64,000 bases of DNA, from contig NZ_JAMLIW010000010.1 of assembly GCF_023953935.1 (NCBI RefSeq), forward strand, positions 45,021 to 109,020, given 5' to 3'. Of the stretch, positions 1-64,000 are shown piece by piece. Each line of letters opens with the position of its first letter. Within the stretch, counting starts at the first letter, position 1. The translations under genes and the position numbers were made by a program. This stretch comes from Thermomonas sp. (lineage in GTDB: Bacteria > Pseudomonadota > Gammaproteobacteria > Xanthomonadales > Xanthomonadaceae). The notes under the pieces are model-generated. The model saw only the letters and a list, made by a program, of their open reading frames with translations. It did no database searches and was not told the origin of the DNA.

Positions 1-893
1 AGCTTGGTGCGGGCCAGCTCCAGCGAGGTTGCCTGCTTCCCGGCGGCCGCAGTCAGCGCCTGCGGCTGCGCGCGCAGGAAGGCCAGCACGGCCTGCGCCT
101 GCTGCGGATCCAGGCGCTGCGCCAGTTGCTGCTCGCTGGCCTGTACCAGTGTCGGCAGTGACGGCAGCGCGGCGCGCAGATCCGGGGTGCCGTGCTTCCA
201 CAGTTGCTCGCCCTGGGCGCGCTGGGCATCGCTGAAGGCCAGCCCGCCGACGTAAAACGCCAAGGCCCAGCGCTGGGCGTCGGTGAGCTGTGAATAAGCC
301 GGCATCGAGGTGCCGGGAACGCCGCGGCTGATTGCCTCGTACAGTGCCAACGGGCTGCGCTGGGAGGCGCGATCGGCGTCGGTGAAGGCGATCGGCGGCG
401 GATCGAGTTGGGCCCCGGCGGGTCCGTCCCCGTGGCCACTGGCGCCGTGGCAGGCCGCGCACTGCTGCGCGTACAGCGCCTTGCCGGCGGCCACGTCAGG
501 GGTCTGGGCCGGCGCCGCGGCCACCCCGTAGGCGGCCAGCAAATCCGTCGCCAGGGCGTGCGCGTTGCGCGCCACGTCGGCATCGGCCGCCTTGCGCTCG
601 ACCAGCGCGATCAGCGCATCGGCCTGGCCCAGCAGGTCTGCTTGTTTCGAATTGCCCGGCAAGGCCGCGATCCGTTCCCGCGCGGTCGCGGAGAACTCCC
701 GCATTTCGGCATATTCGCCCGCACTGATGACCTTGCCGCCTTGTACCGCGCCGGCGTAATCGACGGCGATGTAGTCGAGCAGTTGCCAAGCCTGGCGGAC
801 TTCGGCCTCGGGGCCGGGTGCCGCCGCCGCGGCAAGACCGCTGGCTAGCAGCAGCAGGATGAAAGCGAGGCGACGCAGGAAAGACTGGGCCAT
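1..893 (-). CDS. cytochrome c/FTR1-type iron permease, N-terminal part (runs off left edge)
   Basis: Reading leftwards from ATG at 893, the frame is open to the edge of the window, so only the N-terminal ~297 residues are visible. A signal peptide (a run of Leu/Ala after FLRRL) is followed by a helical region with the phrase LLDYIAVDYAGAV. A class I cytochrome c domain follows, with the haem motif CAACH at about residue 155 and a downstream SMPAY segment with a candidate axial Met. This order matches proteins annotated as cytochrome c/FTR1 family iron permease in Xanthomonadaceae, where a C-terminal FTR1 permease with RExxE motifs follows. That part lies outside the window, so the permease half is inferred. 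The protein would take up Fe(II) with coupled oxidation. A Fur-box-like palindrome lies about 50 bp upstream. Confidence 0.7.
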   Translation of the reverse strand, partial: MAQSFLRRLAFILLLLASGLAAAAAPGPEAEVRQAWQLLDYIAVDYAGAVQGGKVISAGEYAEMREFSATARERIAALPGNSKQADLLGQADALIALVERKAADADVARNAHALATDLLAAYGVAAAPAQTPDVAAGKALYAQQCAACHGASGHGDGPAGAQLDPPPIAFTDADRASQRSPLALYEAISRGVPGTSMPAYSQLTDAQRWALAFYVGGLAFSDAQRAQGEQLWKHGTPDLRAALPSLPTLVQASEQQLAQRLDPQQAQAVLAFLRAQPQALTAAAGKQATSLELARTK

Positions 894-942
894 GAACAGG
901 CCTCGGAATCGGGAGTCGGGCAGTTTATCAGGATTTTGCGGA

Positions 943-957
943 TGCGAATCATTCGCG
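943..957. promoter_or_regulatory. Fur-box-like palindrome upstream of the iron permease gene
   Basis: The sequence TGCGAATCATTCGCG contains the 13-bp palindrome GCGAAT-C-ATTCGC. It agrees with the 7-1-7 Fur consensus (TGATAATNATTATCA) at 9 of 14 defined positions. It sits about 50 bp before the start codon of the leftward cytochrome c/FTR1 gene, where an iron repressor site would be expected. The assignment is by position and partial motif only. Confidence 0.35.
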
Positions 958-1157
958 GCCGGGCGCCGTGACGGATCGCGTGGGGCCGGCCAGCGCCCGC
1001 GGGCCTGTTCGCTTCGCCTGGCCGGGGGCGGCGACCAAACCCGGCCGAGACGGGAACCGCTGCCGGCAGGGCGGGCCGCCGATCGGGCGTGATTGACGAG
1101 CAGCGTCGACCCGCCTAGTCTGGCGGTTTGCAAAGCCCTCGCCAACGGAAACCCGCC

Positions 1158-1772
1158 ATGCCGATCACCCTGACTTTCGAGCTCAACGACAAGGATCTCG
1201 AGCATTTCAATGCTGCGGCAGAGCGTGCGCGCAAGGCGGCCGAAGGCAAGAGCGGCGAGGACATCATCGCGGCGGCCACCAGCGTGCTCGAAAATGCGCA
1301 GAAAGCCGGGGTGCCGGAGTTCATCCTGCATCGCCTGCTGCGCCTCGACGACATGATCGCGATGGTGCGCGACCAGGGCTGGAGCCTGCCGGACGCCGAC
1401 CGCCAGCGGGTGATCGACACCCTGTCCTACTTCGCCGACCCCAACGACATCATCCCGGATAACGCCGGCCCGCTGGGCTTCTTCGATGATGCGGTGATGG
1501 TCGAACTGGCCGTCCACCAGCTGACCCACGAGATCGACGCCTACGACGAGTTCTGCGAATACCGCGAGCGCGAAGCCAAGCGGCGCGGCGTGGATCCCAG
1601 CACGCTGGGCCGCGCCGAGTGGATGGACGGACGCCGCCAGGAACTGCAGGAACGCATGCACGAACGCCGCGAGCGGGACGTCGGGACCGGTTACGGCCGC
1701 AGCAGCGGTTATGCCGACCGCCGTCAGTCGTATGTGCGCGCCTGGCGTCCGGGTTCGTTCCGGGTCGGCTGA
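1158..1772 (+). CDS. DUF1232 (YkvA-like) protein
   Basis: A 204-residue soluble protein starting at ATG 1158. Residues ~95-125 carry the DUF1232/YkvA signature, with FADPNDIIPD followed by GFFDDAVM, a short helical segment of unknown function. An acidic/helical N-terminal part (~90 residues) and a basic, Arg- and Tyr-rich tail (~45 residues) flank it. No signal peptide or clear membrane segment is seen. The next gene starts 8 bp downstream, so the two are probably cotranscribed. The function is unknown; DUF1232 proteins are found beside diverse partners, so context gives no firm clue. Confidence 0.75.
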   Translation: MPITLTFELNDKDLEHFNAAAERARKAAEGKSGEDIIAAATSVLENAQKAGVPEFILHRLLRLDDMIAMVRDQGWSLPDADRQRVIDTLSYFADPNDIIPDNAGPLGFFDDAVMVELAVHQLTHEIDAYDEFCEYREREAKRRGVDPSTLGRAEWMDGRRQELQERMHERRERDVGTGYGRSSGYADRRQSYVRAWRPGSFRVG

Positions 1773-1779
1773 CGGGCGC

Positions 1780-2230
1780 GTGATCGCCGCGGGTTTCCGC
1801 TGGCCGGAGGGCGCCTCGGTCGAGCTGCTCAATGCGCTGTCGGCCGGGACCCTGATGGAGACGCTCGGGATCGTTTTCACCGAGCTGGGCGATGGCTATC
1901 TGCGCGCGACCATGCCGGTGGAGCCACGCACCCACCAACCCTATGGTTTGCTGCACGGCGGCGCCTCGGTGGTGCTGGGCGAAACCCCTCGGCAGCAGCG
2001 CCGGCGGGTTGGTGGCCGGCCGTGATGCCGCGGTCGTTGGCCTGGAAATCAACGCCAACCATCTGCGCGCCGTACGCAGCGGCATCGTCACCGGCACCAC
2101 CCGGCCCATCCACATCGGCCGCAGCACCCAGGTCTGGGAATACCGGATCGCCGACGCGGACGACCGCGCGGTCTGCATCGGCCGGATCACCCTTGCGGTG
2201 CTGCCCAAGCCGCCGGGTTCCGGCGCCTGA
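1780..2230 (+). pseudogene. PaaI-type hotdog thioesterase, one frameshift at a C run
   Basis: This is a hotdog-fold acyl-CoA thioesterase of the PaaI/MenI type. The first frame (GTG start at 1780) holds the conserved HGGASVVLGET segment, where the His-Gly-Gly part lines the active site. The second frame continues with SSAGG, GLEINANHLRAV and a C-terminal HIGRSTQVWEY strand, ending at 2230. The frame breaks in the run of four C at 1985-1988. Deleting one C joins the frames into a standard 149-residue protein. A sequence error is likelier than decay, because the rest is intact. The role is hydrolysis of aromatic or naphthoyl-type acyl-CoA thioesters by family; the substrate cannot be told here. 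Confidence 0.75.
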
Positions 2231-2303
2231 ATTCGGGCAGGGCTGATCAAGTCACCATTGCTTTAGGCCACCTGCTCCAGCGCGACGCGGCACACTTCCG
2301 ATC

Positions 2304-3074
2304 ATGAGCACGACGCCCCCCGCCGTCGAATCCCTGATGCGCAGCCTGCGCTACGCCTACCGTCTGCCGCTGCTGCTGCTGCATCTGCTGATCGGGTTGC
2401 CGATCACGCTGGTCCTGATTGCACTGGGCCGCGGCGGGCGGCTGTCGCACGCGGCGGTGCGTGGTTTCATGGGCGGTCTGGCCTGGGTGTTCGGGTTGCG
2501 GGTGCGGCGTGAAGGCGTGCCGCGGCAAGGTGGCGTGCTGTTCGTCGCCAATCACGTCAGCTGGATGGATATCGTGGTGCTGCATTCGCAGCAGATGATG
2601 GGGTTCATCGCCAAATCGGAAATTCGCGGCTGGCCGCTGGTCGGATGGCTGGCGATGCAGGGTGAAAGCATCTTCCTGCAGCGCGGCAACGGTGATTCGC
2701 TGGGGCAGGTCGTGGGCGAGATGGCGCAGCGGCTGCGCGCCGGTCGCGCGGTCGGCGCGTTTCCGGAAGGCGGTACCCGCAGCGGCAGGGGTGTGATCGT
2801 CTTCCACGCGCGGATCTTCGCGGCGGCGGTGGAGGCAGAGGCGCCGGTGCAGCCGGTGGCGGTGGCGTATGGGCCGAAGGCCAGCGCGCAGGCGATCATG
2901 GCGTTCAGGCCGCGCGAGCGTTTCCTCGGCAATTTTTTCCGCGTGCTCGCAGAGCCGACGCGCCCGGTACGGGTCTGCTTCCTCGAACCCGTGCTTCCCG
3001 GACAGTTCGACGGGCGGCGCGGGATGGCCGAAACGGCGCAGGCACGGGTGATCGCGGCGTTGACGGCGGACTGA
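2304..3074 (+). CDS. lysophospholipid (1-acylglycerol-3-phosphate) acyltransferase
   Basis: A 256-residue PlsC-family membrane acyltransferase. A hydrophobic N-terminal anchor (LPLLLLHLLIGLPITLVLIAL) is followed by the catalytic HX4D motif as NHVSWMD at about residue 78 and the acceptor-binding PEGGTR motif at about 151. It should transfer an acyl chain to a lysophospholipid at the inner membrane. The family includes lyso-ornithine-lipid acyltransferases (OlsA), which are similar at this level, so substrate identity is open. It follows the thioesterase by ~70 bp on the same strand. A second member of the wider family lies at 51735-52355. Confidence 0.85.
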   Translation: MSTTPPAVESLMRSLRYAYRLPLLLLHLLIGLPITLVLIALGRGGRLSHAAVRGFMGGLAWVFGLRVRREGVPRQGGVLFVANHVSWMDIVVLHSQQMMGFIAKSEIRGWPLVGWLAMQGESIFLQRGNGDSLGQVVGEMAQRLRAGRAVGAFPEGGTRSGRGVIVFHARIFAAAVEAEAPVQPVAVAYGPKASAQAIMAFRPRERFLGNFFRVLAEPTRPVRVCFLEPVLPGQFDGRRGMAETAQARVIAALTAD

Positions 3075-3153
3075 GTCGCGCCGCTTTGGCGGCGACGGTC
3101 GTGCGTGTACGCTTTGCGTGCAAGCCGTTTTGCACGCGCTTTTGGAGTACGCC

Positions 3154-3777
3154 ATGCAGATCCATAGCCACAGTTTCCAGAACCGCCAGTCGATTCCGCC
3201 CGAATTCGCCCTCGGGGCACGGGATGGCAAGGACGGGCTCGGTGGCAACCGCAACCCGCATCTGGCCTGGGAGGACGTGCCGGAGGGCACGCATTCGTTC
3301 GCCCTGCTGTGCATCGACACCGATGCGCCCACCGACGGCGCGCTGGTGGCCGATGCGGCGACGCCCATTCCGGTGGAACATCCGCGCGGGGATTTCGTGC
3401 ATTGGGCCATCGCCAACATCCCGGCCGGCGTGCGCGGGATCGCGGCCGGCAGTTGCAGTGATGGCTTGACCGTGCACGGCAAGCCGGCCGGTCAGGACGC
3501 CGGCGGCGCGCGCGGCCTCAACGACTACACCGGCTGGTTCGCCGGCGATCCGGCGATGGCCGGCCAGTACCACGGCTACGACGGCCCCTACCCGCCGCCG
3601 CACGACCTGCGTGTGCACCGCTATTTCTTCCGCCTGTTCGCGCTGGATTGCGCGCAGCTGGCCCTGCCCGACACGTTCACCGCCGGCGATGTCCTGCGCG
3701 CGATGCACGGCCACGTGCTGGCCGAGACGGCGATCCACGGGACCTACAGCCTCAATGCGGCTTCGGGGCAGGGCTGA
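3154..3777 (+). CDS. YbhB/YbcL-type PEBP (Raf kinase inhibitor-like) protein
   Basis: A 207-residue phosphatidylethanolamine-binding-protein fold member. Recognisable features are the N-terminal QIHSHSF strand, the IPPEFA segment, the CIDTDAPT ligand-site motif near residue 60, GDFVHWAIANIP near 90, and YHGYDGPYPPP followed by HRYFFRLFALD. ATG 3154 was chosen because the family begins almost at this point; the upstream in-frame ATG at 3118 would add a non-homologous stretch. There is no signal peptide, so it is cytoplasmic. The biochemical role of bacterial PEBPs is unsettled. Confidence 0.85.
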   Translation: MQIHSHSFQNRQSIPPEFALGARDGKDGLGGNRNPHLAWEDVPEGTHSFALLCIDTDAPTDGALVADAATPIPVEHPRGDFVHWAIANIPAGVRGIAAGSCSDGLTVHGKPAGQDAGGARGLNDYTGWFAGDPAMAGQYHGYDGPYPPPHDLRVHRYFFRLFALDCAQLALPDTFTAGDVLRAMHGHVLAETAIHGTYSLNAASGQG

Positions 3778-3791
3778 GCCCGATGCGGTAT

Positions 3792-3824
3792 CCGTTCGTG
3801 GTGAGCCGGTCGAACCACGGACGG
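3792..3824. repeat. REP-like palindrome (GTGAGCC...GAACCACG type)
   Basis: This imperfect palindrome (CCGTTCGTGG...CCACGGACGG) lies between the convergent PEBP gene and hslU. It is a diverged copy of the intergenic element seen at 9335-9369 and 11632-11815. Its position between convergent genes fits a terminator or mRNA-end role. Confidence 0.6.
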
Positions 3825-3834
3825 ACCATCCCCA

Positions 3835-5207
3835 TCAAAGAATGTAGCGACTCAAATCCGGATCCTGCGCCAGTTCACCGAGGTGGGCATCGACGTAGGC
3901 GCGGTCGATGGTGAGTGTGCCGCCCTTGTCCGGGGCGTCGAAACTCAGCGATTCCAGCAGCCGTTCCAGCACCGTATGCAGGCGCCGGGCGCCGATGTTT
4001 TCCTGGCGTTCGTTCACATGCGCCGCGATCTCGGCCAGGCGATCCACCGCCTCCGTCGCGAAGCTGAGCGCCACGCCCTCGGTCTGCATCAGTTCGACGT
4101 ATTGCCGGGTCAGCGCGGCCTTGGGTTCGGTCAGGATGCGCACGAAGTCGTCCTTGCCCAGCGCCGACAGCTCCACCCGGATCGGGAAGCGGCCCTGCAT
4201 CTCCGGGATCAGGTCCGACGGCTTGGCGAGGTGGAAGGCGCCGGAGGCAATGAACAGGATGTGGTCGGTGCGCACCGGCCCGTACTTGGTGCTCACGGTG
4301 CTGCCTTCGACCAGCGGCAGCAGGTCGCGCTGCACGCCTTCGCGGGAAACATCCGCGCCATAGCCCCTCGCTGCGCTTGGCGACCTTGTCGATCTCGTCG
4401 ATGAAGACGATGCCGTGCTGTTCGCAGGCCTCGATCGCCTGCTCGCGCACGTCGTCTTCATTGACCAGCTTGCCGGCCTCTTCCTCGATCAGCAGCGGGC
4501 GGGCGGCGCGGATGCTCAGGGTCTTCTTGTGGGTTTGGCTGCCCCGAGAGCTGGGAGAACATCTGCCGCAGCTGCTGGCCCATTTCCTCCATGCCCGGAG
4601 GCGCCATGATGTCCACGCCGATGTTCACGCTCAGATCGAGCTCGATCTCGCGTTCATCGAGCTCGCCGGCGCGCAATTGCTTGCGCAGTTTCTGGCGGGT
4701 GGCCGATTCCTGCGACGATGGCTCGGCGGCGATGTCCACCGTGGTCACGCTCTGTTGCAGGCCGAACCCCGATTTCATCTCGCGGCGCGGCAGCAGGGCA
4801 TCGAGGATGCGCTCCTCGGCGCGCTCCTCGGCCTGGGTGCGCACGCGCTGCTTGGCCTGGCTGCGGTACAGCTTGACCGCGGTATCGGCGAGGTCGCGGA
4901 TGATCTGTTCGACGTCCTTGCCGACATAGCCGACTTCGGTGAAGCGGGTTGCCTCCACCTTCACGAATGGCGCGTTGGCCAGCGTTGCCAGCCGCCGCGC
5001 GATCTCCGTCTTGCCGACGCCGGTGGGGCCGATCATCAGGATGTTCTTCGGCATCACCTCGTTGCGCAGCTCGGCCGGCAACTGCGCGCGCCGCCAGCGG
5101 TTGCGCAGGGCGATGGCCACGGCGCGCTTGGCGGCCTGCTGGCCGATGATGTGGCGATCGAGCTCGGCAACGATCTCGCGCGGGGTCATGGAGGAGGAGT
5201 CGGTCAT
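3835..5207 (-). pseudogene. hslU: HslU, ATPase subunit of the HslUV protease, two frameshifts
   Basis: HslU is the AAA+ unfoldase that feeds substrates to the HslV peptidase. The N-terminal frame (ATG 5207) has the family start [17 protein letters not shown], Walker A GPTGVGKT near residue 60 and the I-domain. The middle frame has [11 protein letters not shown] and Walker [10 protein letters not shown]. The C-terminal frame has [17 protein letters not shown], the sensor region [24 protein letters not shown] and the usual end DLSRYIL. Breaks fall in C4 runs at 4542-4545 and 4364-4367. Removing one base from each gives 456 residues, close to the family norm. An essentially intact gene with sequence errors is likelier than a true pseudogene. 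A long heptamer array separates it from hslV. Confidence 0.9.
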
Positions 5208-5210
5208 GGG

Positions 5211-5485
5211 GGGCGTGATTCGTGATTCGTGATTCGTGATTCGTGATTCGGGATTCGGGATTCGGGATTCGTGATTCGTGATTCGTGATTCGTGATTCGG
5301 GATTCGGGATTCGGGATTCGGGATTCGGGATTCGGGATTCGGGATTCGGGAGACGGGAGGCGGGATTCGGGATTCGGGATTCGGGATTCGGGATTCGGGA
5401 GACGGGAGGCGGGAGACGGGAGACGGGAGACGGGAGACGGGAGACGGGAGACGGGAGACGGGAGACGGGAGACGGGAGACGGGAG
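5211..5485. repeat. heptanucleotide array GATTCGT/GATTCGG/GAGACGG, ~38 units, directly before hslU start
   Basis: About 270 bp of almost uninterrupted 7-bp units is seen on the plus strand: blocks of GATTCGT, then GATTCGG, then GAGACGG, with a few GAGGCGG. On the hslU coding strand it reads as repeated AATCACG, AATCCCG and GTCTCCC, and ends 4 bp before the hslU ATG. A short block in the opposite orientation (AATCCCCAATCCCGAATC) lies at 5519-5545 against the hslV stop. The hslV-hslU spacer is therefore an inverted repeat with unequal arms. Related arrays occur at 19692-19741, 19943-20040, 22573-22610 and 39517-39703. Confidence 0.95.
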
Positions 5486-5542
5486 GTGCGGAACGGAGCC
5501 AAATGCTTTGGTTTTATCAAATCCCCAATCCCGAATCCCCAA

Positions 5543-6094
5543 TCACAACGCTTCAACCACGATGTTCTGGTTGGTGTAGATGCAAATATCACCGGCGATC
5601 TTGAGTGCTTCCGTGGCGATGGTGCGGGCGTCCAGATCGGTATGCGCCAGCAGCGCGCGCGCCGCCGACAGCGCGTACATGCCGCCGGAGCCGATCGCGA
5701 TCAGGCCGTCTTCCGGTTCGATCACGTCGCCGGTGCCGGAGATCACCAGCGAGGTGTCGGCATCGGCCACCGCCAGCAGGGCTTCGAGCTTGCCGAAGCG
5801 GCGCTCGGTGCGCCAGTCCTTGGCCATCTCCACCGCCGCGCGCTGCAGCTGGCCGTGCTTTTCGAGCTTGGCTTCGAACAATTCGAACAGGGTGAAGGCG
5901 TCGGCGGCGGCACCGGCGAAGCCGGCCAGCACCCGGCCGTCCTTGCCGAGCCGGCGCACCTTGCGCGCGTTGGCCTTCATCACCGTGTGGCCCAGCGTCA
6001 CCTGGCCGTCGCCGGCGATCACGACTTGGCCGTTTCGGCGCACCGAGCAAATGGTGGTGGCGTGGAACACGGTCGGGTTCTGGCTGGGATCCAT
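5543..6094 (-). CDS. hslV: HslV, threonine peptidase subunit of the HslUV protease
   Basis: A 183-residue Ntn-hydrolase forming the proteolytic core of HslUV. The N-terminus carries a 12-residue extension ([12 protein letters not shown]) before the catalytic Thr of TTICSVRR, in place of the usual Met-Thr-Thr. An extension beginning MDPSQNP is typical of Xanthomonas-type HslV and must be removed to expose the Thr. Conserved blocks are [44 protein letters not shown] and ending [14 protein letters not shown]. xerC lies 111 bp upstream on the same strand; hslU follows after 335 bp of repeats, instead of being tightly coupled as in many proteobacteria. Confidence 0.97.
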
Positions 6095-6205
6095 CGTTGT
6101 CTCCGCTTGAACCTGCAAGGTGGGGGCGCGCGGGCACGGCTTCAAGCGCGGCAACCGGTGGGGTTGCGATGGAGCGTGGGTGCGCAGCGGGAACCCGCTG
6201 CGCGC

Positions 6206-7087
6206 TCACTCGCCCTTGTCCGTGCGCTTGCGGTGCGCGCGCGGGTGCGCGCTGTCGTAGACCTTGGCCAGGTGCTGGAAATCCAGATGGGTGTAGATCT
6301 GGGTGGTGGCGATGTCGGCGTGGCCGAGCAATTCCTGCACCCCGCGCAGATCGCCGGAAGATTCCAGTACGTGGCTGGCGAAGCTGTGGCGCAGCAGGTG
6401 CGGGTGGATGCGCTTGAGCACGCCCTGGCGCAGCGCCAGCTGCTTCATCCGCAGCTGGATCGCGCGCGCGCTGATCTGTTTGCCGCTGCGGCCGGGGAAG
6501 ACGAAGCTCTCCGGTGTGCCCGCGGACTCTGCCCGCCATTCGTGCAGGGCGGTGCGTGCGTGCGAGCCGACCGGCACGATCCGCTGCTTGCTGCCCTTGC
6601 CGAGCACGCTGACCAGGCCCTGTTCGAAATCGAGATCACGCCAGCGCAGCGCGCACAGCTCGGACAGGCGCAGTCCGGAGGAATACAGCAATTCCAGCAA
6701 GGCGCGGTCGCGCAGTCCCAGCGGCGCGTCGGTGGCCACTTCGACCAATCGGGAGGCTTCATCGACATCGAGCACCTGCGGCAGCTTGCGCGGCGCTTTC
6801 GGCGCGCGCACGCCGGCGGTCGGCAGCGCGGTGATGCGGCCTTGCTTGAGCAACCAGCGGTACAGGCTGCGGCAGGCCGAGAGCCGGCGCTGGAGCGACT
6901 TCGGGGTCAGTCCACGGCGGTGTTCGCGGGCGATGAAGGCGCGAATGTCGTCAGCATGCAGTTCGAGCAGGTCGCGGCCTTGCGCGAAGTCGGCAAGCGC
7001 GGCCAAGTCGCGGCGATAGGCGTCCAGCGTGTGCAGCGAGCTTTGGCGTTCGACGCGCAGGTGTTCGAGGAAGGCGGCAACCGGCAT
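6206..7087 (-). CDS. xerC: tyrosine recombinase XerC
   Basis: A 293-residue tyrosine recombinase that works with XerD at dif to resolve chromosome dimers. It has the N-terminal SAM-like DNA-binding domain (FLEHLRVERQ, LQRRLSACRSLYRWL) and the catalytic set: Arg in SSGLRLSELCALRW, Lys in GKGSKQR, HxxR in HLLRHSFASH, and LGH followed by the nucleophile Tyr in QIYTHLD. Its length and position upstream of hslV and downstream of DUF484 match Xanthomonadaceae xerC, not xerD or an integrase. It is separated from DUF484 by 55 bp in the run dapF-DUF484-xerC. Confidence 0.96.
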   Translation of the reverse strand: MPVAAFLEHLRVERQSSLHTLDAYRRDLAALADFAQGRDLLELHADDIRAFIAREHRRGLTPKSLQRRLSACRSLYRWLLKQGRITALPTAGVRAPKAPRKLPQVLDVDEASRLVEVATDAPLGLRDRALLELLYSSGLRLSELCALRWRDLDFEQGLVSVLGKGSKQRIVPVGSHARTALHEWRAESAGTPESFVFPGRSGKQISARAIQLRMKQLALRQGVLKRIHPHLLRHSFASHVLESSGDLRGVQELLGHADIATTQIYTHLDFQHLAKVYDSAHPRAHRKRTDKGE

Positions 7088-7142
7088 TCTTCCATCATCC
7101 TCGTTCCGCGAGGCGGGGGAAACCTGGCGCTCTGCCCGCGAC

Positions 7143-7841
7143 TCAGCCCGCCGCCGACTCCCGCTGCAACGCCACCGCCAGCGCTTCGCCCATCATGCTC
7201 AGGAACATCGTGCCCATGCCCGGGAAGAAGCGGTTGCCGTCGAAACTGCCGACTGCAACCAGTCCGACACCGGCAAGGCTCAGCAGCGCCGAGCTTTGCA
7301 CGTCCTCGGCGCGGACGCCGTAAAGCAGCGCGTTCTTGTCCGGGTGCAGGCGGCCGCAGACCGGCTCACCGCTGGCCAGCAAATCCTGAAAACCGGCCAG
7401 GCGCGGGCTGTCGGGCGGAAGATGCTGGTACCACTCGGCGGCGTCCAGTTCGGGCAGGTCGCGGAAGCTGACGATCCGGACCAGATCGCCCTGGAAATCC
7501 TCGGTCAGGCTGGCGGCCATCGCCCGCAGGGTGTCGGCGGCGCTGCCCTGCTTCATCAGCGCCAGCGCGAGCTGGTGCGTGCGCACCGCCAAGCGTTCGT
7601 TGTCCTGCGCGTTGGCGGCCAGCGTGTGCAGGCGGCGGCCGAGCTCGCGGTTCTTTTCGCGCAGGATTTCCAGCTGGTAGCTGGCCAGCGAGGCGGTCTG
7701 CCCGTTGTCGCGCGGCAGCACCAGCGATTGCGCCAGATCGGGGAACTGCAGGAGGAAGTTCGGGTGTCGGCGCAACCAGGCCGCCACTTCGTGCGCGCCG
7801 AGTTTTTCGGTGCTGTCGTCGTAATCCACGCTCAAGGCCAT
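7143..7841 (-). CDS. DUF484 family protein
   Basis: A 232-residue GAF-like cytoplasmic protein of the DUF484 family, conserved between dapF and xerC in gammaproteobacteria. The diagnostic N-terminal segment is [18 protein letters not shown], then a basic coiled-coil stretch ([14 protein letters not shown]) and a C-terminal GAF-like half with [16 protein letters not shown]. Its start overlaps the end of dapF by 10 bp, so the two are translationally coupled. Molecular function is not established; a link to XerC comes only from conserved gene order. Confidence 0.9.
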
Positions 7842-8665
7842 TCTCCCTCGAAGACGAAGGCGGCCGGGCCGCCCATGAAGATGGTGCCGGAATCGCTTGC
7901 CTGCCGGATGTGCAGGCAGCCACCGGGCAGTTCAACCGTCACGCCGCGCGCGGCATCGACGCGGCCGCGCGCGGCCAGCACCGCCACCGCCGCGCAGGCG
8001 CCGCTGCCGCAGGCCAGGGTCTCGCCCGCGCCGCGCTCGTTGACGCGCAGGCGGATGTGATCCGGTGCGCGCACCTCGGCAAAGCCGACATTGCAGGATT
8101 CCGGAAACATGCTGCTGCGCTGGAGCGCCGCGCCCAGCGTCGCCACCGGCGCGCCGGCCACGGCGTCCACCTCGATGACGGCGTGCGGATTGCCCATCGA
8201 CACGGCGCCGAAGCGCAGGGTTTGCCCGTCGATGTCGAGCGCGTATTCGTCCTGCGCGGCGGCAACGCCGGCCAGCGGAATGTCGGCCGGGGCAAAGCGC
8301 GCCGCGCCCATGTCGATCACGAAGTCGCCGTTGCTGGCGCGGGTCACGGCGTGCTGGCCGGCCGGACTTTCGATCACGAATCCTTCCGCCGCCGGCGCAC
8401 TGCCGTCGCGCACCAGCCAGGCCGCGATGCAGCGCGCGCCATTGCCGCATTGGCCGGAGGCCGAGCCATCGGCATTCCAGATGCGATACGACGCGACCGC
8501 CGCGGCGTGTTGTGGAGGTTCGATGGTGAGGATCTGGTCGCAGCCGATGCCGAAATGGCGATCGGCCAGCTGTTCGCACAGTGCCGGCGTCGGTGCGGGC
8601 GTGCCGTCGCGCAGGTCCAGCACCACGAAATCGTTGCCGGCACCGTGCATCTTGGAAAAACGCAT
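7832..8665 (-). CDS. dapF: diaminopimelate epimerase
   Basis: A 277-residue cofactor-free epimerase converting LL- to meso-diaminopimelate for lysine and peptidoglycan synthesis. It starts with the family phrase [12 protein letters not shown]. The two catalytic Cys lie in [10 protein letters not shown] (~residue 75) and [10 protein letters not shown] (~residue 220), each in its symmetric half-domain. GNPHAV and the [11 protein letters not shown] block are also present. It is second in a leftward operon lptM-dapF-DUF484-xerC: 7 bp after lptM and overlapping DUF484. Confidence 0.97.
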
Positions 8666-8672
8666 GGCCGGC

Positions 8673-8870
8673 TCAGCGGACGGGATCGGGCTGGGGCGCG
8701 CTTTCCGGGGCCGCCTGGGTGGATGCAGGCGCGGCGGGTGCCGGCACAGGCACGATCGGCTCAGGCGCAGCCGCTGCCTGCGGCTTGTCCGGCAGCACCA
8801 GTGGCCCCTTGTTGCCGCAGGCGGCCAGCAGGCAGGACAGGAGCAGCAGGAAGATGGCGCGTTTGATCAT
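8673..8870 (-). CDS. lptM: LptM/YifL-type small lipoprotein
   Basis: A 65-residue protein with a lipoprotein signal peptide ([18 protein letters not shown]). The lipobox LAAC gives lipidated Cys at about residue 18, followed directly by the GNKGPLxLP segment that defines LptM/YifL. The rest is a Pro/Ala-rich tail. In E. coli LptM assists assembly of the LptDE lipopolysaccharide translocon at the outer membrane. It is immediately upstream of dapF, the same order as in enterobacteria. Confidence 0.88.
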
Positions 8871-8920
8871 GGCGGAAGTGTACCCGTGCCCCGCGCCGCC
8901 GTCGCGGTCAGGCGCGCAGA

Positions 8921-9283
8921 TCAGCCTTTCGGTTCCGGCCGCCGCCAAAGCCACAGCGTCACCGAACCCATGATCGCGATGCCCAGCGCCGGCACCCACC
9001 AGACCGGCGAGAACACCAGCATGGAGACCGCCGAGGCGGACATCATTCCGGTCGCCAGCCATTTGGCGCGGCGGGCGACGGTGCCGTCACGTTCCCAGTC
9101 GATGATGCTCTGGCCGAATTTCGGGTGGGTGACCAGCCAGTGGCGCAGCCGCTGCGAGCCGCGCGCGGCGGCGAAGGCGGCCAGCAGGATGAAGGGCACG
9201 GTCGGCATGATCGGCAGGAACGCGCCGATGATGCCGAGGATCAAGCTGATCCAGGCCAGTGCTGCCCAGAGGTGGCGGGTCAT
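8921..9283 (-). CDS. DUF454 (YbaN-type) inner-membrane protein
   Basis: A 120-residue integral membrane protein with an N-terminal helix (LWAALAWISLILGIIGAFLP), the DUF454 motif PTVPFILLAAFAAARGS with the following HPKFG, and C-terminal paired helices ending WLWRR. ATG 9283 was chosen because the family begins at the first helix; an in-frame upstream start at 9361 would run through the REP element. The function of DUF454 proteins is unknown. It lies 50 bp upstream of lptM on the same strand. Confidence 0.85.
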   Translation of the reverse strand: MTRHLWAALAWISLILGIIGAFLPIMPTVPFILLAAFAAARGSQRLRHWLVTHPKFGQSIIDWERDGTVARRAKWLATGMMSASAVSMLVFSPVWWVPALGIAIMGSVTLWLWRRPEPKG

Positions 9284-9334
9284 GCGGCGGGCTGTCCGAG
9301 TCGCGGTGTGATGACTGGCATCGAGGGTTCTGGT

Positions 9335-9369
9335 CCGTTCATGGTTCGACAGGCTCACCACGAACGGGA
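9335..9369. repeat. REP element (CCGTTCATGGTTCGACAGG...CGAACGG)
   Basis: This is one copy of the palindromic intergenic element CCGTTCATGG-TTCGACAGGCTCA-CCACGAACGG, located between the DUF454 gene and the S9 peptidase gene. The outer arms CCGTTC/GAACGG are complementary. Further copies lie in 11632-11815 and a diverged one at 3792-3824. Confidence 0.85.
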
Positions 9370-9406
9370 TGTGGTCCCGTGATGAAAGCGGTGCGCGCCG
9401 CGAAGC

Positions 9407-11569
9407 TCAATCGACCCCCAGTTGTTCCAGCATGAAGGCGTACATCTCGGCCTGCTCGCGGTAGCGGCGGAAGCGGCCGGATTTGCCGCCGTGGCCGGCG
9501 TCCATGTTGGTGCGGAAGACGACAGGTGCGGCAGAGGTGTTCACATCGCGCAGCCGCGCCACGTATTTCGCCGGCTCCCAGTATTGCACCTGCGAATCCC
9601 ACAGCCCGGTGCCGACGAACATCGCCGGGTAGGCCTGCGCGCGCAGGTTGTCGTAGGGCGAATAGCCGAGGATGTAGTCGTAGTAGGTCTTGTCCTCGGG
9701 GTTGCCCCATTCGTCGTATTCGTTGGTGGTCAGCGGGATCGACGGGTCCAGCATCGTCGTCACCACATCGACGAACGGCACCTGCGAGAGGATCACCCGG
9801 AACTTGTCCGGCGCCATGTTGGCCACCGCGCCCATCAGCAGGCCACCGGCGCTGCCGCCGTGGGCGGCGATACGGTTCGGTGCGGCGTAGCCTTCGCGCA
9901 CCAGAAAATCGCGGACGTCGATGAAATCGGTGAAGGTGTTGACCTTCTTGAGCAGCTTGCCGTCCTCGTACCAGCGCCGGCCCAGTTCCTGGCCGCCGCG
10001 GACGTGGGCGATGGCATAGACCATGCCGCGATCGAGCAGGCTGAGCGTGCTGATCGAAAAGCCCGGATCCATCGATGCGCCATAGCTGCCGTAGCCGTAC
10101 AGCAGCAGCGCGGCTTGACCGTTCTTTTCAAAGCCCTTGCGATAGACTAGCGAGACGGGGAGGCGGGTGCCGTCGCGCGCCGTCGCCCACAGCCGTTCGG
10201 TGACGTAGTTGGCCGGGTCGAAATCACCCAGCACCGGCTGGCGCTTGAGCAGGCGGCGTTCGCCGGTGGCCACGTTGAGCTCGTACACCGTGCCCGGGGT
10301 GGTCATCGAGGTGTAGCTGTAGCGCACCCAGGCGGTGCCAGGCTCGCTGTTGGTGGCCAGTCCCATCGAATAGGCCGGCTCGTCGGCGCGGACGAATTCC
10401 TCGCTGCCGTCGGCGCGCAGCAGGCGCACGCGCTCCAGCCCGCCGCTGCGTTCGGCAATCGCCGTGAAGCCGTCGAACAGTTCGAAATCCTCGATCAGCA
10501 CGTCGTCGCGGTGGCCGATCCAGTCTTGCCAGTCCGTGCGCGATGTCGCACCGTCGGCGGCAGTGACGAGCTTGAAGTTGGTCGCGCCGTCGGCATTGGT
10601 GCGGATCACCCAGCGCCCGCCGAAGTGGTCGGCGTCATATTCCACGTCGCGCGCGCGCGGAGCGAGTACGGAAAACTGCACGGGGTTTGCGGCCGGGGCG
10701 TAGCGCAGCTCGGAAGACAGCGTGCTGCTCATCGCGATGACGATGTAGCGCTCGTCGCGGGTGCGGTCGATCGCCAGATAATAGTTGTCGTCGGTCTCCT
10801 CATAGACGACGGGGTCGTCCTTCGGATCGGTGCCGAGGACGTGTTTCTTCACCCGCACGGTGAGCAGGGTGTCCGGATCGTTTTCGATGTAGAACAGGGT
10901 GCGGTTGTCGTCGGCCCAGACCAGATCGCCGGAAACGCCGGGGATCGTTTCCGGATAATCGACGCCGGTGGCGAGGTTGCGGAAGCGGATCACGTGCTGG
11001 CGGCGGCCGTTGCTGTCCTCGGCCCAGGCCAGGGTCGTGTTGTCAGGGGACACCTCGTAGTCACCGACGTTGTAGTAGTCCTTGCCGGCGGCCAGCGCGT
11101 TGACGTCCAGCAGGATTTCTTCGCCCGTGAAATTGCCGGCGGCGTTGGCGGCCAGCAGGGAAGCCGCATCGACGCCGGGGCCGTCCTTGCGGCGCGCATG
11201 GATCGGGTAATCCTTGCCGGTTTCGAAACGGGCGTAATACCAGTACCCGCGTTCGCGGAAGGGCACGCTGGCGTCGTCCTGGCGGATGCGGGCGACGGTT
11301 TCGTCGTAGAGCTTGTCTTGCAGCGGTTTGGTTGGCGCCAGCACGGCGTCGGCGTAGGCATTTTCGGCGTTGAGATAGGCCAGCATCGCCGGGTTCTTGC
11401 GTTCGTCGTCGCGCAGCCAGTAGTACGGATCCTGCCGCTGCGCGCCGTGCGGCGCGGTGACGACGTGCGGGTGCTGCGCGGCGTCGGGCGGCGTGGGCAG
11501 GGTTTGGGCGTGGGCAGTTGGGCTCATGAACAAGAGGCTGGCAAGGGCAATGGCAAGGAGAGGCTTCAT
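9407..11569 (-). CDS. exported S9 oligopeptidase (oligopeptidase B type)
   Basis: A ~720-residue prolyl-oligopeptidase-family serine peptidase with a signal peptide (LLAIALASLLFMSPTAHAQ), so periplasmic or secreted. The N-terminal seven-bladed propeller region opens with DPYYWLRDDER. The C-terminal hydrolase has the Ser nucleophile in HGGSAGGLLMG, the acidic/positioning segment VPFVDVVTTMLD that is typical of PtrB, and the His in DAGHGGKSGR. Oligopeptidase B cuts short peptides after basic residues; that specificity is inferred from PtrB similarity. ATG 11569 puts the signal peptide at the N-terminus. A second S9 gene lies just upstream on the same strand, separated by REP copies. Confidence 0.9.
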   Translation of the reverse strand: MKPLLAIALASLLFMSPTAHAQTLPTPPDAAQHPHVVTAPHGAQRQDPYYWLRDDERKNPAMLAYLNAENAYADAVLAPTKPLQDKLYDETVARIRQDDASVPFRERGYWYYARFETGKDYPIHARRKDGPGVDAASLLAANAAGNFTGEEILLDVNALAAGKDYYNVGDYEVSPDNTTLAWAEDSNGRRQHVIRFRNLATGVDYPETIPGVSGDLVWADDNRTLFYIENDPDTLLTVRVKKHVLGTDPKDDPVVYEETDDNYYLAIDRTRDERYIVIAMSSTLSSELRYAPAANPVQFSVLAPRARDVEYDADHFGGRWVIRTNADGATNFKLVTAADGATSRTDWQDWIGHRDDVLIEDFELFDGFTAIAERSGGLERVRLLRADGSEEFVRADEPAYSMGLATNSEPGTAWVRYSYTSMTTPGTVYELNVATGERRLLKRQPVLGDFDPANYVTERLWATARDGTRLPVSLVYRKGFEKNGQAALLLYGYGSYGASMDPGFSISTLSLLDRGMVYAIAHVRGGQELGRRWYEDGKLLKKVNTFTDFIDVRDFLVREGYAAPNRIAAHGGSAGGLLMGAVANMAPDKFRVILSQVPFVDVVTTMLDPSIPLTTNEYDEWGNPEDKTYYDYILGYSPYDNLRAQAYPAMFVGTGLWDSQVQYWEPAKYVARLRDVNTSAAPVVFRTNMDAGHGGKSGRFRRYREQAEMYAFMLEQLGVD

Positions 11570-11631
11570 GGATGGCGCCTGTTGCGGGAATTGCAATGGT
11601 GGGGTGGTGTATGTGACGGATCATGGCTGTT

Positions 11632-11815
11632 CCGTTCATGGTTCGACAAGCTCACCACGAACGGAACCATTTGCATCGTGCCCGGTATCGTAATCCGTCC
11701 GTCCTGAGCCCTTCGACAGGCTCAGGACAGGCCTGTCGAAGGATGAACGGCAGAGCCAACGGACTCGGGCCTTGGCCGGTGCCGTTCATGGTTCGACAGG
11801 CTCACCACGAACGGG
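11632..11815. repeat. cluster of three REP elements in a 310-bp spacer
   Basis: The spacer between the two S9 peptidase genes contains no gene. It holds two copies of the CCGTTCATGGTTCGACA(A/G)GCTCACCACGAACGG-type element (11632-11664 and 11782-11815). Between them is a related double palindrome at 11702-11742 (CTGAGCC/CTTCGACAGGCTCAG then CAGGCCTGTCGAAGG). All can fold into hairpins in transcripts of the leftward genes. Confidence 0.88.
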
Positions 11816-11879
11816 AGGTGGGGGCCACGAACGGACGAGCCCTCCGATACCGAGTCAGGCTCGGCTTGCCCGGAAGCAG

Positions 11880-13985
11880 TCATTGCCTTCCTTGTCGCGC
11901 CAACCGATCCCACAGGAAGGTCCAGGCCAGCGCGCTCATGTGCGCGGCCTGGGCGTTGTCGGCGGCGCCGCCGTGGCCGCCTTCGATGTTCTCGTAGTAA
12001 TGCACGTCCTTCCCGGCCGCTTCCATCTTCGCCATCATCTTGCGGGCATGCGCCGGGTGGACGCGGTCGTCCTTGGTCGAGGTCAGGAACAGCGTCGGTG
12101 GATAGGCCCGGCTGGCGTCGAACAGGTGGTAGGGCGAGAAGGTCTTGATGAAGTCCCAGTCGCTGGTATCGGGATCGCCGTATTCGGCCATCCACGAGGC
12201 GCCGGCCAGCAGGTGGCTGTAGCGCTTCATGTCCAGCAGCGGCACCTGCACCACAATCGCGCCGAATTTTTCCGGGTATTGGGTGAGCATATTGCCCATC
12301 AGCAGGCCGCCGTTGCTGCCGCCCATGGCGCCCAGGTGCGCGGGTGAGGTGATCCGGCGCGCGACCAGGTCGTCGGCGATCGCGGCAAAGTCTTCATAGG
12401 CCTTGTGACGATTGGCCTTGAGCGCGGCCTGGTGCCAGCGCGGGCCGTATTCGCCACCGCCGCGGATATTGGCCAGCACATAGACGCCGCCGCGCTCCAG
12501 CCAGGCCTTGCCGATCGCGCCCGAGTAGGACGGCGTCATCGAGATTTCAAAGCCACCGTAGCCGTACAGCAGGGTCGGCGCGGTCCCGTCGAACTTCCGA
12601 TCCTTGGGCCGCACCACGAAGTACGGCACCCGGGTGCCGTCTTTCGACGTGGCGAAGTGCTGTTCGATCACTTCCTTCCAGGCATTGAAGAACTCGGGGT
12701 TGGACTTGAGCTTCTCCGGGGCCTGGCCGACCTCCACCAGCGACAGCGTCGTCGGGGAGAGGAAATCGGTGGTGGTCATCCACACTGCGTTGCTGTTATC
12801 CGGATCGACGGACGAAACCGTCACCGCACCGATCGGCGGCGCGCCGATGAAGTCCGATTTGCTCCAGGCGCCGGCGCCGGGGGTGAGCACGGAGAGTCGG
12901 TTCTTGACGTCTTCCATCACGTTCAGGACAAGATGATCGCGGGTCCAGCTGTAGCCCGCCAGCGCGGCGCGATCGGTGGGCGTGAACAGCGCGGAGAATT
13001 CGCGCTTGCCGGCCATGAAATCGTTGAAGTTCGTGGCGATCAGTGCGCCGGCCGGATAGGTCCTGCCGTCCGCCGTGTACGGCTCGCGCAGCTCCAGCAG
13101 CAGCCAGTCCTTGTGCACGCTCTTTTGCGCCGAGTTGGGCGCATCGATCCGGGTCAGCGCACCGTCTGCGCTGCGCAGGTAGAGCTCATCGTTGTAGAAG
13201 GCCAGCGTGCGGCTGACGAAGTCGCGGGCGTAGCCGGGGGTGAAATCGTGGAAGGCGGCGATGTACATGTCGCCGGGTTGACCGGTGTAGACGGTGCTGG
13301 CGCTTGCCATCGGCGTGCCGCGCTTCCAGACCTTGACGATGTTGGGATAGCCCGAGCTGGTCATCGTGCCCGGCCCGAAATCGGTGAACACGTACACCGT
13401 GTTTTCGTCGATCCATGCCAGCCCGCCCTTGGCCTCGGGACGGAAGAAACCGCCTTCGACGAACTGCTTGCTGGTGAGGTCGAACTCGCGCGTGACGTCG
13501 GCATCCGAGCCGCCGGGCGAAAGCGCGATCAGGCAGCGCTGGTAGGCGGGCTTCAGGCAATCGGCGCCGTGCCAGACCCACTGCTTGCCTTCGGCGGCGT
13601 TGAGCGCATCAAGGTCGAGCACGGTTTCCCACTGCGGCTCGGGCTTGCGGTATTCGGCCAGCGTGGTGCGCCGCCACAGGCCGCGCTGGTGCTGGGCGTC
13701 CTTCCAGAAATTGTAGTAGTAGTCGCCGATCTTCTCGACCCCCGGGATCTTGGCGTCGGAATCGAGAATGGCGCGGATCTCGCCTTCCAGTCGCTTGAAC
13801 TCAGGCGATGCGGCAATGTCGGCCTCGGTTCGCGCATTGCGTGCGCGCACCCAGTCCAGCGCACGCTGGCCGGACACGTCCTCCAGCCAGGCATAGGGAT
13901 CGTCGGTGGGCGGCGCCGTTTGCGCGGCTGCCGAGGCGGCGATGGCGAGGCTGGCGATCAGGCAGGCGCTGGAGAATTGGGACAT
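11880..13985 (-). CDS. exported prolyl oligopeptidase family protein
   Basis: A 701-residue S9 peptidase with a cleavable signal peptide (ASLAIAASAAAQTAPP). The N-terminal propeller opens with DPYAWLEDVSG, the family's characteristic phrase. The hydrolase domain has LLYGYGGFEISMTP, IRGGGEYGPRWHQAALK, the Ser nucleophile in GGSNGGLLMG, Asp in TSTKDDRVHPAHARKM and His in EGGHGGAA. The GGSNGG and RVHPAHA motifs are closer to true prolyl endopeptidases than to PtrB, so cleavage after proline in peptides is likely. It is tandem with the PtrB-like gene, giving two exported oligopeptidases of different specificity. Confidence 0.92.
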   Translation of the reverse strand: MSQFSSACLIASLAIAASAAAQTAPPTDDPYAWLEDVSGQRALDWVRARNARTEADIAASPEFKRLEGEIRAILDSDAKIPGVEKIGDYYYNFWKDAQHQRGLWRRTTLAEYRKPEPQWETVLDLDALNAAEGKQWVWHGADCLKPAYQRCLIALSPGGSDADVTREFDLTSKQFVEGGFFRPEAKGGLAWIDENTVYVFTDFGPGTMTSSGYPNIVKVWKRGTPMASASTVYTGQPGDMYIAAFHDFTPGYARDFVSRTLAFYNDELYLRSADGALTRIDAPNSAQKSVHKDWLLLELREPYTADGRTYPAGALIATNFNDFMAGKREFSALFTPTDRAALAGYSWTRDHLVLNVMEDVKNRLSVLTPGAGAWSKSDFIGAPPIGAVTVSSVDPDNSNAVWMTTTDFLSPTTLSLVEVGQAPEKLKSNPEFFNAWKEVIEQHFATSKDGTRVPYFVVRPKDRKFDGTAPTLLYGYGGFEISMTPSYSGAIGKAWLERGGVYVLANIRGGGEYGPRWHQAALKANRHKAYEDFAAIADDLVARRITSPAHLGAMGGSNGGLLMGNMLTQYPEKFGAIVVQVPLLDMKRYSHLLAGASWMAEYGDPDTSDWDFIKTFSPYHLFDASRAYPPTLFLTSTKDDRVHPAHARKMMAKMEAAGKDVHYYENIEGGHGGAADNAQAAHMSALAWTFLWDRLARQGRQ

Positions 13986-14091
13986 GGCGGGCTCCGTGGC
14001 AAAGGCGTCAAACCGGGAACGCTAGCACGCAGCGGCGGAACCGCGGATGTCCTGAAGGTTGGCCGAAGGCCGGGAACGCCGCGCCCGTGGT

Positions 14092-14364
14092 TCAGGCGCG
14101 ACGTGCTGAAGGCCGCGGGATGGCCGTCCGCCGAACGCGCTGACGGCGCGCCTGCGGGCGGCGGCGGCGCGGCAGTGCCCATGCAATCTGCGGTTTCGCC
14201 AGCCGCAGCAAGCTCAGCCACGCCGCCAGCGGCATTCCGACCAGCCACAGCGGCAGCCAACCGATCCAGGCACTGCTGCCGCGCGCGGCGGGGATCAGGA
14301 TGACGAGGGTTGCGCCAAGCAGAACACACTGGCGCAGGAACAGTTCAAGCGAGCGGCGGGACAT
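14092..14364 (-). CDS. small hypothetical membrane protein
   Basis: A 90-residue protein with a hydrophobic segment (QCVLLGATLVILIPAARG), a second (WIGWLPLWLVGMPLAAWLSLL), and an Arg-rich basic tail. The two helices suggest an inner-membrane protein with both ends in the cytoplasm. I do not recognise a family. It sits between the patatin gene and the prolyl oligopeptidase gene on the same strand, 61 bp after the patatin stop. The coding call rests on length, membrane character and placement. Confidence 0.55.
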   Translation of the reverse strand: MSRRSLELFLRQCVLLGATLVILIPAARGSSAWIGWLPLWLVGMPLAAWLSLLRLAKPQIAWALPRRRRPQARRQRVRRTAIPRPSARRA

Positions 14365-14425
14365 GGCGGTGCTCCGATGCTGGGAAAGCCAGCTTGCCGC
14401 GCCCGCGTCGCACGGATTGAGACGC

Positions 14426-15340
14426 TCAGAACCCCGCCGCGTCCAGCGCCTTTTCCGCTTCGCGGCGGCCGATCTCGATCAGTTCCGAGGCGCGCCAGAA
14501 TTCGTAGAACTCGCAGGCGTCGCGCGGGATGCGGATCAGCAGGTCGGGCGGTTCCAGCGCCAGCTGCACCCGGCCGATGCGCTCTTGCATGGTGTCCAGC
14601 GCGCGCGACATCACTTCCATCAATTTGAAGTGGTGCTGCGGCGGCTTGGCTTCGTCGTCGCTGAAATGGCGCTCCACCCAACGCCCGAGGATGCCGGGAG
14701 ATTCCTTGGCATTTTCCGCAACCAGCTCGCGCACCGGATCGGCGGCCAGCTGCGGCGGCCGTGAGTGGATGTCGACCGCGATCACCCGGTGCGGCCCGGC
14801 CAGCCGGGTGGCGGTGATCGGCAGCGGCGCCAGCAGGCCGCCATCGACCAGTTCCATGTCGCCGATGACCATCGGCGTGAAGATGCCGGGGATGGCGAAC
14901 GAGGCGCGGATGGCATCCCAGAGATCGCCGCGGCGCAGCCAGACCTCGCGCTGGTGCATCAGGTCCACCGCCACGGCGGTGAAGTCGATGGGCAATTCCT
15001 CGATCCGCGGTTCGCCCACCACCTTGCGCAGGGTGCGCACCAGCTTCTCGCCGGTGAACATGGCCGGGCGACCGAACCCGGGATCGAGCAGGCGCAGCAT
15101 CTCGGCGCGGCTGGTCGTCTGCATCCAGTGCATCAACTCGGGCAGCTTTCCTGCAGCGCAGGCGCCGCCGACCAGCGCGCCGCAGGAGGTGCCGGCAATC
15201 GCCCGGATCTGCATCCCGCGTTCCTGCAGCACTTCGATCACGCCAATCTGCGCCAGCCCGCGGGCACCGCCGGCGCCCAGCGCGAGTACGATGCTGCGGT
15301 CCTGGGCATTGTCCATGGCAGGTGCGTCGGTGGCGTTCAT
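14426..15340 (-). CDS. patatin-like phospholipase family protein
   Basis: A 304-residue patatin-fold lipid acyl hydrolase. The oxyanion-hole motif GAGGARGLAQIGV is at ~residue 24, the Ser nucleophile lies in GTSCG (~51) and the catalytic Asp in the ELVDGGLLAPLP segment (~165), together forming the Ser-Asp dyad. There is no signal peptide, so it resembles cytoplasmic RssA-type patatins and not secreted toxins. Its ATG overlaps the stop of the upstream WYL regulator by 4 bp (ATGA), so the two are translationally coupled, and the regulator may control it. Confidence 0.9.
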   Translation of the reverse strand: MNATDAPAMDNAQDRSIVLALGAGGARGLAQIGVIEVLQERGMQIRAIAGTSCGALVGGACAAGKLPELMHWMQTTSRAEMLRLLDPGFGRPAMFTGEKLVRTLRKVVGEPRIEELPIDFTAVAVDLMHQREVWLRRGDLWDAIRASFAIPGIFTPMVIGDMELVDGGLLAPLPITATRLAGPHRVIAVDIHSRPPQLAADPVRELVAENAKESPGILGRWVERHFSDDEAKPPQHHFKLMEVMSRALDTMQERIGRVQLALEPPDLLIRIPRDACEFYEFWRASELIEIGRREAEKALDAAGF

Positions 15341-16311
15341 GGCGCGTCTTCGTAGTTGCTGATCGCCAGCTGCAGCAGGGTGCGCAGCTGCATGCGCAGT
15401 GCCTTTGGTTCGACCAGTTCGGCGTCGGCACCGTAGTGCAGCACGTCCATCAGCAGTTCACGCGGGACCGAATACGGAACCTTCAGCTCGTAGCGCCCGT
15501 CGGGCAGGAACTGGCCCTGCTGCTGCGAATGCCAGTGTTCCTCGGCGACCCAGCGCGCGGCCTTGGCGGAAAAGCGAATGGTCGCCCAGCCCTTGGGCGC
15601 GCCCGAGAAGATGCCGTAGCTGGACGCAAGATGGGCATTGAGTTCGGCGGCATCGAGGTCGCGGGCGCGGCCCTCGCCGGGCTTGGGAGCCGTGATTCGA
15701 TCGAGCGAGAAGCTGCGCAGCGCTTCGCGATCATCGTCCCAGGCGTCGAGGTACCAGTTGTCGCGGTAGTGGGTCAGACGCTGCGGGCTGACGCTGCGCC
15801 GGGTTTTCTCGTCGGTGGAACGGGCGCGATAGTCGAAGCCGAGGGTGTGGCGTTCGAGCACCGCCGAGGCAACCAGGCGGAATACGTGCTCGTCGAGTTT
15901 TCGGGTGCGGTGCGGGATCACCCGGATCCGTTCCAGCGGCCAGCGCTTGCCGCCGGAATGTTCATCGAGCAGTCTGTCGATGCGCTGCTGCAGCGGGGCC
16001 AGCACCTCCGCGAGCATGCCGCCGCCGCTGCGCGCCAGCAGTTGCTGCGCGGCCACCAGCGCGTGCAATTCCTCCGAGGTGAGCCACAGCCCCGGCAGTT
16101 CGAAACGTTCGGCTTCGGCCCGGTCGTAGCTGAAGCCGGCGTCGCCGTCGCCGATGACGGGCGCCATCAGCCCATCGCGCAGGAAGGCGAGGTCACGGTA
16201 GACGGTGGCGCGCGAGCAGCCCAGTTCGTCCTGCAGGTGAGCCACCGTCACCGGCCGGCGCGCGGCCTGAAACGTGCGGTGCATCGCGATGATGCGCTCA
16301 TAGCGGTCCAT
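15337..16311 (-). CDS. YafY-type HTH/WYL-domain transcriptional regulator
   Basis: A 324-residue regulator. The N-terminal helix-turn-helix of the HTH_11 type (VTVAHLQDELGCSRATVYRDLAFLRD, residues ~20-46) is followed by a WYL domain with the LTHYRDNWYLDAWDDDREALRSF region and a C-terminal WCX extension. WYL proteins bind nucleic acid or nucleotide-type ligands and act as repressors or activators of stress and defence genes; the ligand and targets here are unknown. The start at 16311 is ~120 bp from the divergent SLC13 gene, so it may also control that promoter. It is coupled to the patatin gene. Confidence 0.88.
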   Translation of the reverse strand: MDRYERIIAMHRTFQAARRPVTVAHLQDELGCSRATVYRDLAFLRDGLMAPVIGDGDAGFSYDRAEAERFELPGLWLTSEELHALVAAQQLLARSGGGMLAEVLAPLQQRIDRLLDEHSGGKRWPLERIRVIPHRTRKLDEHVFRLVASAVLERHTLGFDYRARSTDEKTRRSVSPQRLTHYRDNWYLDAWDDDREALRSFSLDRITAPKPGEGRARDLDAAELNAHLASSYGIFSGAPKGWATIRFSAKAARWVAEEHWHSQQQGQFLPDGRYELKVPYSVPRELLMDVLHYGADAELVEPKALRMQLRTLLQLAISNYEDAP

Positions 16312-16434
16312 CGTGCGATTATGCGTCAGCAGCACGGGGATGTGGCCATGGTCGGCACGTGCCTGCCGATCGCCACAGTGGCGCCATCCGGGCGCCGCGA
16401 ATGGCGCCTTTGGATCCGGGGACCCGCACACCAC

Positions 16435-18213
16435 ATGCATTGGCAGGCTTGGGCAACGCTCGCGATCATCGCCATGGCGATGGTGGCATTCGCCAGCGAG
16501 AAAATCCGCATCGACATGGTGGCGCTGGTGGTGCTGGCGCTGCTGGTGGCGCTGGGGATCGTCGACATCGACGAAGCGCTCAGCGGGTTTTCCAACGAGG
16601 CCACGGTGACGGTGGCGGCGATGTTCGCGCTCAGCCTGGGCATCGAGCGCTCCGGCGCGCTGGAACCGCTGGGGCAAATGCTCTCGCGCATCCGCAAACC
16701 GTGGCTGCTCACCCTGGCGCTGATGGTGACGATCGCGCCGATGGGGGCGTTCGTGAAGAACATCGCGCTGGTGGCCACCTTCCTGCCGCTGGCGCTGCGG
16801 GTCTGCACGCGCTCAGGCACTTCGCCGGCGCGGGTGCTGATGCCGATGGCGTTTGCCGCGCAGATGGGCGGGGTGTGCACCCTGATCGGTACCTCGTCCA
16901 ACCTGTTGACCAACAGCCTGGCGGTGAAGAGCGGCCTGCCGGAGTTCGGCGTGTTCGAGTTCACCAAGCTCGGCGCCATCCTCGCTGTGGTCGGCATCGC
17001 CTACCTGATGTTGCTCGGGCGCTGGCTGCTGCCGAAGCAGGCGAACACCCTGCTGGGCGCGGTCGGTGATGGCGAGGGCATCGGGAAATACGTGACGGAA
17101 TTGCGCATCACCGCCGATTCGCCGCTGCGCGGAACCACGATTGCCGATGCCCGGATCATTGAATTGCACGGGGTCTTCCCGCTGGAGTTGCTGCGCGGCA
17201 ACGAAAAGATGTGGTCGCCGCGCTTCCAGAAGCTGGAGCGTCACGACGTGCTGCTGGTGCGCGGGGATTGGGAGAAGATCGAGGCGTTTCGCCAGAACAT
17301 GAAGCTGGTGTATCCGCGCGAGCCGCACTACGCCGGCCCGGATGACCGCCCGCGGGTGCTGGTGGAGATGATGGTGGCGCCGGCCAGCGCGGCGGAAAGT
17401 CGGCACCTGTCCGACCTCGACCTGGGCTGGCGCTACGACGGCGGCGTGCTGGCCATCCACCGCCGCGGCCACCTTCTGCACGACTCGCTGGGCGAGGTGG
17501 AGCTGGCGGTCGGCGACGTCCTGCTGCTGTTGACCGAAGAAGATCGCCTGCCGGTACTGCGCGCGGATGACCGCTTCATCGTGCTGGGCCAGCGCAGCAG
17601 CCGGCGGCACCGGTCATGGCGCAAGGCCTGGCTGGCGGTGGGCACCATGGTCGCGGTGGTGGTGGCCTCGGGGATGCACTGGATGCCGATTCCCGCCGCG
17701 GCCATTTGCGGCGCGGTCGCGATGGCGGCCTTCGGCTGCTACGGGCACAAGGACGTTTACGAGGCGATGGACTGGAAGATCATCGTCCTGCTCGGCGCGA
17801 TCCTGCCGCTGGGGATCGCGATCGAAAAGACCGGGGTGGCGCATGAGCTGGTGGCGGCGAGCATGCAGTTGCTCGGCGATCATGGCCCGCTGGCGGCCCT
17901 GCTGCTGGTCTACCTGCTGACCGCGGTGCTGACCGAATTCATGGGCCACAACCCGTCGGTGGTGCTGATGGTGGGGATCGCCATCTCGGTGGCGCAGTCG
18001 GTGCAGGCCGATCCGCGCCCGTTCATCGTGGCGGTGGCGTTCGCCGCCGCCACCTCGTTCGCCACGCCGGTCGGGTATCCCACCAACACCATGGTCTATT
18101 ACGCGGGTGGCTACCGATTCACCGACTTCATGAAGGTGGGCATCCCGCTGATCGCCATCTTCTGCGCGATCTCGATGTGGCTGATCCCGCAATTCTGGCC
18201 GTTCCATCCGTAG
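16435..18213 (+). CDS. SLC13-family permease with central RCK_C (TrkA-C) domains
   Basis: A 592-residue inner-membrane transporter of the DASS/SLC13 type. The membrane half 1 (residues ~1-195) includes the motif TLIGTSSNLLTNSLA. Two soluble RCK_C/TrkA-C-like repeats follow (~210-290, VTELRITADSPLRGTTI; ~315-390, ending VGDVLLLLTEED). Membrane half 2 contains FMGHNPSVVLM and SFATPVGYPTNTMVY. This layout matches anion (sulfate, dicarboxylate) symporters with cytoplasmic regulatory domains. ATG 16435 was preferred over upstream in-frame starts because the first helix begins there; the longer frame overlaps the divergent WYL gene. Confidence 0.88.
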   Translation: MHWQAWATLAIIAMAMVAFASEKIRIDMVALVVLALLVALGIVDIDEALSGFSNEATVTVAAMFALSLGIERSGALEPLGQMLSRIRKPWLLTLALMVTIAPMGAFVKNIALVATFLPLALRVCTRSGTSPARVLMPMAFAAQMGGVCTLIGTSSNLLTNSLAVKSGLPEFGVFEFTKLGAILAVVGIAYLMLLGRWLLPKQANTLLGAVGDGEGIGKYVTELRITADSPLRGTTIADARIIELHGVFPLELLRGNEKMWSPRFQKLERHDVLLVRGDWEKIEAFRQNMKLVYPREPHYAGPDDRPRVLVEMMVAPASAAESRHLSDLDLGWRYDGGVLAIHRRGHLLHDSLGEVELAVGDVLLLLTEEDRLPVLRADDRFIVLGQRSSRRHRSWRKAWLAVGTMVAVVVASGMHWMPIPAAAICGAVAMAAFGCYGHKDVYEAMDWKIIVLLGAILPLGIAIEKTGVAHELVAASMQLLGDHGPLAALLLVYLLTAVLTEFMGHNPSVVLMVGIAISVAQSVQADPRPFIVAVAFAAATSFATPVGYPTNTMVYYAGGYRFTDFMKVGIPLIAIFCAISMWLIPQFWPFHP

Positions 18214-18270
18214 CGCGGGCAAGCGCCGGGAGAGGTGCAGGCACCCTTCCGGCGTTGCGCGGTTCCTGCT

Positions 18271-19680
18271 TCAGATCGTGTAGTACAGCTGGTACTCCAG
18301 CGGATGGGTGGCGGCGCGGAACGCGGTGACCTCCTTCATCTTCAGCGCGATGTAGGCGTCGATGAAGTCGTCGCTGAACACCCCGCCGGCCTTGAGGAAG
18401 TCGCGATCGGCGTCCAGCGCTTCCAGCGCCTGGTCGAGCGAATGGCAGACGGTTGGATAATTCTTTTCCTCTTCAGGCGGCAGGTCATACAGGTCCTTGT
18501 CGCTGGCCGCGCCCGGGTCGATCCGGTTCTTGATGCCGTCGAGGCCGGCCATCAGCAGCGCGGCGAAGATCAGGTAGCCGCTGTTCATCGGATCGGGGAA
18601 GCGGATCTCGATGCGGCGCGCCTTCGGGTTGGAGACGTAGGGAATGCGGCAGGAGGCCGAGCGGTTCGAGGCCGAGTAGGCCAGCATCACCGGCGCTTCG
18701 AAGCCCGGAACCAGGCGCTTGTAGCTGTTGGTGGTCGAGTTGGCGAAGGCGTTGATGGCGCGCGCGTGCTTGAAGATGCCGCCGATGTACCACAGCGCTG
18801 TTTGCGACAGGCCGCCGTAGCCGTCGCCGGAAAACAGATTCACGCCGCTCTTGGCCAGCGACATGTGCACGTGCATGCCGCTGCCGTTGTCGCCGACGAT
18901 GGGCTTGGGCATGAAGGTGGCGGTCTTGCCGCTGCGATGGGCGACGTTCTTGATGATGTACTTCATCGCCAGCAGGTCGTCGCCCTTCTTCACGAGGGTG
19001 TTGAAACGGGTGCCGATCTCGCACTGGCCGGCATTGGCCACTTCGTGGTGGTGCACTTCGACTTCGATGCCCACCTTGCCCAGCGTCTTGCACATTTCCG
19101 CACGCAGGTCGTGCAGCGAATCCAGCGGCGCGACCGGGAAATAGCCGCCCTTGACCATCGGCCGATAGCCGCTGTTGCCGCCGGCGTAGTCGCGCGCCGA
19201 GTTCCAGTGCGCCTCTTCCGAATCGATCTGGTAGAAGGTGTGGCCCATCTCGTTGGCAAAGCGCACCGAGTCGAAAATGAAGAACTCGGGCTCCGGGCCG
19301 AAGAAGGCCTGGTCGGCGATGCCGCTGGCCTTGAGGTAGGCCTCGGCGCGCCGCGCCACGCCACGCGGATCGCGGGTGTAGGCCTGCATGGTGGCCGGGT
19401 CGAGGATGTCGCAGCTGAGCACCAGGGTGGGGTCGGCGGTGAACGGATCGACGTAGGCGGTGGTCGGGTCGGGCAGCAGCACCATGTCCGAATTCTGGAT
19501 ACCACGCCAGCCGTTGATGGAACTGCCGTCGAACATGCGTCCGTCCTCGAACAGGCTGGCATCGACGATCGAAGCCGGGAACGTCACGTGGTGCTGGACG
19601 CCGCGCATGTCGGCAAAGCGCAGGTCGACGAATTCGATCTTGTGGGTCTTGAGCAGGGTTTCGATGTGGTCGATGGACAT
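18271..19680 (-). CDS. glnA: glutamine synthetase, type I
   Basis: A 469-residue GSI that makes glutamine from glutamate, ammonia and ATP. Family blocks are [16 protein letters not shown] (N-terminus), [10 protein letters not shown], the metal-binding [12 protein letters not shown] and [30 protein letters not shown], and [13 protein letters not shown]. The adenylylation Tyr lies in DLYDLPPEE, so GlnE control is likely. A sigma-54 promoter and an NtrC-type site lie 105-200 bp upstream. A heptamer repeat occupies the last stretch before the ATG, so no ordinary Shine-Dalgarno position is free except a GGAA 7 bp upstream. Confidence 0.98.
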
Positions 19681-19691
19681 GGGGGGGTTCC

Positions 19692-19741
19692 GTGATTGGT
19701 GATTGGTGATTGGGAATTCGTGATTCGTGATTCGTGATTCG
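19692..19741. repeat. heptamer repeat directly upstream of glnA
   Basis: About seven units of GTGATTG/GTGATTC with 7-bp periodicity on the plus strand, ending 11 bp before the glnA ATG. On the glnA strand it reads as AATCACG then CCAATCAC units. It forms the left arm of a large inverted repeat whose right arm (19943-20040) abuts uppP. Confidence 0.93.
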
Positions 19742-19784
19742 GAAGAGCGGGGACAGTTGCAGCGGGTTGATGTTGCAGGGTTCT

Positions 19785-19800
19785 TGCAGAAAACGTGCCA
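19785..19800 (-). promoter_or_regulatory. sigma-54 (-24/-12) promoter of glnA
   Basis: The minus strand reads TGGCACG-TTTT-CTGCA. This matches the sigma-54 consensus TGGCACG-N4-TTGCA at every defined base but one (C for T). It lies ~105 bp upstream of the glnA start in the right orientation, with an NtrC-type palindrome a further ~60 bp upstream. The arrangement is the classical nitrogen-regulated glnA promoter. Confidence 0.85.
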
Positions 19801-19861
19801 ACGCACAGATACTGGCAACCCATTGATTTACATGGATGCAATCTGATAGTAATCACTTTTA

Positions 19862-19878
19862 TGCACAAGGAAAGTGCA
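19862..19878. promoter_or_regulatory. NtrC-type enhancer site for glnA
   Basis: TGCAC-AAGGAAA-GTGCA is a 17-bp site with the exact outer half-sites of the NtrC consensus (TGCAC-N7-GTGCA). Its near edge is 62 bp upstream of the -24 element of the glnA sigma-54 promoter, a normal enhancer distance. A further TGCAC half-site occurs at 19893. The site is also ~170 bp upstream of uppP on the other strand. Confidence 0.8.
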
Positions 19879-19942
19879 AACAATCGGCAAAATGCACAAA
19901 TATAAAGCGTTCGATTATCCGCTATCCTGCGCGACTGCTCTT

Positions 19943-20040
19943 CCCAATCACGAATCACGAATCACCAATCACCAATCACTGCCCTTCCCAATCACCAATC
20001 ACCAATCACCAATCACGACCCTTCCCAATCACCAATCACA
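19943..20040. repeat. heptamer repeat directly upstream of uppP
   Basis: Thirteen or so AATCACG/AATCACC units in three blocks are separated by short CTGCCCTTCCC and CGACCCTTCCC spacers, ending about 5 bp before the uppP ATG. The orientation relative to the downstream gene is the same as at hslU, glnA, rpiA and gmk. No Shine-Dalgarno sequence is visible between repeat and start. Confidence 0.94.
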
Positions 20041-20045
20041 GCTCC

Positions 20046-20906
20046 ATGTCCGACCTCCTCGCCGCCCTGCTGCTGGGCATCATCGAAGGCATCACCGAAT
20101 TCCTGCCGATTTCCAGTACCGGCCATCTGCTGATCGCCGAGCGCTGGTTGGGCGCGCGCAGTGAATTGTTCAACATCGCGATCCAGGCCGGCGCCATCGT
20201 CGCGGTGGTACTGATTTACCGGCAACGGCTGTGGGCGATGCTGCTGGCCTTCCTTGGCCGCACCGCACCGGCAAGCGCTGTCGGTGTCGCCTCACCCGCA
20301 TTGGACACGCCGGCCCACGCACGCGGCTACGCATGGAAGTTGATCGCGGCATTCGTCACCACGGCCGTGCTGGGCCTGATGGTGAAGGCGCTGGGTTGGG
20401 AACTGCCGACCCAGGTGCGGCCGATCGCCTGGGCGCTGGTCATCGGCGCGCTGTGGATGCTGGCGGCGGAGTATTTCGCGGCGCGGCGCGCGGCCAGCGT
20501 CGGTGAGCGCGCCGCGATCACCTGGACCGTCGCCATTCTGGTCGGCATCGCGCAGGTGGTGGCCGGCGTGTTCCCCGGCACCTCGCGCAGCGCCACCACC
20601 ATCTTCATCGCCCTGCTGGCCGGCACCACCAGCCGGGTGGCGGCCACCGAGTTCGCGTTCCTGGTCGGCATCCCGACCATGTTCGCGGCGACCGGCTACG
20701 AGTTTCTGTCGCTGGTGCGCCACGGCCAGGTCGGCCACGAGGATTGGGCGTCGCTGGGCGTAGCCTTCGTGGCTGCGCTTGTCACCGCCTTCGTGGCGGT
20801 GAAGTGGCTGCTGCATTACATCCAGAGCCACCGCTTCACGCCGTTCGCGTTCTACCGCATCGCGCTGGGCGCGGCGCTGCTGTGTTGGCTGCCGGTGGGA
20901 AGTTGA
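20046..20906 (+). CDS. uppP: undecaprenyl-diphosphate phosphatase
   Basis: A 286-residue polytopic membrane phosphatase (BacA/UppP) that recycles undecaprenyl pyrophosphate for cell-wall synthesis; overproduction gives bacitracin resistance. The two family signatures are present: EGITEFLPISSTGHL near the N-terminus and FPGTSRSATTI near residue 180, containing the catalytic Glu/Arg/Ser/Thr set. About eight hydrophobic segments are visible. ATG 20046 fits the family start. It diverges from glnA. Confidence 0.96.
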   Translation: MSDLLAALLLGIIEGITEFLPISSTGHLLIAERWLGARSELFNIAIQAGAIVAVVLIYRQRLWAMLLAFLGRTAPASAVGVASPALDTPAHARGYAWKLIAAFVTTAVLGLMVKALGWELPTQVRPIAWALVIGALWMLAAEYFAARRAASVGERAAITWTVAILVGIAQVVAGVFPGTSRSATTIFIALLAGTTSRVAATEFAFLVGIPTMFAATGYEFLSLVRHGQVGHEDWASLGVAFVAALVTAFVAVKWLLHYIQSHRFTPFAFYRIALGAALLCWLPVGS

Positions 20907-21045
20907 TCGCGGGCAGTGATTACGCTGATTCTTGACGCGGATGGATGCGAAAAGCGCAGGATGCTTTGAAGCTGGTTCTCCGCGCGCATTCGGGTTGAAC
21001 CGCGTCAGAAGCTTTCGGGAACCTCGAAAACCGGAGTATTGCTCG

Positions 21046-21248
21046 TCATTCCCGCGCAAGCGGGAATCCATTTTGGGGGCTCCGGTCAGGGATATGAGGA
21101 TTTTCGGGGCTTCCTTTCGTTCATCCGGCCGCACAGAAACGCAAAAGCCCGCATTGCTGCGGGCTTTTGCATGAGGCTGGATACCCGACGAGAGCACTCG
21201 GGGATGACGTACTGACAAAGCTGGATCCCCGCTTGCGCGGGGATGATG
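21046..21248. repeat. inverted pair of REP elements flanking a terminator
   Basis: The 384-bp uppP-rpmG spacer holds no gene. Two copies of one palindromic element lie in opposite orientation: TCATTCCCGCGCAAGCGGGAA (start 21046) and GGATCCCCGCTTGCGCGGGGATGATG (21223-21248). A transcription terminator sits between them. The same element class recurs at ~51180-51293 with GCGAAAGC cores. Confidence 0.85.
21141..21170. terminator. bidirectional intrinsic terminator
   Basis: A perfect 13-bp stem (GCAAAAGCCCGCA / TGCGGGCTTTTGC) with a 4-nt TTGC loop. The A/T-rich outer part supplies a U-tract on either strand. It lies between the converging ends of uppP and the rpmB-rpmG operon. Confidence 0.85.
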
Positions 21249-21290
21249 TTCCGGCAGAGCCATTCGCGCGGGCGCGAATGGGCCGTCACA

Positions 21291-21455
21291 TCACTTGATC
21301 TTGCCTTCCTTGTACATCACGTGCTTGCGAACGACGGGGTCGTACTTGCTGACCTCCATCTTGTTCGGGGTGTTCTTCTTGTTCTTGTCGGTCGTGTAGA
21401 AATGACCGGTGCCGGCCGAAGAGATCAGGCGGATCTTGTCGCGCTTGGTAGCCAT
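21291..21455 (-). CDS. rpmG: 50S ribosomal protein L33
   Basis: A 54-residue basic ribosomal protein, [20 protein letters not shown] at the start and [11 protein letters not shown] at the end. It lacks the CxxC pairs of the zinc-binding form, so it is the zinc-free (C-minus) type. It follows rpmB by 13 bp on the same strand, the standard bacterial rpmB-rpmG operon, and a strong hairpin terminator lies ~120 bp downstream. Confidence 0.98.
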
Positions 21456-21468
21456 GGTTTATCTCTCC

Positions 21469-21705
21469 TCAGACCTTCTCGCCCTGCTTGCGCAGGTCGG
21501 CGAGGACGGCGTCGATGCCGTTCTTGTCGATGGTGCGCAGCGCGGCATTGGAAACACGGAGCTTGACCCAACGGTTCTCCGAGGCGACCCAGAAACGGCG
21601 CTCGTGGAGGTTGGGCTGGAAGCGACGACGCGTCTTGCGGTTGGAATGCGAGACGTTGTTGCCGGTCGTCGTGCGCTTGCCGGTCACTTGGCAGACTTTG
21701 GACAC
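21469..21705 (-). CDS. rpmB: 50S ribosomal protein L28
   Basis: A 78-residue L28 with the family phrases [27 protein letters not shown] and [13 protein letters not shown]. The start is GTG at 21705, which gives exactly the family N-terminus (V/M-SKVCQ); no in-frame ATG is nearby. It is the first gene of the rpmB-rpmG operon. Confidence 0.97.
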
Positions 21706-21924
21706 TGGGCACCTCGATAAGTTGAAAGTCCGGCCACGGATGGCCAGGCTTTTGCGGAAGGATCCGCAAACGGTTGTCGCCCGTAGCCCGGGTGACGGCG
21801 GCCCCGCTGATCGCAACGGGAAGGCGCTGCAGCTTGCAGCGAGCCGCGCATTATGCGGCGTTTTTCCTTGCGGTGCAATTAGTTGGGTGTGCCAGCCCGG
21901 CATTCGGGCCGGCCGCCGGCTGCC

Positions 21925-22572
21925 CTACAGCACCTGCACCGGCTCCCCGCCGACGATCACCACGTCGGCCGGACGGCGGGCGAACAGGCCGACGCTGACC
22001 ACGCCGGGGATCTGGTTGAGCTCGGTTTCCAGTTTGACCGGGTCGATGATCCGCAGGTTGTGGATATCGAGGATCCAGTTGCCATTGTCGGTGACGGTGC
22101 CTTCGCGCCAGACCGGCTGGCCGCCAGTGTCGGCGAGGATGGCGCGCGCGACCAGGCTGCGCGCCATCGGGATCACTTCGACGGGCAGCGGGAAATGGCC
22201 GAGGATCGGCACCTGTTTGCTGGCATCGATGATGCACACGAAGCGCTGGCTGGCCTGGGCGATGATCTTCTCGCGGGTCAGCGCGCCGCCGCCGCCCTTG
22301 ATCAGGCGCTTGTGCGGGTCGCATTCGTCGGCGCCATCGACGTAGAGCGACAACGGCCCGGCGCTGTTGAGGTCGATGACGTCGATCCCATGCGCCTTGA
22401 GCTGGGCCGTGCTTTGCTCGGAGCTGGAGACCGCGCCGCGAATGCGGCCTTTCCACGCGGCCAGCGCGTCGATGAAACAGGCAACGGTGGAGCCGGTGCC
22501 GATGCCGACGATCATGTCGTCTTCGACGTAGGCGAGGGCGCGTTCGGCGGCTTGGCGTTTGGCTTCTGTCAT
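21925..22572 (-). CDS. rpiA: ribose-5-phosphate isomerase A
   Basis: A 215-residue RpiA interconverting ribose-5-phosphate and ribulose-5-phosphate in the pentose phosphate pathway. Signatures are VGIGTGSTV (phosphate loop), SSSEQST, DGADECD with the catalytic Asp/Glu region, [12 protein letters not shown] with the catalytic Lys, and GHFPLPVEV. The ATG at 22572 is abutted by a heptamer repeat that fills the 38-bp gap to the upstream EVE gene, leaving no evident ribosome-binding site. Confidence 0.97.
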
Positions 22573-22610
22573 GGGATTGGGGATTGGGGAGACGGGAGAC
22601 GGGAGACGGG
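22573..22610. repeat. heptamer repeat filling the EVE-rpiA gap
   Basis: The whole 38-bp interval between the EVE gene stop and the rpiA ATG consists of GATTGGG (x2) and GAGACGG (x3) units on the plus strand, that is CCCGTCTCCCGTCTCC... then CCCCAATCCC on the rpiA strand. This is the shortest of the heptamer arrays in the window. Confidence 0.9.
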
Positions 22611-23081
22611 CTATTCGAGGGAGAGCAGCAGTTGCCACTGGGGGGCAGTGACCGGAAACACCGACAGCCGGTTGCCGCGGGCGGTCAGGGCGAAGCCTTC
22701 GCCCAGTTCTTCGGCATGTTCGCGGATTTCCGCCAGCGGGATCAGGCGCCGCAGCTTGCGTTCGAAGGCGACATCGACCAGGTACCAGCGCGGCTGCTCG
22801 CGGCTGGCCTTGGGGTCGTGGTAGTGGGAAGCCGGGTCGAACTGGGTCTCGTCGGGATAGGACGGACTGGCGATGCGGGCAATTCCGGCGATGCCGGGCA
22901 CCGCGCAGTTGGAGTGGTAGAACAGCACGCCGTCGCCCACCCGCATGCCGTCGCGCATGAAATTGCGCGCCTGGTAGTTGCGCACGCCGTTCCATGGTTC
23001 GGTGCCGGCGCGGGCGAGGTCGTCGATGGAAAAGGCGTCCGGTTCGGATTTCATCATCCAGTAGCGGCGGCGCGCGCTCAT
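22611..23081 (-). CDS. EVE-domain protein (thymocyte nuclear protein 1-like)
   Basis: A 156-residue single-domain EVE (PUA-like) protein. Diagnostic segments are [34 protein letters not shown] with the family-typical [12 protein letters not shown], and a C-terminal [17 protein letters not shown] domains bind modified nucleobases in DNA or RNA. ATG 23081 was preferred over the upstream in-frame ATG at 23102 because it overlaps the fthC stop as ATGA, showing translational coupling with the folate gene. Confidence 0.9.
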
Positions 23082-23671
23082 CGTTCGCCTCCGGCGAGCC
23101 ATGTGTCGGTTTCACTGCAAATCGCGTCCAGCCGCACATCCCAGGCTTCGGTCGGCACCCGTTCGGCGCGCTGGACCGAGAATGCGGCGCCGACCAGCCA
23201 CGGCGGCGGCGCCTGCGCGCGGCGAAAGGCGAGGCTGCGGTCGTACCAGCCGCCGCCCATGCCCAGCCGGTTGCCGGCGGCATCGAAGCCGGTCAGCGGC
23301 ACCACCAGCAGCGCCAGGTCGGAGGCCGCAAACGTCTGCCCAGGCGCGACATCCGGTTCGGGGATGCCGTAGCGGTTGCTCACCAGCGGCGCGCCGCTGC
23401 GCCATTCGGCGAAGCGCAGGCGGCGGTCCGCATGCAGCACCGGCAGGCAATAGCGGATGCTGGGCGGCAGGCGCAGCTGGAAGGCGTGCAGGCCGATTTC
23501 ACCATCCACCGCCCAGTAGCCGGCCACGCGGCCGGCCCGCGGGAAAAACGGCAGTGCCAGCAGGCGCTCGGCCAGCGCTTCGGCGGCGGCGATGCGCTGC
23601 GTCGCGGGCAGGACGCGGCGACGTTCGCGCAGCGTGGCGCGCAGCGCCACACGGTCGGAGGACGGGTTCAC
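23078..23671 (-). CDS. fthC: 5-formyltetrahydrofolate cyclo-ligase
   Basis: A 197-residue YgfA/MTHFS-type enzyme that uses ATP to convert 5-formyl-THF to 5,10-methenyl-THF. It has the basic N-terminal helix ([17 protein letters not shown]), [28 protein letters not shown], the [21 protein letters not shown] phosphate-binding loop and a final [10 protein letters not shown]. The GTG at 23671 gives a normal N-terminus; longer readings would overlap the 6S RNA. The position directly after the 6S RNA gene repeats the ssrS-ygfA order of E. coli. Confidence 0.93.
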
Positions 23672-23704
23672 GCGGGGCGCGTCCTGCGGGAATGGGGAAG
23701 GAGA

Positions 23705-23893
23705 AGAGAATGCCTCCACCGTGCCGATGCGTGCGTAACGACCTTGAACCAGCGGTTCAAGTGGGGAAGCGCGGTGGCCTTCGGGCTTTCCGCTCGTGGG
23801 CGGACCTGCACTCCCGGCAACCGATGCCACCCCGTGGTCGTCATCTAGGGACAAGGCAAATGTTGCGCACGCCGTCGCACACGGCAGAGGGCG
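23705..23893 (-). ncRNA. ssrS: 6S RNA
   Basis: The minus strand contains the 6S hallmark near the 3' end, CTTGAACC-GCT-GGTTCAAGG, followed by GTTACGCACGCATCGG, closely like E. coli ssrS. The ends form an 11-bp closing stem including G-U pairs: CCUCUGCCGUG (from ~23890) with CACGGUGGAGG (to ~23712). The length is about 185 nt, as expected for a 6S RNA that binds sigma-70 holoenzyme in stationary phase. The locus sits between zapA and fthC, as in other gammaproteobacteria. A TATATT -10-like box lies at 23899-23904 upstream of the 5' end. Exact ends are estimated. Confidence 0.88.
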
Positions 23894-23958
23894 AGACCAA
23901 TATACCCCACTGTGGCCGAGCTGGCGCATGCCGCCGGCGAACGGCGCACGGGCCGCGT

Positions 23959-24252
23959 TCAGCCGGCCTGTGCCAGCAGCGCGTCAAGCTTGCGGTTGGC
24001 TTCGTCGATGAGCACGAACGCGGAATCAGGCCGCGCCTCCGGGCCGTTCCGGGCCTGCTGCAACTCGTGGGCGAGGTTGAGCGCCGCCAGCACCGCCAAG
24101 CGATCGGGGGCCACCAGCTTGTCGCCGCCGCGCAGTTCGCGCATGCGCGCGTCGAGCATGCGTGCCGCCGCGATCAAACCGGCGCGTTCGGCGTCGCTGG
24201 TGCCGAAGGTGTACTCGCGGTCGAGGATGTGGACGCTGACCGGCTCGCTCAT
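23959..24252 (-). CDS. zapA: cell division protein ZapA
   Basis: A 97-residue FtsZ-associated protein that bundles FtsZ polymers in the Z ring. The family start PVSVHILDREYTFGTSD is followed by DARMRELRGG, LAVLAALNLAHEL and a C-terminal coiled coil. It overlaps the upstream small coiled-coil gene by 4 bp (ATGA-type), and the 6S RNA gene follows at 65 bp. Confidence 0.95.
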   Translation of the reverse strand: MSEPVSVHILDREYTFGTSDAERAGLIAAARMLDARMRELRGGDKLVAPDRLAVLAALNLAHELQQARNGPEARPDSAFVLIDEANRKLDALLAQAG

Positions 24253-24470
24253 GTGTGCTGCTCCAGCGACTTGAGCCGCCCGATCATCGCCTCGACCCGG
24301 CTGCGCGCCTGCTCCTGCCGCGCCAGCAGCTGGGCGCGCTCGCTGCCCATCTGCTCGACCTGGGCGCGCAGCCCGCGGTTCTCCTCCTGCAGCCGGCGCA
24401 TGCGTTCGGCCAGCAGGTCGATCCGCGCCAGCAGCGCATGCAATTCGGCGTCGAGGTTGCGGGCGTTCAT
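24249..24470 (-). CDS. TIGR02449-type small coiled-coil protein (ZapB-like)
   Basis: A 73-residue protein, almost entirely a heptad coiled coil (LHALLARIDLLAERMRRLQEENRGL onward). Small proteins of this type directly upstream of zapA are grouped as TIGR02449 and are often considered ZapB-like. A cell-division role is inferred from coupling to zapA (4-bp overlap) and coiled-coil form only. Confidence 0.8.
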   Translation of the reverse strand: MNARNLDAELHALLARIDLLAERMRRLQEENRGLRAQVEQMGSERAQLLARQEQARSRVEAMIGRLKSLEQHT

Positions 24471-24479
24471 GGACGCACC

Positions 24480-26708
24480 TTAGGCAGGGGTTGGGTTGGG
24501 GTCAAGCGGATTGGCATCGGTCGGGGTCGGCACCGGGTCGCCTTGCAGGTAGCGCAGGCAGGCTTCGGCCGGTAGCGGCCGCGAGATCCAGTAGCCCTGC
24601 GCAAGATCGCAGTGGTGCTGTTCGAGGAAGGCGAGCTGTTCGGGCGTTTCCACGCCTTCGGCCACGACCAGCAGGCCGAGCGTGCGCGCCATCGCGATGA
24701 TGGTCGTGGTGATGGTGGTGTCTTCGCTGTCTTCACTCGAGGCCAGGCCGTCGATGAAGGCCTTGTCGATCTTCAGGGTATTGATCGGCAGCCGGTGCAG
24801 ATAGGCCAGCGAGGAATAGCCGGTGCCGAAATCGTCGACCGCAATCGAGATGCCCATGCGCTGGAATGCCTGCAGGCGCTCGCTGGCGAGCTCGGCGTTG
24901 CTCATCAGCACGCTTTCGGTCAGCTCCAGTTCGAGCACGCTGGCCGGCAGGTCGTTGTCCACCAGCGCACGGTGGACGCTGCCGGCCAGATCGCTGCGCA
25001 GCAGCTGCAGCGCCGACACATTGACAGCCATCACCAGGCGTTGATCGACGCCGGCAGCCCGCCACGCGGCCAGGGTCCGGCAGGCTTCACCGATCACCCA
25101 TTCACCGATCGGGACGATCAGGCCGCTTTCTTCCGCCAGCGGGATGAACTGCCCGGGGGGAATCCAGCCGAACTCCGGGCTGTGCCAGCGCAGCAGGGCT
25201 TCAACGCAGCCGATTCGACCGTTCCTGAGGTCGGACTGCGGCTGATAGACCAGCTGCAATTCGTTGCGCTCGAGCACCCGGCGCAGGGCGGTCATGAGGT
25301 TGGCGCGATGGCGAATGTCGTTGTCCATCGCTTCGGCGTAGCGCACGAAGGTGCGTTTGCCGGCGGCCTTGGCCTGGTACATCGCGGTATCGGCGTGCTT
25401 GAGCAGGTCGCTGGGCACCTGGGCGTGGTCCGGGAACAGGCTGACCCCGACCGAGGGCGAAATGGTGAACTCGTAGCGGTCGTCCAGGCGCAGCGGGGCA
25501 TCGAAGGCCTCGACGATGCGCCGCGCGTATGCGTCCGCCTCTTCCCCGCTGTGGATGTCCTCGATGACGGCGGTGAATTCGTCGCCACCGATCCGCGCCA
25601 CGGTGCGCTCGGCCCCGACCGCTTCCAGCAGGCGCTGGGCGGCGGCGCGCAGCACGCGGTCGCCGATGGCGTGGCCCAGGGTGTCGTTGACGTCCTTGAA
25701 ATTGTCCAGATCGAGAAACAGCACGCCGACCTTGGTGGCGTGCTGGCGGGCCTGCATGATCGCGCGCGCCAGCCGGTCGGACAGCTGGGTCCGGTTCGGC
25801 AGGTTGGTCAGCGGATCGTAGTTGGCGAGAAAGCGCAGTTCGTGTTCAAGTCGGCGCTGTTCGGTGATGTCGCTGGCGACGATCACGTAGCGGCGCTGGT
25901 GCGTGCGCGGGTCTTCGATGCTCGTGCACTGCATCGCGCACAGGAAATCGACGCCATCCTTGCGCTGCTGCCACATTTCCCCGGTCCAATGGTCCTGGGT
26001 GCGGATGGCCGCGCGCGCGGCGGCGTGGAATTCTGGTTCGTGCTGCTTGCCGTTGAGCAGCGCGGCGTCCTTGCCGATCACGTCCTTGGCCTCGTGCCCG
26101 CTCATCCGGCAGAACGCCTGGTTGACGGCGATGAAGGCGAAGTCGGAATCCAGCACGGCCACCGACTCGGCCATGTTGCGCATGACCTCGATGGCGACTT
26201 CGTGCTGGCCCTCCAGCTCGCGCAGGGCTTCGATGTTGCGGGCCGTGCCCGCCACCAGGGTCGCGCGGCCGCCGGCGTCGCGTCGCGTCGTGCGCCCGTG
26301 CGCGCGCATCCATACCCACGTGTCCCCTTCGCTGCGAAAACGCAGTTCGATCTGCAACATCGGCATGTCGCCGCGCAGGTGGGCGCGCAGGGCGTCGAGC
26401 ACGCGCGGCAAGTCGTCGGGATGGATCTGGGTGTCACGATCCTGATCCAGACGCACCGCCAGATCATTGTCGGCGTCGGCCACGATCCGGACGCGCTCCA
26501 GGTGCTGGGTGCGCAGGTCGTACTGCCAATACATCTCGTCCGACGCCCACAGCGCCAGCCGCAGCTGCTGGTCGCGTTCGTCGAGCTCCTGGCGGAACCG
26601 CTGCTGGTCGCGCTCGCGGCGGCGGAAGCTCGCCAGCGCAAGCCCGGCCAGTGCCAGCACGAGGGCCGACAGCAGCAAAACCAGCGGCGTATCGATGGGC
26701 GTATTCAA
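24480..26708 (-). CDS. membrane-anchored PAS-GGDEF-EAL protein
   Basis: A ~742-residue cyclic-di-GMP enzyme. Domains in order: one N-terminal membrane helix (LVLLLSALVLALAGLALASF), a PAS3-like domain (~45-160, SDEMYWQYD), a second PAS domain (~170-290, ending IVASDITEQRRLEHE), GGDEF (~300-460) with RIGGDEF intact, and EAL (~480-730) with EALLRW, NVSALQLL, ELTES, DDFGTGYSSLAYL and QGYW. Both catalytic motifs look active, so it may make or degrade c-di-GMP. The TTG at 26708 is the best start before the helix; no strong ribosome-binding site is seen, so the start is uncertain. PilZ proteins lie at 30-34 kb. Confidence 0.9.
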   Translation of the reverse strand: MNTPIDTPLVLLLSALVLALAGLALASFRRRERDQQRFRQELDERDQQLRLALWASDEMYWQYDLRTQHLERVRIVADADNDLAVRLDQDRDTQIHPDDLPRVLDALRAHLRGDMPMLQIELRFRSEGDTWVWMRAHGRTTRRDAGGRATLVAGTARNIEALRELEGQHEVAIEVMRNMAESVAVLDSDFAFIAVNQAFCRMSGHEAKDVIGKDAALLNGKQHEPEFHAAARAAIRTQDHWTGEMWQQRKDGVDFLCAMQCTSIEDPRTHQRRYVIVASDITEQRRLEHELRFLANYDPLTNLPNRTQLSDRLARAIMQARQHATKVGVLFLDLDNFKDVNDTLGHAIGDRVLRAAAQRLLEAVGAERTVARIGGDEFTAVIEDIHSGEEADAYARRIVEAFDAPLRLDDRYEFTISPSVGVSLFPDHAQVPSDLLKHADTAMYQAKAAGKRTFVRYAEAMDNDIRHRANLMTALRRVLERNELQLVYQPQSDLRNGRIGCVEALLRWHSPEFGWIPPGQFIPLAEESGLIVPIGEWVIGEACRTLAAWRAAGVDQRLVMAVNVSALQLLRSDLAGSVHRALVDNDLPASVLELELTESVLMSNAELASERLQAFQRMGISIAVDDFGTGYSSLAYLHRLPINTLKIDKAFIDGLASSEDSEDTTITTTIIAMARTLGLLVVAEGVETPEQLAFLEQHHCDLAQGYWISRPLPAEACLRYLQGDPVPTPTDANPLDPNPTPA

Positions 26709-26832
26709 GGTCGGGGTCGAGGCGGTCGTCGGTGCGGGCTGGCGAAGGCGGCAGCAGCGATGGGTCAGGCGACCCTGAAAACCCTTCGAGTTTAGGCGCA
26801 GCCCTGCCAGAACAACAAGCGACCGGCCGCGA

Positions 26833-27414
26833 TTGATAGACTTGGACCTTCCGCGAGCCCGAGTCCCGACCGTGCGCGATCTGGCGTTGCCTGACTGGTC
26901 TGAAGTCGCTTTGGCCATTGGCCAGCACATGCTTGCCTGCTCGCCCGCCGAGCTGCACGGCGCGCTGTGCGGATGGCTGGCGGGGGGCGCTGCGGATGCG
27001 CCGGATTGGCTGCGCCAGGTGATGGTCGATCCGGATCTGGCGCTGCCGCAGGGTGAGGATGCGCTGGATCGGATGCACGCCGCCAGTCTCGCCCAGCTCG
27101 AAGATCCGCAGTTCGGCTTCCAGCTGCTGCTGCCCGAGCAGGACGGCGTGGCCGTGCGCGCCGAAGCGGTATTTGCCTGGTGCCGCGGGTTCCTGGGCGG
27201 ATTCGGCCTGGTTGCGGACGGTCCTGCGCTGTCGGACGAGGGCCAGGAAGCGCTGCGTGATCTTGCCAATCTGGCGGCCGCGCAGCTGGACGACGAGGGG
27301 GACAGCGAAGACGAGGCGGCGCTGGCCGAGATCGAGGAGTACCTGCGGGTTGCGGTGCTGCTCCTGCACGCCGACCGCAGCCTGACGCCGCGCCCCGACC
27401 GGCGTTTGCACTGA
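26833..27414 (+). CDS. ygfB: UPF0149 family protein (YgfB-like)
   Basis: A 193-residue acidic protein of the UPF0149/YecA_N family. Blocks include SPAELHGALCGWLAGG, FQLLLPEQDGVAVRAEAVFAWCRGFLGGFGL and AEIEEYLRVAVLLLHAD. In E. coli ygfB precedes pepP, as here (15 bp before pepP), and in Pseudomonas YgfB modulates peptidoglycan-recycling and beta-lactam response genes; no role can be read here. The start is TTG 26833 or GTG 26872; neither has a clear ribosome-binding site. Confidence 0.88.
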   Translation: MIDLDLPRARVPTVRDLALPDWSEVALAIGQHMLACSPAELHGALCGWLAGGAADAPDWLRQVMVDPDLALPQGEDALDRMHAASLAQLEDPQFGFQLLLPEQDGVAVRAEAVFAWCRGFLGGFGLVADGPALSDEGQEALRDLANLAAAQLDDEGDSEDEAALAEIEEYLRVAVLLLHADRSLTPRPDRRLH

Positions 27415-27429
27415 GCGCGGGGTGACGCG

Positions 27430-28749
27430 ATGGCGCTGCTGACCGCCGAATGGCGCAGGCTCCACGCCGCGCGCCGCAAGCGGCTGATGGAGATGGTTGG
27501 AACCGAGGCCATCGTGGTGCTGGCTGCCGCGCCCGAGCGGGTGCGCAGTCGCGACACCCTGTACCCGTATCGCCAGGATTCGAACTTCCTGTATCTGACC
27601 GGCTTTCTCGAACCCGACGCCGTGCTGGCGCTGGTGCCGGGCCGTCGCCACGGCGAGGTGATCCTGTTCTGTCGTGAGCGCGACCGCGAGCGCGAGGGCT
27701 GGGACGGGCCGCGGCTCGGGCCGGAGCGCGCCGGCGCGGCGCTGGGCGTCGATGACGCGTATCCGATTTCCGACATCGATGACATCCTGCCCGGTCTGAT
27801 GGAAGGGCGCGCGCGCGCCTATTACCCGCTGGGGCTGGATGCCGGCTTCGATCTCAAGCTGATCGGCTGGGTCAACCGCATGCGCGGGCGCGGGGACGGG
27901 CGCGCGCCGCAGGAATTCCTGCAACTCGGTCACCTGCTCGACGAGATGCGGCTGTTCAAGACCGAACCGGAGCTGCGGCTGATGCAGCGCGCCGTGGACA
28001 TCACGATCGATGCCCACCGCGCGGCGATGGGTGCGGCGCCTGGCGCGACCCACGAATACGTGTTGCAGGCGGAGTTGGAGCGCGAGTTCCGTCGCCATGA
28101 CGCGCAGCCGGCTTACGCCAGCATCGTCGGCGCCGGTGCCAATGCCTGCATCCTGCACTACGGCGCCAATGCCAGCCGGGTGCGGGCGGGCGATCTGGTC
28201 CTGATCGACGCCGGCGCTGAATACCGGGGCTACGCGGCCGACATCACCCGCACCTTCCCGGCCAATGGGCGTTTTACCCGCGAACAGCGCGCCTTGCACG
28301 ACCTGGTCTGCGCTGCGCAGGATGCTGCGCTGGCGCAGGCGCGACCCGGCGCGGCGTTTGCCGCGATGCACGAAGCGGCGGTGCGCACCCTGAGTGAAGG
28401 TCTGCTGCGGCTGGGACTGCTCAAGGGCCGGGTGGAGGACGTGGTGGCCGACGAAACCTGCAAGCGCTTCTATCCGCACAAGACCGGGCACTGGCTGGGG
28501 CTGGACGTGCACGACGTGGGCGAATACCGGATCGACGGTGCCTCGCGCCTGCTCGAGCCGGGCATGGTGTTCACCGTCGAGCCGGGGCTGTACGTGCCGG
28601 CCGACGCCGCCGAAGTGCCGGCCAAGTGGCGCGGCATCGGCATCCGCATCGAAGATGACGTGGTGGTGACGCGCGGCGGGCACCGCGTGCTCAGTGCCGC
28701 GCTGGAGCGCCGCGCGGAGGAGGTCGAAACGCTGATGGCGCGCGCCTGA
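27430..28749 (+). CDS. pepP: Xaa-Pro aminopeptidase (aminopeptidase P)
   Basis: A 439-residue M24B metallopeptidase removing N-terminal residues before proline. The N-terminal AMP_N domain has PYRQDSNFLYLTGF. The pita-bread catalytic domain supplies the dinuclear metal ligands: Asp in LIDAGAEYRGY and AADITRTFP, His in KTGHWLGLDVHDVG, Glu in TVEPGLYVP and the final Glu in GIGIRIEDDV. Length and order match E. coli PepP. It follows ygfB by 15 bp. The usual next gene ubiH is absent; pepQ lies convergently beyond a repeat-rich spacer. Confidence 0.97.
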   Translation: MALLTAEWRRLHAARRKRLMEMVGTEAIVVLAAAPERVRSRDTLYPYRQDSNFLYLTGFLEPDAVLALVPGRRHGEVILFCRERDREREGWDGPRLGPERAGAALGVDDAYPISDIDDILPGLMEGRARAYYPLGLDAGFDLKLIGWVNRMRGRGDGRAPQEFLQLGHLLDEMRLFKTEPELRLMQRAVDITIDAHRAAMGAAPGATHEYVLQAELEREFRRHDAQPAYASIVGAGANACILHYGANASRVRAGDLVLIDAGAEYRGYAADITRTFPANGRFTREQRALHDLVCAAQDAALAQARPGAAFAAMHEAAVRTLSEGLLRLGLLKGRVEDVVADETCKRFYPHKTGHWLGLDVHDVGEYRIDGASRLLEPGMVFTVEPGLYVPADAAEVPAKWRGIGIRIEDDVVVTRGGHRVLSAALERRAEEVETLMARA

Positions 28750-28896
28750 AACGTGAAGGGTCGCGGGCAGTGCCCGCTCTTGCAAAGAGCCGATGGGAGC
28801 AACAGTCGAGCGCCAGCGCCGGTTGCCTGCCTCCGCGCTCGGAACTTTTCCGGATCTCTTTGCGAGGCTTCCCGGCAGTTCGCCGGGTTCCGCAGC

Positions 28897-28964
28897 CCTT
28901 TTGGGCAAATGTCCCCCGGCATCCGCCCGCGGCGGATGCCTCCTCCTTTACTTTGCCCAAAAGG
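28897..28964. repeat. nested palindrome after pepP
   Basis: Outer arms CCTTTTGGGCAAA (28897-28909) and TTTGCCCAAAAGG (28952-28964) are perfect 13-bp inverses. Inside them GGCATCCGCC-CGC-GGCGGATGCC (28918-28940) is a perfect 10-bp hairpin. It lies in the 393-bp pepP-pepQ spacer, which has no gene. It could act as a terminator or be a small mobile repeat. Confidence 0.85.
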
Positions 28965-29016
28965 CCCGCGAAACCCGACGAATCGACTTGCGATTGTGAG
29001 GCCACGAGCTGCGAGT

Positions 29017-29141
29017 GGCCACAGGTCGCGGGTTGCCCGCTGGGGTTCGAGCAGGCCATGGATGGCCTGCGCCCGCGAATCGAAGCTGGAGCGGAGTCCT
29101 GAGCGGCGAACCCCAGCCCGGGCAACCCGCGACCTGTGGCC
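29017..29141. repeat. 125-bp element with ~33-bp inverted arms abutting the pepQ stop
   Basis: The left arm 29017-29049 (GGCCACAGGTCGCGGGTTGC...) and the right arm 29107-29141 are inverse complements apart from a 2-nt insertion. The ~57-bp core contains GGCCATGGATGGCC and CGAATCGAAGCTGGAG. A relative of the core and one arm occurs at 44029-44260. It is MITE- or REP-doublet-like, and sits 1 bp from the pepQ stop codon. Confidence 0.88.
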
Positions 29142-29142
29142 C

Positions 29143-30454
29143 TCAAGCTTCGGCAAACGCCTCGCGGGTGAGATTGATCGGCGCACCGTCGGTGCAGACC
29201 ACGTCGTCCTCGATCCGGATCGCCGCGGGGCTTGAAGGCATCGACACGTTTCCAGTCCACCGCATCGGCATTGCCGGCGGCCTTGAGTTCATCCAGCAGC
29301 ATGTCGATGAAATAGATGCCAGGTTCGATGGTGACCGTCATCCCCGGCTGCAGCGTGCGGGTCAGGCGCAGGAAGGGTGACCATCGGGCTTGGCGATCGT
29401 GCCGCCTTCGGCCGAGGCGGCAAGCCGGCCGTCGTGCACCTGCAGGCCGTGCCGTGAGCAGCCGTGCAGGAAGAACGCGCGCGGGAACGCGCGCGCCACC
29501 GCTTCTTCGGCACCCACGCGCAGCACGCCGGCCTCGTGCAGCACCCCGGCCAGCGCCAGATGCGCGTCCAGATGCGGCTGGCGATAGTCGAGCCCGAGGC
29601 GCACCCGCGCCGCCAGCGCCTGCTGGGCCGCGTCCACGGCGGTGATCAGCGCGGCGAAATCGTCCTCGTGTGCCGAATAGGTGCGGGTGACGTCGGCAGC
29701 CGCCGTGGTCGGCCTCGGCATCGATCAGGAAGCTGTGCAGCGGCCGGCGGCAGCCGATCCTGGGTCATGTAGTGCAGGATCGCGGCGTGCTGGTTGAGCA
29801 CGATGATGTTGCCGTAGGGCAGGTCATTGGCGTCCTGGCCGGTGGCCTGGCAGTAGGCCAGACAGGATGCCGAACTCGCTGGAGCCGGCGCGGAACGCGC
29901 GTTCGGCGGCGCGGTGGCCGCGCGCGGCGGTGCGGTTGGCGGCCGCCATCATCGCGATTCGTAGGGCGTCTTGAACGCGCGCTGTGGTAGTATTCCGAAA
30001 ATACGCGACCGCCGCTGGCGGTTGTCAGGCGTGAACTCGCCCAGCGCGCTTGCAGTTCACCCAGGATCGCGCAGCGCGACGCATCGGGTGGAAGCTGCGC
30101 CAGCGCGTCTTCGGGAGTGCGGATGATGGTGATGTCGAACTGCTCGGCCCAATAACCGTCGGGTTCACGCGGCACCGTGTGTGCGGTAGTCGTGCGGCTG
30201 CAGGAAGATGAGCCTGGGCCGCTGGCCGAGGGTGATGCCCAGCCAGGCTGCCCGGCGCGTTGGTCAACGGCAGCCAGGCCTTGAACTGGGGATTGACCGC
30301 GTAGGGGTAGTCAAGATCGTCGAATGCCCGCAGGTGCAGCGTGCCACTGGGGATCACCGATGGTCGCGCTGGCAGCGTCGCGGCGCTTCGGCGGCGCTGC
30401 TGGAGCACCTGGAGGTGGTCGGCGTAATGCGTGGCGATGGTCCTGGGTGCGCAT
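29143..30454 (-). pseudogene. pepQ: Xaa-Pro dipeptidase PepQ, many frameshifts
   Basis: PepQ cleaves Xaa-Pro dipeptides. From right to left, fragments in changing frames read THYADHLQVLQQR, FDDLDYPYAVNPQFKAWLPL, then GYWAEQFDITIIR followed by [53 protein letters not shown] and finally IRIEDDVVCTDGAPINLTREAF. These cover the whole family length (~437 residues for 1312 bp). Several indels are needed: one is a G4 run at 29227-29230 where removing a base restores frame; another near 29380 lacks a base. Metal-site residues are all recognisable, so errors in the sequence are likelier than decay. Confidence 0.85.
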
Positions 30455-30482
30455 CGAAGGTGCCTTGCGAAAGCGGGGAGCT

Positions 30483-30855
30483 TCATTTTGCCGCAGGTGG
30501 GCGTGACCGGTCGGCCGTCACGCCGGCACCGATCCACTGCTGCAGGCACGCGATGTCCTGCTCCGAGATAGCGATGAAGTGAGTATACCCAATACATCCC
30601 CGGCGTTTCCACGCCGGTTGCTGCCAGACCTGATTCACGCCGACTTCGCAATCCAGCCTCGTGCGTCCCTCCCTTCGGGCAGGCGAAGCGAAGCTGGTAC
30701 AGCGCATTGTCGTTGGTGGGCGTGCGGGTGATCGGGAGCATGCCGGTTGCGGAGATGTTGCACAGTACGCCCCATCGGCTTGTCGGTCATCATGTCGATG
30801 ACTTGGGCAGTGATATCGAGGGTGCGCCGCGGCGTCGGCGGGCTTCTTCGTTCAT
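30483..30855 (-). pseudogene. PilZ-domain protein, frameshifted (second copy)
   Basis: A short PilZ-type protein, potentially a c-di-GMP receptor. An ATG at 30855 with GGAGAT upstream starts MNEEARRRR; frames then give TLDITAQVIDMMTDKPMG, ATGMLPITRTPTNDNALYQLRFACP and a last frame GVNQVWQQP...IGAGVTADRSRP ending at 30483. The start overlaps the stop of the preceding DUF1631 gene (ATGA), and pepQ begins 28 bp later. It pairs with DUF1631 like the copy at 33270-33601. At least two indels break it. Confidence 0.7.
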
Positions 30856-33268
30856 GCGGGATCTCCTGCAGTTGCCGGGCGCCCGGAGAAGTTGCGCAGG
30901 GCGGACAACGTGGCGTCCCATGCGCGGTCGATCAGGCGCGGGCGGGTCATGTCGACGACGCGCACCTGCCCCTGTTGACCATCAGCCTGGCCAGGCTGTC
31001 CAGCGACTGCTCGCCCAAGCGCTGCCCGCGCTGGTTCACGAACAGCGCGTTGTCGGTGACGGAAACGAACCACGCCAGACGACGGCGTGCAGTATCGCCC
31101 TGCTGGTTGATGGTGAACTCCAGCCAGGGTCCCGAACGGCAGTCGCAGCAGGTAGCGGTGGCGCGCTTCTTCTGCGTCGGTGCGCGGCACGTGCTCGAAG
31201 GGCGTGGCCTCGCAGCACTTCCTGCGCAGGCGGGTGTGTGCGTTGGGGCTGGCTTCGGGATGCGCATCGGCGGACGATGGTTCTTCGGTAGCCTCGATGT
31301 TGCCGGTCAGGCGTTGGGCAACGGCCGCCGCATCGTCCGCGTGGTAGCCGATCTGCGACGAGTGAAGCCTGTGCCGTATCGGCCAGCGCGGCATCGGGGG
31401 CGGAGGCGTCCCGTGACTGGAGCCGGGTGACGATGTGCCGAGTTGTCGCAAGTTGCCCGGTCACTCCGGCGAGGCTTCGCCATGCCGCAAAGTCAGTGTC
31501 AGGGCGTCCAGCCAGACCTGCTGGAACAACGTGGCGGCATCGTGCGGCAGCGGCGTGTTCCCGACGGCAGCGGTAATCGTGGCAAGCGCAAGCTGCCTGG
31601 CGACCTCGAGTTTTCTTTTGCCGCGCCGCATCAACCTGACGGCGCTCGGCCGGTTTAACCTTGCGTTTCAGGTTGCGGGCGCGTGCCTGGTACGTCGTGT
31701 TGGCCTTGCTGAAGGCGTCCGCGTCACGCTGGTGGGTCTCGACCACCTGCCTGACGGCCTCGATCAGCGCGGCGATGACGTCAGGATCCACGTCGTCTTC
31801 CGTCAGCCAGCGGGCGCCGCTTCGGCGGCGGCGTTGATCAGCTTGCCGGCCGGGATGGTCAGGACGTTCGAGAAACGCGCGATCGCGCAGCGCCAGCTTG
31901 ATCGTGGGCACCTGCAACTGCTTGAGCAGCGTTGCGGCGGTGCTGCTGGGCCGGATTTCGCCCTCGATGTTTCCGTACAGCAGATCGAGCAGTTCGAAGG
32001 TGTCGCTGTCCTCGCTGGCCGGATCGGTCGATTGCCCGTGCTGATGGCGAAGACGGGCAAAGGGTGTCCTGCTGGATGCTGCGCGATGTTCATGGACAGC
32101 GGGCGGGCGTCATCCCGCGGCAAACGCCGGCAGCGCGCCAGTAGTTCACGGGTCACGGTGACCAGCGCAGCCGTTGGCACTGCGATTGCCCGCGGCATGC
32201 TGCGACTCGCGCCGATTGGCCAGCGAAGCAGCGCAGCGTGTCGAAGTGAGGTCAATGGCGCTGTCGATGGTGTCTGCGGCGGCGGCGTCGGCATGGAGCG
32301 CCCAGCCAGGCGGTTCGACGGGGCTGTCGGGAAAAGCGGAACCGGAACCGGAACCGGGGCTGGCGCCGAAGCCGGAACCGGGGTGCGGGCCGGACAGTTC
32401 TCCCGCTGCGCAGGCGCGTCAGCGGACTGTTCCGCTGCCTGCTTGCTGGGCCTGGGCCGCCTGTCATTCGCCGCCTGCGGACTGCCTTGAGGATTTCATG
32501 CGCAGCCAGGATTAGCGGAGATTGCGCAAGACGCCATGCTCTTCCATCGTGGTGTTGATCAGGTCGACCAGATGCGTGCTGCGCCAGCAGGTTCGCGGTC
32601 GAAACTGCGGTAGAGATGCTGCCAGGTCTCGGCCGACAGGGGCATCCGGCCGGCGACCTCACGCAGCACCGAGCACAGGGCGTGCGGGCCGTAGAACACC
32701 TGTTCCGCGTCGAATACCGGCGATACAATCAAGACGGCGAAGCGCTGGCCGGGCTGACGCAGGCCGGTGTTCGTCGCGCTGCCATGAGTGGCGATGTCCA
32801 TTGAGCAGGACGGTCTCATCCATGGCGATGTTGCCGACCAAGGACAAGGCTTGGTCGCCGGGCCACGCCGAAGCCCCGGTGGTGCCGGAGGGCGCAGGCG
32901 CTTTGCGCCGAGGAGCTGTCCATAGGGGGTGGCGAGGAAAATCCGTCTGAACAAAGCGCTGCATCCGCGCACATCGCGCAGCGCCGCCATCAGGCATTCC
33001 ACGATTGCAGGCTGGTGGTCGGGGCCTGGTCAGCCAGCTTGAACGGCAACGTCTTCCAGGTCCGCAATGACCGCTTGCAGCAGGGGCGTCAGCGCGGTGG
33101 CCGCGGTCCGGGTGACGTGGTCCACGATCTGGGCCACGCGTCGTGGCGAGGTGGCGGATTTGAATGTCGGGAGTGATAGCGGGACCGATTGAAGACAGCC
33201 ACGGGCTCCATCCGGAATGTTTGTTGGCCGTCAGGCGTCGGCCTGTCGTCATCGAGGCGAGCCGTCAT
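30852..33268 (-). pseudogene. DUF1631 family protein, heavily frameshifted (second copy)
   Basis: A large (~750-800 residue) DUF1631 protein in pieces. Recognisable segments in successive frames are the N-terminal DHVTRTA...LTPLLQAVIADLEDVA, PLSAETWQHLYRSFDRE, the diagnostic LQVPTIKLALRDRAF with DHPGRKLINAAAEA-like continuation, WLTEDDVDPDVIAALIEAVRQVVETHQRD, and a C-terminal half ending NFSGRPATAGDPA. DUF1631 proteins have no settled function and often neighbour PilZ genes. The start near 33268 (MTARLDDD) is approximate. The end overlaps the next PilZ gene by ATGA. Confidence 0.65.
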
Positions 33269-33269
33269 C

Positions 33270-33601
33270 CAGGCGGCCTGGTGGGTGCTTCGGACCACTG
33301 TCGAAGCCAGGAGGGCAGTTTCCGGGGCCAGGCCGATGAAGCGCATGCCCACGTAATGCTGCCCCGGAGCGCCGGCAGGGGCCTGCCAGAGCACGTGGGC
33401 GCCGACCTCGACCGTCGGCAATGGGCGGCCGTCGTCATTCAGGCAGAAACGGAATTGGAACAGCGCGTCATCGGGCAGCGGGGCGCTGGCGATCAGGAGC
33501 AGGCCGCCGGCGGACGTCACCGAGGATTCCACCGTCTCGGCGATGGTGTCGAACCTCGACGCGCCCGACCACCGCGCGGCGCGGATGGCGGCGCTGTTCA
33601 A
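33270..33601 (-). CDS. PilZ-domain protein (first copy)
   Basis: About 110 residues from TTG 33601 (TTGA overlap with the DUF1631 stop at 33598). PilZ-like segments are SAGGLLLIASAPLPDDALFQFRF, VEVGAHVLWQAP and HYVGMRFIGLAPE. It resembles the second copy at 30483-30855 in the DALFQFRF/NALYQLRF core. The canonical RxxxR c-di-GMP motif at the N-terminus is not obvious (AARWSGASRFDT), so ligand binding is uncertain, and a small indel may hide it. The 3' end runs into the next DUF1631 start and is approximate. Confidence 0.65.
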
Positions 33602-35940
33602 TGCCCATCGTCGTCTCTTGCCGGCGCGCCGGACGCCAGTGGCATCAGGCTGTCGAGGGTGGCTTCCATGCCGATCTTGCCGGTGTGGCGTCCGCGCCCA
33701 GCAGTAGGCATTGCCGGCCGCAAGCTTGCGCGCCAGTCACGACCAGGGTTTCTTCCTCCGCGCGCAGGCCGCGACAGGTGCATCCAGCGAGGCCAGCCCG
33801 AAGCTTCGCCCTTCCCACGCCAGGCGGCAGCGCAGCGGATGCTCGGGATCGACGTTGAATTCGATCCAGGTGGGAACGAGGGTGTTGCGCAGCTGTTCGT
33901 AGGCTTCCAGTTCGTCCAGGTGCTGGGCTCCGCCGGGGATCCGTACCCGGAGCACAGCGCGTCTTCGCCGGGCGGGCGCGCGCGCCGAGCTGTCCAGCGG
34001 TACGGTGACGCTCGGCGGCGGGCACGGTGCGCACATCGTTGAGCGCGCTGGCGATCGCAGCCGCATCTTCCCGGTGGTAGCCCACCTGTTCCAGCGCGTC
34101 GTGGATGCGTTCGAGACTGGCTTCCGGGAGCGTGCCGACGACATCCTCCGGCGCCGGCGGCAACGATGTGTTGCGTGGTCTCCACCAGCTTGCCGCCAGG
34201 CGTCGCTGTCATCGCCGCTGCGCAGGTAGGCCAGCGACAGCACGTCGACCCAGACGTGATGGACGAACACGTCGTGGAACTGCGGCAGCGTTTGCCCATC
34301 CGAGCAGCCGGGTGATTTCCTCGCCGGCGCGCATCCGCGCGATCGCGAACCGCTCGCGCCCGCGGGCCTTCCACCTGCCGGCGTTCGGCCATCTCTCGGC
34401 CTTGCGCATCAGGGTTTGCAGGCCCGATTGCAGCGTGCAGTTGGCCTCAGCAAAGGCTTCCGGACCGCCGTTGCCGTCGCGCTGCACCGAATTGACGGCG
34501 CGTTGCCAGCAGCCCCAGCCACGCGGGTCGAGGTCGTCTTCACCCAGCCAGCGCGCCGGCAGGCGGGACGCGTCGATCGAAACCACGCGCCGGATGATCG
34601 TGGCGGGTGGAAGAAATCACTGTCGCGCAGGGCGGACAGCACCATCGGCAGGAACAGTTTGTCGATCAGCGAATGGCCCGGGCTGGAGCGCCGCAGGGCG
34701 CGCTGGGCTGGAGCCAGGAACAGCGCCAGCGGGCTCAAACTGTCTTCATCGGTTTCCGACAGCGCCATCCCGTGGCCGTGCTGCTGGCAGGCCTGGGCCA
34801 GCAGGATTGGCGGTATTCCTGCACTTTCCCAGCGCGGGTGTTGTTGGCGCGCAGCCGCTGCGGCGCTTCCAGCAATCGTCGTGGGCGAGCGTTGGCGGCG
34901 TTTCGGCGACGCTCGCCGCCGCTGCCGCCGGCCGCCGCCGAGCGGCTTGGCGAAACACCGCGCAGCGGCATTACGGCAGCGACTTTCAAGGTGGCGAAGC
35001 TGGCATCGATCAGTGCCCGCTGCGCCGCGCACGGATCACACGCTGGCCAGGGCTTCGGGCGTTTTGCGGGCTGCCCGTGCCGGCGGAGTCCGGGTCAAAG
35101 CCGGCGTCCGCACCACGTCGCCGGCGTACGACCCTGGCGCTCGCCGCACCGGCACGAAGCTCAGGTGCGGCAGGATGCCCAGCCGCGCCAGGCTGGCGTT
35201 GCAGGCGTCCAGCAACGCCGGATAGGCATCGACCAGCGCCCGTTCGAACTGCTGGAACAATTGCAGTCGGGCCTGCCGCGACGAAAACCAGCGTCGGAAG
35301 CCTTGGCCAGGCCTGCGCACAGCACGTTCAGGCCCAGCGGCAGGGTTTCCGCTTCATACGCCGGCGCGCGCGTCAACACGCCGAAACGCTGGCCCAGCAG
35401 CTGCAGCGCCAGGCTATTGCGCGCGCTGAGTCGGCTGGCGATGTTGTCGAGCAAGGTGCCGTCGTTGTCCAATTCATCGTCGACCACCAGGCTCAGCGTC
35501 TGCGGCAGTGGATCGGCGGCAGTAACGGTCAAGGCCGGCGTGGTGTTGCTGTCGGGGGACTTGAAGCTTTCCTCCACGTGCAGAAGGAAGCGCCGGATGA
35601 ACAACGGGCTGCCGCTGCCGAGGTTGCGCAGCGAGTCGATGCGGATGGTTTCCAAAGCGGGATTGCCGACCGGCAAGGGTTCGGTCAGGGCCAGGCTCCG
35701 GTGGCTTCGACCATCCGCGGCAACCGGTGCTCGAATTCCGCGCGGACGTCGGCCAGCACGCGATCGAGCACGCGGCGCGCGCGGCGACACGCTGGCCGGA
35801 TGCATCCCCGCCTTCCCTGGTCCCGGATGTTGCTTCGGCTTCAGCAACACCGTTGCCCTCGGCAACGCCGCCAGCAGAAACAGGTGGCCATCAAGCGCAT
35901 TGGCGGCCACCGTGCAATCGGCTCCGGCGATTGATCGCGG
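33598..35940 (-). pseudogene. DUF1631 family protein, heavily frameshifted (first copy)
   Basis: A second DUF1631 gene in tandem with that at 30852-33268. Fragments in order are RVLDRVLADVRAEFEHRLPRM, FIRRFLLHVEESF, TLSLVDDELDNDGTLLDNIASRL, LALQLLGQRFGVLTRAPAYEAETLPLG, VDAYPALLDACNASLARLGILPHLSFVP, LIDKLFLPMVLSALRDSDFFHP, SIDASRLPARWLGEDDLDP, and a basic/acidic tail. All match the DUF1631 layout (~750 residues). At least ten small indels are needed to join them. It lies ~25 bp after hemW in the same direction. Confidence 0.7.
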
Positions 35941-35963
35941 CGATGCCGGCTGCCGGGACTGGC

Positions 35964-37112
35964 TCAGTCCAGGAACAGCGCGATCGCATCATTGGCAAAA
36001 CGCAGGCCCAGCGGCGTTGGCCGCAGCCAGTCGGATCATCGTCCAGCCAGCCGTTGGCGCGGGCGCGATCGAAGCTGCCCGGCGATCGCCTGCCGCGACA
36101 GGCCGGTGCGGAGGCTTCGAACGTGGTCATCGGCACCCGTCGTTCCAGGCGCAGGGCATTGAGCATGAAGTCGAACGGCAGTCGCTTCGGATCGAGGGTT
36201 TCCTCGCCTTCGATGGCGTCCAGCGGTCGGCGGCCGCCATGTAGGCATTGGGCAGCTTGGTCTTCCAGCGCCGCAGCACGCGGTTTTCGGCCGGCAGGGT
36301 GAGCTTGCCGTGAGCGCCAGCGCTGCGATGCCCCAGGTAGTCGCCGAAGGTCAGTAGTTGAGGTTGTGCGCGCAGCGGTGGCCTGCGCGCGCCCAGGCGC
36401 TGACCTCGTACTGCGCGAAACCGGCCTGCGCCAGCCGGCCAGCGGGCTTCCTGCATGTCCCAGGCGCTGTCGATGTCGGAATGCCCTTGGGCGGGCGGGC
36501 GCCGAAGGCGGTGCCGGCTTCGAGGGTGAGCTGGTAGTGGCTGAGGTGGGTCGGGTGCAGGGCGAGGGCCTGCTCGAGGAGTCGGCCACGGCGCTCGCCA
36601 GCGTCTGCTGCGGCAGCGTCCAGATCGAGGTTGATGTTGTCGAAACCGGCATCCTGCGCCGCCTTGACCGCACGCTCGGCGTCGCCGCTGGAATGGATGC
36701 GCCCCAAACGCTGCAGGCTGGCGTCATCGAAACTCTGCACGCCGATGCTCAGGCGATTGACGCCCGCCTTGCGGTAGCCCGGAAAGGGGCCATGTTCCAG
36801 CGTTCCGGGGTTGGCTTCGAGGGTGATTTCCGCGTTGGGCGCAATCCGCAGCCGTGCGCTGGCCTGTTGCAGGAAGCGATCGATCGCCTCCGGCGGAAAC
36901 AGCGAGGGCGTGCCGCCACCGAAGAACACGCTGTGCACGATGCGGCCCCAGACCAGCGGCAGATCGTGTTCCAGATCCGCGATCAGCGCATCGACATAGG
37001 CATCGAACGGCAGCGCGCCGCGTTGCTGGTGCGAGTTGAAATCGCAATACGGGCATTTGCGCACGCACCACGGCAGGTGGACGTAGAGCGACAGCGGTGG
37101 TGTGGTGAGCAT
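35964..37112 (-). pseudogene. hemW: HemW-type radical SAM protein, frameshifted
   Basis: The N-terminal two-thirds is nearly intact: LYVHLPWCVRKCPYCDFNSH carries the CxxxCxxC Fe-S/SAM motif, then FFGGGTPSLF, EANPGTLE, RLSIGVQSFDD and HPTHLSHYQLTLEAGT. Frame breaks occur near 36600 (the LPQQTLA segment appears in another frame), 36480 and 36360 (after HNLNY). The C-terminal wing follows in fragments and ends with ALFLD at 35964. HemW is a haem chaperone related to oxygen-independent coproporphyrinogen oxidase. The usual order rph-rdgB-hemW is kept. Confidence 0.88.
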
Positions 37113-37120
37113 GGCCTATT

Positions 37121-37188
37121 GTAGGAGCGCACCGCAGGGGCGCGACCGATCACACACCGTCATCGCACCCCTGAAGGTGCGCTCCTAC
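37121..37188. repeat. hairpin repeat GTAGGAGCGCACC...GGTGCGCTCCTAC
   Basis: Perfect 13-bp inverted arms (37121-37133 and 37176-37188) lie between rdgB and hemW. The rdgB TAG stop codon (37185-37187) is inside the right arm. The element is a common intergenic palindrome type in this family. Confidence 0.88.
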
Positions 37189-37768
37189 GAGAGCCTGAAG
37201 CGCAATTGCGCCAGTGCAATCCCGCGATGGGAATCCCGATTCTTGACCGCCGCCGGCAATTCCGCCGCGCTGCAGCCATGCGCGGGCGAGAAGAACACCG
37301 GGTCGTAGCCGAAGCCGCCGGCGCCGGTGCGCTGGCGCAGGATGCGGCCCTCCCAGACGCCTTGGGCGATCAGCGGCAGCGGATCGTCGGGCCTGCGCAG
37401 CAACGCCAGCACGCAGACGAAGCGTGCCGTGCGCGCAGCGTCGGGCACCGCGTCCAGTTCGCGCAACAGGCGATCGATGTTGGCCGCGCTGTCGCCGTGG
37501 CCGCCGGCGTAGCGCGCCGAATGCAGGCCGGGCGCGCCGCCCAGCGCGTCCACGCACAGCCCGGAATCGTCGGCCAGCGCCGGCAGCCCGCTGGCGCAGG
37601 TGGCGGCGGGCCTTGATCAGGGCGTTTTCGACAAAGCTCAGCCCGGTTTCCTCGGCATCGGCAATCCCGAATTCGGACTGCGCGTGCAGGGTAAGACCCG
37701 TCGCCCAACTGGCTCGGCGCAATTCGACCAGATTTCCCTTGATTGGAAGAGGCGAGGACCAGCTGCAT
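37185..37768 (-). pseudogene. rdgB: RdgB/HAM1 XTP/dITP pyrophosphatase, frameshifted
   Basis: A non-canonical purine NTP pyrophosphatase. The start MQLVLASSNQGK (37768) is followed, after a break, by [35 protein letters not shown] and then [51 protein letters not shown] and GGFGYDPVF, the substrate-binding block. It ends RFRLS at 37185. At least two or three indels split it. A ~194-residue product would be normal. Confidence 0.88.
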
Positions 37769-37855
37769 GAAGCGCCCATGTCATGTCGATTACAGGGAGC
37801 GCGCCACAGAGACGCGCTGGCGTTTGGCGGCCCCGATCGCGCCCCTGTGGTGCGC

Positions 37856-38600
37856 CTACAGAACCAGCGCGGCCTGCTGCGCGGCGAACAGCGGGCACAG
37901 CCTTGCTCGGCCAGCACCAGCAGGGCATCGAGTTCGTCGCCAGCGGAACGCTTTGGCCTTCAACCGGTGCCCTGCAATTCGATGAAGCCGCCGCCGTCGT
38001 TCGTCACCACGTTCATGTCGGTGTCGCAGGCGCTGTCCTCGGCATAATCGAGATCGAGCACCGGCACGCCGGCGTAGATGCCGACCGAAATCGCCGCGAC
38101 CGCGCGGGTGACCGGCGAGCGGCGCTGCGGTTTCGGACGGATGGCACCGGAAGCGATCAGGCCGTCGATCGCATCCACCAGCGCCACATAGGCGCCGGTG
38201 ATCACTGCCACGGTGCGGGTGCCGCCGTCGGCCTGGAGCACGTCGCAGTCGAGTGATGGTGCGCTCGCCGAGCAGCTTGCGGTCGATGCAGGCGCGCAGC
38301 GGCTTCGATCAGGCGCTGGTTTCGAGCGATGCGCCCGCCTGCTTGCCGCGCGCGGCCTCGCGGTCGCTGCGTGTATAAATTGACGCTGGCAGCATCCGTA
38401 TTCGGCCGTGACCCAGCCTTCCTCGCTGCCGCGCAGGAAAGCGGGACCTTGTTGTCGACGCTGGCGGTGCGAAATACCCGGGTGTCGCCGAAGCTCACCA
38501 GCACCGAACCTTCGGCACATGTCGGGTGTAGCCGCGGACGATCTCCACGGTGCGCGGCTCGCCGGGCTGGCGGCCGCTGGGACGAGCGATGTCATCGCTG
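37856..38600 (-). pseudogene. rph: RNase PH, frameshifted
   Basis: A phosphorolytic 3' exoribonuclease trimming tRNA precursors. Fragments in order are [115 protein letters not shown] and ELDALLVLAEQGC, closing AAQQAALVL. This is full family length (~240 residues) with several breaks. It diverges from yicC and heads the leftward rph-rdgB-hemW run. The start codon is approximate. Confidence 0.88.
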
Positions 38601-38659
38601 CAACGGAAAACGACAGGGCACTAGACTGCCATTCACGATTCCCGCAACCTGACCCACCC

Positions 38660-39516
38660 ATGTCGATTCGCAGCACTGACCGCCAGTACCACCGCCGAGC
38701 GCGCAACCGCGTAGGGCGCGCTCAGCTGCGAGCGTGCGCGCGGTCAACCATCGATTTCTGGAACTGGGCGTGCGCCTGCCAGGAAGGGTGCGCGGCTGCG
38801 AGGCGGCGCTGCCGAGCGGGTGGCCGCGCGGGTGTCGCGCGGCAAGCTCGACCTCGTCCTGCGCCTGCGCGCGCCGGCCGGCACCGGCCTGGGGCTGGAT
38901 GAGGCGGTGGTGGCGCGGCTGGGCGAACTGGCGCGCACGCTGGATGCCGCATTTCCCGCAGCTGCACGTCGAGGTTCACCGAAGCTGTTGCAGTATCCGG
39001 GGTCTTGCAGGTGGCCGGCGTCGATGTCAGGGCGCTGCGAGCCGAGGCGCTGGCAGTGCTGGAGGCGACCTTGGCCGCCTTCGTCGCGGCCCGAGAACGT
39101 GAGGTGAAGCGCTGGCGGCGGCGATCGCGAACGCCCGGCGCATCGCGACGATCGTGACCGATGTGCGCGGCCTGATCCCGGCGATCCGCGCCGGCCAGCG
39201 GCAAGCTGGGAGGCCCGCCTGGCCGAACTGGGGAACGGCGGTCGATCCCGGGCGGCTGGAGCAGGAACTGGTGCTGTGGCTGCAAAAAACTCGACGTCGA
39301 TGAAGAACTCGACCGTCTGACCAGCCATCTGGACGAACTCCAGCGCGTGCTCACGCAGCCCGGCTGATCGGCCGCCGGCTGGATTTCCTGCTGCAGGAAT
39401 TCAACCGCGAGGCCAACACCCTGGGCAGCAAGTCGGTTGACGCCCGCACCAGCACTGCCGCAGTGGAGTTGAAATTGCTGATCGATCAGATCCATGAGCG
39501 GATACAGAACATCGAG

Positions 39517-39519
<3 letters not shown>
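38660..39519 (+). pseudogene. yicC: YicC family endoribonuclease-like protein, frameshifted
   Basis: A YicC/YloC-family protein (endoribonuclease class) of ~287 residues. ATG 38660 opens MSIRS; fragments then read LRAVNHRFLELGVRLP, ARVSRGKLDLVLRLRAPAG, LDEAVVARLGELARTLDA, VAGVDVRALRAEALAVLEATL, RLEQELVLWLQKLDVDEELDRL and FLLQEFNREANTLGSKS, ending DQIHERIQNIE at 39519. The C-terminal block is strongly diagnostic. Several indels split the gene. In many proteobacteria yicC and gmk are neighbours, as here. Confidence 0.88.
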
Positions 39520-41978
<2,459 letters not shown>

Positions 41979-42053
41979 TCCGGGAGGGGCGGCGCCGCAC
42001 AGCCCGCCCGCATTGACGGCATACTGGTGGCGGGTCCAATCTCCGGGTGCCGC

Positions 42054-42467
42054 ATGAACCGAAGCATGAATCCTGGCCGGCTGGCGCTGCTGCTGCCGCC
42101 GCTGGTGGCTCTGTCCGCCTGCGGCCTGTTCCAGGGTGATGGTGCCACCCGGATTGCGTTTCGGCTGGAATCCGAGGCCGGCCAACTGCGGGACTCCGGG
42201 GTGGCGGCCCACACCTTCAGCTATGTGCCCAAAGGCGGCTACGACGACTGCTCGGGCGCCTATGACGTGCAGTTTTCCGAGCGTGGGGGCCTGGTGGTCT
42301 GGTGCAAGGATGCGCAGGGCAAGACCGTGTCCAGCCACATCACCACCTACCATCTGAACTTCGTCCAGGTGCCCAGGACCTGGAACGTCGAAAAAAAGGC
42401 GGGCGAGGCGATGCGAGTTGAATTGACTCGCCAGGGTGATGCCGTGGTGGTCACCGACGTGCGCTGA
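42054..42467 (+). CDS. hypothetical lipoprotein in the ole region
   Basis: A 137-residue protein with a lipoprotein signal peptide (LALLLPPLVALSACGLF; lipobox LSAC). The mature part has a FSYVPKGGYDDCSGAYDVQFSE segment and two Cys that could pair. I do not recognise a family. It lies 75 bp after oleA on the same strand and may be cotranscribed. A lipoprotein or other short gene after oleA is common in this family, but I know no role in olefin synthesis. Confidence 0.75.
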   Translation: MNRSMNPGRLALLLPPLVALSACGLFQGDGATRIAFRLESEAGQLRDSGVAAHTFSYVPKGGYDDCSGAYDVQFSERGGLVVWCKDAQGKTVSSHITTYHLNFVQVPRTWNVEKKAGEAMRVELTRQGDAVVVTDVR

Positions 42468-42488
42468 CCCGTCGGCCGGCGCGACGTT

Positions 42489-43082
42489 TCAAGGCGCCAG
42501 CGCCTCGGCCACCCGCTGCCGCAGCTCCGGCAGCAGCTCGGCCTCGAACCACGGATTGCGCGTCAGCCACAGCCGGTTGCGCGGGCTGGGGTGCGGCAGG
42601 GGCAGGATGCCGCGCCCGTCCAGATGGCGGCGCCAGGCGCGCACGCTGTCGGTCAGGGTGTTGCCGCGGTCAGCGCCCAGCAGCCCGACTTGCGCGTACT
42701 GGCCAATTGCCAGGGTCAGCCGGACCTGCTGCAAGTGCGGCAGCAGCCGTGGATGCCACTGCGGCGCGCATTCCGGGCGCGGCGGCAGATCGCCGCCCTT
42801 GCCGGTGCCGGGAAAGCAGAAGCCCATCGGGATGATGGCGATCCGGTCGGGGTCGTAGAAGACTGGCCTGTCGATCCCCAGCCAGTTGCGCAGGCGATCG
42901 CCGCTGGGGTCGTTGAAGGGAATGCCGGTCTCGTGCACCTTGCGGCCCGGCGCCTGACTGACGATCAGCAACCGCGCCGTGGGCGAGGCCTGCACCACCG
43001 GGCGTGGCCCGAGCGGCAGGAAGGCCTCGCAGATCCGGCAGGCGCGGATGCGCGCCAGCAGCGCGTCGAAGGATTCGGTCAT
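42489..43082 (-). CDS. uracil-DNA glycosylase superfamily protein
   Basis: A 197-residue protein with the UDG superfamily fold. Motif 1 appears as SQAPGRKVHETGIPFNDPSG (family 4/5-like GxAPG), and motif 2 as LPLPHPSPRN with the conserved His. An RACRICEA segment at the N-terminus is a partial Cys motif; the full four-Cys Fe-S set of family 4 enzymes is not evident, so it may be a non-cluster 'uracil-DNA glycosylase family' protein. It is convergent with the lipoprotein gene inside the ole region, with no obvious link to olefins. Confidence 0.85.
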   Translation of the reverse strand: MTESFDALLARIRACRICEAFLPLGPRPVVQASPTARLLIVSQAPGRKVHETGIPFNDPSGDRLRNWLGIDRPVFYDPDRIAIIPMGFCFPGTGKGGDLPPRPECAPQWHPRLLPHLQQVRLTLAIGQYAQVGLLGADRGNTLTDSVRAWRRHLDGRGILPLPHPSPRNRLWLTRNPWFEAELLPELRQRVAEALAP

Positions 43083-43185
43083 GGTTGGGCATGATGCCAG
43101 CGCGGCAGTGAAGCGCGCGGCCAGACGGCGGGTTTCGATTTCGCGGGAATCTCGGGCATGATTCGGTTGCAGGCCGGAGACGCGC

Positions 43186-43494
43186 ATGACGGACGAAAAC
43201 AGATCGATCGACGTGCTGATCACGGTCAGCGCCACCATGGCCACCGTGTGCCTGGCCGTGGTAGCCATCATTTCGGCCAAGGATGCCGTCACCCACATCG
43301 ATTCGATCACCGACGATTTTTTCCTGTTCGCCTCACTGGGGTTCCTAACGACGGTGTCGCTGGGCTACTGGTCCACCAAGCACCCGGACCGGGCCCGGGC
43401 GCGGAAGTTCGTTTCGATTTCCGAATGGTGTTTCTCGGCATCGCTGATCGCGATTCTTGCCGGCGGGGTCCTGCTGGTCTACACCTCGCTGTAG
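43186..43494 (+). CDS. small hypothetical membrane protein
   Basis: A 102-residue protein with three hydrophobic segments: VLITVSATMATVCLAVVAII, FFLFASLGFLTTVSLGYW and WCFSASLIAILAGGVLLVY. Charged DRARARK between helices 2 and 3 suggests a cytoplasmic loop. No family is recognised. The start is ~100 bp from the divergent UDG gene. Confidence 0.65.
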   Translation: MTDENRSIDVLITVSATMATVCLAVVAIISAKDAVTHIDSITDDFFLFASLGFLTTVSLGYWSTKHPDRARARKFVSISEWCFSASLIAILAGGVLLVYTSL

Positions 43495-43663
43495 GCGGTG
43501 CCGTAGCAAGCGGTGCGCTGGCCGGTTGGCGGGGTGTTCTGCGTTGCTCCGTTGGCGGAGGGACCGAAATCCGCTGCCACCAGGGTGCCCGGTCAAATGT
43601 GTGGATGTCCGCTGTTGCCGCCGCATTCCGCATCGTGAGTCATGGCCCAACCGAGGAAGCCGA

Positions 43664-44003
43664 CATGCGACGTATTGCGATCATTGCGTTATTGCTTACC
43701 CTGCTTGGATTGGTCGGTTGTGGCCAATCCGTCCCGCCGGACAAGCAGGCTTACATTGGCGAATGGCAGTCGGACGGCATGGCCGTCAACATCGCCGCGA
43801 ACGGGAAGGTCATCGTCGTGAAGGAAGGGGCGAATGGCCGAACCAAGGTCGAAGCGCCGCTGCAGGGCTTCACCGGCAACGATTTCACCATCGGGCTCGG
43901 GCCGATGAAGACGACCTACACGGTGTCGGCGCCGCCGCACCAGGACAATGGCGAATGGAAAATGACGGTGGACGGCAAGGAGCTGACACGGGTCAGCGAA
44001 TGA
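43664..44003 (+). CDS. hypothetical lipoprotein
   Basis: A 112-residue protein with signal peptide IIALLLTLLGLVGCGQS (lipobox LVGC). The mature domain opens KQAYIGEWQSDGMAVNI and ends GEWKMTVDGKELTRV, a pattern of small beta-barrel (lipocalin-like or META-like) folds. The family is not recognised. It lies 170 bp after the small membrane protein and ~380 bp before oleB. Confidence 0.7.
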
Positions 44004-44028
44004 CGGGCACGAGGCTGGACGCGGAGTG

Positions 44029-44260
44029 TTGAGCGGCGAACCCGACCGGGCGACCCGCGACGAATCGCAACCGCTTCTAGTCGAGTTGCCCGAAGCCACC
44101 GAACTTGGGCTGAAACGTCTGCGGCGTGAAACAACCGGAGTATCGCTTGCGTCCGCGCCGGCCGCCTGCCTGCGTGCTCGGCCCGCCGCGCAGGCGACGC
44201 ATCCAGCTTCGATGCGCAGCCGCGGGCCATCCTTGGCCCGCTCGGACCGATCGCGCAGGC
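44029..44260. repeat. degenerate copy of the 29017-29141 element
   Basis: The 381-bp spacer before oleB has no gene. 44031-44065 (GAGCGGCGAACCCGACCGGG...) resembles the right arm of the 29-kb element. On the minus strand 44200-44255 reads GCGGGCCAAGGATGGCCCGCGG and CGCATCGAAGCTGGA, matching its core. The two share core and arm but the parts are rearranged. Confidence 0.6.
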
Positions 44261-44384
44261 AGGCGGCCCTGTGGCTTCCTTGGACGGCAGCGTTGTGCCT
44301 TGCTGCTGACTTCGTGCGGCGGCGTCATCGGCGATGAGGGCGTTGTGCATGTTCGAACGGGCGTTGCCTGCGACAATGGCAAGG

Positions 44385-45296
44385 ATGACCACGCCTTCTT
44401 TTCCTGACTATCCCTTCACCCCGCGTCGATTCGAGGTGCGACCCGGCATCGCCATGTCGTATCTGGATGAAGGGCCGCGTGACGGCGAGATGGTGCTGAT
44501 GCTGCACGGCAATCCTTCGTGGAGCTATTACTGGCGGCACTTGGTGCTGGGCCTGCGCGATCGCTACCGCTGCATCGTGCCCGACCATGTCGGCATGGGC
44601 CTGTCCGACAAGCCCGACGATGCGCCCAACGCCTCGCCTCGCTACGATTACACCCTGCAATCGCGAATCGATGACGTCGCTGCGTTGCTGAACCATCTCG
44701 GCATCAGCGGCCCGCTGACGCTGGCGGTGCATGACTGGGGCGGGATGATTGGTTTCGGCTGGGCGCTGCGTGACCCGGAACGAGTGCGTCGGCTGGTCAT
44801 CACCAATACCGCCGCCTTCCCGTTGCCGCGGCGCAAGCGCTTCCCGCTGCGCCTGGCGATGGGCCGCGATTCGAAGGTGGGTGGCTGGCTGATCCGCCGC
44901 TGCAACCTGTTCGCGCGCGGCGCGGCACGCTTCGGCACCGTGCGCCGACTGCCGAAGGACGTGCGACAGGCCTATACGGGCGTGTACGACGGCTGGACCA
45001 ATGCGATCAGCACCTTGCGCTTCATGCAGGACATCCCGCTGCAACCCGGCGATCGCGCGATGGCGCTGGTCGAAGCCAGCGCGCAGGCGTTGCCGGGCTA
45101 TGCCGATCGGCCGGCGGTCATCGGCTGGGGCTTGCGCGATTTCGTGTTCGACCAGCACTTCCTCGACGGCTTCCGTGCCGCGCTGACGAACGCGCAAGTG
45201 CATGCCTATGTCGACGCAGGCCACTATGCCTTGGAAGACAAGCACGAAGAATTGGTGCCACTGATTCGGGCGTTCCTGGAGCGCAATCCGGAGTAG
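44385..45296 (+). CDS. oleB: OleB, beta-lactone decarboxylase
   Basis: A 303-residue alpha/beta hydrolase of the haloalkane-dehalogenase-like group, performing the last step of olefin synthesis: decarboxylation of the cis-beta-lactone to the alkene. It has the MLHGNPSWSYYWR oxyanion region, nucleophile Asp117 in VHDWGGMIG, and the catalytic His in DAGHYALED. The start MTTPSFPDYPFTPRRF matches the Xanthomonas OleB N-terminus (44385; ATG 44376 is an alternative). The context of oleA, oleC and oleD separates it from true dehalogenases. Confidence 0.94.
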   Translation: MTTPSFPDYPFTPRRFEVRPGIAMSYLDEGPRDGEMVLMLHGNPSWSYYWRHLVLGLRDRYRCIVPDHVGMGLSDKPDDAPNASPRYDYTLQSRIDDVAALLNHLGISGPLTLAVHDWGGMIGFGWALRDPERVRRLVITNTAAFPLPRRKRFPLRLAMGRDSKVGGWLIRRCNLFARGAARFGTVRRLPKDVRQAYTGVYDGWTNAISTLRFMQDIPLQPGDRAMALVEASAQALPGYADRPAVIGWGLRDFVFDQHFLDGFRAALTNAQVHAYVDAGHYALEDKHEELVPLIRAFLERNPE

Positions 45297-45423
45297 TTCG
45301 GCGCCAGGTTAGATGTGTTTGCGATGCCATCCGGATCAAGCTGCCATCGCAGGTTGCTCCCCGGTGCTCGCTTGGTTGCAAGGGCACCTTGATCCGGGTG
45401 GGACAGCGCGCCGCGTTGCTTCG

Positions 45424-46161
45424 CTACAGGATCCAGCCGCCGTCCACGGTCAGCTCGGCGCCGGTGATGAAGCCGGCATCCGGACCCGACAGAAACGCCA
45501 CGGCAGCGGCGATTTCCTCCGGCTTGCCGATGCGCTTGAGTGGCGTGGCTTCGAGGCCGGCCTGATTGGCTTCGGGCGGGTTGTTTTCCAGCATCGGCGT
45601 GTCGATGAAGCCGGGGTGGACCGAATTGACACGGATGTGCAGTGGCGCCAGTTCCAGCGCGGCGGTCTTGGTCATTCCGCGTACCGCCCACTTGGTGCCC
45701 ACATAGGCCGCGGCGCCCGGGAAGCCCAGTTGACCGGCGATCGAACTGATGTTGATGATGCAGCCGCCTCCGGCTGCACGCAGTGGGACCTGGCCGTGTT
45801 TCATGCCAAGGAAGACGCCGAGCTGATTGATCCGGAACTGGTGCTCGACGTCGGCAGCTGCCGTCTGGGCGATTTCGCCGGGGTGAAAGATGCCGGCATT
45901 GTTGACCAGGATGTCCAGCCGACCGAAGGTGGCGGTGACTGCGGCCATGGCATCGATCCACGCCGTCTCGTCGCCGACGTCGTGGTGGAAAAACGCCGCC
46001 CGTGGGCCCAGTTCTGCAGCCAGTGCCTGGCCGGCGTCGGAGAGTATGTCGGTGATGGCCACGGCTGCGCCTTCCGCATGCAGCCTGCGGGCGATGGCTG
46101 CGCCGATGCCGCGTGCGCCGCCGGTCACCAGAGCAACCTTGCCTTCCAGTTTGTCGTTCAT
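45424..46161 (-). CDS. SDR-family oxidoreductase inside the ole cluster
   Basis: A 245-residue classical short-chain dehydrogenase. The NAD(P) loop is TGGARGIGAAIA, then DILVNNAG, the Ser of INISSIAGQ, and YVGTK with the YxxxK pair, ending ELTVDGGW. An Asp (ITDIL) after beta-strand 2 suggests NAD preference. It is on the opposite strand between oleB and oleC. It resembles 3-alpha/20-beta-hydroxysteroid-type or general alcohol dehydrogenases; the substrate is unknown. It is probably an insertion into, and not part of, the olefin pathway, which already has OleD for reduction. Confidence 0.9.
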   Translation of the reverse strand: MNDKLEGKVALVTGGARGIGAAIARRLHAEGAAVAITDILSDAGQALAAELGPRAAFFHHDVGDETAWIDAMAAVTATFGRLDILVNNAGIFHPGEIAQTAAADVEHQFRINQLGVFLGMKHGQVPLRAAGGGCIINISSIAGQLGFPGAAAYVGTKWAVRGMTKTAALELAPLHIRVNSVHPGFIDTPMLENNPPEANQAGLEATPLKRIGKPEEIAAAVAFLSGPDAGFITGAELTVDGGWIL

Positions 46162-46292
46162 CCGGGATTCTCCGGGTCGGGGACTCCAGCCTGCGCGTGC
46201 CGGAGGAACCGGGATTTGATCGGCGTCAATTCCCGAATTGAATCGACGACCGATGCCGGGGACTGCGACGGTTGATGGGCGATAATCCCCCC

Positions 46293-47948
46293 ATGGAGTC
46301 GAACTGCAACATCGCCGCGGCGCTGCCGAAGCTGGCGCTTGAAAGCCCGGAGCGGGCGGCGATCCGTTGCCCCGGCCGCAGCGGCGACTATGGCGAGTCG
46401 CTGAGCTATGCCCAGCTCGATGCGCGCAGTGATGCGATCGCGGCGGGCTTGGCCGGGCGCGGGGTGGCCCGCGGCAGCCGCTGCGTGGTGATGGTGCGGC
46501 CCACCCCGGACTTCTTCCTGCTGATGTTCGCGCTGTTCAAGCTGGGCGCTGTGCCGGTATTGATCGATCCTGGCATCGACAAGCGCGCGCTCAGGCAATG
46601 CCTGGCACAGGCGCAGCCGTCCGCCTTCATCGGCGTCCCGCTGGCCCTGCTGGCCAAGGCGCTGCTGGGCTGGGCGCCGATGACGACCCTGCGCGTGACG
46701 ACCGGACGCGTCGCCCTGTTGTCGGATGCGACCCTGGCGCAGGTCGAGGCGGCGGGACGTGGCGCCGGCCCGCAGCTGGCGGACACCGCGCCCGATGACG
46801 TGGCGGCAATCCTGTTCACCAGCGGCAGCACCGGCGTGCCCAAGGGCGTGGTCTACCGGCACCGGCATTTCGTTGCCCAGGTCGAGATGCTGCGCAGCGC
46901 ATTCGGGATCGAAGCCGGTGGCGTGGATTTCCCGACCTTCCCGCCGTTTGCCCTGTTCGATCCCGCGCTGGGCCTGACCAGCGTGATCCCGGACATGGAC
47001 CCCACCCGCCCGGCCAAGGCCAAGCCGCGCAAGCTGCACGCAGCGATCACCCGCTTCAAGGCGGATCAACTGTTCGGCTCGCCGGCGCTGATGCGGGTGC
47101 TGGCCGAATACGGCGAGGCGCTGCCGACCCTGCGTCGGGTGACCAGCGCCGGCGCGCCGGTGCCGCCGGAGATCGTGCAGCGGATGCTGGAACTGTTGCC
47201 GCCGGAGGCGCGATTCTGGACGCCGTATGGCGCCACCGAATGCCTGCCGGTGGCGGTGATCGAAGGCCGCGAACTGCTGGGCCTGCGCGCGCGCACCGAA
47301 ACCGGCGCCGGCACCTGCGTCGGCCATCCGGTGGCCGGGAACACGGTGCGGATCATTGCCATCGATGACAATGCCATTGCCGACTGGGATGACGCGCTGT
47401 CGGTACCCAAGGGCGAGGTCGGTGAAATTGTCGTCGCCGGCCCCAGCGCAACCGATGCGTATTTCGGACGCGAAGACCAGACCGCGCTGGCCAAGATCCG
47501 CGAACCCCTGCCCGATGGCAGCGAGCGCAGCGTGCACCGGATGGGCGATCTGGGTTGGTTCGATGAAGACGGGCGGCTGTGGTTCTGCGGGCGCAAGTCG
47601 CAGCGGGTGACTGTCGATGCCTTGACGACCCTGTACACCGAACAGGTCGAGCCGGTGTTCAACACCCACCCGGCGCTGGCGCGCACGGCGCTGGTCGGGG
47701 TAGGGCCGCGCGGCGCGCAGACGGCGGTGCTGTGCTTCGAACTCAAGCCGGGCAGCGGCGCCGACCCGAAGGAAATCGCCGACGAACTGCGGCATATTGC
47801 CGATGGCTTCGTGCATACCGCCAAGGTGGATGTGTTCCTGCATCATCCAAAGCCGTTCCCGGTGGACATTCGCCACAACGCCAAGATCGGACGTGAACAG
47901 CTGGCGCGCTGGGCGGCGGCGCGGATGGCGGCGGCGGGCGGCGGCTGA
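46293..47948 (+). CDS. oleC: OleC, beta-lactone synthetase
   Basis: A 551-residue ANL-superfamily adenylating enzyme that converts the beta-hydroxy acid made by OleD to a beta-lactone with ATP. The P-loop is LFTSGSTGVPKG (~residue 180), then FPPFALFDPALG, the core motif TPYGATE and the hinge/C-domain MGDLGWFDEDGRLWFCGRKS. The start MESNCNIAAALPKLA matches Xanthomonas OleC (ATG 46293; two upstream in-frame starts are weaker). oleD follows after 3 bp, so oleC-oleD are translationally linked. Confidence 0.95.
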   Translation: MESNCNIAAALPKLALESPERAAIRCPGRSGDYGESLSYAQLDARSDAIAAGLAGRGVARGSRCVVMVRPTPDFFLLMFALFKLGAVPVLIDPGIDKRALRQCLAQAQPSAFIGVPLALLAKALLGWAPMTTLRVTTGRVALLSDATLAQVEAAGRGAGPQLADTAPDDVAAILFTSGSTGVPKGVVYRHRHFVAQVEMLRSAFGIEAGGVDFPTFPPFALFDPALGLTSVIPDMDPTRPAKAKPRKLHAAITRFKADQLFGSPALMRVLAEYGEALPTLRRVTSAGAPVPPEIVQRMLELLPPEARFWTPYGATECLPVAVIEGRELLGLRARTETGAGTCVGHPVAGNTVRIIAIDDNAIADWDDALSVPKGEVGEIVVAGPSATDAYFGREDQTALAKIREPLPDGSERSVHRMGDLGWFDEDGRLWFCGRKSQRVTVDALTTLYTEQVEPVFNTHPALARTALVGVGPRGAQTAVLCFELKPGSGADPKEIADELRHIADGFVHTAKVDVFLHHPKPFPVDIRHNAKIGREQLARWAAARMAAAGGG

Positions 47949-47951
47949 GCG

Positions 47952-48950
47952 ATGCAGGTCCTGGTGACCGGCGGCGGCGGTTTCCTCGGGCTGGCGCTGT
48001 GCCGTGCACTGCGCGAACGGGGTCATGCCGTCACCAGCTTCAGCCGCAGCGCGCATGCCGCGCTCGAAACAATGGGTGTGCCGCAATTGCGGGGCGATCT
48101 GGCCGACCGCACGGCGGTGCTGCGGGCGCTGGACGGCGGCTTCGATGCGGTGCTCCACAACGCCGCCAAGGCCGGGGTCTGGGGGCGCCGCGCCGACTTC
48201 CACGCGGCCAATGTCCTTGGCACCGAAAACGTGCTGGCGGCCTGTCGTGCCCACGGCATCGGCAAGCTGGTCTACACCTCCACGCCCAGCGTGACGCATC
48301 GCGCCACGCGCCCGGTCGAAGGGGTGGGTGCCGATGAGGTGCCTTACGGCGAGCCGTTCAAGTCGCACTATGCCGCCACCAAGGCGATTGCCGAACGCGC
48401 GGTGCTGGCGGCCAACGACGATCGGTTGGCCACGGTGGCGCTGCGCCCGCGCCTGATCTGGGGGCCGAACGACACCCAGATCCTGCCGCGGCTGGTGGCG
48501 CGTGCGCGCAGCGGCCGGGTGCGGCTGGTCGGCGGCGGCGACAACCTCGTCGATACCACCTATCTCGACAATGCCGCGCAGGCCCACGTCGATGCGCTGG
48601 AGCACCTGCACGCCGGCGCCGCCTGCGCCGGCCAGGCCTACTTCATCAGCAACGGCGAGCCCTGGCCGCTGCGCGACGTGCTCAACGCCCTGCTGCGAGC
48701 GGCCGACGCGCCCGAGGTGCGCAAATCCATTTCCTTCCCGGCCGCTTACGCCATCGGCGCGGTGTGCGAGGCGCTGTGGACGCTGCTGCCGCTGCGCGAT
48801 GACCCGCCGCTGACGCGTTTTCTGGCCGAACAGCTGAGCACCCCGCACTGGTATTCGATGGCACCGGCGACCCGTGATTTCGGCTATCGGCCCCGGCTGA
48901 CGATGGCGCAGGGGCTGGCGCGATTGCGCGCCTCGCTGCACGCCGGCTGA
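47952..48950 (+). CDS. oleD: OleD, NAD(P)-dependent beta-keto acid reductase
   Basis: A 332-residue extended SDR reducing the OleA product to the beta-hydroxy acid. The Rossmann loop is [16 protein letters not shown]; the catalytic set is STPSV and [17 protein letters not shown] is also characteristic. It resembles 3-beta-HSD/sterol dehydrogenase-like SDRs, which OleD proteins are often called. It starts 3 bp after oleC. Confidence 0.95.
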
Positions 48951-48987
48951 GGCGCGGCCCGCCCCGTCTGCGGGGGATTGATCTGCT

Positions 48988-49350
48988 ATGTTGGGGCGGG
49001 TTCCGTGGAGCGCGGCCGTGGGGAACGTCGTCTACCTGCCGACTGCCGACCGCCTCTGCCGCGACTGCGGTGGCCAGAAGGCGGTCGCGCACGCGGCGGA
49101 ACGGATGGACCCGCTGCCGGGCCTGCTGCCGACCCGTCGGTGTCCGCACTGCGGTGACCGGGTCGAAGACCTGGCGCCTGGCCTGACCCTCCAGCAGGCG
49201 GCGGGGGTCAGCGGCTGCCACGAGTGCGGCACGGAAAGTGATGACCTGATCGCCTGCACGTTCGAAGGTCCGGCCGGCAGCGAGGTGTCGCACGCGTTTC
49301 TCTGTGAAGACTGCCTTGCGGCGCATGACGAACGGGTTGACCCGCGCTGA
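48988..49350 (+). CDS. Cys-rich zinc-ribbon-like hypothetical protein
   Basis: A 120-residue protein with several close Cys pairs: CRDC, CPHC, a CHEC pair in SGCHECG, and CEDC near the end. This suggests two zinc ribbons. No further family was recognised. GTG 49018 (VGNVVYLP) is an alternative start. It lies 37 bp after oleD on the same strand and may be cotranscribed, but no link to olefins is known. Confidence 0.6.
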   Translation: MLGRVPWSAAVGNVVYLPTADRLCRDCGGQKAVAHAAERMDPLPGLLPTRRCPHCGDRVEDLAPGLTLQQAAGVSGCHECGTESDDLIACTFEGPAGSEVSHAFLCEDCLAAHDERVDPR

Positions 49351-49431
49351 ATCCCCGCGGGCGCGCTGAAATTGTGTAACCGCCGCCATGCTCGCTAGGG
49401 TGGCGCCATTGCAATTGTCCGGAATGCCGCG

Positions 49432-50415
49432 ATGGCCGCAGGCCACGATCACGACGACACGCGGGAAGCCGGCGACGATACGCGGACCGCCGGCGCCAGC
49501 CATGTCCACGCCCACGCGCACGCTCACGCCCACAGCCACGTGCCGGCGGTGATCAAGCACGAGCGTCCGCTGTGGATAGCGTTCGGGCTGACCTTGGTGG
49601 TGTTGGGCGTGGAGCTGGCGGGTGCGCTGCTCAGCAACAGCCTCGCCCTGCTGTCGGACGCGGCGCACATGCTGACCGACGTGGCGGCGCTGGGGGTGTC
49701 GCTGTTTGCGGTGCGCCTGAGCCGACGCCCGGCCGACGCGCGGCGCAGCTACGGCTATGCGCGGATGGAGGCGATCGGTGCGCTGGTCAACGGCGGCCTG
49801 CTGTTCCTCGTCGCCGGCTACATCCTGTGGGAGGCGGTGCAGCGGTTTCGCAGCCCGGAGGCGGTGGCGTCGACCTTCATGCTGGTGGTCGCATGCGTGG
49901 GCCTGGTGGCCAATCTGGTGTCGATGAAACTGCTGGCGGCCGGCTCCGGCGAGAGCCTGAACGTCAAGGGCGCCTACCTCGAAGTCTGGAGCGACATGCT
50001 CGGCTCGCTGGGGGTGATCGTGGCCGCCCTGTTGATCCATTTCACCGGCTGGTCCTGGGTCGATCCGGTGGTCGCGGTGCTGCTGGGGCTGTGGGTGCTG
50101 CCGCGCACCTGGATCCTGCTGCGGCAGGCGATCCACGTGCTGATGCAGGGCGTTCCGGCCGGGCTGGACGTCGAGGCCGTGCGCGCGGCCATGCGGGCGG
50201 TGCCCGGCGTGGGCGCGGTGCACGATCTGCACGTGTGGGCGCTGGGTTCGCGGGAGCCGATCCTGACCGCCCATGTGGTGCTGTGCGAAGGCCACGGTGA
50301 GCCGGATGCCGTGCGTGCGCAGGTGGCACAGGTGCTGCACGAAAAATTCGACATTGGCCACGCCACCTTGCAGGTTGAAGCCCGCCACTGCGGTGGTGAG
50401 GGTGTGCATGACTGA
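49432..50415 (+). CDS. CzcD-type cation diffusion facilitator
   Basis: A 327-residue CDF exporter of Zn, Co or Cd out of the cytoplasm. A His-rich N-terminus (HVHAHAHAHAHSH) precedes six membrane helices. The helix-2 metal site is SDAAHMLTD; the helix-5 segment is GAYLEVWSDMLGS, which matches CzcD of Cupriavidus. The C-terminal cytoplasmic domain has HDLHVWALGSREPILTAHVVL. Its stop codon overlaps the next gene (ATGACTGA). Confidence 0.92.
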   Translation: MAAGHDHDDTREAGDDTRTAGASHVHAHAHAHAHSHVPAVIKHERPLWIAFGLTLVVLGVELAGALLSNSLALLSDAAHMLTDVAALGVSLFAVRLSRRPADARRSYGYARMEAIGALVNGGLLFLVAGYILWEAVQRFRSPEAVASTFMLVVACVGLVANLVSMKLLAAGSGESLNVKGAYLEVWSDMLGSLGVIVAALLIHFTGWSWVDPVVAVLLGLWVLPRTWILLRQAIHVLMQGVPAGLDVEAVRAAMRAVPGVGAVHDLHVWALGSREPILTAHVVLCEGHGEPDAVRAQVAQVLHEKFDIGHATLQVEARHCGGEGVHD

Positions 50416-51115
50416 GCCGGCGCTGGAGGTGCTGTACGCCGACGCCGCGCTGGCGGTGGTCGACAAGCCGGCCGGGCTGATGGTGCACGACAGCGCGCTG
50501 GCGCGCGGCGAAACCGAGTTTGCCGCCGATCGCCTGCGCGCACAGTTCGGCAAACCCATTTTCCTCGTGCACCGGCTGGATCGTGCCACCAGCGGCTGCC
50601 TGCTGTTGGCCTTCGACCGCGATACTGCGTCCGCGCTGGGCAAGGTGCTGATGATGGGCGGCGTCGAAAAGGACTATTGGGCGGTCTGCCGCGGCTGGCC
50701 GGCGGAGCGTGCGTTCATCGTCGACCACGCGCTGGACGGCGGCCCCGGCAAGCCGCTGAAGAAACCGGCGCGCACCGAGTTCGAGGTGCTGGCCAGCTGC
50801 GAGTTGGCGCTGGCGTCCGCCGCCTTTGCCACTTCGCGCTACGCGTGGTTGCGCGCCAGCCCGCAAACCGGCCGCTTTCGCCAGATCCGCCGCCATCTCA
50901 AGCATGTCTCGCACCACCTGATTGGTGATACCAGCCACGGCGATGGTCGCCACAACCGCACATTCCGGATGCTGGGCGTGCACCGGATGCTGCTGCACGC
51001 GCGCCGACTGGCGTTCGCGCACCCCCACACCGACGCGCTCATCGAAGCAGTGGCGCCGGTGGATGCGGAATTTGCCAGAGCGCTGGCGCTGTTCGAGCAA
51101 ACGGCAACTGGCTGA
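50408..51115 (+). CDS. RluA-family pseudouridine synthase (TruC-like)
   Basis: A 235-residue pseudouridine synthase. The catalytic Asp is in VHRLDRATSG at ~residue 60; the N-terminal VLYADAALAVVDKPAGL, and RHLKHVSHHLIGD with GVHRMLLHARRLAF complete the RluA-family pattern. Length and sequence fit TruC (tRNA U65) best. It overlaps the CDF gene by 8 bp. Confidence 0.85.
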   Translation: MTEPALEVLYADAALAVVDKPAGLMVHDSALARGETEFAADRLRAQFGKPIFLVHRLDRATSGCLLLAFDRDTASALGKVLMMGGVEKDYWAVCRGWPAERAFIVDHALDGGPGKPLKKPARTEFEVLASCELALASAAFATSRYAWLRASPQTGRFRQIRRHLKHVSHHLIGDTSHGDGRHNRTFRMLGVHRMLLHARRLAFAHPHTDALIEAVAPVDAEFARALALFEQTATG

Positions 51116-51179
51116 CGCCCGAGCGGTGCAGCGCCAATCAAGTCATTCGTGTCGGTCATGCGCAGACATTCGCCTGCGA

Positions 51180-51293
51180 GATGATGCCCGCGAAAGCGGG
51201 CCGCGTCTCACAAACGAATGTTTGTCCAATTCATGGACTTTGCCATTCAAGTGATTGATGTCCATGGATCCCCGCTTTCGCGGGGATGACGGT
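51180..51293. repeat. REP pair in the truC-arfB spacer
   Basis: The ~210-bp spacer holds two palindromic copies: GCCCGCGAAAGCGGGC (51185-51200) and GGATCCCCGCTTTCGCGGGG (51266-51285). They are in opposite orientation, as at 21046-21248, and share the CCCGCGMAAGCGGG core. Confidence 0.8.
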
Positions 51294-51324
51294 ATTTGTT
51301 CCGCATTGCCTTAAGATTCTTCCC

Positions 51325-51738
51325 ATGCGCATTGGCCGAATCACCCTCGATGAAACCGAGCTCGAAGAACGCTTCGTGCGGGCGTCGGGGCCGGGTGGGC
51401 AGAACGTCAACAAGGTGGCCACGGCGGTCGAGCTGCGTTTCGACGTGGCGCGCTCGCCGTCGCTGCCGGAATCCGTGCGCGCGCGTCTGCTGGCCAGGCG
51501 CGACCGGCGCCTGACCGCCGAGGGCGTGCTGGTGATTTCCGCGCAGCGTTTTCGCACCCAGGAGCGCAACCGCGAGGATGCGCGCGCGCGGTTGGCGACC
51601 TTCATCGAAAGCGGCCTGCACGTGCCCAAACCGCGCATCGCCACCAAACCGTCGCGCGCCGCGAAGGAGCGCCGCTTGGGGGACAAGCGTGAACGTGCGA
51701 CGATCAAGCAGGGGCGCAGCGGACGGAGCTGGGATTGA
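51325..51738 (+). CDS. arfB: ArfB, alternative ribosome-rescue peptidyl-tRNA hydrolase
   Basis: A 137-residue GGQ-domain protein (YaeJ). The catalytic GGQ lies in ASGPGGQNVNKV at residues ~23-34, and RFRTQERNREDA follows. The basic C-terminal tail (KPSRAAKERRLGDKRERATIKQGRSG) is the tail that inserts into the empty mRNA channel of stalled ribosomes. ATG 51325 gives the family start. The next gene overlaps by 4 bp (TTGA). Confidence 0.95.
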   Translation: MRIGRITLDETELEERFVRASGPGGQNVNKVATAVELRFDVARSPSLPESVRARLLARRDRRLTAEGVLVISAQRFRTQERNREDARARLATFIESGLHVPKPRIATKPSRAAKERRLGDKRERATIKQGRSGRSWD

Positions 51739-52355
51739 GCCAGGCGCAGGGGCAAGACCGGGTGCCAAGCTTGCCTGCGGCGGTGCCGCGGATGCCGCGC
51801 AACGCGTTTGCGCAATGGCTGGCGCGTTCGCTCCTGCGCAGCGGCGGGTGGACGCTGGTGGGCGAGTTTCCCGACCTGCCCAAGGCGGTGCTGATTGCCG
51901 CGCCGCACTCGTCCAACTGGGACGGCATCTGGGGATTTGCGGCCAAGGTTGCGGTCGGCATCCGCCTGTCGGTGCTGGGCAAGCACAGCCTGTTCCGGAT
52001 TCCGGTGCTGGCGCAGGTGCTGCGCTGGCAGGGCGTGATCCCGGTGGACCGCGCCATGCCGCTGGGCGTGATCGAGCAGGCGATCGCCACGATCCGCGCC
52101 CATGAGGCGATCTGGTACGCCATCGCGCCGGAAGGCACGCGTCGGCGCGTGCCGCACTGGAAGACCGGGTTCTGGAAGATTGCCCACGGCGCCGGCGTGC
52201 CGGTGGTGCCGGCGGCGTTCGATTACCAGAACCGGCGCATCGTCATCGGTGCGGCGCTGGCCTTGACCGACGACATGGAGGCCGACATCGCCCGCATCCA
52301 GCGCTGGTATGCGCCCTTCCACGGTCGCAACCACGACGTGCGGCAGCCGGACTGA
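51735..52355 (+). CDS. acyltransferase of the PlsC (1-acylglycerol-3-phosphate) superfamily
   Basis: A ~206-residue acyltransferase with the HX4D motif as HSSNWDG at ~57-63 and AIAPEGTRRRV at ~130. Short members with HSSNWDG-type motifs are grouped as putative acyltransferases near, but not the same as, AGPAT. There is no strong membrane anchor. The TTG start at 51735 overlaps the arfB stop; ATG at MPRNAFAQW (20 codons on) is an alternative. Confidence 0.85.
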   Translation: MSQAQGQDRVPSLPAAVPRMPRNAFAQWLARSLLRSGGWTLVGEFPDLPKAVLIAAPHSSNWDGIWGFAAKVAVGIRLSVLGKHSLFRIPVLAQVLRWQGVIPVDRAMPLGVIEQAIATIRAHEAIWYAIAPEGTRRRVPHWKTGFWKIAHGAGVPVVPAAFDYQNRRIVIGAALALTDDMEADIARIQRWYAPFHGRNHDVRQPD

Positions 52356-52418
52356 GCCGGCGCCGGGGCGTCGGTGCGACCGCCTGGCCCGGGCTGGAAT
52401 CCCCGGGCGCGTGTGCGG

Positions 52419-55400
52419 TCACTGCAGCGGCGCGCCGCCGATCTTGTAGGTCAGCTGCAGGAAGAAGCTGCGGCCGAAGCTGTCGAACCACGAGGTGTCG
52501 TAGTAGGGATAGTTCGCCCAGGTCGGGTCCTTCGGCGGCATCTGGTCGAACAGGTTGTTGACCGTCAGCGCCACCCGGAAATGGTCGTTGATGTCATAGC
52601 GGGCGGCGGCGTTGAAGCGCCAGGTCGAGCGCGTCCAGGCGTCGTTGGCATAGTTGGCGACCTTGCCGAGGTAGTTGCCGAACAGGCTGGCGCCCCACGG
52701 TCCGTTGTCCCAGTTCACGCCGAGGTTGCCCTTGCTGCGCGGCAGGGTGGTGTCGCTGAAGGTGACATCGAGCATGTCCTCGGTGGGGTCGCCCGGGTAG
52801 ATGACGCGGGTGTGGCGGCGGGTCCAGTTGTAGTTGCCGCTGAAGCGGAACGTGCCGATGCTGGCGGTTTCCAGCCGGTAGTTGGCGGTCAGGTCGATGC
52901 CGGAAGTCTGCTCGCGGGCGATGTTGATCGGCCCGAACAACACGCTGGTGATTTCACCGGCGCCGTTGCGGACAACCCGCGCCATCGCATCGACGCAGGT
53001 CGGGGTGGTGATGTCGACCGGCGCGCCGGTGTCGGTCACGCCCAGCCGGCAGTCGGCGTCGGTGATCAGCAGCAGGTCACGGCTCTGGGTCTGGACCTGG
53101 TTGGCGATGTGGATGTTGTAGTAGTCGATGGCGAGGTCGAAATTCGGGGTCGGCGACCACACGAAGCCGACGGTGCCGGAGCGGCTGGTCTCCACCTCCA
53201 GGTTGCGGTTGCCGGAATAGACGTCGCGGGTGGCGATGTCCCAGCTGCCGTCATCCCAGCATTCGTCGTTGCTCAGGCTCGGATCGTCGGTGCGGCACTG
53301 GAAATAGTCGGTGGAGGTCCGCCGGTAGTAGTCGTTGCCGGCGAACAGATAGTGCATGTCGGGGGCGCGGAAGCCGGTGCCGTAGGAGCCGCGCAGCAGC
53401 AAGCTGTCGACCGGGCGCCATTCCATGCCGACGCTCCAGGTGAACTTGCCGGGGTTCTTGCCGCCGTAGCTGTACTGGTCGTAGCGGCCGGCGAGACTGG
53501 CCTGGAGGGAGGAGAACAGGGGCAGGCGCAGCTCGCCGGCCACGTCCCAGTGGTCGCGGTTGCCGTGGCCATCACCGTAGCGCGGGCCGTAGTAGGCGGT
53601 ATCGGTCAATGCCAGCGGATCGGGGTTGATGCGGTAGGACTGCGAGCCGTATTCGATCACGCCGGCAAAGCCGACGTCGCCGGCCGGCAGGGTGAACAGG
53701 GCGGGGGTGTTGACCATGAAACTGAGGTTGTCGTTCTGCGCCTTGGGATGGAACACCGACATGGCGCCGATGGCGGCGAACTGGTCGGGAGTGAGCGGAG
53801 TGAACAGCTTGTTCGGGTCCGGCGCATAGATCGCATAACCGTCGGCGTCGTAGCCCAGGCGCGGGCCGAGGAACCAGGTGTTGGCGGCCTCGGCATTGAT
53901 GCGCGGCATGCCCACGCTGGCGCTGTACTGGGAATGGTTCCAGGACAGCTCCCAATCCCAGTTCTCGCCGATCATGCCCTTGAAGCCGGTGGTCAGCGCA
54001 AAGGTCTTCTCGACCGTGGTGTTCATGCGGTTGCGCAGGCCGCCGACTTCCTCCGGGGTGAACTCCCGGGTCCAGACTTCGTAGTGGCCGGTATTGGCGT
54101 TGTAGAACATGCCGTCGTTGCTGTCGGTGGCATTGGGGTCCTGGAACTGCCAGCCCATGTGGTCACTGTTGACGTCGTTGCCGTTGGTGCCGGTCAGCAG
54201 GCGCACCGTCTGCCGGCCGGCCTGCACGTCGGCGAACCAGGACAGGGTGCCGGAGAAGCGATATTCGAACGCGCCGTAGAAATTGACGCCCTTGCGTTCG
54301 TTCTGGATCGTCCGGTTGGCGATCGCGCGGGTACTGCCGCAATAGGGTTCACCCCAGCGGTCGAAGGCCAGTTCGGTGGTGCCCTGGTTCAGCCCCGCCA
54401 GTGCCGCGCAGTTGTCGGCCGGGGCGATGTTGATGTCGTCGTCCCAGTCGTAGATCTGCGCGGTCAGGCGCGGCAGGCGGCGGCGCGCGGTCGGGGCGTC
54501 GAGGGTGGAATCCTGGATGTTGCGCTGGAAGCCCCAGAGCGGGCGCTTGTCCTGCAATTCCAGACCGATCAGGCCGGTAAAGTTGCCGCGCTCGAAGCCG
54601 GTGGTCAGGGTCAGGTCATGGGACTGGCCGCCGCCGTGGCTGGTGTCGCCGAAGCGGTAGTCAATGGTGGTGCCGTCGGCGGTCTTTTTCAGGATGAAGT
54701 TGATCACCCCGGCCATCGCGTCCGAGCCGTAGACCGCCGATGCACTGCCGGTCAGCACTTCGATGCGGTCGATCATCCCCAGCGGGATGTTGCCGATGTC
54801 GGTGAAGTTGCTCTTGCCGCCCAGCGGCAGCGGAAAGTCGGCGACCCGGCGCCCGTTGATCAGCACCAGGGTGTGGTTGGGACCGATGCCGCGCAGGTCG
54901 ACCGCCTGCGCGCCGGGGGTGGACTGCGCGCCGGTGGTGTTCTGCTGGCCCTGCACGCTGCCGCTGTTCTGGCTGAGCGAGCGCAGCACTTCGGGGACCG
55001 AGGTGAAGCCGGCGGCCTGGATCTGCTCGGAGGTAACCACCGTGATCGGGGCCGGGCCTTCCACCTGCGCACGCGGAATGCGGGAGCCGGTCACCTGCAC
55101 CGTCTCCAGTTCGGTGACGGGACCTTCGGACTGGGCCTGGGGTGGACGTGCGGCGGGCGCGGTGCGCGCGGGTGCGGCCGGAGAGCTGGCGGCTGGCACG
55201 ATCAGCACCGCCCCCGAGGCATCGTGCTGGGCGCGAAAACCACTGCCCGCCAGCAGCGCGTCGAGCGCCTGCGGCGAAGCAGCCTGGCCGCGCAGGCCAT
55301 TGCTGTGGGCGCCGCGCAGCTGGTCGGCGCGATAGATCAGCTGGGTGCCGGTCTGGCTGGCATAGGCCGCCAGCGCCGCGGCCAGATCGCCGGCCGGGAC

Positions 55401-55493
55401 GTTGATGCGGGTGGCGGTTTGCGCCTGTGCGGCAAGGGCGGCGGAGCAGGCCAGCGCCAGCACCAGTCGGCGGAGTGATCGGGACGCGAGCAT
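52419..55493 (-). CDS. TonB-dependent receptor with N-terminal STN signalling domain
   Basis: A 1024-residue outer-membrane receptor. Signal peptide (LVLALACSAALAAQAQ), STN domain at ~28-100 (INVPAGDLAAALAAYASQTG), Pro/Ala linker, then plug domain ~125-260 (ETVQVTGSRIPR, VDLRGIGPNHTLVLINGRRV, GSDAMAGVINFILKK) and a large barrel with LRGSYGTGFRAPD and NNLFD. It ends LQLTYKIGGAPLQ, a few residues beyond the usual terminal aromatic. The STN domain and the upstream sigma/FecR pair are the parts of a FecA-type surface-signalling system. The ligand is unknown; the divergent cyanophycinase fusion suggests a peptide or polymer-derived substrate. Confidence 0.95.
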   Translation of the reverse strand: MLASRSLRRLVLALACSAALAAQAQTATRINVPAGDLAAALAAYASQTGTQLIYRADQLRGAHSNGLRGQAASPQALDALLAGSGFRAQHDASGAVLIVPAASSPAAPARTAPAARPPQAQSEGPVTELETVQVTGSRIPRAQVEGPAPITVVTSEQIQAAGFTSVPEVLRSLSQNSGSVQGQQNTTGAQSTPGAQAVDLRGIGPNHTLVLINGRRVADFPLPLGGKSNFTDIGNIPLGMIDRIEVLTGSASAVYGSDAMAGVINFILKKTADGTTIDYRFGDTSHGGGQSHDLTLTTGFERGNFTGLIGLELQDKRPLWGFQRNIQDSTLDAPTARRRLPRLTAQIYDWDDDINIAPADNCAALAGLNQGTTELAFDRWGEPYCGSTRAIANRTIQNERKGVNFYGAFEYRFSGTLSWFADVQAGRQTVRLLTGTNGNDVNSDHMGWQFQDPNATDSNDGMFYNANTGHYEVWTREFTPEEVGGLRNRMNTTVEKTFALTTGFKGMIGENWDWELSWNHSQYSASVGMPRINAEAANTWFLGPRLGYDADGYAIYAPDPNKLFTPLTPDQFAAIGAMSVFHPKAQNDNLSFMVNTPALFTLPAGDVGFAGVIEYGSQSYRINPDPLALTDTAYYGPRYGDGHGNRDHWDVAGELRLPLFSSLQASLAGRYDQYSYGGKNPGKFTWSVGMEWRPVDSLLLRGSYGTGFRAPDMHYLFAGNDYYRRTSTDYFQCRTDDPSLSNDECWDDGSWDIATRDVYSGNRNLEVETSRSGTVGFVWSPTPNFDLAIDYYNIHIANQVQTQSRDLLLITDADCRLGVTDTGAPVDITTPTCVDAMARVVRNGAGEITSVLFGPINIAREQTSGIDLTANYRLETASIGTFRFSGNYNWTRRHTRVIYPGDPTEDMLDVTFSDTTLPRSKGNLGVNWDNGPWGASLFGNYLGKVANYANDAWTRSTWRFNAAARYDINDHFRVALTVNNLFDQMPPKDPTWANYPYYDTSWFDSFGRSFFLQLTYKIGGAPLQ

Positions 55494-55575
55494 TGTGGTT
55501 TCCCCGGTAGGCGCGCGCTGCGCCGTTCAGCGTTCATGACGAACGGGTGCGGAAAATCCCCCAGTCGAGGTGAAA

Positions 55576-56616
55576 TCAGCGCGAATGCAGGACGATGCGG
55601 TCGGCGCTGGCTTCGGCGCGGACCGGGAAACCGGCTTCGAGCAGGCGCACGAAACCATCTTCGTTGTCCCAGCGGAAACTGCCGCCGATCCGCAGCGCAG
55701 CCGCGGCGTCGTCGGCCACCACCAGCTTGCGGGCGTTGTAGCGGTTGAACTCCGCGGCCACCTCGGACAGCGGCGCATCGCGGAACGCCAGCATCCCGCT
55801 GGGCCAATCGAGCAGATCCTGGGCCTGCGCGAGCGCCAGGCTGCGCACCAGCACGCCGCCTCCGCGCACCAGGGCCACGCTGCCGGCCGGCAGCAGCAGC
55901 GCCGGATGCGCGGACGGGCCGGGTGCGGTGGATTCCAGGCGGACCGTGCCTTCGGTGACGACCACCCGCAGGTTCGCAGCGTCACGGCGTACGCCATAGC
56001 GGGTGCCCACCGCGATGGCGCGGTAGCCGGCGGCGGCAACCGTGAACGGCCGGCCGGGATCCTTGGCGACTTCGAAGATGGCTTCGCCGCGGACCAAGGT
56101 GATGTCGCGGGCGTGCGGCTGCAGGCGCACCTCGATCCGGCTGTCGCTGGACAGGATGGCGTGCGAGCCATCGGCCAGGGTGAAATTGCGCACTTGGCCG
56201 AGGCTGGAGGCGTAGACGCTGGCGGCGACCGGTGGGGCCGGCCGCAGGGTCCAGCCAATCAGCAGCGCGCAAGCGGCCAGCGCGGCGGCGGCGGTGAAGT
56301 GGAGCCAGCGGCGGCGCGAATCGCGTCTTGGCCGTGGCCGCGGTTGCAGGGCGGCCAGCATCCGGGCGCGGCGGTCGTCGCCCGGGGCCGGTGCGGGGCG
56401 CACGGTGGCACCTTCCGGACGACCCGCGGCCAGCGCTCGCAGCCGTCCGGCTTCGGACCACGCCGCCTGCAGTCGCAGCCAAGCCACCTTGTGGGCGCTG
56501 TCCTGCGCGAGCCAGGCGTCCAGTGCGGCCCGCTCCGCATCCGTGCAGGCGCCTGCGTCGCAGCGTGCCAGCCAATCGGCGGCGGTTTGTTCAATGTCGC
56601 GGCTGGACGGGCGCAT
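55576..56616 (-). CDS. FecR-family anti-sigma/regulator protein
   Basis: A 346-residue inner-membrane signal transducer. The cytoplasmic N-terminal DUF4880 domain (ADWLARCDAGACTDAERAALDAWL) is followed by one transmembrane helix (~95-115, AAAALAACALLIGWTL), the periplasmic FecR domain (~145-235, RNFTLADGSHAILSSDS, ITLVRGEAIFEVAKD, VGTRYGVR) and a C-terminal STN-like segment (PLSEVAAEFNRYN). It should pass the receptor signal to the sigma factor. It starts 6 bp after the sigma stop and precedes the receptor by 82 bp, giving the order sigma-fecR-receptor. Confidence 0.94.
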   Translation of the reverse strand: MRPSSRDIEQTAADWLARCDAGACTDAERAALDAWLAQDSAHKVAWLRLQAAWSEAGRLRALAAGRPEGATVRPAPAPGDDRRARMLAALQPRPRPRRDSRRRWLHFTAAAALAACALLIGWTLRPAPPVAASVYASSLGQVRNFTLADGSHAILSSDSRIEVRLQPHARDITLVRGEAIFEVAKDPGRPFTVAAAGYRAIAVGTRYGVRRDAANLRVVVTEGTVRLESTAPGPSAHPALLLPAGSVALVRGGGVLVRSLALAQAQDLLDWPSGMLAFRDAPLSEVAAEFNRYNARKLVVADDAAAALRIGGSFRWDNEDGFVRLLEAGFPVRAEASADRIVLHSR

Positions 56617-56622
56617 CGGCCT

Positions 56623-57198
56623 TCAGTCCTGCGCGCCGGTTGCGGACGCATTGTCGCGGCGCGGCGGTTTCGGCACGGCCGCAGGCACCGCGCCGGTATA
56701 CAGCGCGTCGGCGAGCAGGCGCATGCCCTTGGCGATTTGCTTCTCCACGGTCTTCTCGCTGATCCCCAGCCGCAAGGCCACTTCCTTCTGCGAAAGATCC
56801 TCCACCCGACGCAACCACACCACCTCGCGGCAGCGCGCCGGCAATCGGTCGAGTGCGTCGGAAAGCCGATGCAGGGTCTGCCGACCGCCACTCCAGCGTT
56901 CGGGCGTCACTTCGTCCATCAAGACGTGCGAAGGCTCGAAATCACCCATCGGTTCGATCGAAACCACCTTGTTGCGCCGAATCCGGTCGGTCATCAGGTG
57001 GCGTGCGCTGGCGAACAGGAAGGCCTTCGGCTGGGCGGGCAGGGCCTTGCCGGCGGCTTCGTAGAGGCGCACGTAGAGCTCCTGGCGCAGGTCGTGGATC
57101 TCGTCCCGGTGCGGCCAGTGGCGCTGCAGGTAGCGCAGCAAGGCCTCCTCGTGGATCAGGATTTCCTGGACGAACCACTGGTCGAGCGGGCTGCGCAC
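56623..57198 (-). CDS. ECF sigma factor (FecI-like)
   Basis: A 191-residue ECF sigma factor. Region 2 has HDLRQELYVRLYEA and RHLMTDRIRRNKV; region 4 has DALDRLPARCREVVWLRRVEDLSQKEVALRLGISEKTVEKQ, a helix-turn-helix. The GTG at 57198 gives a start just before the first helix (QWFVQEILIHEEALLRYL); no ATG is near. The first gene of the sigma-fecR-receptor operon, it would be freed by FecR when the receptor binds ligand. It diverges from the cyanophycinase fusion by ~110 bp. Confidence 0.93.
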   Translation of the reverse strand: MRSPLDQWFVQEILIHEEALLRYLQRHWPHRDEIHDLRQELYVRLYEAAGKALPAQPKAFLFASARHLMTDRIRRNKVVSIEPMGDFEPSHVLMDEVTPERWSGGRQTLHRLSDALDRLPARCREVVWLRRVEDLSQKEVALRLGISEKTVEKQIAKGMRLLADALYTGAVPAAVPKPPRRDNASATGAQD

Positions 57199-57308
57199 CC
57201 GCGTACCATAGCCGAACGCAGGCGTGCTGCGCCGGGTTCGGCGGCGGTGGGGGATGTTCCACGTTGGCACGTCTACCGGGTGTGGCCTTTGATGGATGGA
57301 GTGCGAGG

Positions 57309-59246
57309 ATGAAGCAAGTTTCCTGCCGGGCAATCCTGTTGGCGGCATGGCTGGCACTGGCACTGCCGCTGTCCGCGCTGGCCGCCGACGTCGGCCACTT
57401 CGTGCTCGGCAACACCGCCGCCCGTACGCCGGGACCGGTGCAACCGGGCCTGCTGTTGATGGGCGGTGGCGATCGCAATGACGACGCCCTGCGCTGGTTC
57501 ATGCAGAAGGCGGGCAACGGCCACATCGTGATCCTGCGCGCCTCGCAGGGTGGCGAGATAGGCGAGGAGTTCTTCCATCGGATCGGCGGCATCGCGTCGG
57601 TCGAAACCTTCGTGTTCAAGGATCGCCAGGCCGCCAGCGACCCCCGCATCCTCAAGGCCCTGCAGCATGCCGACGGCATTTTCATCGCCGGCGGCGACCA
57701 GTCGCGTTACGTGCGCTACTGGCGCGGCACGCCCATTGCCCGCGCGCTGGATGCGCACGTGCGCGCCGGCAAGCCGCTGGGCGGCACCAGCGCCGGGCTG
57801 GCGATCCTCGGCGAATATCTGTATGGCGCGATGGACGGCGGCAGCCTGGTCAGCCCGGCCGCGCTGGCCGATCCGCTGGGTGACGCCAATACCATCGAAA
57901 CCGGTTTCCTCGACCTCGCCCTGCTCAAGGGCGTCGTCACCGATACCCACTTCAGCGAGCGGGCCAGGCTCGGCCGTCTGGTGGCCTTCCTCGCCAAGAG
58001 TGAAGACATGGCCGGCCGGGCGCTGATTGGGCTGGGCGTGGACGAGGATGCGGCAGTCGCGGTGGAAGGCGATGGCACCGGCCGCGTCTACGCGACGGCG
58101 GCAGGCGCGGGGGCGACGGTGGTGCGCGGCGGGTTTGCGGCCCGGCAGGCCGAAGAACGTCCGATGCACCTCGATCGCCTGGAAACCCTCGGCGCCGGCC
58201 GCGATTCGGTGCTGCACCTGCCGTCCGGCACCGTCGATCGCCCCAGCTTTACGCGCCGCTATGCCGTCCGCAACGGCGTGCTGGTGGCGCTGGATGCGCC
58301 GCTGCTGGTGATCCACGGCGGCGCCGGGGTCGAACCGGGTGATCTCAACCCGCAGCAGGAGGCCGACATCAAAGCCGCGTTGTCAGCCGCCCTGCGCGCC
58401 GGCTACGCCAAGCTGCAGGGCGGCGCGCCGGCGCTGGATGCCGTGACGGCCGCGATCACCGTGCTGGAGGACGATCCGCACTTCAACGCCGGGCGTGGCG
58501 CGGTGTTCACCCACGACGGCAGGAACGAGCTTGACACCTCGATCATGGACGGCGCGACCGGACGCGCCGGCGCGGCGGCCGGCCTGCATCGGGTCAGGAA
58601 TCCCATCCTGCTGGCGCGCGCGATTCTGGAACACTCCAACCACGTGATGATGGTGGGCGATGGCGCCGAAGCCTTTGCCCGCGAGCAGGGGATCACCTTG
58701 GTCGATCCGGCGTATTTCCGCACCGAATCGCGCTGGAGGGCGCTGCAGCGCGCCCTGCAGAAAGAAAAGCAGGCGCAGCTGGAGAAGCGACCGCTGGTGC
58801 TGCCCGGCCGCGCCTACTTCGGCACCGTCGGCGCGTTGGCACTGGACGCGAGCGGCAACCTCGCGGCGGGTACCTCGACTGGCGGCATGACCAACAAGCG
58901 CTATGGCCGGGTCGGCGATTCGCCGATCATCGGCGCCGGCACCTGGGCCGACGCCCGCTGCGCCGTCTCCGGCACCGGCTGGGGCGAGTTCTACATCCGC
59001 GCTGCCGCCGCCCACGAAATCTGCGCCCGCGTGCGGCTGGCCGGCGTGCCCCTGCCCAATGCCGCCAATGACGTGATCAACGTCGACATCCCGCGCGCCG
59101 GCGGCGACGGCGGGGCGATCGCGCTGGGTGCCGACGGCGTCGTCGCGTTCCCGTTCAACAGCGGCGGCATGTACCGCGGCTGGATCGGCAGTGACGGCGT
59201 GCCGCACGTGGCGATCTACAAGACCGACGCGCTCGAGATGCCGTGA
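57309..59246 (+). CDS. exported cyanophycinase-isoaspartyl peptidase fusion
   Basis: A 645-residue two-enzyme fusion with a signal peptide (ILLAAWLALALPLSALAA). Residues ~45-290 are an S51-type cyanophycinase: LLMGGGDRNDD, FIAGGDQSRYVRYW, nucleophile Ser161 in GGTSAGLAI, and TDTHFSERARLGRLVAFL. Residues ~325-645 are a plant-type asparaginase/isoaspartyl peptidase (Ntn): VIHGGAG, HFNAGRGAVFT, nucleophile Thr506 in GTVGALALD, AAGTSTGGMTNKRYGRVGDSPIIGAG. The first half would cut cyanophycin to beta-Asp-Arg dipeptides and the second would split them to Asp and Arg. It is divergent from a receptor/signalling operon. No cyanophycin synthetase is in the window. Other isoaspartyl substrates are possible. 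Confidence 0.93.
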   Translation: MKQVSCRAILLAAWLALALPLSALAADVGHFVLGNTAARTPGPVQPGLLLMGGGDRNDDALRWFMQKAGNGHIVILRASQGGEIGEEFFHRIGGIASVETFVFKDRQAASDPRILKALQHADGIFIAGGDQSRYVRYWRGTPIARALDAHVRAGKPLGGTSAGLAILGEYLYGAMDGGSLVSPAALADPLGDANTIETGFLDLALLKGVVTDTHFSERARLGRLVAFLAKSEDMAGRALIGLGVDEDAAVAVEGDGTGRVYATAAGAGATVVRGGFAARQAEERPMHLDRLETLGAGRDSVLHLPSGTVDRPSFTRRYAVRNGVLVALDAPLLVIHGGAGVEPGDLNPQQEADIKAALSAALRAGYAKLQGGAPALDAVTAAITVLEDDPHFNAGRGAVFTHDGRNELDTSIMDGATGRAGAAAGLHRVRNPILLARAILEHSNHVMMVGDGAEAFAREQGITLVDPAYFRTESRWRALQRALQKEKQAQLEKRPLVLPGRAYFGTVGALALDASGNLAAGTSTGGMTNKRYGRVGDSPIIGAGTWADARCAVSGTGWGEFYIRAAAAHEICARVRLAGVPLPNAANDVINVDIPRAGGDGGAIALGADGVVAFPFNSGGMYRGWIGSDGVPHVAIYKTDALEMP

Positions 59247-59320
59247 GGGCTGCCGCCAGCGGCGGCGTTCGCAACCGACGTGGCGACGGTCCGCGTCCGG
59301 ACGCGGGCACGCGCCGCCCG

Positions 59321-59839
59321 CTACACCACCAGCGCCGCGTGCAGCGGCGCCGCGTCCGTCCAGCGGGCGCGGCCGTTGAGGAAGGTCAGCTCCATCAGCA
59401 CGCTGGCGCCGGCGATCTGCGCGCCCAGTTGCTGCGCCAGCGCACGCGCGGCCAGCAGGGTTCCACCGGTGGCCAACACGTCGTCCACCAGCAGCACGCG
59501 CTTGCCCGGCGCCAGCGCGCCGGCCTGCACCACCAGCGCGTCGCTGCCGTATTCCAGCGCGTAGGACTGTTCGAGCGTGGCGCCCGGCAGCTTGCCCGGT
59601 TTGCGCAGCGGCACCAGACCAACGCCGAGTGTGCGTGCCAGCGGCGCGCCGAGCAGGAAGCCGCGCGCCTCGATCGCCAGCACGGCATCGATGGGCACCC
59701 CCTGCCACGGTCGGGCCATCGCCTCGATGGCCGCAGCGAATGCCGACGCCTCCCCCAGCACCGGCATGATGTCCTTGAACACGACGCCCGGCTTGGGGAA
59801 ATCCGGCACGTCGCGGATCAGCTGGGTCCACTCGGGCAT
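59321..59839 (-). CDS. apt: adenine phosphoribosyltransferase
   Basis: A 172-residue type I phosphoribosyltransferase salvaging adenine to AMP with PRPP. It has [19 protein letters not shown] at the start, [23 protein letters not shown] and the PRPP motif [14 protein letters not shown]. It is on the minus strand, convergent with the fusion gene. Confidence 0.96.
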
Positions 59840-59916
59840 GGCGCGGCTCCTTCCGGAATCGACCCATTGTGCCCGTCGGTCACCGGAAACGGCCATGCCT
59901 GGCGCGAAGCCGTAAA

Positions 59917-60672
59917 ATGGCGGTGATGAACTCCAACGACCCACGTTCCGGCATCGCCCTGGTGGCGTTCGATGCCGACGACACCCTCTGGCGCAGCCAG
60001 GATTACTTCGACGACGCGCAGGCGAGCTTCGAGCGGATCATCGCCCAGTACGTCGACCTGGGCGACGTCGGCCAGCGCCTGTATGCCTACGAAAAACACA
60101 ACATCGCCTTCTTCGGCTATGGCGCCAAGGGCATGGCGCTGTCGATGGTGGAAGCGGCGGTGGACATCACCGAGGCGCGCATCAGCGGCTCCGACATCAA
60201 GCGCATCGTGACCCTGGCCAAGGACCTGCTGCGGCATCCGGTGGAATTGCTGCCCGATGTGCGCGAAGCGGTGGCGGCGGTGGCGGCGCAGCATCCGCTG
60301 GTGCTGATCACCAAGGGCGATCTGTTCCATCAGGAAACCAAGGTGCGTGACAGCGGTTTGTCGGATCTGTTCCGCCGGATCGAGGTCGTCAGCGAAAAAG
60401 ACCCGGCGACCTATGCGCGCCTGTTCGAGGAATTCGGCATCACCGCGGCGCAATTCCTGATGGTCGGGAATTCGCTGCGCTCGGACATCGCGCCGGTGCT
60501 GGAGCTGGGCGGCTGGGGCGTACACGTGCCCTATCACACCACCTGGGCGCACGAAACCGAGGCCGAGCTTGGCCAAGGCCAAGGTCGAATACGCACGATT
60601 GATTCACTGGCGGCATTGCCGCAAACCCTGCAGGAATTGGACATCCAATCGCGCCTGCAACCCGCACCCTAG
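59917..60672 (+). CDS. HAD-superfamily hydrolase
   Basis: A ~251-residue HAD phosphatase of the DxDDTLW group. Motif I is [10 protein letters not shown], motif II LITKGD, motif III around VSEKDPATY with Lys, and motif [14 protein letters not shown] helical cap follows motif I (ISGSDIKRI). No membrane segment is seen. The substrate is unknown. ATG 59917 or 59926 are both possible. The SDR gene follows 13 bp after. Confidence 0.85.
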
Positions 60673-60685
60673 GAGAATGGATCGC

Positions 60686-61579
60686 ATGACTTCCCGCATC
60701 GACCTCCACGGCCGCACGGCCATCATCACCGGCGCGGGCGGCGGCCTGGGGCGTGCCCACGCGCTGCTGCTGGCCAGTCGCGGCGCGCAGGTCATCGTCA
60801 ATGATCTGGGCGATGCCGCCGATGTGGTGGTGGCGGAAATCATCGCAACGGGCGGCAAGGCGCGTGCGGCCAAGTGCTCGGTGGCCGACGCCGGGGCGGT
60901 GCAGGCGATGGTGGATGCGGTGCTGGCGGAATTCGGCCGCATCGACATCCTGGTCAACAACGCCGGCATCCTGCGCGACAAGAGCTTCGGCAAGATGGCG
61001 CTGGACGATTTTCGCCTGGTCGTCGACGTGCACCTGATGGGCGCGGCCAACTGCACCAAGGCGGTGTGGAACGCGATGCGCGCGCAGAACTACGGCCGCA
61101 TCGTGATGACCACCTCGTGCAGCGGGCTGTTCGGCAACTTCGGCCAGGCCAACTACGCCGCCGCCAAGATGGGGCTGGTCGGGCTGATGCAGACGCTGGG
61201 CATCGAGGGCGAAAAGCACGGCATCCGCGTCAACTGCCTGGCCCCGACCGGCGCGACGCGGATGATGGAAGGCATCCTGCCGCCGGAGCAATTGTCGAAG
61301 TTCAGCCCTGAGCTGGTCAGCCCGGCGGTGCTGGCGCTGGTGGCCGAAGGCGCGCCCAACCGCGCCATCCTCAGCGCTGGTGCCGGCGGCTATGAGCTGG
61401 TGCAGGTGGCGATGACGCAGGGGATCGAACTGGGCGAAACCGCCAGCGCCGAAGCCATCCTCGCGCGCTGGGGCGAACTGAGCGACCGCAGCGACAGCTT
61501 CGTGCCGGCGCAGGGCTTCGACCAGGCCCGCCACGAGCTGCGCAAAGGCGGTTTCGCGCTCGCACAAGACGCGGCCTGA
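60686..61579 (+). CDS. SDR-family oxidoreductase (D-3-hydroxyacyl-CoA dehydrogenase-like)
   Basis: A 297-residue short-chain dehydrogenase. IITGAGGGLGRAHALLLASRG and VIVNDLGD are typical of the MFE-2/17-beta-HSD4 D-3-hydroxyacyl-CoA dehydrogenase group. ILVNNAGILRDKSFGKM, TTSCSGLFGNFGQANYAAAK and a long C-terminal extension (~60 residues) support this. ATG 60686 is chosen: AGGAG at 60671-60675 is 10 bp upstream, whereas the ATG at 60677 is too close. A fatty-acid or steroid-type hydroxyacyl substrate is inferred. Confidence 0.85.
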   Translation: MTSRIDLHGRTAIITGAGGGLGRAHALLLASRGAQVIVNDLGDAADVVVAEIIATGGKARAAKCSVADAGAVQAMVDAVLAEFGRIDILVNNAGILRDKSFGKMALDDFRLVVDVHLMGAANCTKAVWNAMRAQNYGRIVMTTSCSGLFGNFGQANYAAAKMGLVGLMQTLGIEGEKHGIRVNCLAPTGATRMMEGILPPEQLSKFSPELVSPAVLALVAEGAPNRAILSAGAGGYELVQVAMTQGIELGETASAEAILARWGELSDRSDSFVPAQGFDQARHELRKGGFALAQDAA

Positions 61580-61634
61580 GCACGCTTCCCCACGGCCGCG
61601 GGCGCAGGCGCGGCCGCTGCCGGCGCGCGGTGGC

Positions 61635-63071
61635 TCAGGCCACCAGCAGCGCCATGAAGTCCTGCACCGGCAGCGCTTCCAGCCTGGCCTGATCCAGCGC
61701 GACGTCGAGGATGGCCTGCTGGCGGGCGGGGTCGAAGCGGCGGGCAAGGTTGCGGCGGAACTTGGCTTCCAGCAGCGGGATGCCCTCGGCGCGGCGGCGG
61801 CGGTGGCCGATCGGATATTCGACCAGGACCTCGTCGAGTTTGCTGCCGTCGGTGAAGGTGACGGTCAGGCCATTGGCGATCGAGCGCTTGTCCGGATCGT
61901 GGTAGTCGGCGGTGAAGGCCGGGTCTTCGACGCAGTGGATCTTCGCGCGCAGCGCGTCGATGCGCGGATCGCTGGCCACGTCATCCTCGTAGTCTGCGGC
62001 GGTCAGCCGGCCGAAGATCAGTGGCACCGCCACCATGTACTGGATGCAGTGGTCGCGGTCGGCCGGGTTGTCGAGCGGCCCCTGCTTGTCGATGATGCGC
62101 ATGCAGGCGGCCTGGGTGCGGATGATGATTTTCTCGATGTCATCGGCGCGGCGGCCCTGCGCCTTGAGTTGGCTGTGCAGGGCCATCGCGGCCTCCACCG
62201 CGCTTTGCGCATGGAATTCGGCCGGATAGCTGATCTTGAACAGCACGTTTTCCATCACGTAGCTGCCGAACTCGCGCTCGAAGCGGAATTCGCGGCCCTG
62301 GAAGGACACGTCGTAAAAGCCCCAGGCCGGCGCGGTCAGCGCGCCCGGATAGCCCATCTCGCCGGTCTGCGCGATCAGCGCCAGCCGCACCGCGCGACTG
62401 CACGCATCGCCGGCGGCCCAACTCTTGCGCGAGCCGGTATTGGGCGCATGCCGGTAAGTGCGCAGGCTCTGGCCGTCCACGAACACCTGCGACAGCGCCG
62501 CCAGCGTTTGTTCGCGGTCCAGCCCCAGCAGCTTGCACACCACCGCGGTCGAGGCCAGCTTGACCAGCGCCACGTGGTCCAACCCGACCTGATTGAAGGA
62601 ATTCTTCAGCGCGATCACGCCCTGGATTTCGTGCGCCTTGATCGCGCACTCCAGCACCTGGCGCATGGTCAACGGCGCGCCGCGGCGGGCCCGCCAGTCG
62701 GCTACCGCCAGGATCGCGCCGAGGTTGTCGGACGGGTGGCCCCATTCGGCGGCCAGCCAGGTGTCGTTGTAGTCCAGCCAGCGAATGGTCGCGCCGATGT
62801 CGAACGCGGCCTTGACCGGATCCAGCTCGAAGGCCGTGCCCGGCACCCGCGCCCCGCCCGGCAGCGCAGCGCCTTCCACCCACGGCCCCAGCAGCTTGGT
62901 GCAGGCCGGGTAGTCCAGCGCTTCCAGCGCGCAGCCGATCGAATCGATCAGCACGTTGCGCGCCGTGGTCCACGCCAGTTCGGAGCGTGGCTGGTAGTCG
63001 CGAACGTAATCGACGATGCGGACCAGCAGTTCGTCCCAGTCGGGGCGGGCGTTGTCGAGATGGGAAGCCAT
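61635..63071 (-). CDS. prpD: 2-methylcitrate dehydratase
   Basis: A 478-residue PrpD dehydrating 2-methylcitrate to cis-2-methylaconitate in propionate catabolism. Family blocks: IGCALEALDYPACTKLLGP, RWLDYNDTWLAAEWGHPSDNLGAIL, CAIKAHEIQGVIALKNSFN, HAPNTGSRKSWAAGDACSRAV, FKISYPAEFHAQSAVEAA and DPRIDALRAKI. Length and sequence match the bifunctional PrpD class and not MmgE of other pathways. prpF lies upstream on the same strand across a 334-bp gap that holds an inverted repeat. The presence of PrpF implies an AcnD/PrpF route in addition. Confidence 0.96.
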   Translation of the reverse strand: MASHLDNARPDWDELLVRIVDYVRDYQPRSELAWTTARNVLIDSIGCALEALDYPACTKLLGPWVEGAALPGGARVPGTAFELDPVKAAFDIGATIRWLDYNDTWLAAEWGHPSDNLGAILAVADWRARRGAPLTMRQVLECAIKAHEIQGVIALKNSFNQVGLDHVALVKLASTAVVCKLLGLDREQTLAALSQVFVDGQSLRTYRHAPNTGSRKSWAAGDACSRAVRLALIAQTGEMGYPGALTAPAWGFYDVSFQGREFRFEREFGSYVMENVLFKISYPAEFHAQSAVEAAMALHSQLKAQGRRADDIEKIIIRTQAACMRIIDKQGPLDNPADRDHCIQYMVAVPLIFGRLTAADYEDDVASDPRIDALRAKIHCVEDPAFTADYHDPDKRSIANGLTVTFTDGSKLDEVLVEYPIGHRRRRAEGIPLLEAKFRRNLARRFDPARQQAILDVALDQARLEALPVQDFMALLVA

Positions 63072-63288
63072 GCGGACGTTCCAGCAGCACCGAATTGCAT
63101 TGTCGCCGGCAACGCTACGCCGGAGGCCGGAAAGATGCGTGAAGCCGACAGTCGTGTTGGGTTGCGTTGATTCAGGTCAACTGCAAACGCGTGCCGGTGG
63201 CAGGCCGGGAGCTTCGACCAAGCCTGTAGCGTGCGGGTTTTATTGCTGCGGCGCGTGAAGCCACGGTTGAAGCCATGGCAGCAATGTG

Positions 63289-63395
63289 GCGCTGCGCCAG
63301 CGGGCTTCCCCCTTACGCGACGCCTCCGGCAGCGTGCTTGCGCCCGCTGCCTCCCCCTTGATTTCGCTACAGGGGGAAGCCCACTGACGCAGCGC
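63289..63395. repeat. inverted repeat in the prpF-prpD spacer
   Basis: Imperfect 26-bp arms, GCGCTGCGCCAGCGGGCTTC... (63289-63314) and its inverse (63370-63395), surround a 55-bp core. Four mismatches or fewer are seen. The 334-bp spacer holds no gene. It could be a MITE-like or REP-type element. Confidence 0.75.
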
Positions 63396-63405
63396 TTGCG
63401 TGTGG

Positions 63406-64000
63406 TCAGTCCTGCGGCACCCGCACCCAGCCTTCCATCAACACCCGCGCGCTGCGGCTCATCACCGCACGCGTGACCATCCACTGACCATCGACGTGCT
63501 GCACCGATGCGCCCACGCGCAGGGTGCCGGACGGATGCCCGAAACGCACCGCATCGCGCTGGCCGCCGCCGGCGGCCAGGTTCACCAGCGTGCCCGGAAC
63601 CGCAGCCGCCGTGGCAATCGCCACCGAGGCGGTGCCCATCATCGCGTGGTGCAGTTTGCCCATCGACAGCGCGCGCACGTTGAGGTCGATGGCGTCGGCG
63701 GCGATGGCTTTGCCGCTGGAGGACACGTAGGCTTGCGGTGGCGCGACGAAGGCGACTTTCGGCGTGTGCTGGCGTGTGGCCGCCTTTTCCGGCGTCCTGA
63801 TCAAGCCCATGCGCAGCGCACCGGCCACGCGGATGGCTTCGAGCTTGGCCAGCGCGGTTTTGTCGTCATTGATCGCCGGCTGCAATTCGGTGCCGTCATA
63901 ACCCAGCGCGTCGGCGTTGACGAATACTGTGGGGATGCCGGCGGTGATCATGGTTGACTGCATCGTGCCGATGCCGGGCACTTCAAGTTCATCGATTAGA
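63406..64000 (-). CDS. prpF: 2-methylaconitate isomerase PrpF, C-terminal part (runs off right edge)
   Basis: The C-terminal ~197 residues are visible; the N-terminus is beyond 64000. Family blocks are VPGIGTMQSTMITAGIPTVFVNADALGY, RVAGALRMGLI, PKVAFVAPP and VRALSMGKLHHAMMGTASVAIATAAAVPGTL, with FGHPSGTLRVGA and a terminal MSRSARVLMEGWV. PrpF is a diaminopimelate-epimerase-fold isomerase of 2-methylaconitate, used with AcnD. It is upstream of prpD on the same strand. Confidence 0.95.
   Translation of the reverse strand, partial: LIDELEVPGIGTMQSTMITAGIPTVFVNADALGYDGTELQPAINDDKTALAKLEAIRVAGALRMGLIRTPEKAATRQHTPKVAFVAPPQAYVSSSGKAIAADAIDLNVRALSMGKLHHAMMGTASVAIATAAAVPGTLVNLAAGGGQRDAVRFGHPSGTLRVGASVQHVDGQWMVTRAVMSRSARVLMEGWVRVPQD

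Follow-up and report, generated by a model that had tools for sequence, protein, structure and literature searches.

Cell-surface signalling (CSS) is known chiefly from iron uptake, and FecI-FecR-FecA systems mostly serve iron or siderophore uptake. In the 64,000-nt stretch of Thermomonas sp. DNA that we analysed (the window), the genes of such a signalling module lie back to back with a gene for an exported fusion of two degradative enzymes. Which substrate does this receptor recognise, and are both units under one control? Because the partner enzyme is so specific, the receptor ligand can be guessed and directly tested, and the locus offers a tractable non-iron case of CSS.

Pfam domains and coordinates bore out the arrangement described in the initial annotation, with receptor, fecR and sigma factor genes running leftward and a secreted two-enzyme fusion running rightward. 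The shared promoter region, put there at ~110 bp, indeed spans 110 bp between the sigma factor and fusion genes, given a GTG start of the former. This start (57196–57198) was the most likely choice, taken from a few orthologs, within an open frame of 56623–57363 on the minus strand. The features of this divergent pair of units are, in window coordinates:

52419–55493, minus strand: TonB-dependent transducer with signal peptide, STN, plug and beta-barrel, 1024 aa (Pfam)
55538–55562, minus strand: candidate ECF-sigma promoter of the receptor gene, GGGGGATTTTCCGCACCCGTTCGTC, strict form, in the gap between fecR and the receptor gene (motif)
55576–56616, minus strand: FecR-type anti-sigma regulator with DUF4880 and FecR domains and a hydrophobic stretch near residues 105–124 (Pfam, hydropathy)
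56623–57198, minus strand: ECF sigma factor, start set from orthologs, frame open to 57363 (Pfam, TIGR02937)
57199–57308, no strand: divergent intergenic region, 110 bp
57249–57273, plus strand: candidate ECF-sigma promoter of the fusion, GGGGGATGTTCCACGTTGGCACGTC, relaxed form with CACGTC for TTCGTC (motif)
57309–59246, plus strand: exported fusion, 645 aa, with signal peptide (~1–25), S51 cyanophycinase-like domain (~40–280) and isoaspartyl peptidase/plant-type asparaginase domain (331–639) (Pfam)

The definition of CSS in the excerpt of PMC11637429 used here includes an STN-bearing TonB receptor. The receptor at this locus carries an N-terminal STN domain (33.1 bits, cut-off 28.4) together with Plug (79.1) and TonB_dep_Rec_b-barrel (121.3) domains. 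Its FecR protein combines DUF4880 (42 bits) and FecR (63.7 bits) domains, as for a membrane anti-sigma factor that has cytosolic, transmembrane and periplasmic parts. Position decided the transmembrane assignment, because a hydrophobic window at 239 scores slightly higher (1.72) than the one at 105/106 (1.67). This FecR domain is the only one in the genome, in which nine TonB plug domains were detected at E ≤ 0.001. The co-encoded ECF sigma factor matched Sigma70_r4_2, Sigma70_r2 and TIGR02937 (78.5 bits, cut-off 42.9). Systems of the FecA-FecR-FecI type such as Fox, Pup and Fec (excerpts of PMC11637429 and PMC9249621) likewise possess an STN receptor, a FecR anti-sigma factor, an ECF sigma factor and a sigma-type motif before the receptor gene. 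Unlike them, this locus lacks a Fur box, has a peptidase as partner and carries a second motif copy ahead of an exported degradative enzyme.

The fusion begins, by hydropathy, with a signal-peptide-like hydrophobic stretch, as do the orthologs listed, and matched both Peptidase_S51 (44.8 bits, cut-off 23.9) and Asparaginase_2 (357.6 bits, cut-off 27). Based on the roles of cyanophycinase active-site residues in the excerpt of PMC3235067, equivalents of CphB Gln101, Ser132, Asp172, His174, Arg178, Arg180, Arg183 and Glu201, comprising the catalytic Ser-His-Glu and the pocket Gln, Asp and three Arg, are kept in 99–100 of 100 orthologs. At the Gln173 position, 98 of the 100 fusions have Thr and the other 2 have Ser; Thr stands there also in CphEal (same excerpt) and in 19 CphE-like proteins picked by residue match and not by name. 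We discarded this Thr as proof of export: 3 of 10 above-cut-off cyanophycinases without an evident signal peptide, judged by a rough look at hydrophobicity, have Thr or Ser at this position. For the second domain, residues were mapped by their roles in EcAIII. The beta-subunit chains of solved IaaA enzymes start at fusion residue 506, the nucleophile Thr506 is kept in 100 of 100 orthologs, and the substrate residues are present. Catalytic residues are retained in both domains, which supports the initial reading of a fusion of two degradative enzymes.

Neither domain reaches the cut-off of its equivalog model. The S51 part scores 103–106 bits against 126.6 for the cyanophycinase model TIGR02069, below which two of four CphE-like proteins also fall (116.8 and 124.6), and the second domain 298.9 bits against 567 for the beta-aspartyl-peptidase model PRK10226 (NF007589). 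In the S51 tree, which is unrooted and carries the tool's long-branch warning, the fusion family forms its own clade (support 100/99) on a long branch, and this family plus the CphE-like proteins are split from CphB (95/83). Identity between the family and the CphE-like proteins found is 33–38% over 149–169 residues. CphE of Pseudomonas alcaligenes and P. anguilliseptica resembles the fusion as an exported S51 enzyme with the same set of Gln, Ser, Asp, Thr, His, three Arg and Glu, but belongs to a separate clade and lacks the IaaA domain; in the CphE-like locus scanned, L324, Pfam identified an OprD porin in place of the receptor, a solute-binding protein and an ABC permease. The three CphE-like loci inspected carry a second S51 gene. 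Since the active site matches CphE, while the family is a clade apart and scores below the cut-off, cyanophycin is the best-supported substrate of the fusion and not a demonstrated one.

The initial annotation treated the four genes as one system, and their neighbourhood is conserved in relatives. We counted full-length fusions in 100 of the 395 family genomes surveyed (tallied by eye from the search listing). The divergent sigma-fecR pair adjoins 96 of these, the other 4 lacking sigma/fecR, and the available stretch includes a receptor match as well for 93 of the 100 loci; three of the receptor-less loci (L033, L096, L101) are short stretches at contig ends. The locus survey, with HMMs built from 88–100 of the surveyed loci themselves, comprised 201 loci, 190 with an S51 match (L132 and ten IaaA-only loci were dropped) and 130 after merging identical S51 sequences. 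The core pair of receptor and exported S51 also exists in sphingomonads and two further gammaproteobacterial families. In unfused relatives, separate S51 and IaaA genes adjoin each other beside the same receptor, and S51-only versions occur beside the same receptor type, which argues for a core role of the S51 step. Three left-hand genes of the window (50273–51115, 51286–51738 and 51735–52355) recur beside the locus in many relatives, read here as synteny; its right-hand neighbours do not recur there. Clustering the neighbours of 19 sphingomonad, g30 genus and unfused loci yielded no recurrent transporter and no convincing extra partner gene. One neighbour family, present in 5 of these 19 loci, was an ORF overlapping S51.

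The sensor domain and the regulators come and go together. Among 122 unique loci with a receptor match, 106 have STN together with FecR/sigma and 14 have neither, leaving L042, whose receptor is split over two frames, and L131, whose STN was seen by a custom HMM and is not confirmed by Pfam. Receptors without STN where sigma/fecR are missing require at least five changes on the tree. All four independent pairs agree (p 0.125), and with n = 4 a sign test cannot reach 0.05. The tree for this pair test excluded L127, L128 and L132. Its STN states were set by hand for L131 (absent), L042 (present) and L247 (present; its receptor lies off the contig, and the state was taken from the near twin L259), and L123 was scored as an STN-less receptor though merely a remnant.

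The initial annotation had proposed to look for sigma-type motifs shared by the two divergent promoters. A GGGGGA-N12/13-TTCGTC element was indeed common to the regions upstream of receptor and enzyme genes, but in the window only the receptor copy is strict, with the fusion copy reading CACGTC. The strict form precedes 72 of 101 fusions and 61 of 96 receptors, and is missing from 29/101 and 35/96, respectively. All 133 strict copies across the 101 loci sit in the receptor or fusion upstream windows, so the sigma factor probably drives both genes. The relaxed form matched 457 times in the loci, 141 of them outside these two upstream windows. In the window, the pattern GGGGGAW-N14-CGTC was found 3 times against 0.09 expected, the third copy at 46267–46291. 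We extended the search to 66 of the 100 fusion genomes, a check that was not blind because the strict motif had been defined after viewing the upstream sequences. It yielded 118 strict copies (by eye, 80 at the locus, 37 elsewhere and one at a contig end in G307), with a copy at the locus in 52 of the 66 genomes; the reversed-pattern control gave 9. As the 37 off-locus copies exceed this control, other targets may exist. G289, G349 and G089, which have sigma/fecR, contain no strict copy anywhere in the genome. Defining a regulon by a one-mismatch search of the own genome was abandoned as too unspecific (133 matches, control 63).

The lack of cphA had been taken to mean that the polymer comes from outside. 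The window itself shows no cphA, but a cphB-cphA-cphA-like cluster lies elsewhere in the genome (G000:C12, about 69–75 kb), which overturns this argument; its CphB is canonical, cytoplasmic and without an evident signal peptide. Among the fusion genomes, cphA is present in 31 of 66, the other 35 lacking a match over the cphA cut-off. Granules in the cytoplasm should nonetheless be out of reach of an exported enzyme. The cyanophycin-utilisation loci described in PMC10206079, which cites Ben Hania et al. and Flammeovirga, similarly unite a cyanophycinase, an isoaspartyl dipeptidase and a transport protein; the strings "fusion", "fused", "TonB" and "Xanthomon" do not occur in the text of that paper. 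For a scavenging locus, this set would be expected in a genome without cphA; here, both enzymes form one exported chain clustered with a signalling TonB receptor as transporter, but cphA is present. In Citromicrobium sp. JLT1363 (PMC3400609), a TonB transporter lies beside a cyanophycinase, and cyanophycin was proposed as a TonB-receptor substrate; its text describes neither a fusion nor a signalling module and contains neither "isoaspartyl" nor "FecR". The adjacency of receptor and cyanophycinase was thus already noted in 2012, and the parts are of known kinds.

We consider it probable that the locus encodes a positive-feedback scavenging circuit with environmental cyanophycin, for example from lysed neighbours or kin, as the most likely substrate. 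Binding of an extracellular ligand to the receptor would act through STN and FecR to free the ECF sigma factor, which would transcribe receptor and fusion from the shared element. The enzyme would work in the periplasm on chains or oligomers imported by the receptor: the S51 domain would cleave the polymer backbone to beta-aspartyl dipeptides, and the isoaspartyl-peptidase domain would split these, in the case of beta-Asp-Arg to Asp and Arg, for uptake by general transporters. The gene set, its conservation, the shared upstream element, the STN-FecR/sigma coupling and the intact active sites are strongly supported by comparison; we only infer the ligand, the substrate, the periplasmic location and the use of the element by the locus's own sigma factor. 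If cyanophycin is the substrate, the locus would represent a TonB-linked, regulated route by which Lysobacteraceae and sphingomonads scavenge it, and the fusion a natural two-step enzyme converting polymer to free amino acids.

The same circuit could serve another natural substrate, such as isoaspartyl or Asp-rich peptides of damaged proteins or another beta-linked peptide, with an S51 domain diverged from CphB/CphE and a generalist second domain. This is unlikely, although it would fit the separate long-branched clade and the missed cut-off. An IaaA encoded in a cyanophycin cluster showed promiscuity towards beta-aspartyl dipeptides (excerpt of PMC10206079), and at least 3 of the 8 paralog loci (L276, L279, L280), scanned for part of their neighbours, have exported-type S9 peptidases close to the receptor paralog (33–35% identity). 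Against it, all published cyanophycin-pocket residues are kept except Gln173, where the Thr is that of the characterised CphE, and the S51-only versions beside the same receptor type point to S51 as the core step. Also unlikely is a fusion acting outside the cell through type II secretion, as proposed for CphE, with the receptor importing and sensing released beta-aspartyl dipeptides or oligomers instead of polymer. CphEal has a Sec signal peptide and activity in supernatants (excerpt of PMC3235067), and the signal-peptide-like start of the fusion and its orthologs would suit such a route; dipeptides, however, should fit porins, the CphE-like locus scanned has an OprD porin in place of a receptor, and the IaaA domain would presumably split the dipeptide ahead of uptake.

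We regard an iron or siderophore function, in which the hydrolase would release iron from a siderophore containing Asp/Arg, as very improbable although the signalling parts are those of FecIRA. The partner that stays constant is an S51 peptidase; the receptor scores 71.8 bits against 223.5 for the TonB-siderophore model TIGR01783 and stays under the curated cut-off of all 25 NCBIfam models matched, those for siderophore, haem and B12 receptors included; and the best Fur-box match in 96 gaps had 8 mismatches of 19, no better than in shuffles. Lasso-peptide isopeptidase clusters (excerpt of PMC9266682) also unite a TonB receptor, sigma and anti-sigma factors (FecI/FecR) and a hydrolase in one locus, and recycling of a self-made peptide would follow the same overall gene logic. 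We give this reading hardly any credence, as the hydrolase there is an isopeptidase described in biosynthetic clusters, and the 19 clustered loci offered no convincing additional partner.

Between close relatives, we unexpectedly found receptor plug-barrels exchanged while sensor domain, sigma factor and enzyme are nearly identical. This barrel exchange is a natural experiment on the drivers of receptor diversity. We tentatively propose, at somewhat less than even confidence, a CSS system for a storage-polymer substrate and not for iron, which would control chiefly, and perhaps solely, its receptor and a single exported two-step enzyme. The receptor's plug-barrel would be swapped as a cassette among close relatives while the signalling domain, the regulators and the enzyme stay in place, and recognition at the outer membrane would thereby evolve apart from sensing and digestion. 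In a plasmid search, the fusion was located on two Novosphingobium replicons, the other 13 matches listed (of 92 records) covering the IaaA half or little more.

The gene layout described in the initial annotation was borne out: genes for a receptor, a FecR protein and an ECF sigma factor run leftward, and a gene for a Peptidase_S51 plus Asparaginase_2 protein runs rightward. The receptor (1024 aa) has STN, plug and barrel domains, the FecR carries DUF4880, and the fusion is an exported-type protein of 645 aa. The divergent gap of 110 bp also holds, given the sigma start at GTG 57196-57198, placed by comparison with a few orthologs. The 2.59 Mb genome encodes nine TonB plug domains, one FecR and one Asparaginase_2 domain; its only FecR and only IaaA-type enzyme therefore both lie in this locus.

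Some match to the fusion was found in 375 of the 395 family genomes searched. Among the matches listed, 100 were full-length fusions including that of the window (counted by hand; fusions cut by contig ends in genomes G352 and G323 come in addition), and those ranked below cover mainly the IaaA half. The neighborhood search in relatives suggested earlier yielded divergent sigma and FecR genes at 96 and a receptor match at 96 of these 100 fusions, with all three at 93. In L033, L096 and L101 (L numbers denote compared loci), the receptor is lost on short contig-end stretches. Four fusions lack sigma and FecR: in L092 and L131 the receptor is directly divergent from the fusion, L123 has only a receptor remnant, and in L127 the 4.3 kb upstream contain nothing that was recognized. 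Named records, covering 80 of 374 loci, place the fusion in Thermomonas, Pseudoxanthomonas, Luteimonas, Lysobacter, Vulcaniibacterium, Arenimonas, Xanthomonas and Dokdonella, and S51 relatives in Novosphingobium, Sphingobium and Sphingomonas. The fusion is also encoded on two Novosphingobium replicons recorded as plasmids, NZ_CP017076.1 (1.76 Mb) and NZ_CP141945.1 (1.82 Mb), with no annotated gene listed under the match; horizontal transfer is compatible with this location.

The two enzyme domains are fused in 115 of 130 unique loci, IaaA is a separate neighboring gene in nine, and S51 stands alone in six. Unfused S51-IaaA pairs adjoin the same receptor type as the fusion. The signaling genes (ECF sigma and fecR) accompany them in L244, L256, L258 and L259, sigma and FecR are also present in L247, which is truncated by a contig end, and L241-L243 and L245 lack both. 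Five sphingomonad loci (L204, L206, L208, L210, L212) and loci of two other gammaproteobacterial families (L277; L320) combine a lone S51 gene with a divergently oriented STN-less receptor gene; no receptor was recognized in L201, L202 and L211. Receptor and exported S51 protein thus form the stable unit, whereas presence of the isoaspartyl peptidase and of the signaling module varies.

A receptor was found in 122 of the 130 unique loci, 106 of them with STN, sigma and FecR and 14 with neither STN nor signaling genes. The other two are L042, which has sigma and FecR and whose receptor is broken across two reading frames, and L131, without them and with an STN flagged by a custom HMM, unconfirmed by Pfam. 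Pfam STN was absent in all nine receptors tested of the 15 without sigma/FecR, and present in that of L244, which belongs to another family of the order and has both genes. The L092 receptor has a signal peptide as in its relatives and is missing the STN stretch. An S51 tree with 82 rows requires a minimum of five changes for each of three traits, signaling genes, STN and fusion; the first two agree in all four independent pairs with support (p 0.125, the smallest value that four pairs can give, with some tree states assigned by hand).

Among 114 receptors, 45 share at least 60% identity with that of the window and 69 share 45-54%; clustering at 60% identity gives five classes with at least 13 changes on the S51 tree. 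In two loci assigned to Pseudoxanthomonas (L068 and L070), the fusion (626/646 residues identical), sigma (195/198) and FecR (328/353) can be compared with a receptor identical in signal peptide, STN and linker (138/138) and diverged in plug (123/165, 75%) and barrel (345/703, 49%), with 93% DNA identity on either side of the replaced stretch. The barrel is swapped as a cassette, with sensor domain and enzyme retained. Such exchange fits one substrate under changing surface selection, for which we suggest phage or bacteriocin pressure, or else differing ligand forms. Plug-barrel exchange was also noticed at L073, L053/L060, L065 and L064. Receptor paralogs lie near prolyl-oligopeptidase-family (S9) enzymes in L276, L279 and L280 and near a TPR-sulfotransferase in L275 and L276.

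The S51 domain aligns to the cyanophycinase structures 3EN0, 7UQV and 7UQW (E about 1e-14). Its catalytic Ser161, His214 and Glu246 correspond to CphB Ser132, His174 and Glu201, and its pocket residues Gln131, Asp212, Arg218, Arg220 and Arg223 to Gln101, Asp172, Arg178, Arg180 and Arg183, all kept in 99-100 of 100 orthologs. The position of CphB Gln173 is Thr213 in the fusion (98 Thr, 2 Ser among the 100 orthologs), giving the motif DTHF in 120 and DSHF in nine of the 130 unique loci (missing in L128). In CphEal it is Thr223, according to the cited part of PMC3235067. In the IaaA half, all seven residues checked are kept in 100/100, and solved beta subunits begin at the position of Thr506.

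CphE-like proteins numbered 19 in 398 genomes of another gammaproteobacterial family, all 19 with DTHFSERGRQGR; the 16 with a clear start have 418-422 aa, with Ser at 168-172, His at 221-225 and Glu at 248-252. Speaking against membership of the window's S51 family among the cyanophycinases, it scored 103-106 bits on TIGR02069, below the cut-off of 126.6; four CphE-like proteins scored 117, 125, 138 and 130 bits. Thr or Ser occupies position 173 in three of ten above-cut-off cyanophycinases without evident signal peptide. A tree of 40 rows recovers the window's family as a separate clade (100/99), divided together with the CphE-like proteins from CphB (95/83); a warning of long-branch attraction accompanies this tree. 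Each of the three CphE-type loci read (L321, L322, L324) encodes a further protein of S51 type. In addition, Pfam identifies genes for a solute-binding protein, an ABC permease and an OprD porin in L324 and a gene for an AstE/AspA-type protein in L321. These loci look like performing the same step as that of the window, with the porin in place of the receptor.

The window's own genome contains a cyanophycin gene cluster on contig C12 at about 69-75 kb (L261:3025-8762), in this order:

cphB: TIGR02069 266 bits, DQHF motif
cphA: TIGR02068 1135 bits, cut-off 850
cphA-like protein: TIGR02068 320 bits, below cut-off

Among 66 fusion genomes, 31 have cphA above cut-off. The exported fusion is thus an addition to the cytoplasmic cyanophycin cycle, found both with and without it. 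Lysobacter capsici AZ78 is described as having cphA-cphB in the cited part of PMC4742617. We infer both the fusion's substrate, which would be a cyanophycin-type polymer, and the receptor's ligand. A TonB receptor adjoining a cyanophycinase was already described in 2012 in the cited section of Tang et al. (PMC3400609), with cyanophycin suggested as substrate, and scavenging clusters are described in that of Sharon and Schmeing 2023 (PMC10206079); in the portions of open-access literature searched we found no report of the fusion or its signaling control.

A GGGGGA-N12/13-TTCGTC element lies upstream of both fusion and receptor genes. Strict copies were counted in 72 of the 101 upstream windows of fusions and in 61 of the 96 of receptors; the remaining 2.97 Mb of loci (both strands) contained no strict copy. 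The shared sigma-type motif that the initial annotation proposed to look for is thus present in relatives and, in strict form, at the window's receptor, but the fusion copy deviates:

57249-57273, plus strand: candidate fusion promoter element, CACGTC replacing TTCGTC, not strict
55538-55562, minus strand: candidate receptor promoter element, strict form

Across 66 whole genomes the strict form occurs 118 times: 80 copies lie at the locus (52 genomes), 37 are scattered and one is at a contig end, versus nine occurrences of the reversed control pattern; the scattered copies may mark further targets or related sigma promoters. Strict copies are absent from genomes G262 and G034, which are without sigma/FecR, but equally from G289, G349 and G089, where both genes are present. 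A Fur box was looked for at the locus and none was found. Ahead of the sigma start, a GCTATGGT/GCTAGAGT-type element occurs at 14-16 bases in 54 of 96 loci (any match in 55; expected 0.003 per stretch), which we read as a housekeeping-type -10. Such a promoter would imply basal expression of sigma and fecR, with sigma then driving receptor and enzyme, the same scheme as for fecIR and fecA in the cited part of PMC9249621. The stretch 46272-48950 contains a 558-aa ORF followed by a gene near 2-alkyl-3-oxoalkanoate reductase OleD (577.9 bits, cut-off 580); a third match, GGGGGAW-N14-CGTC at 46267-46291 on the other strand and probably due to chance, is located just upstream of it.
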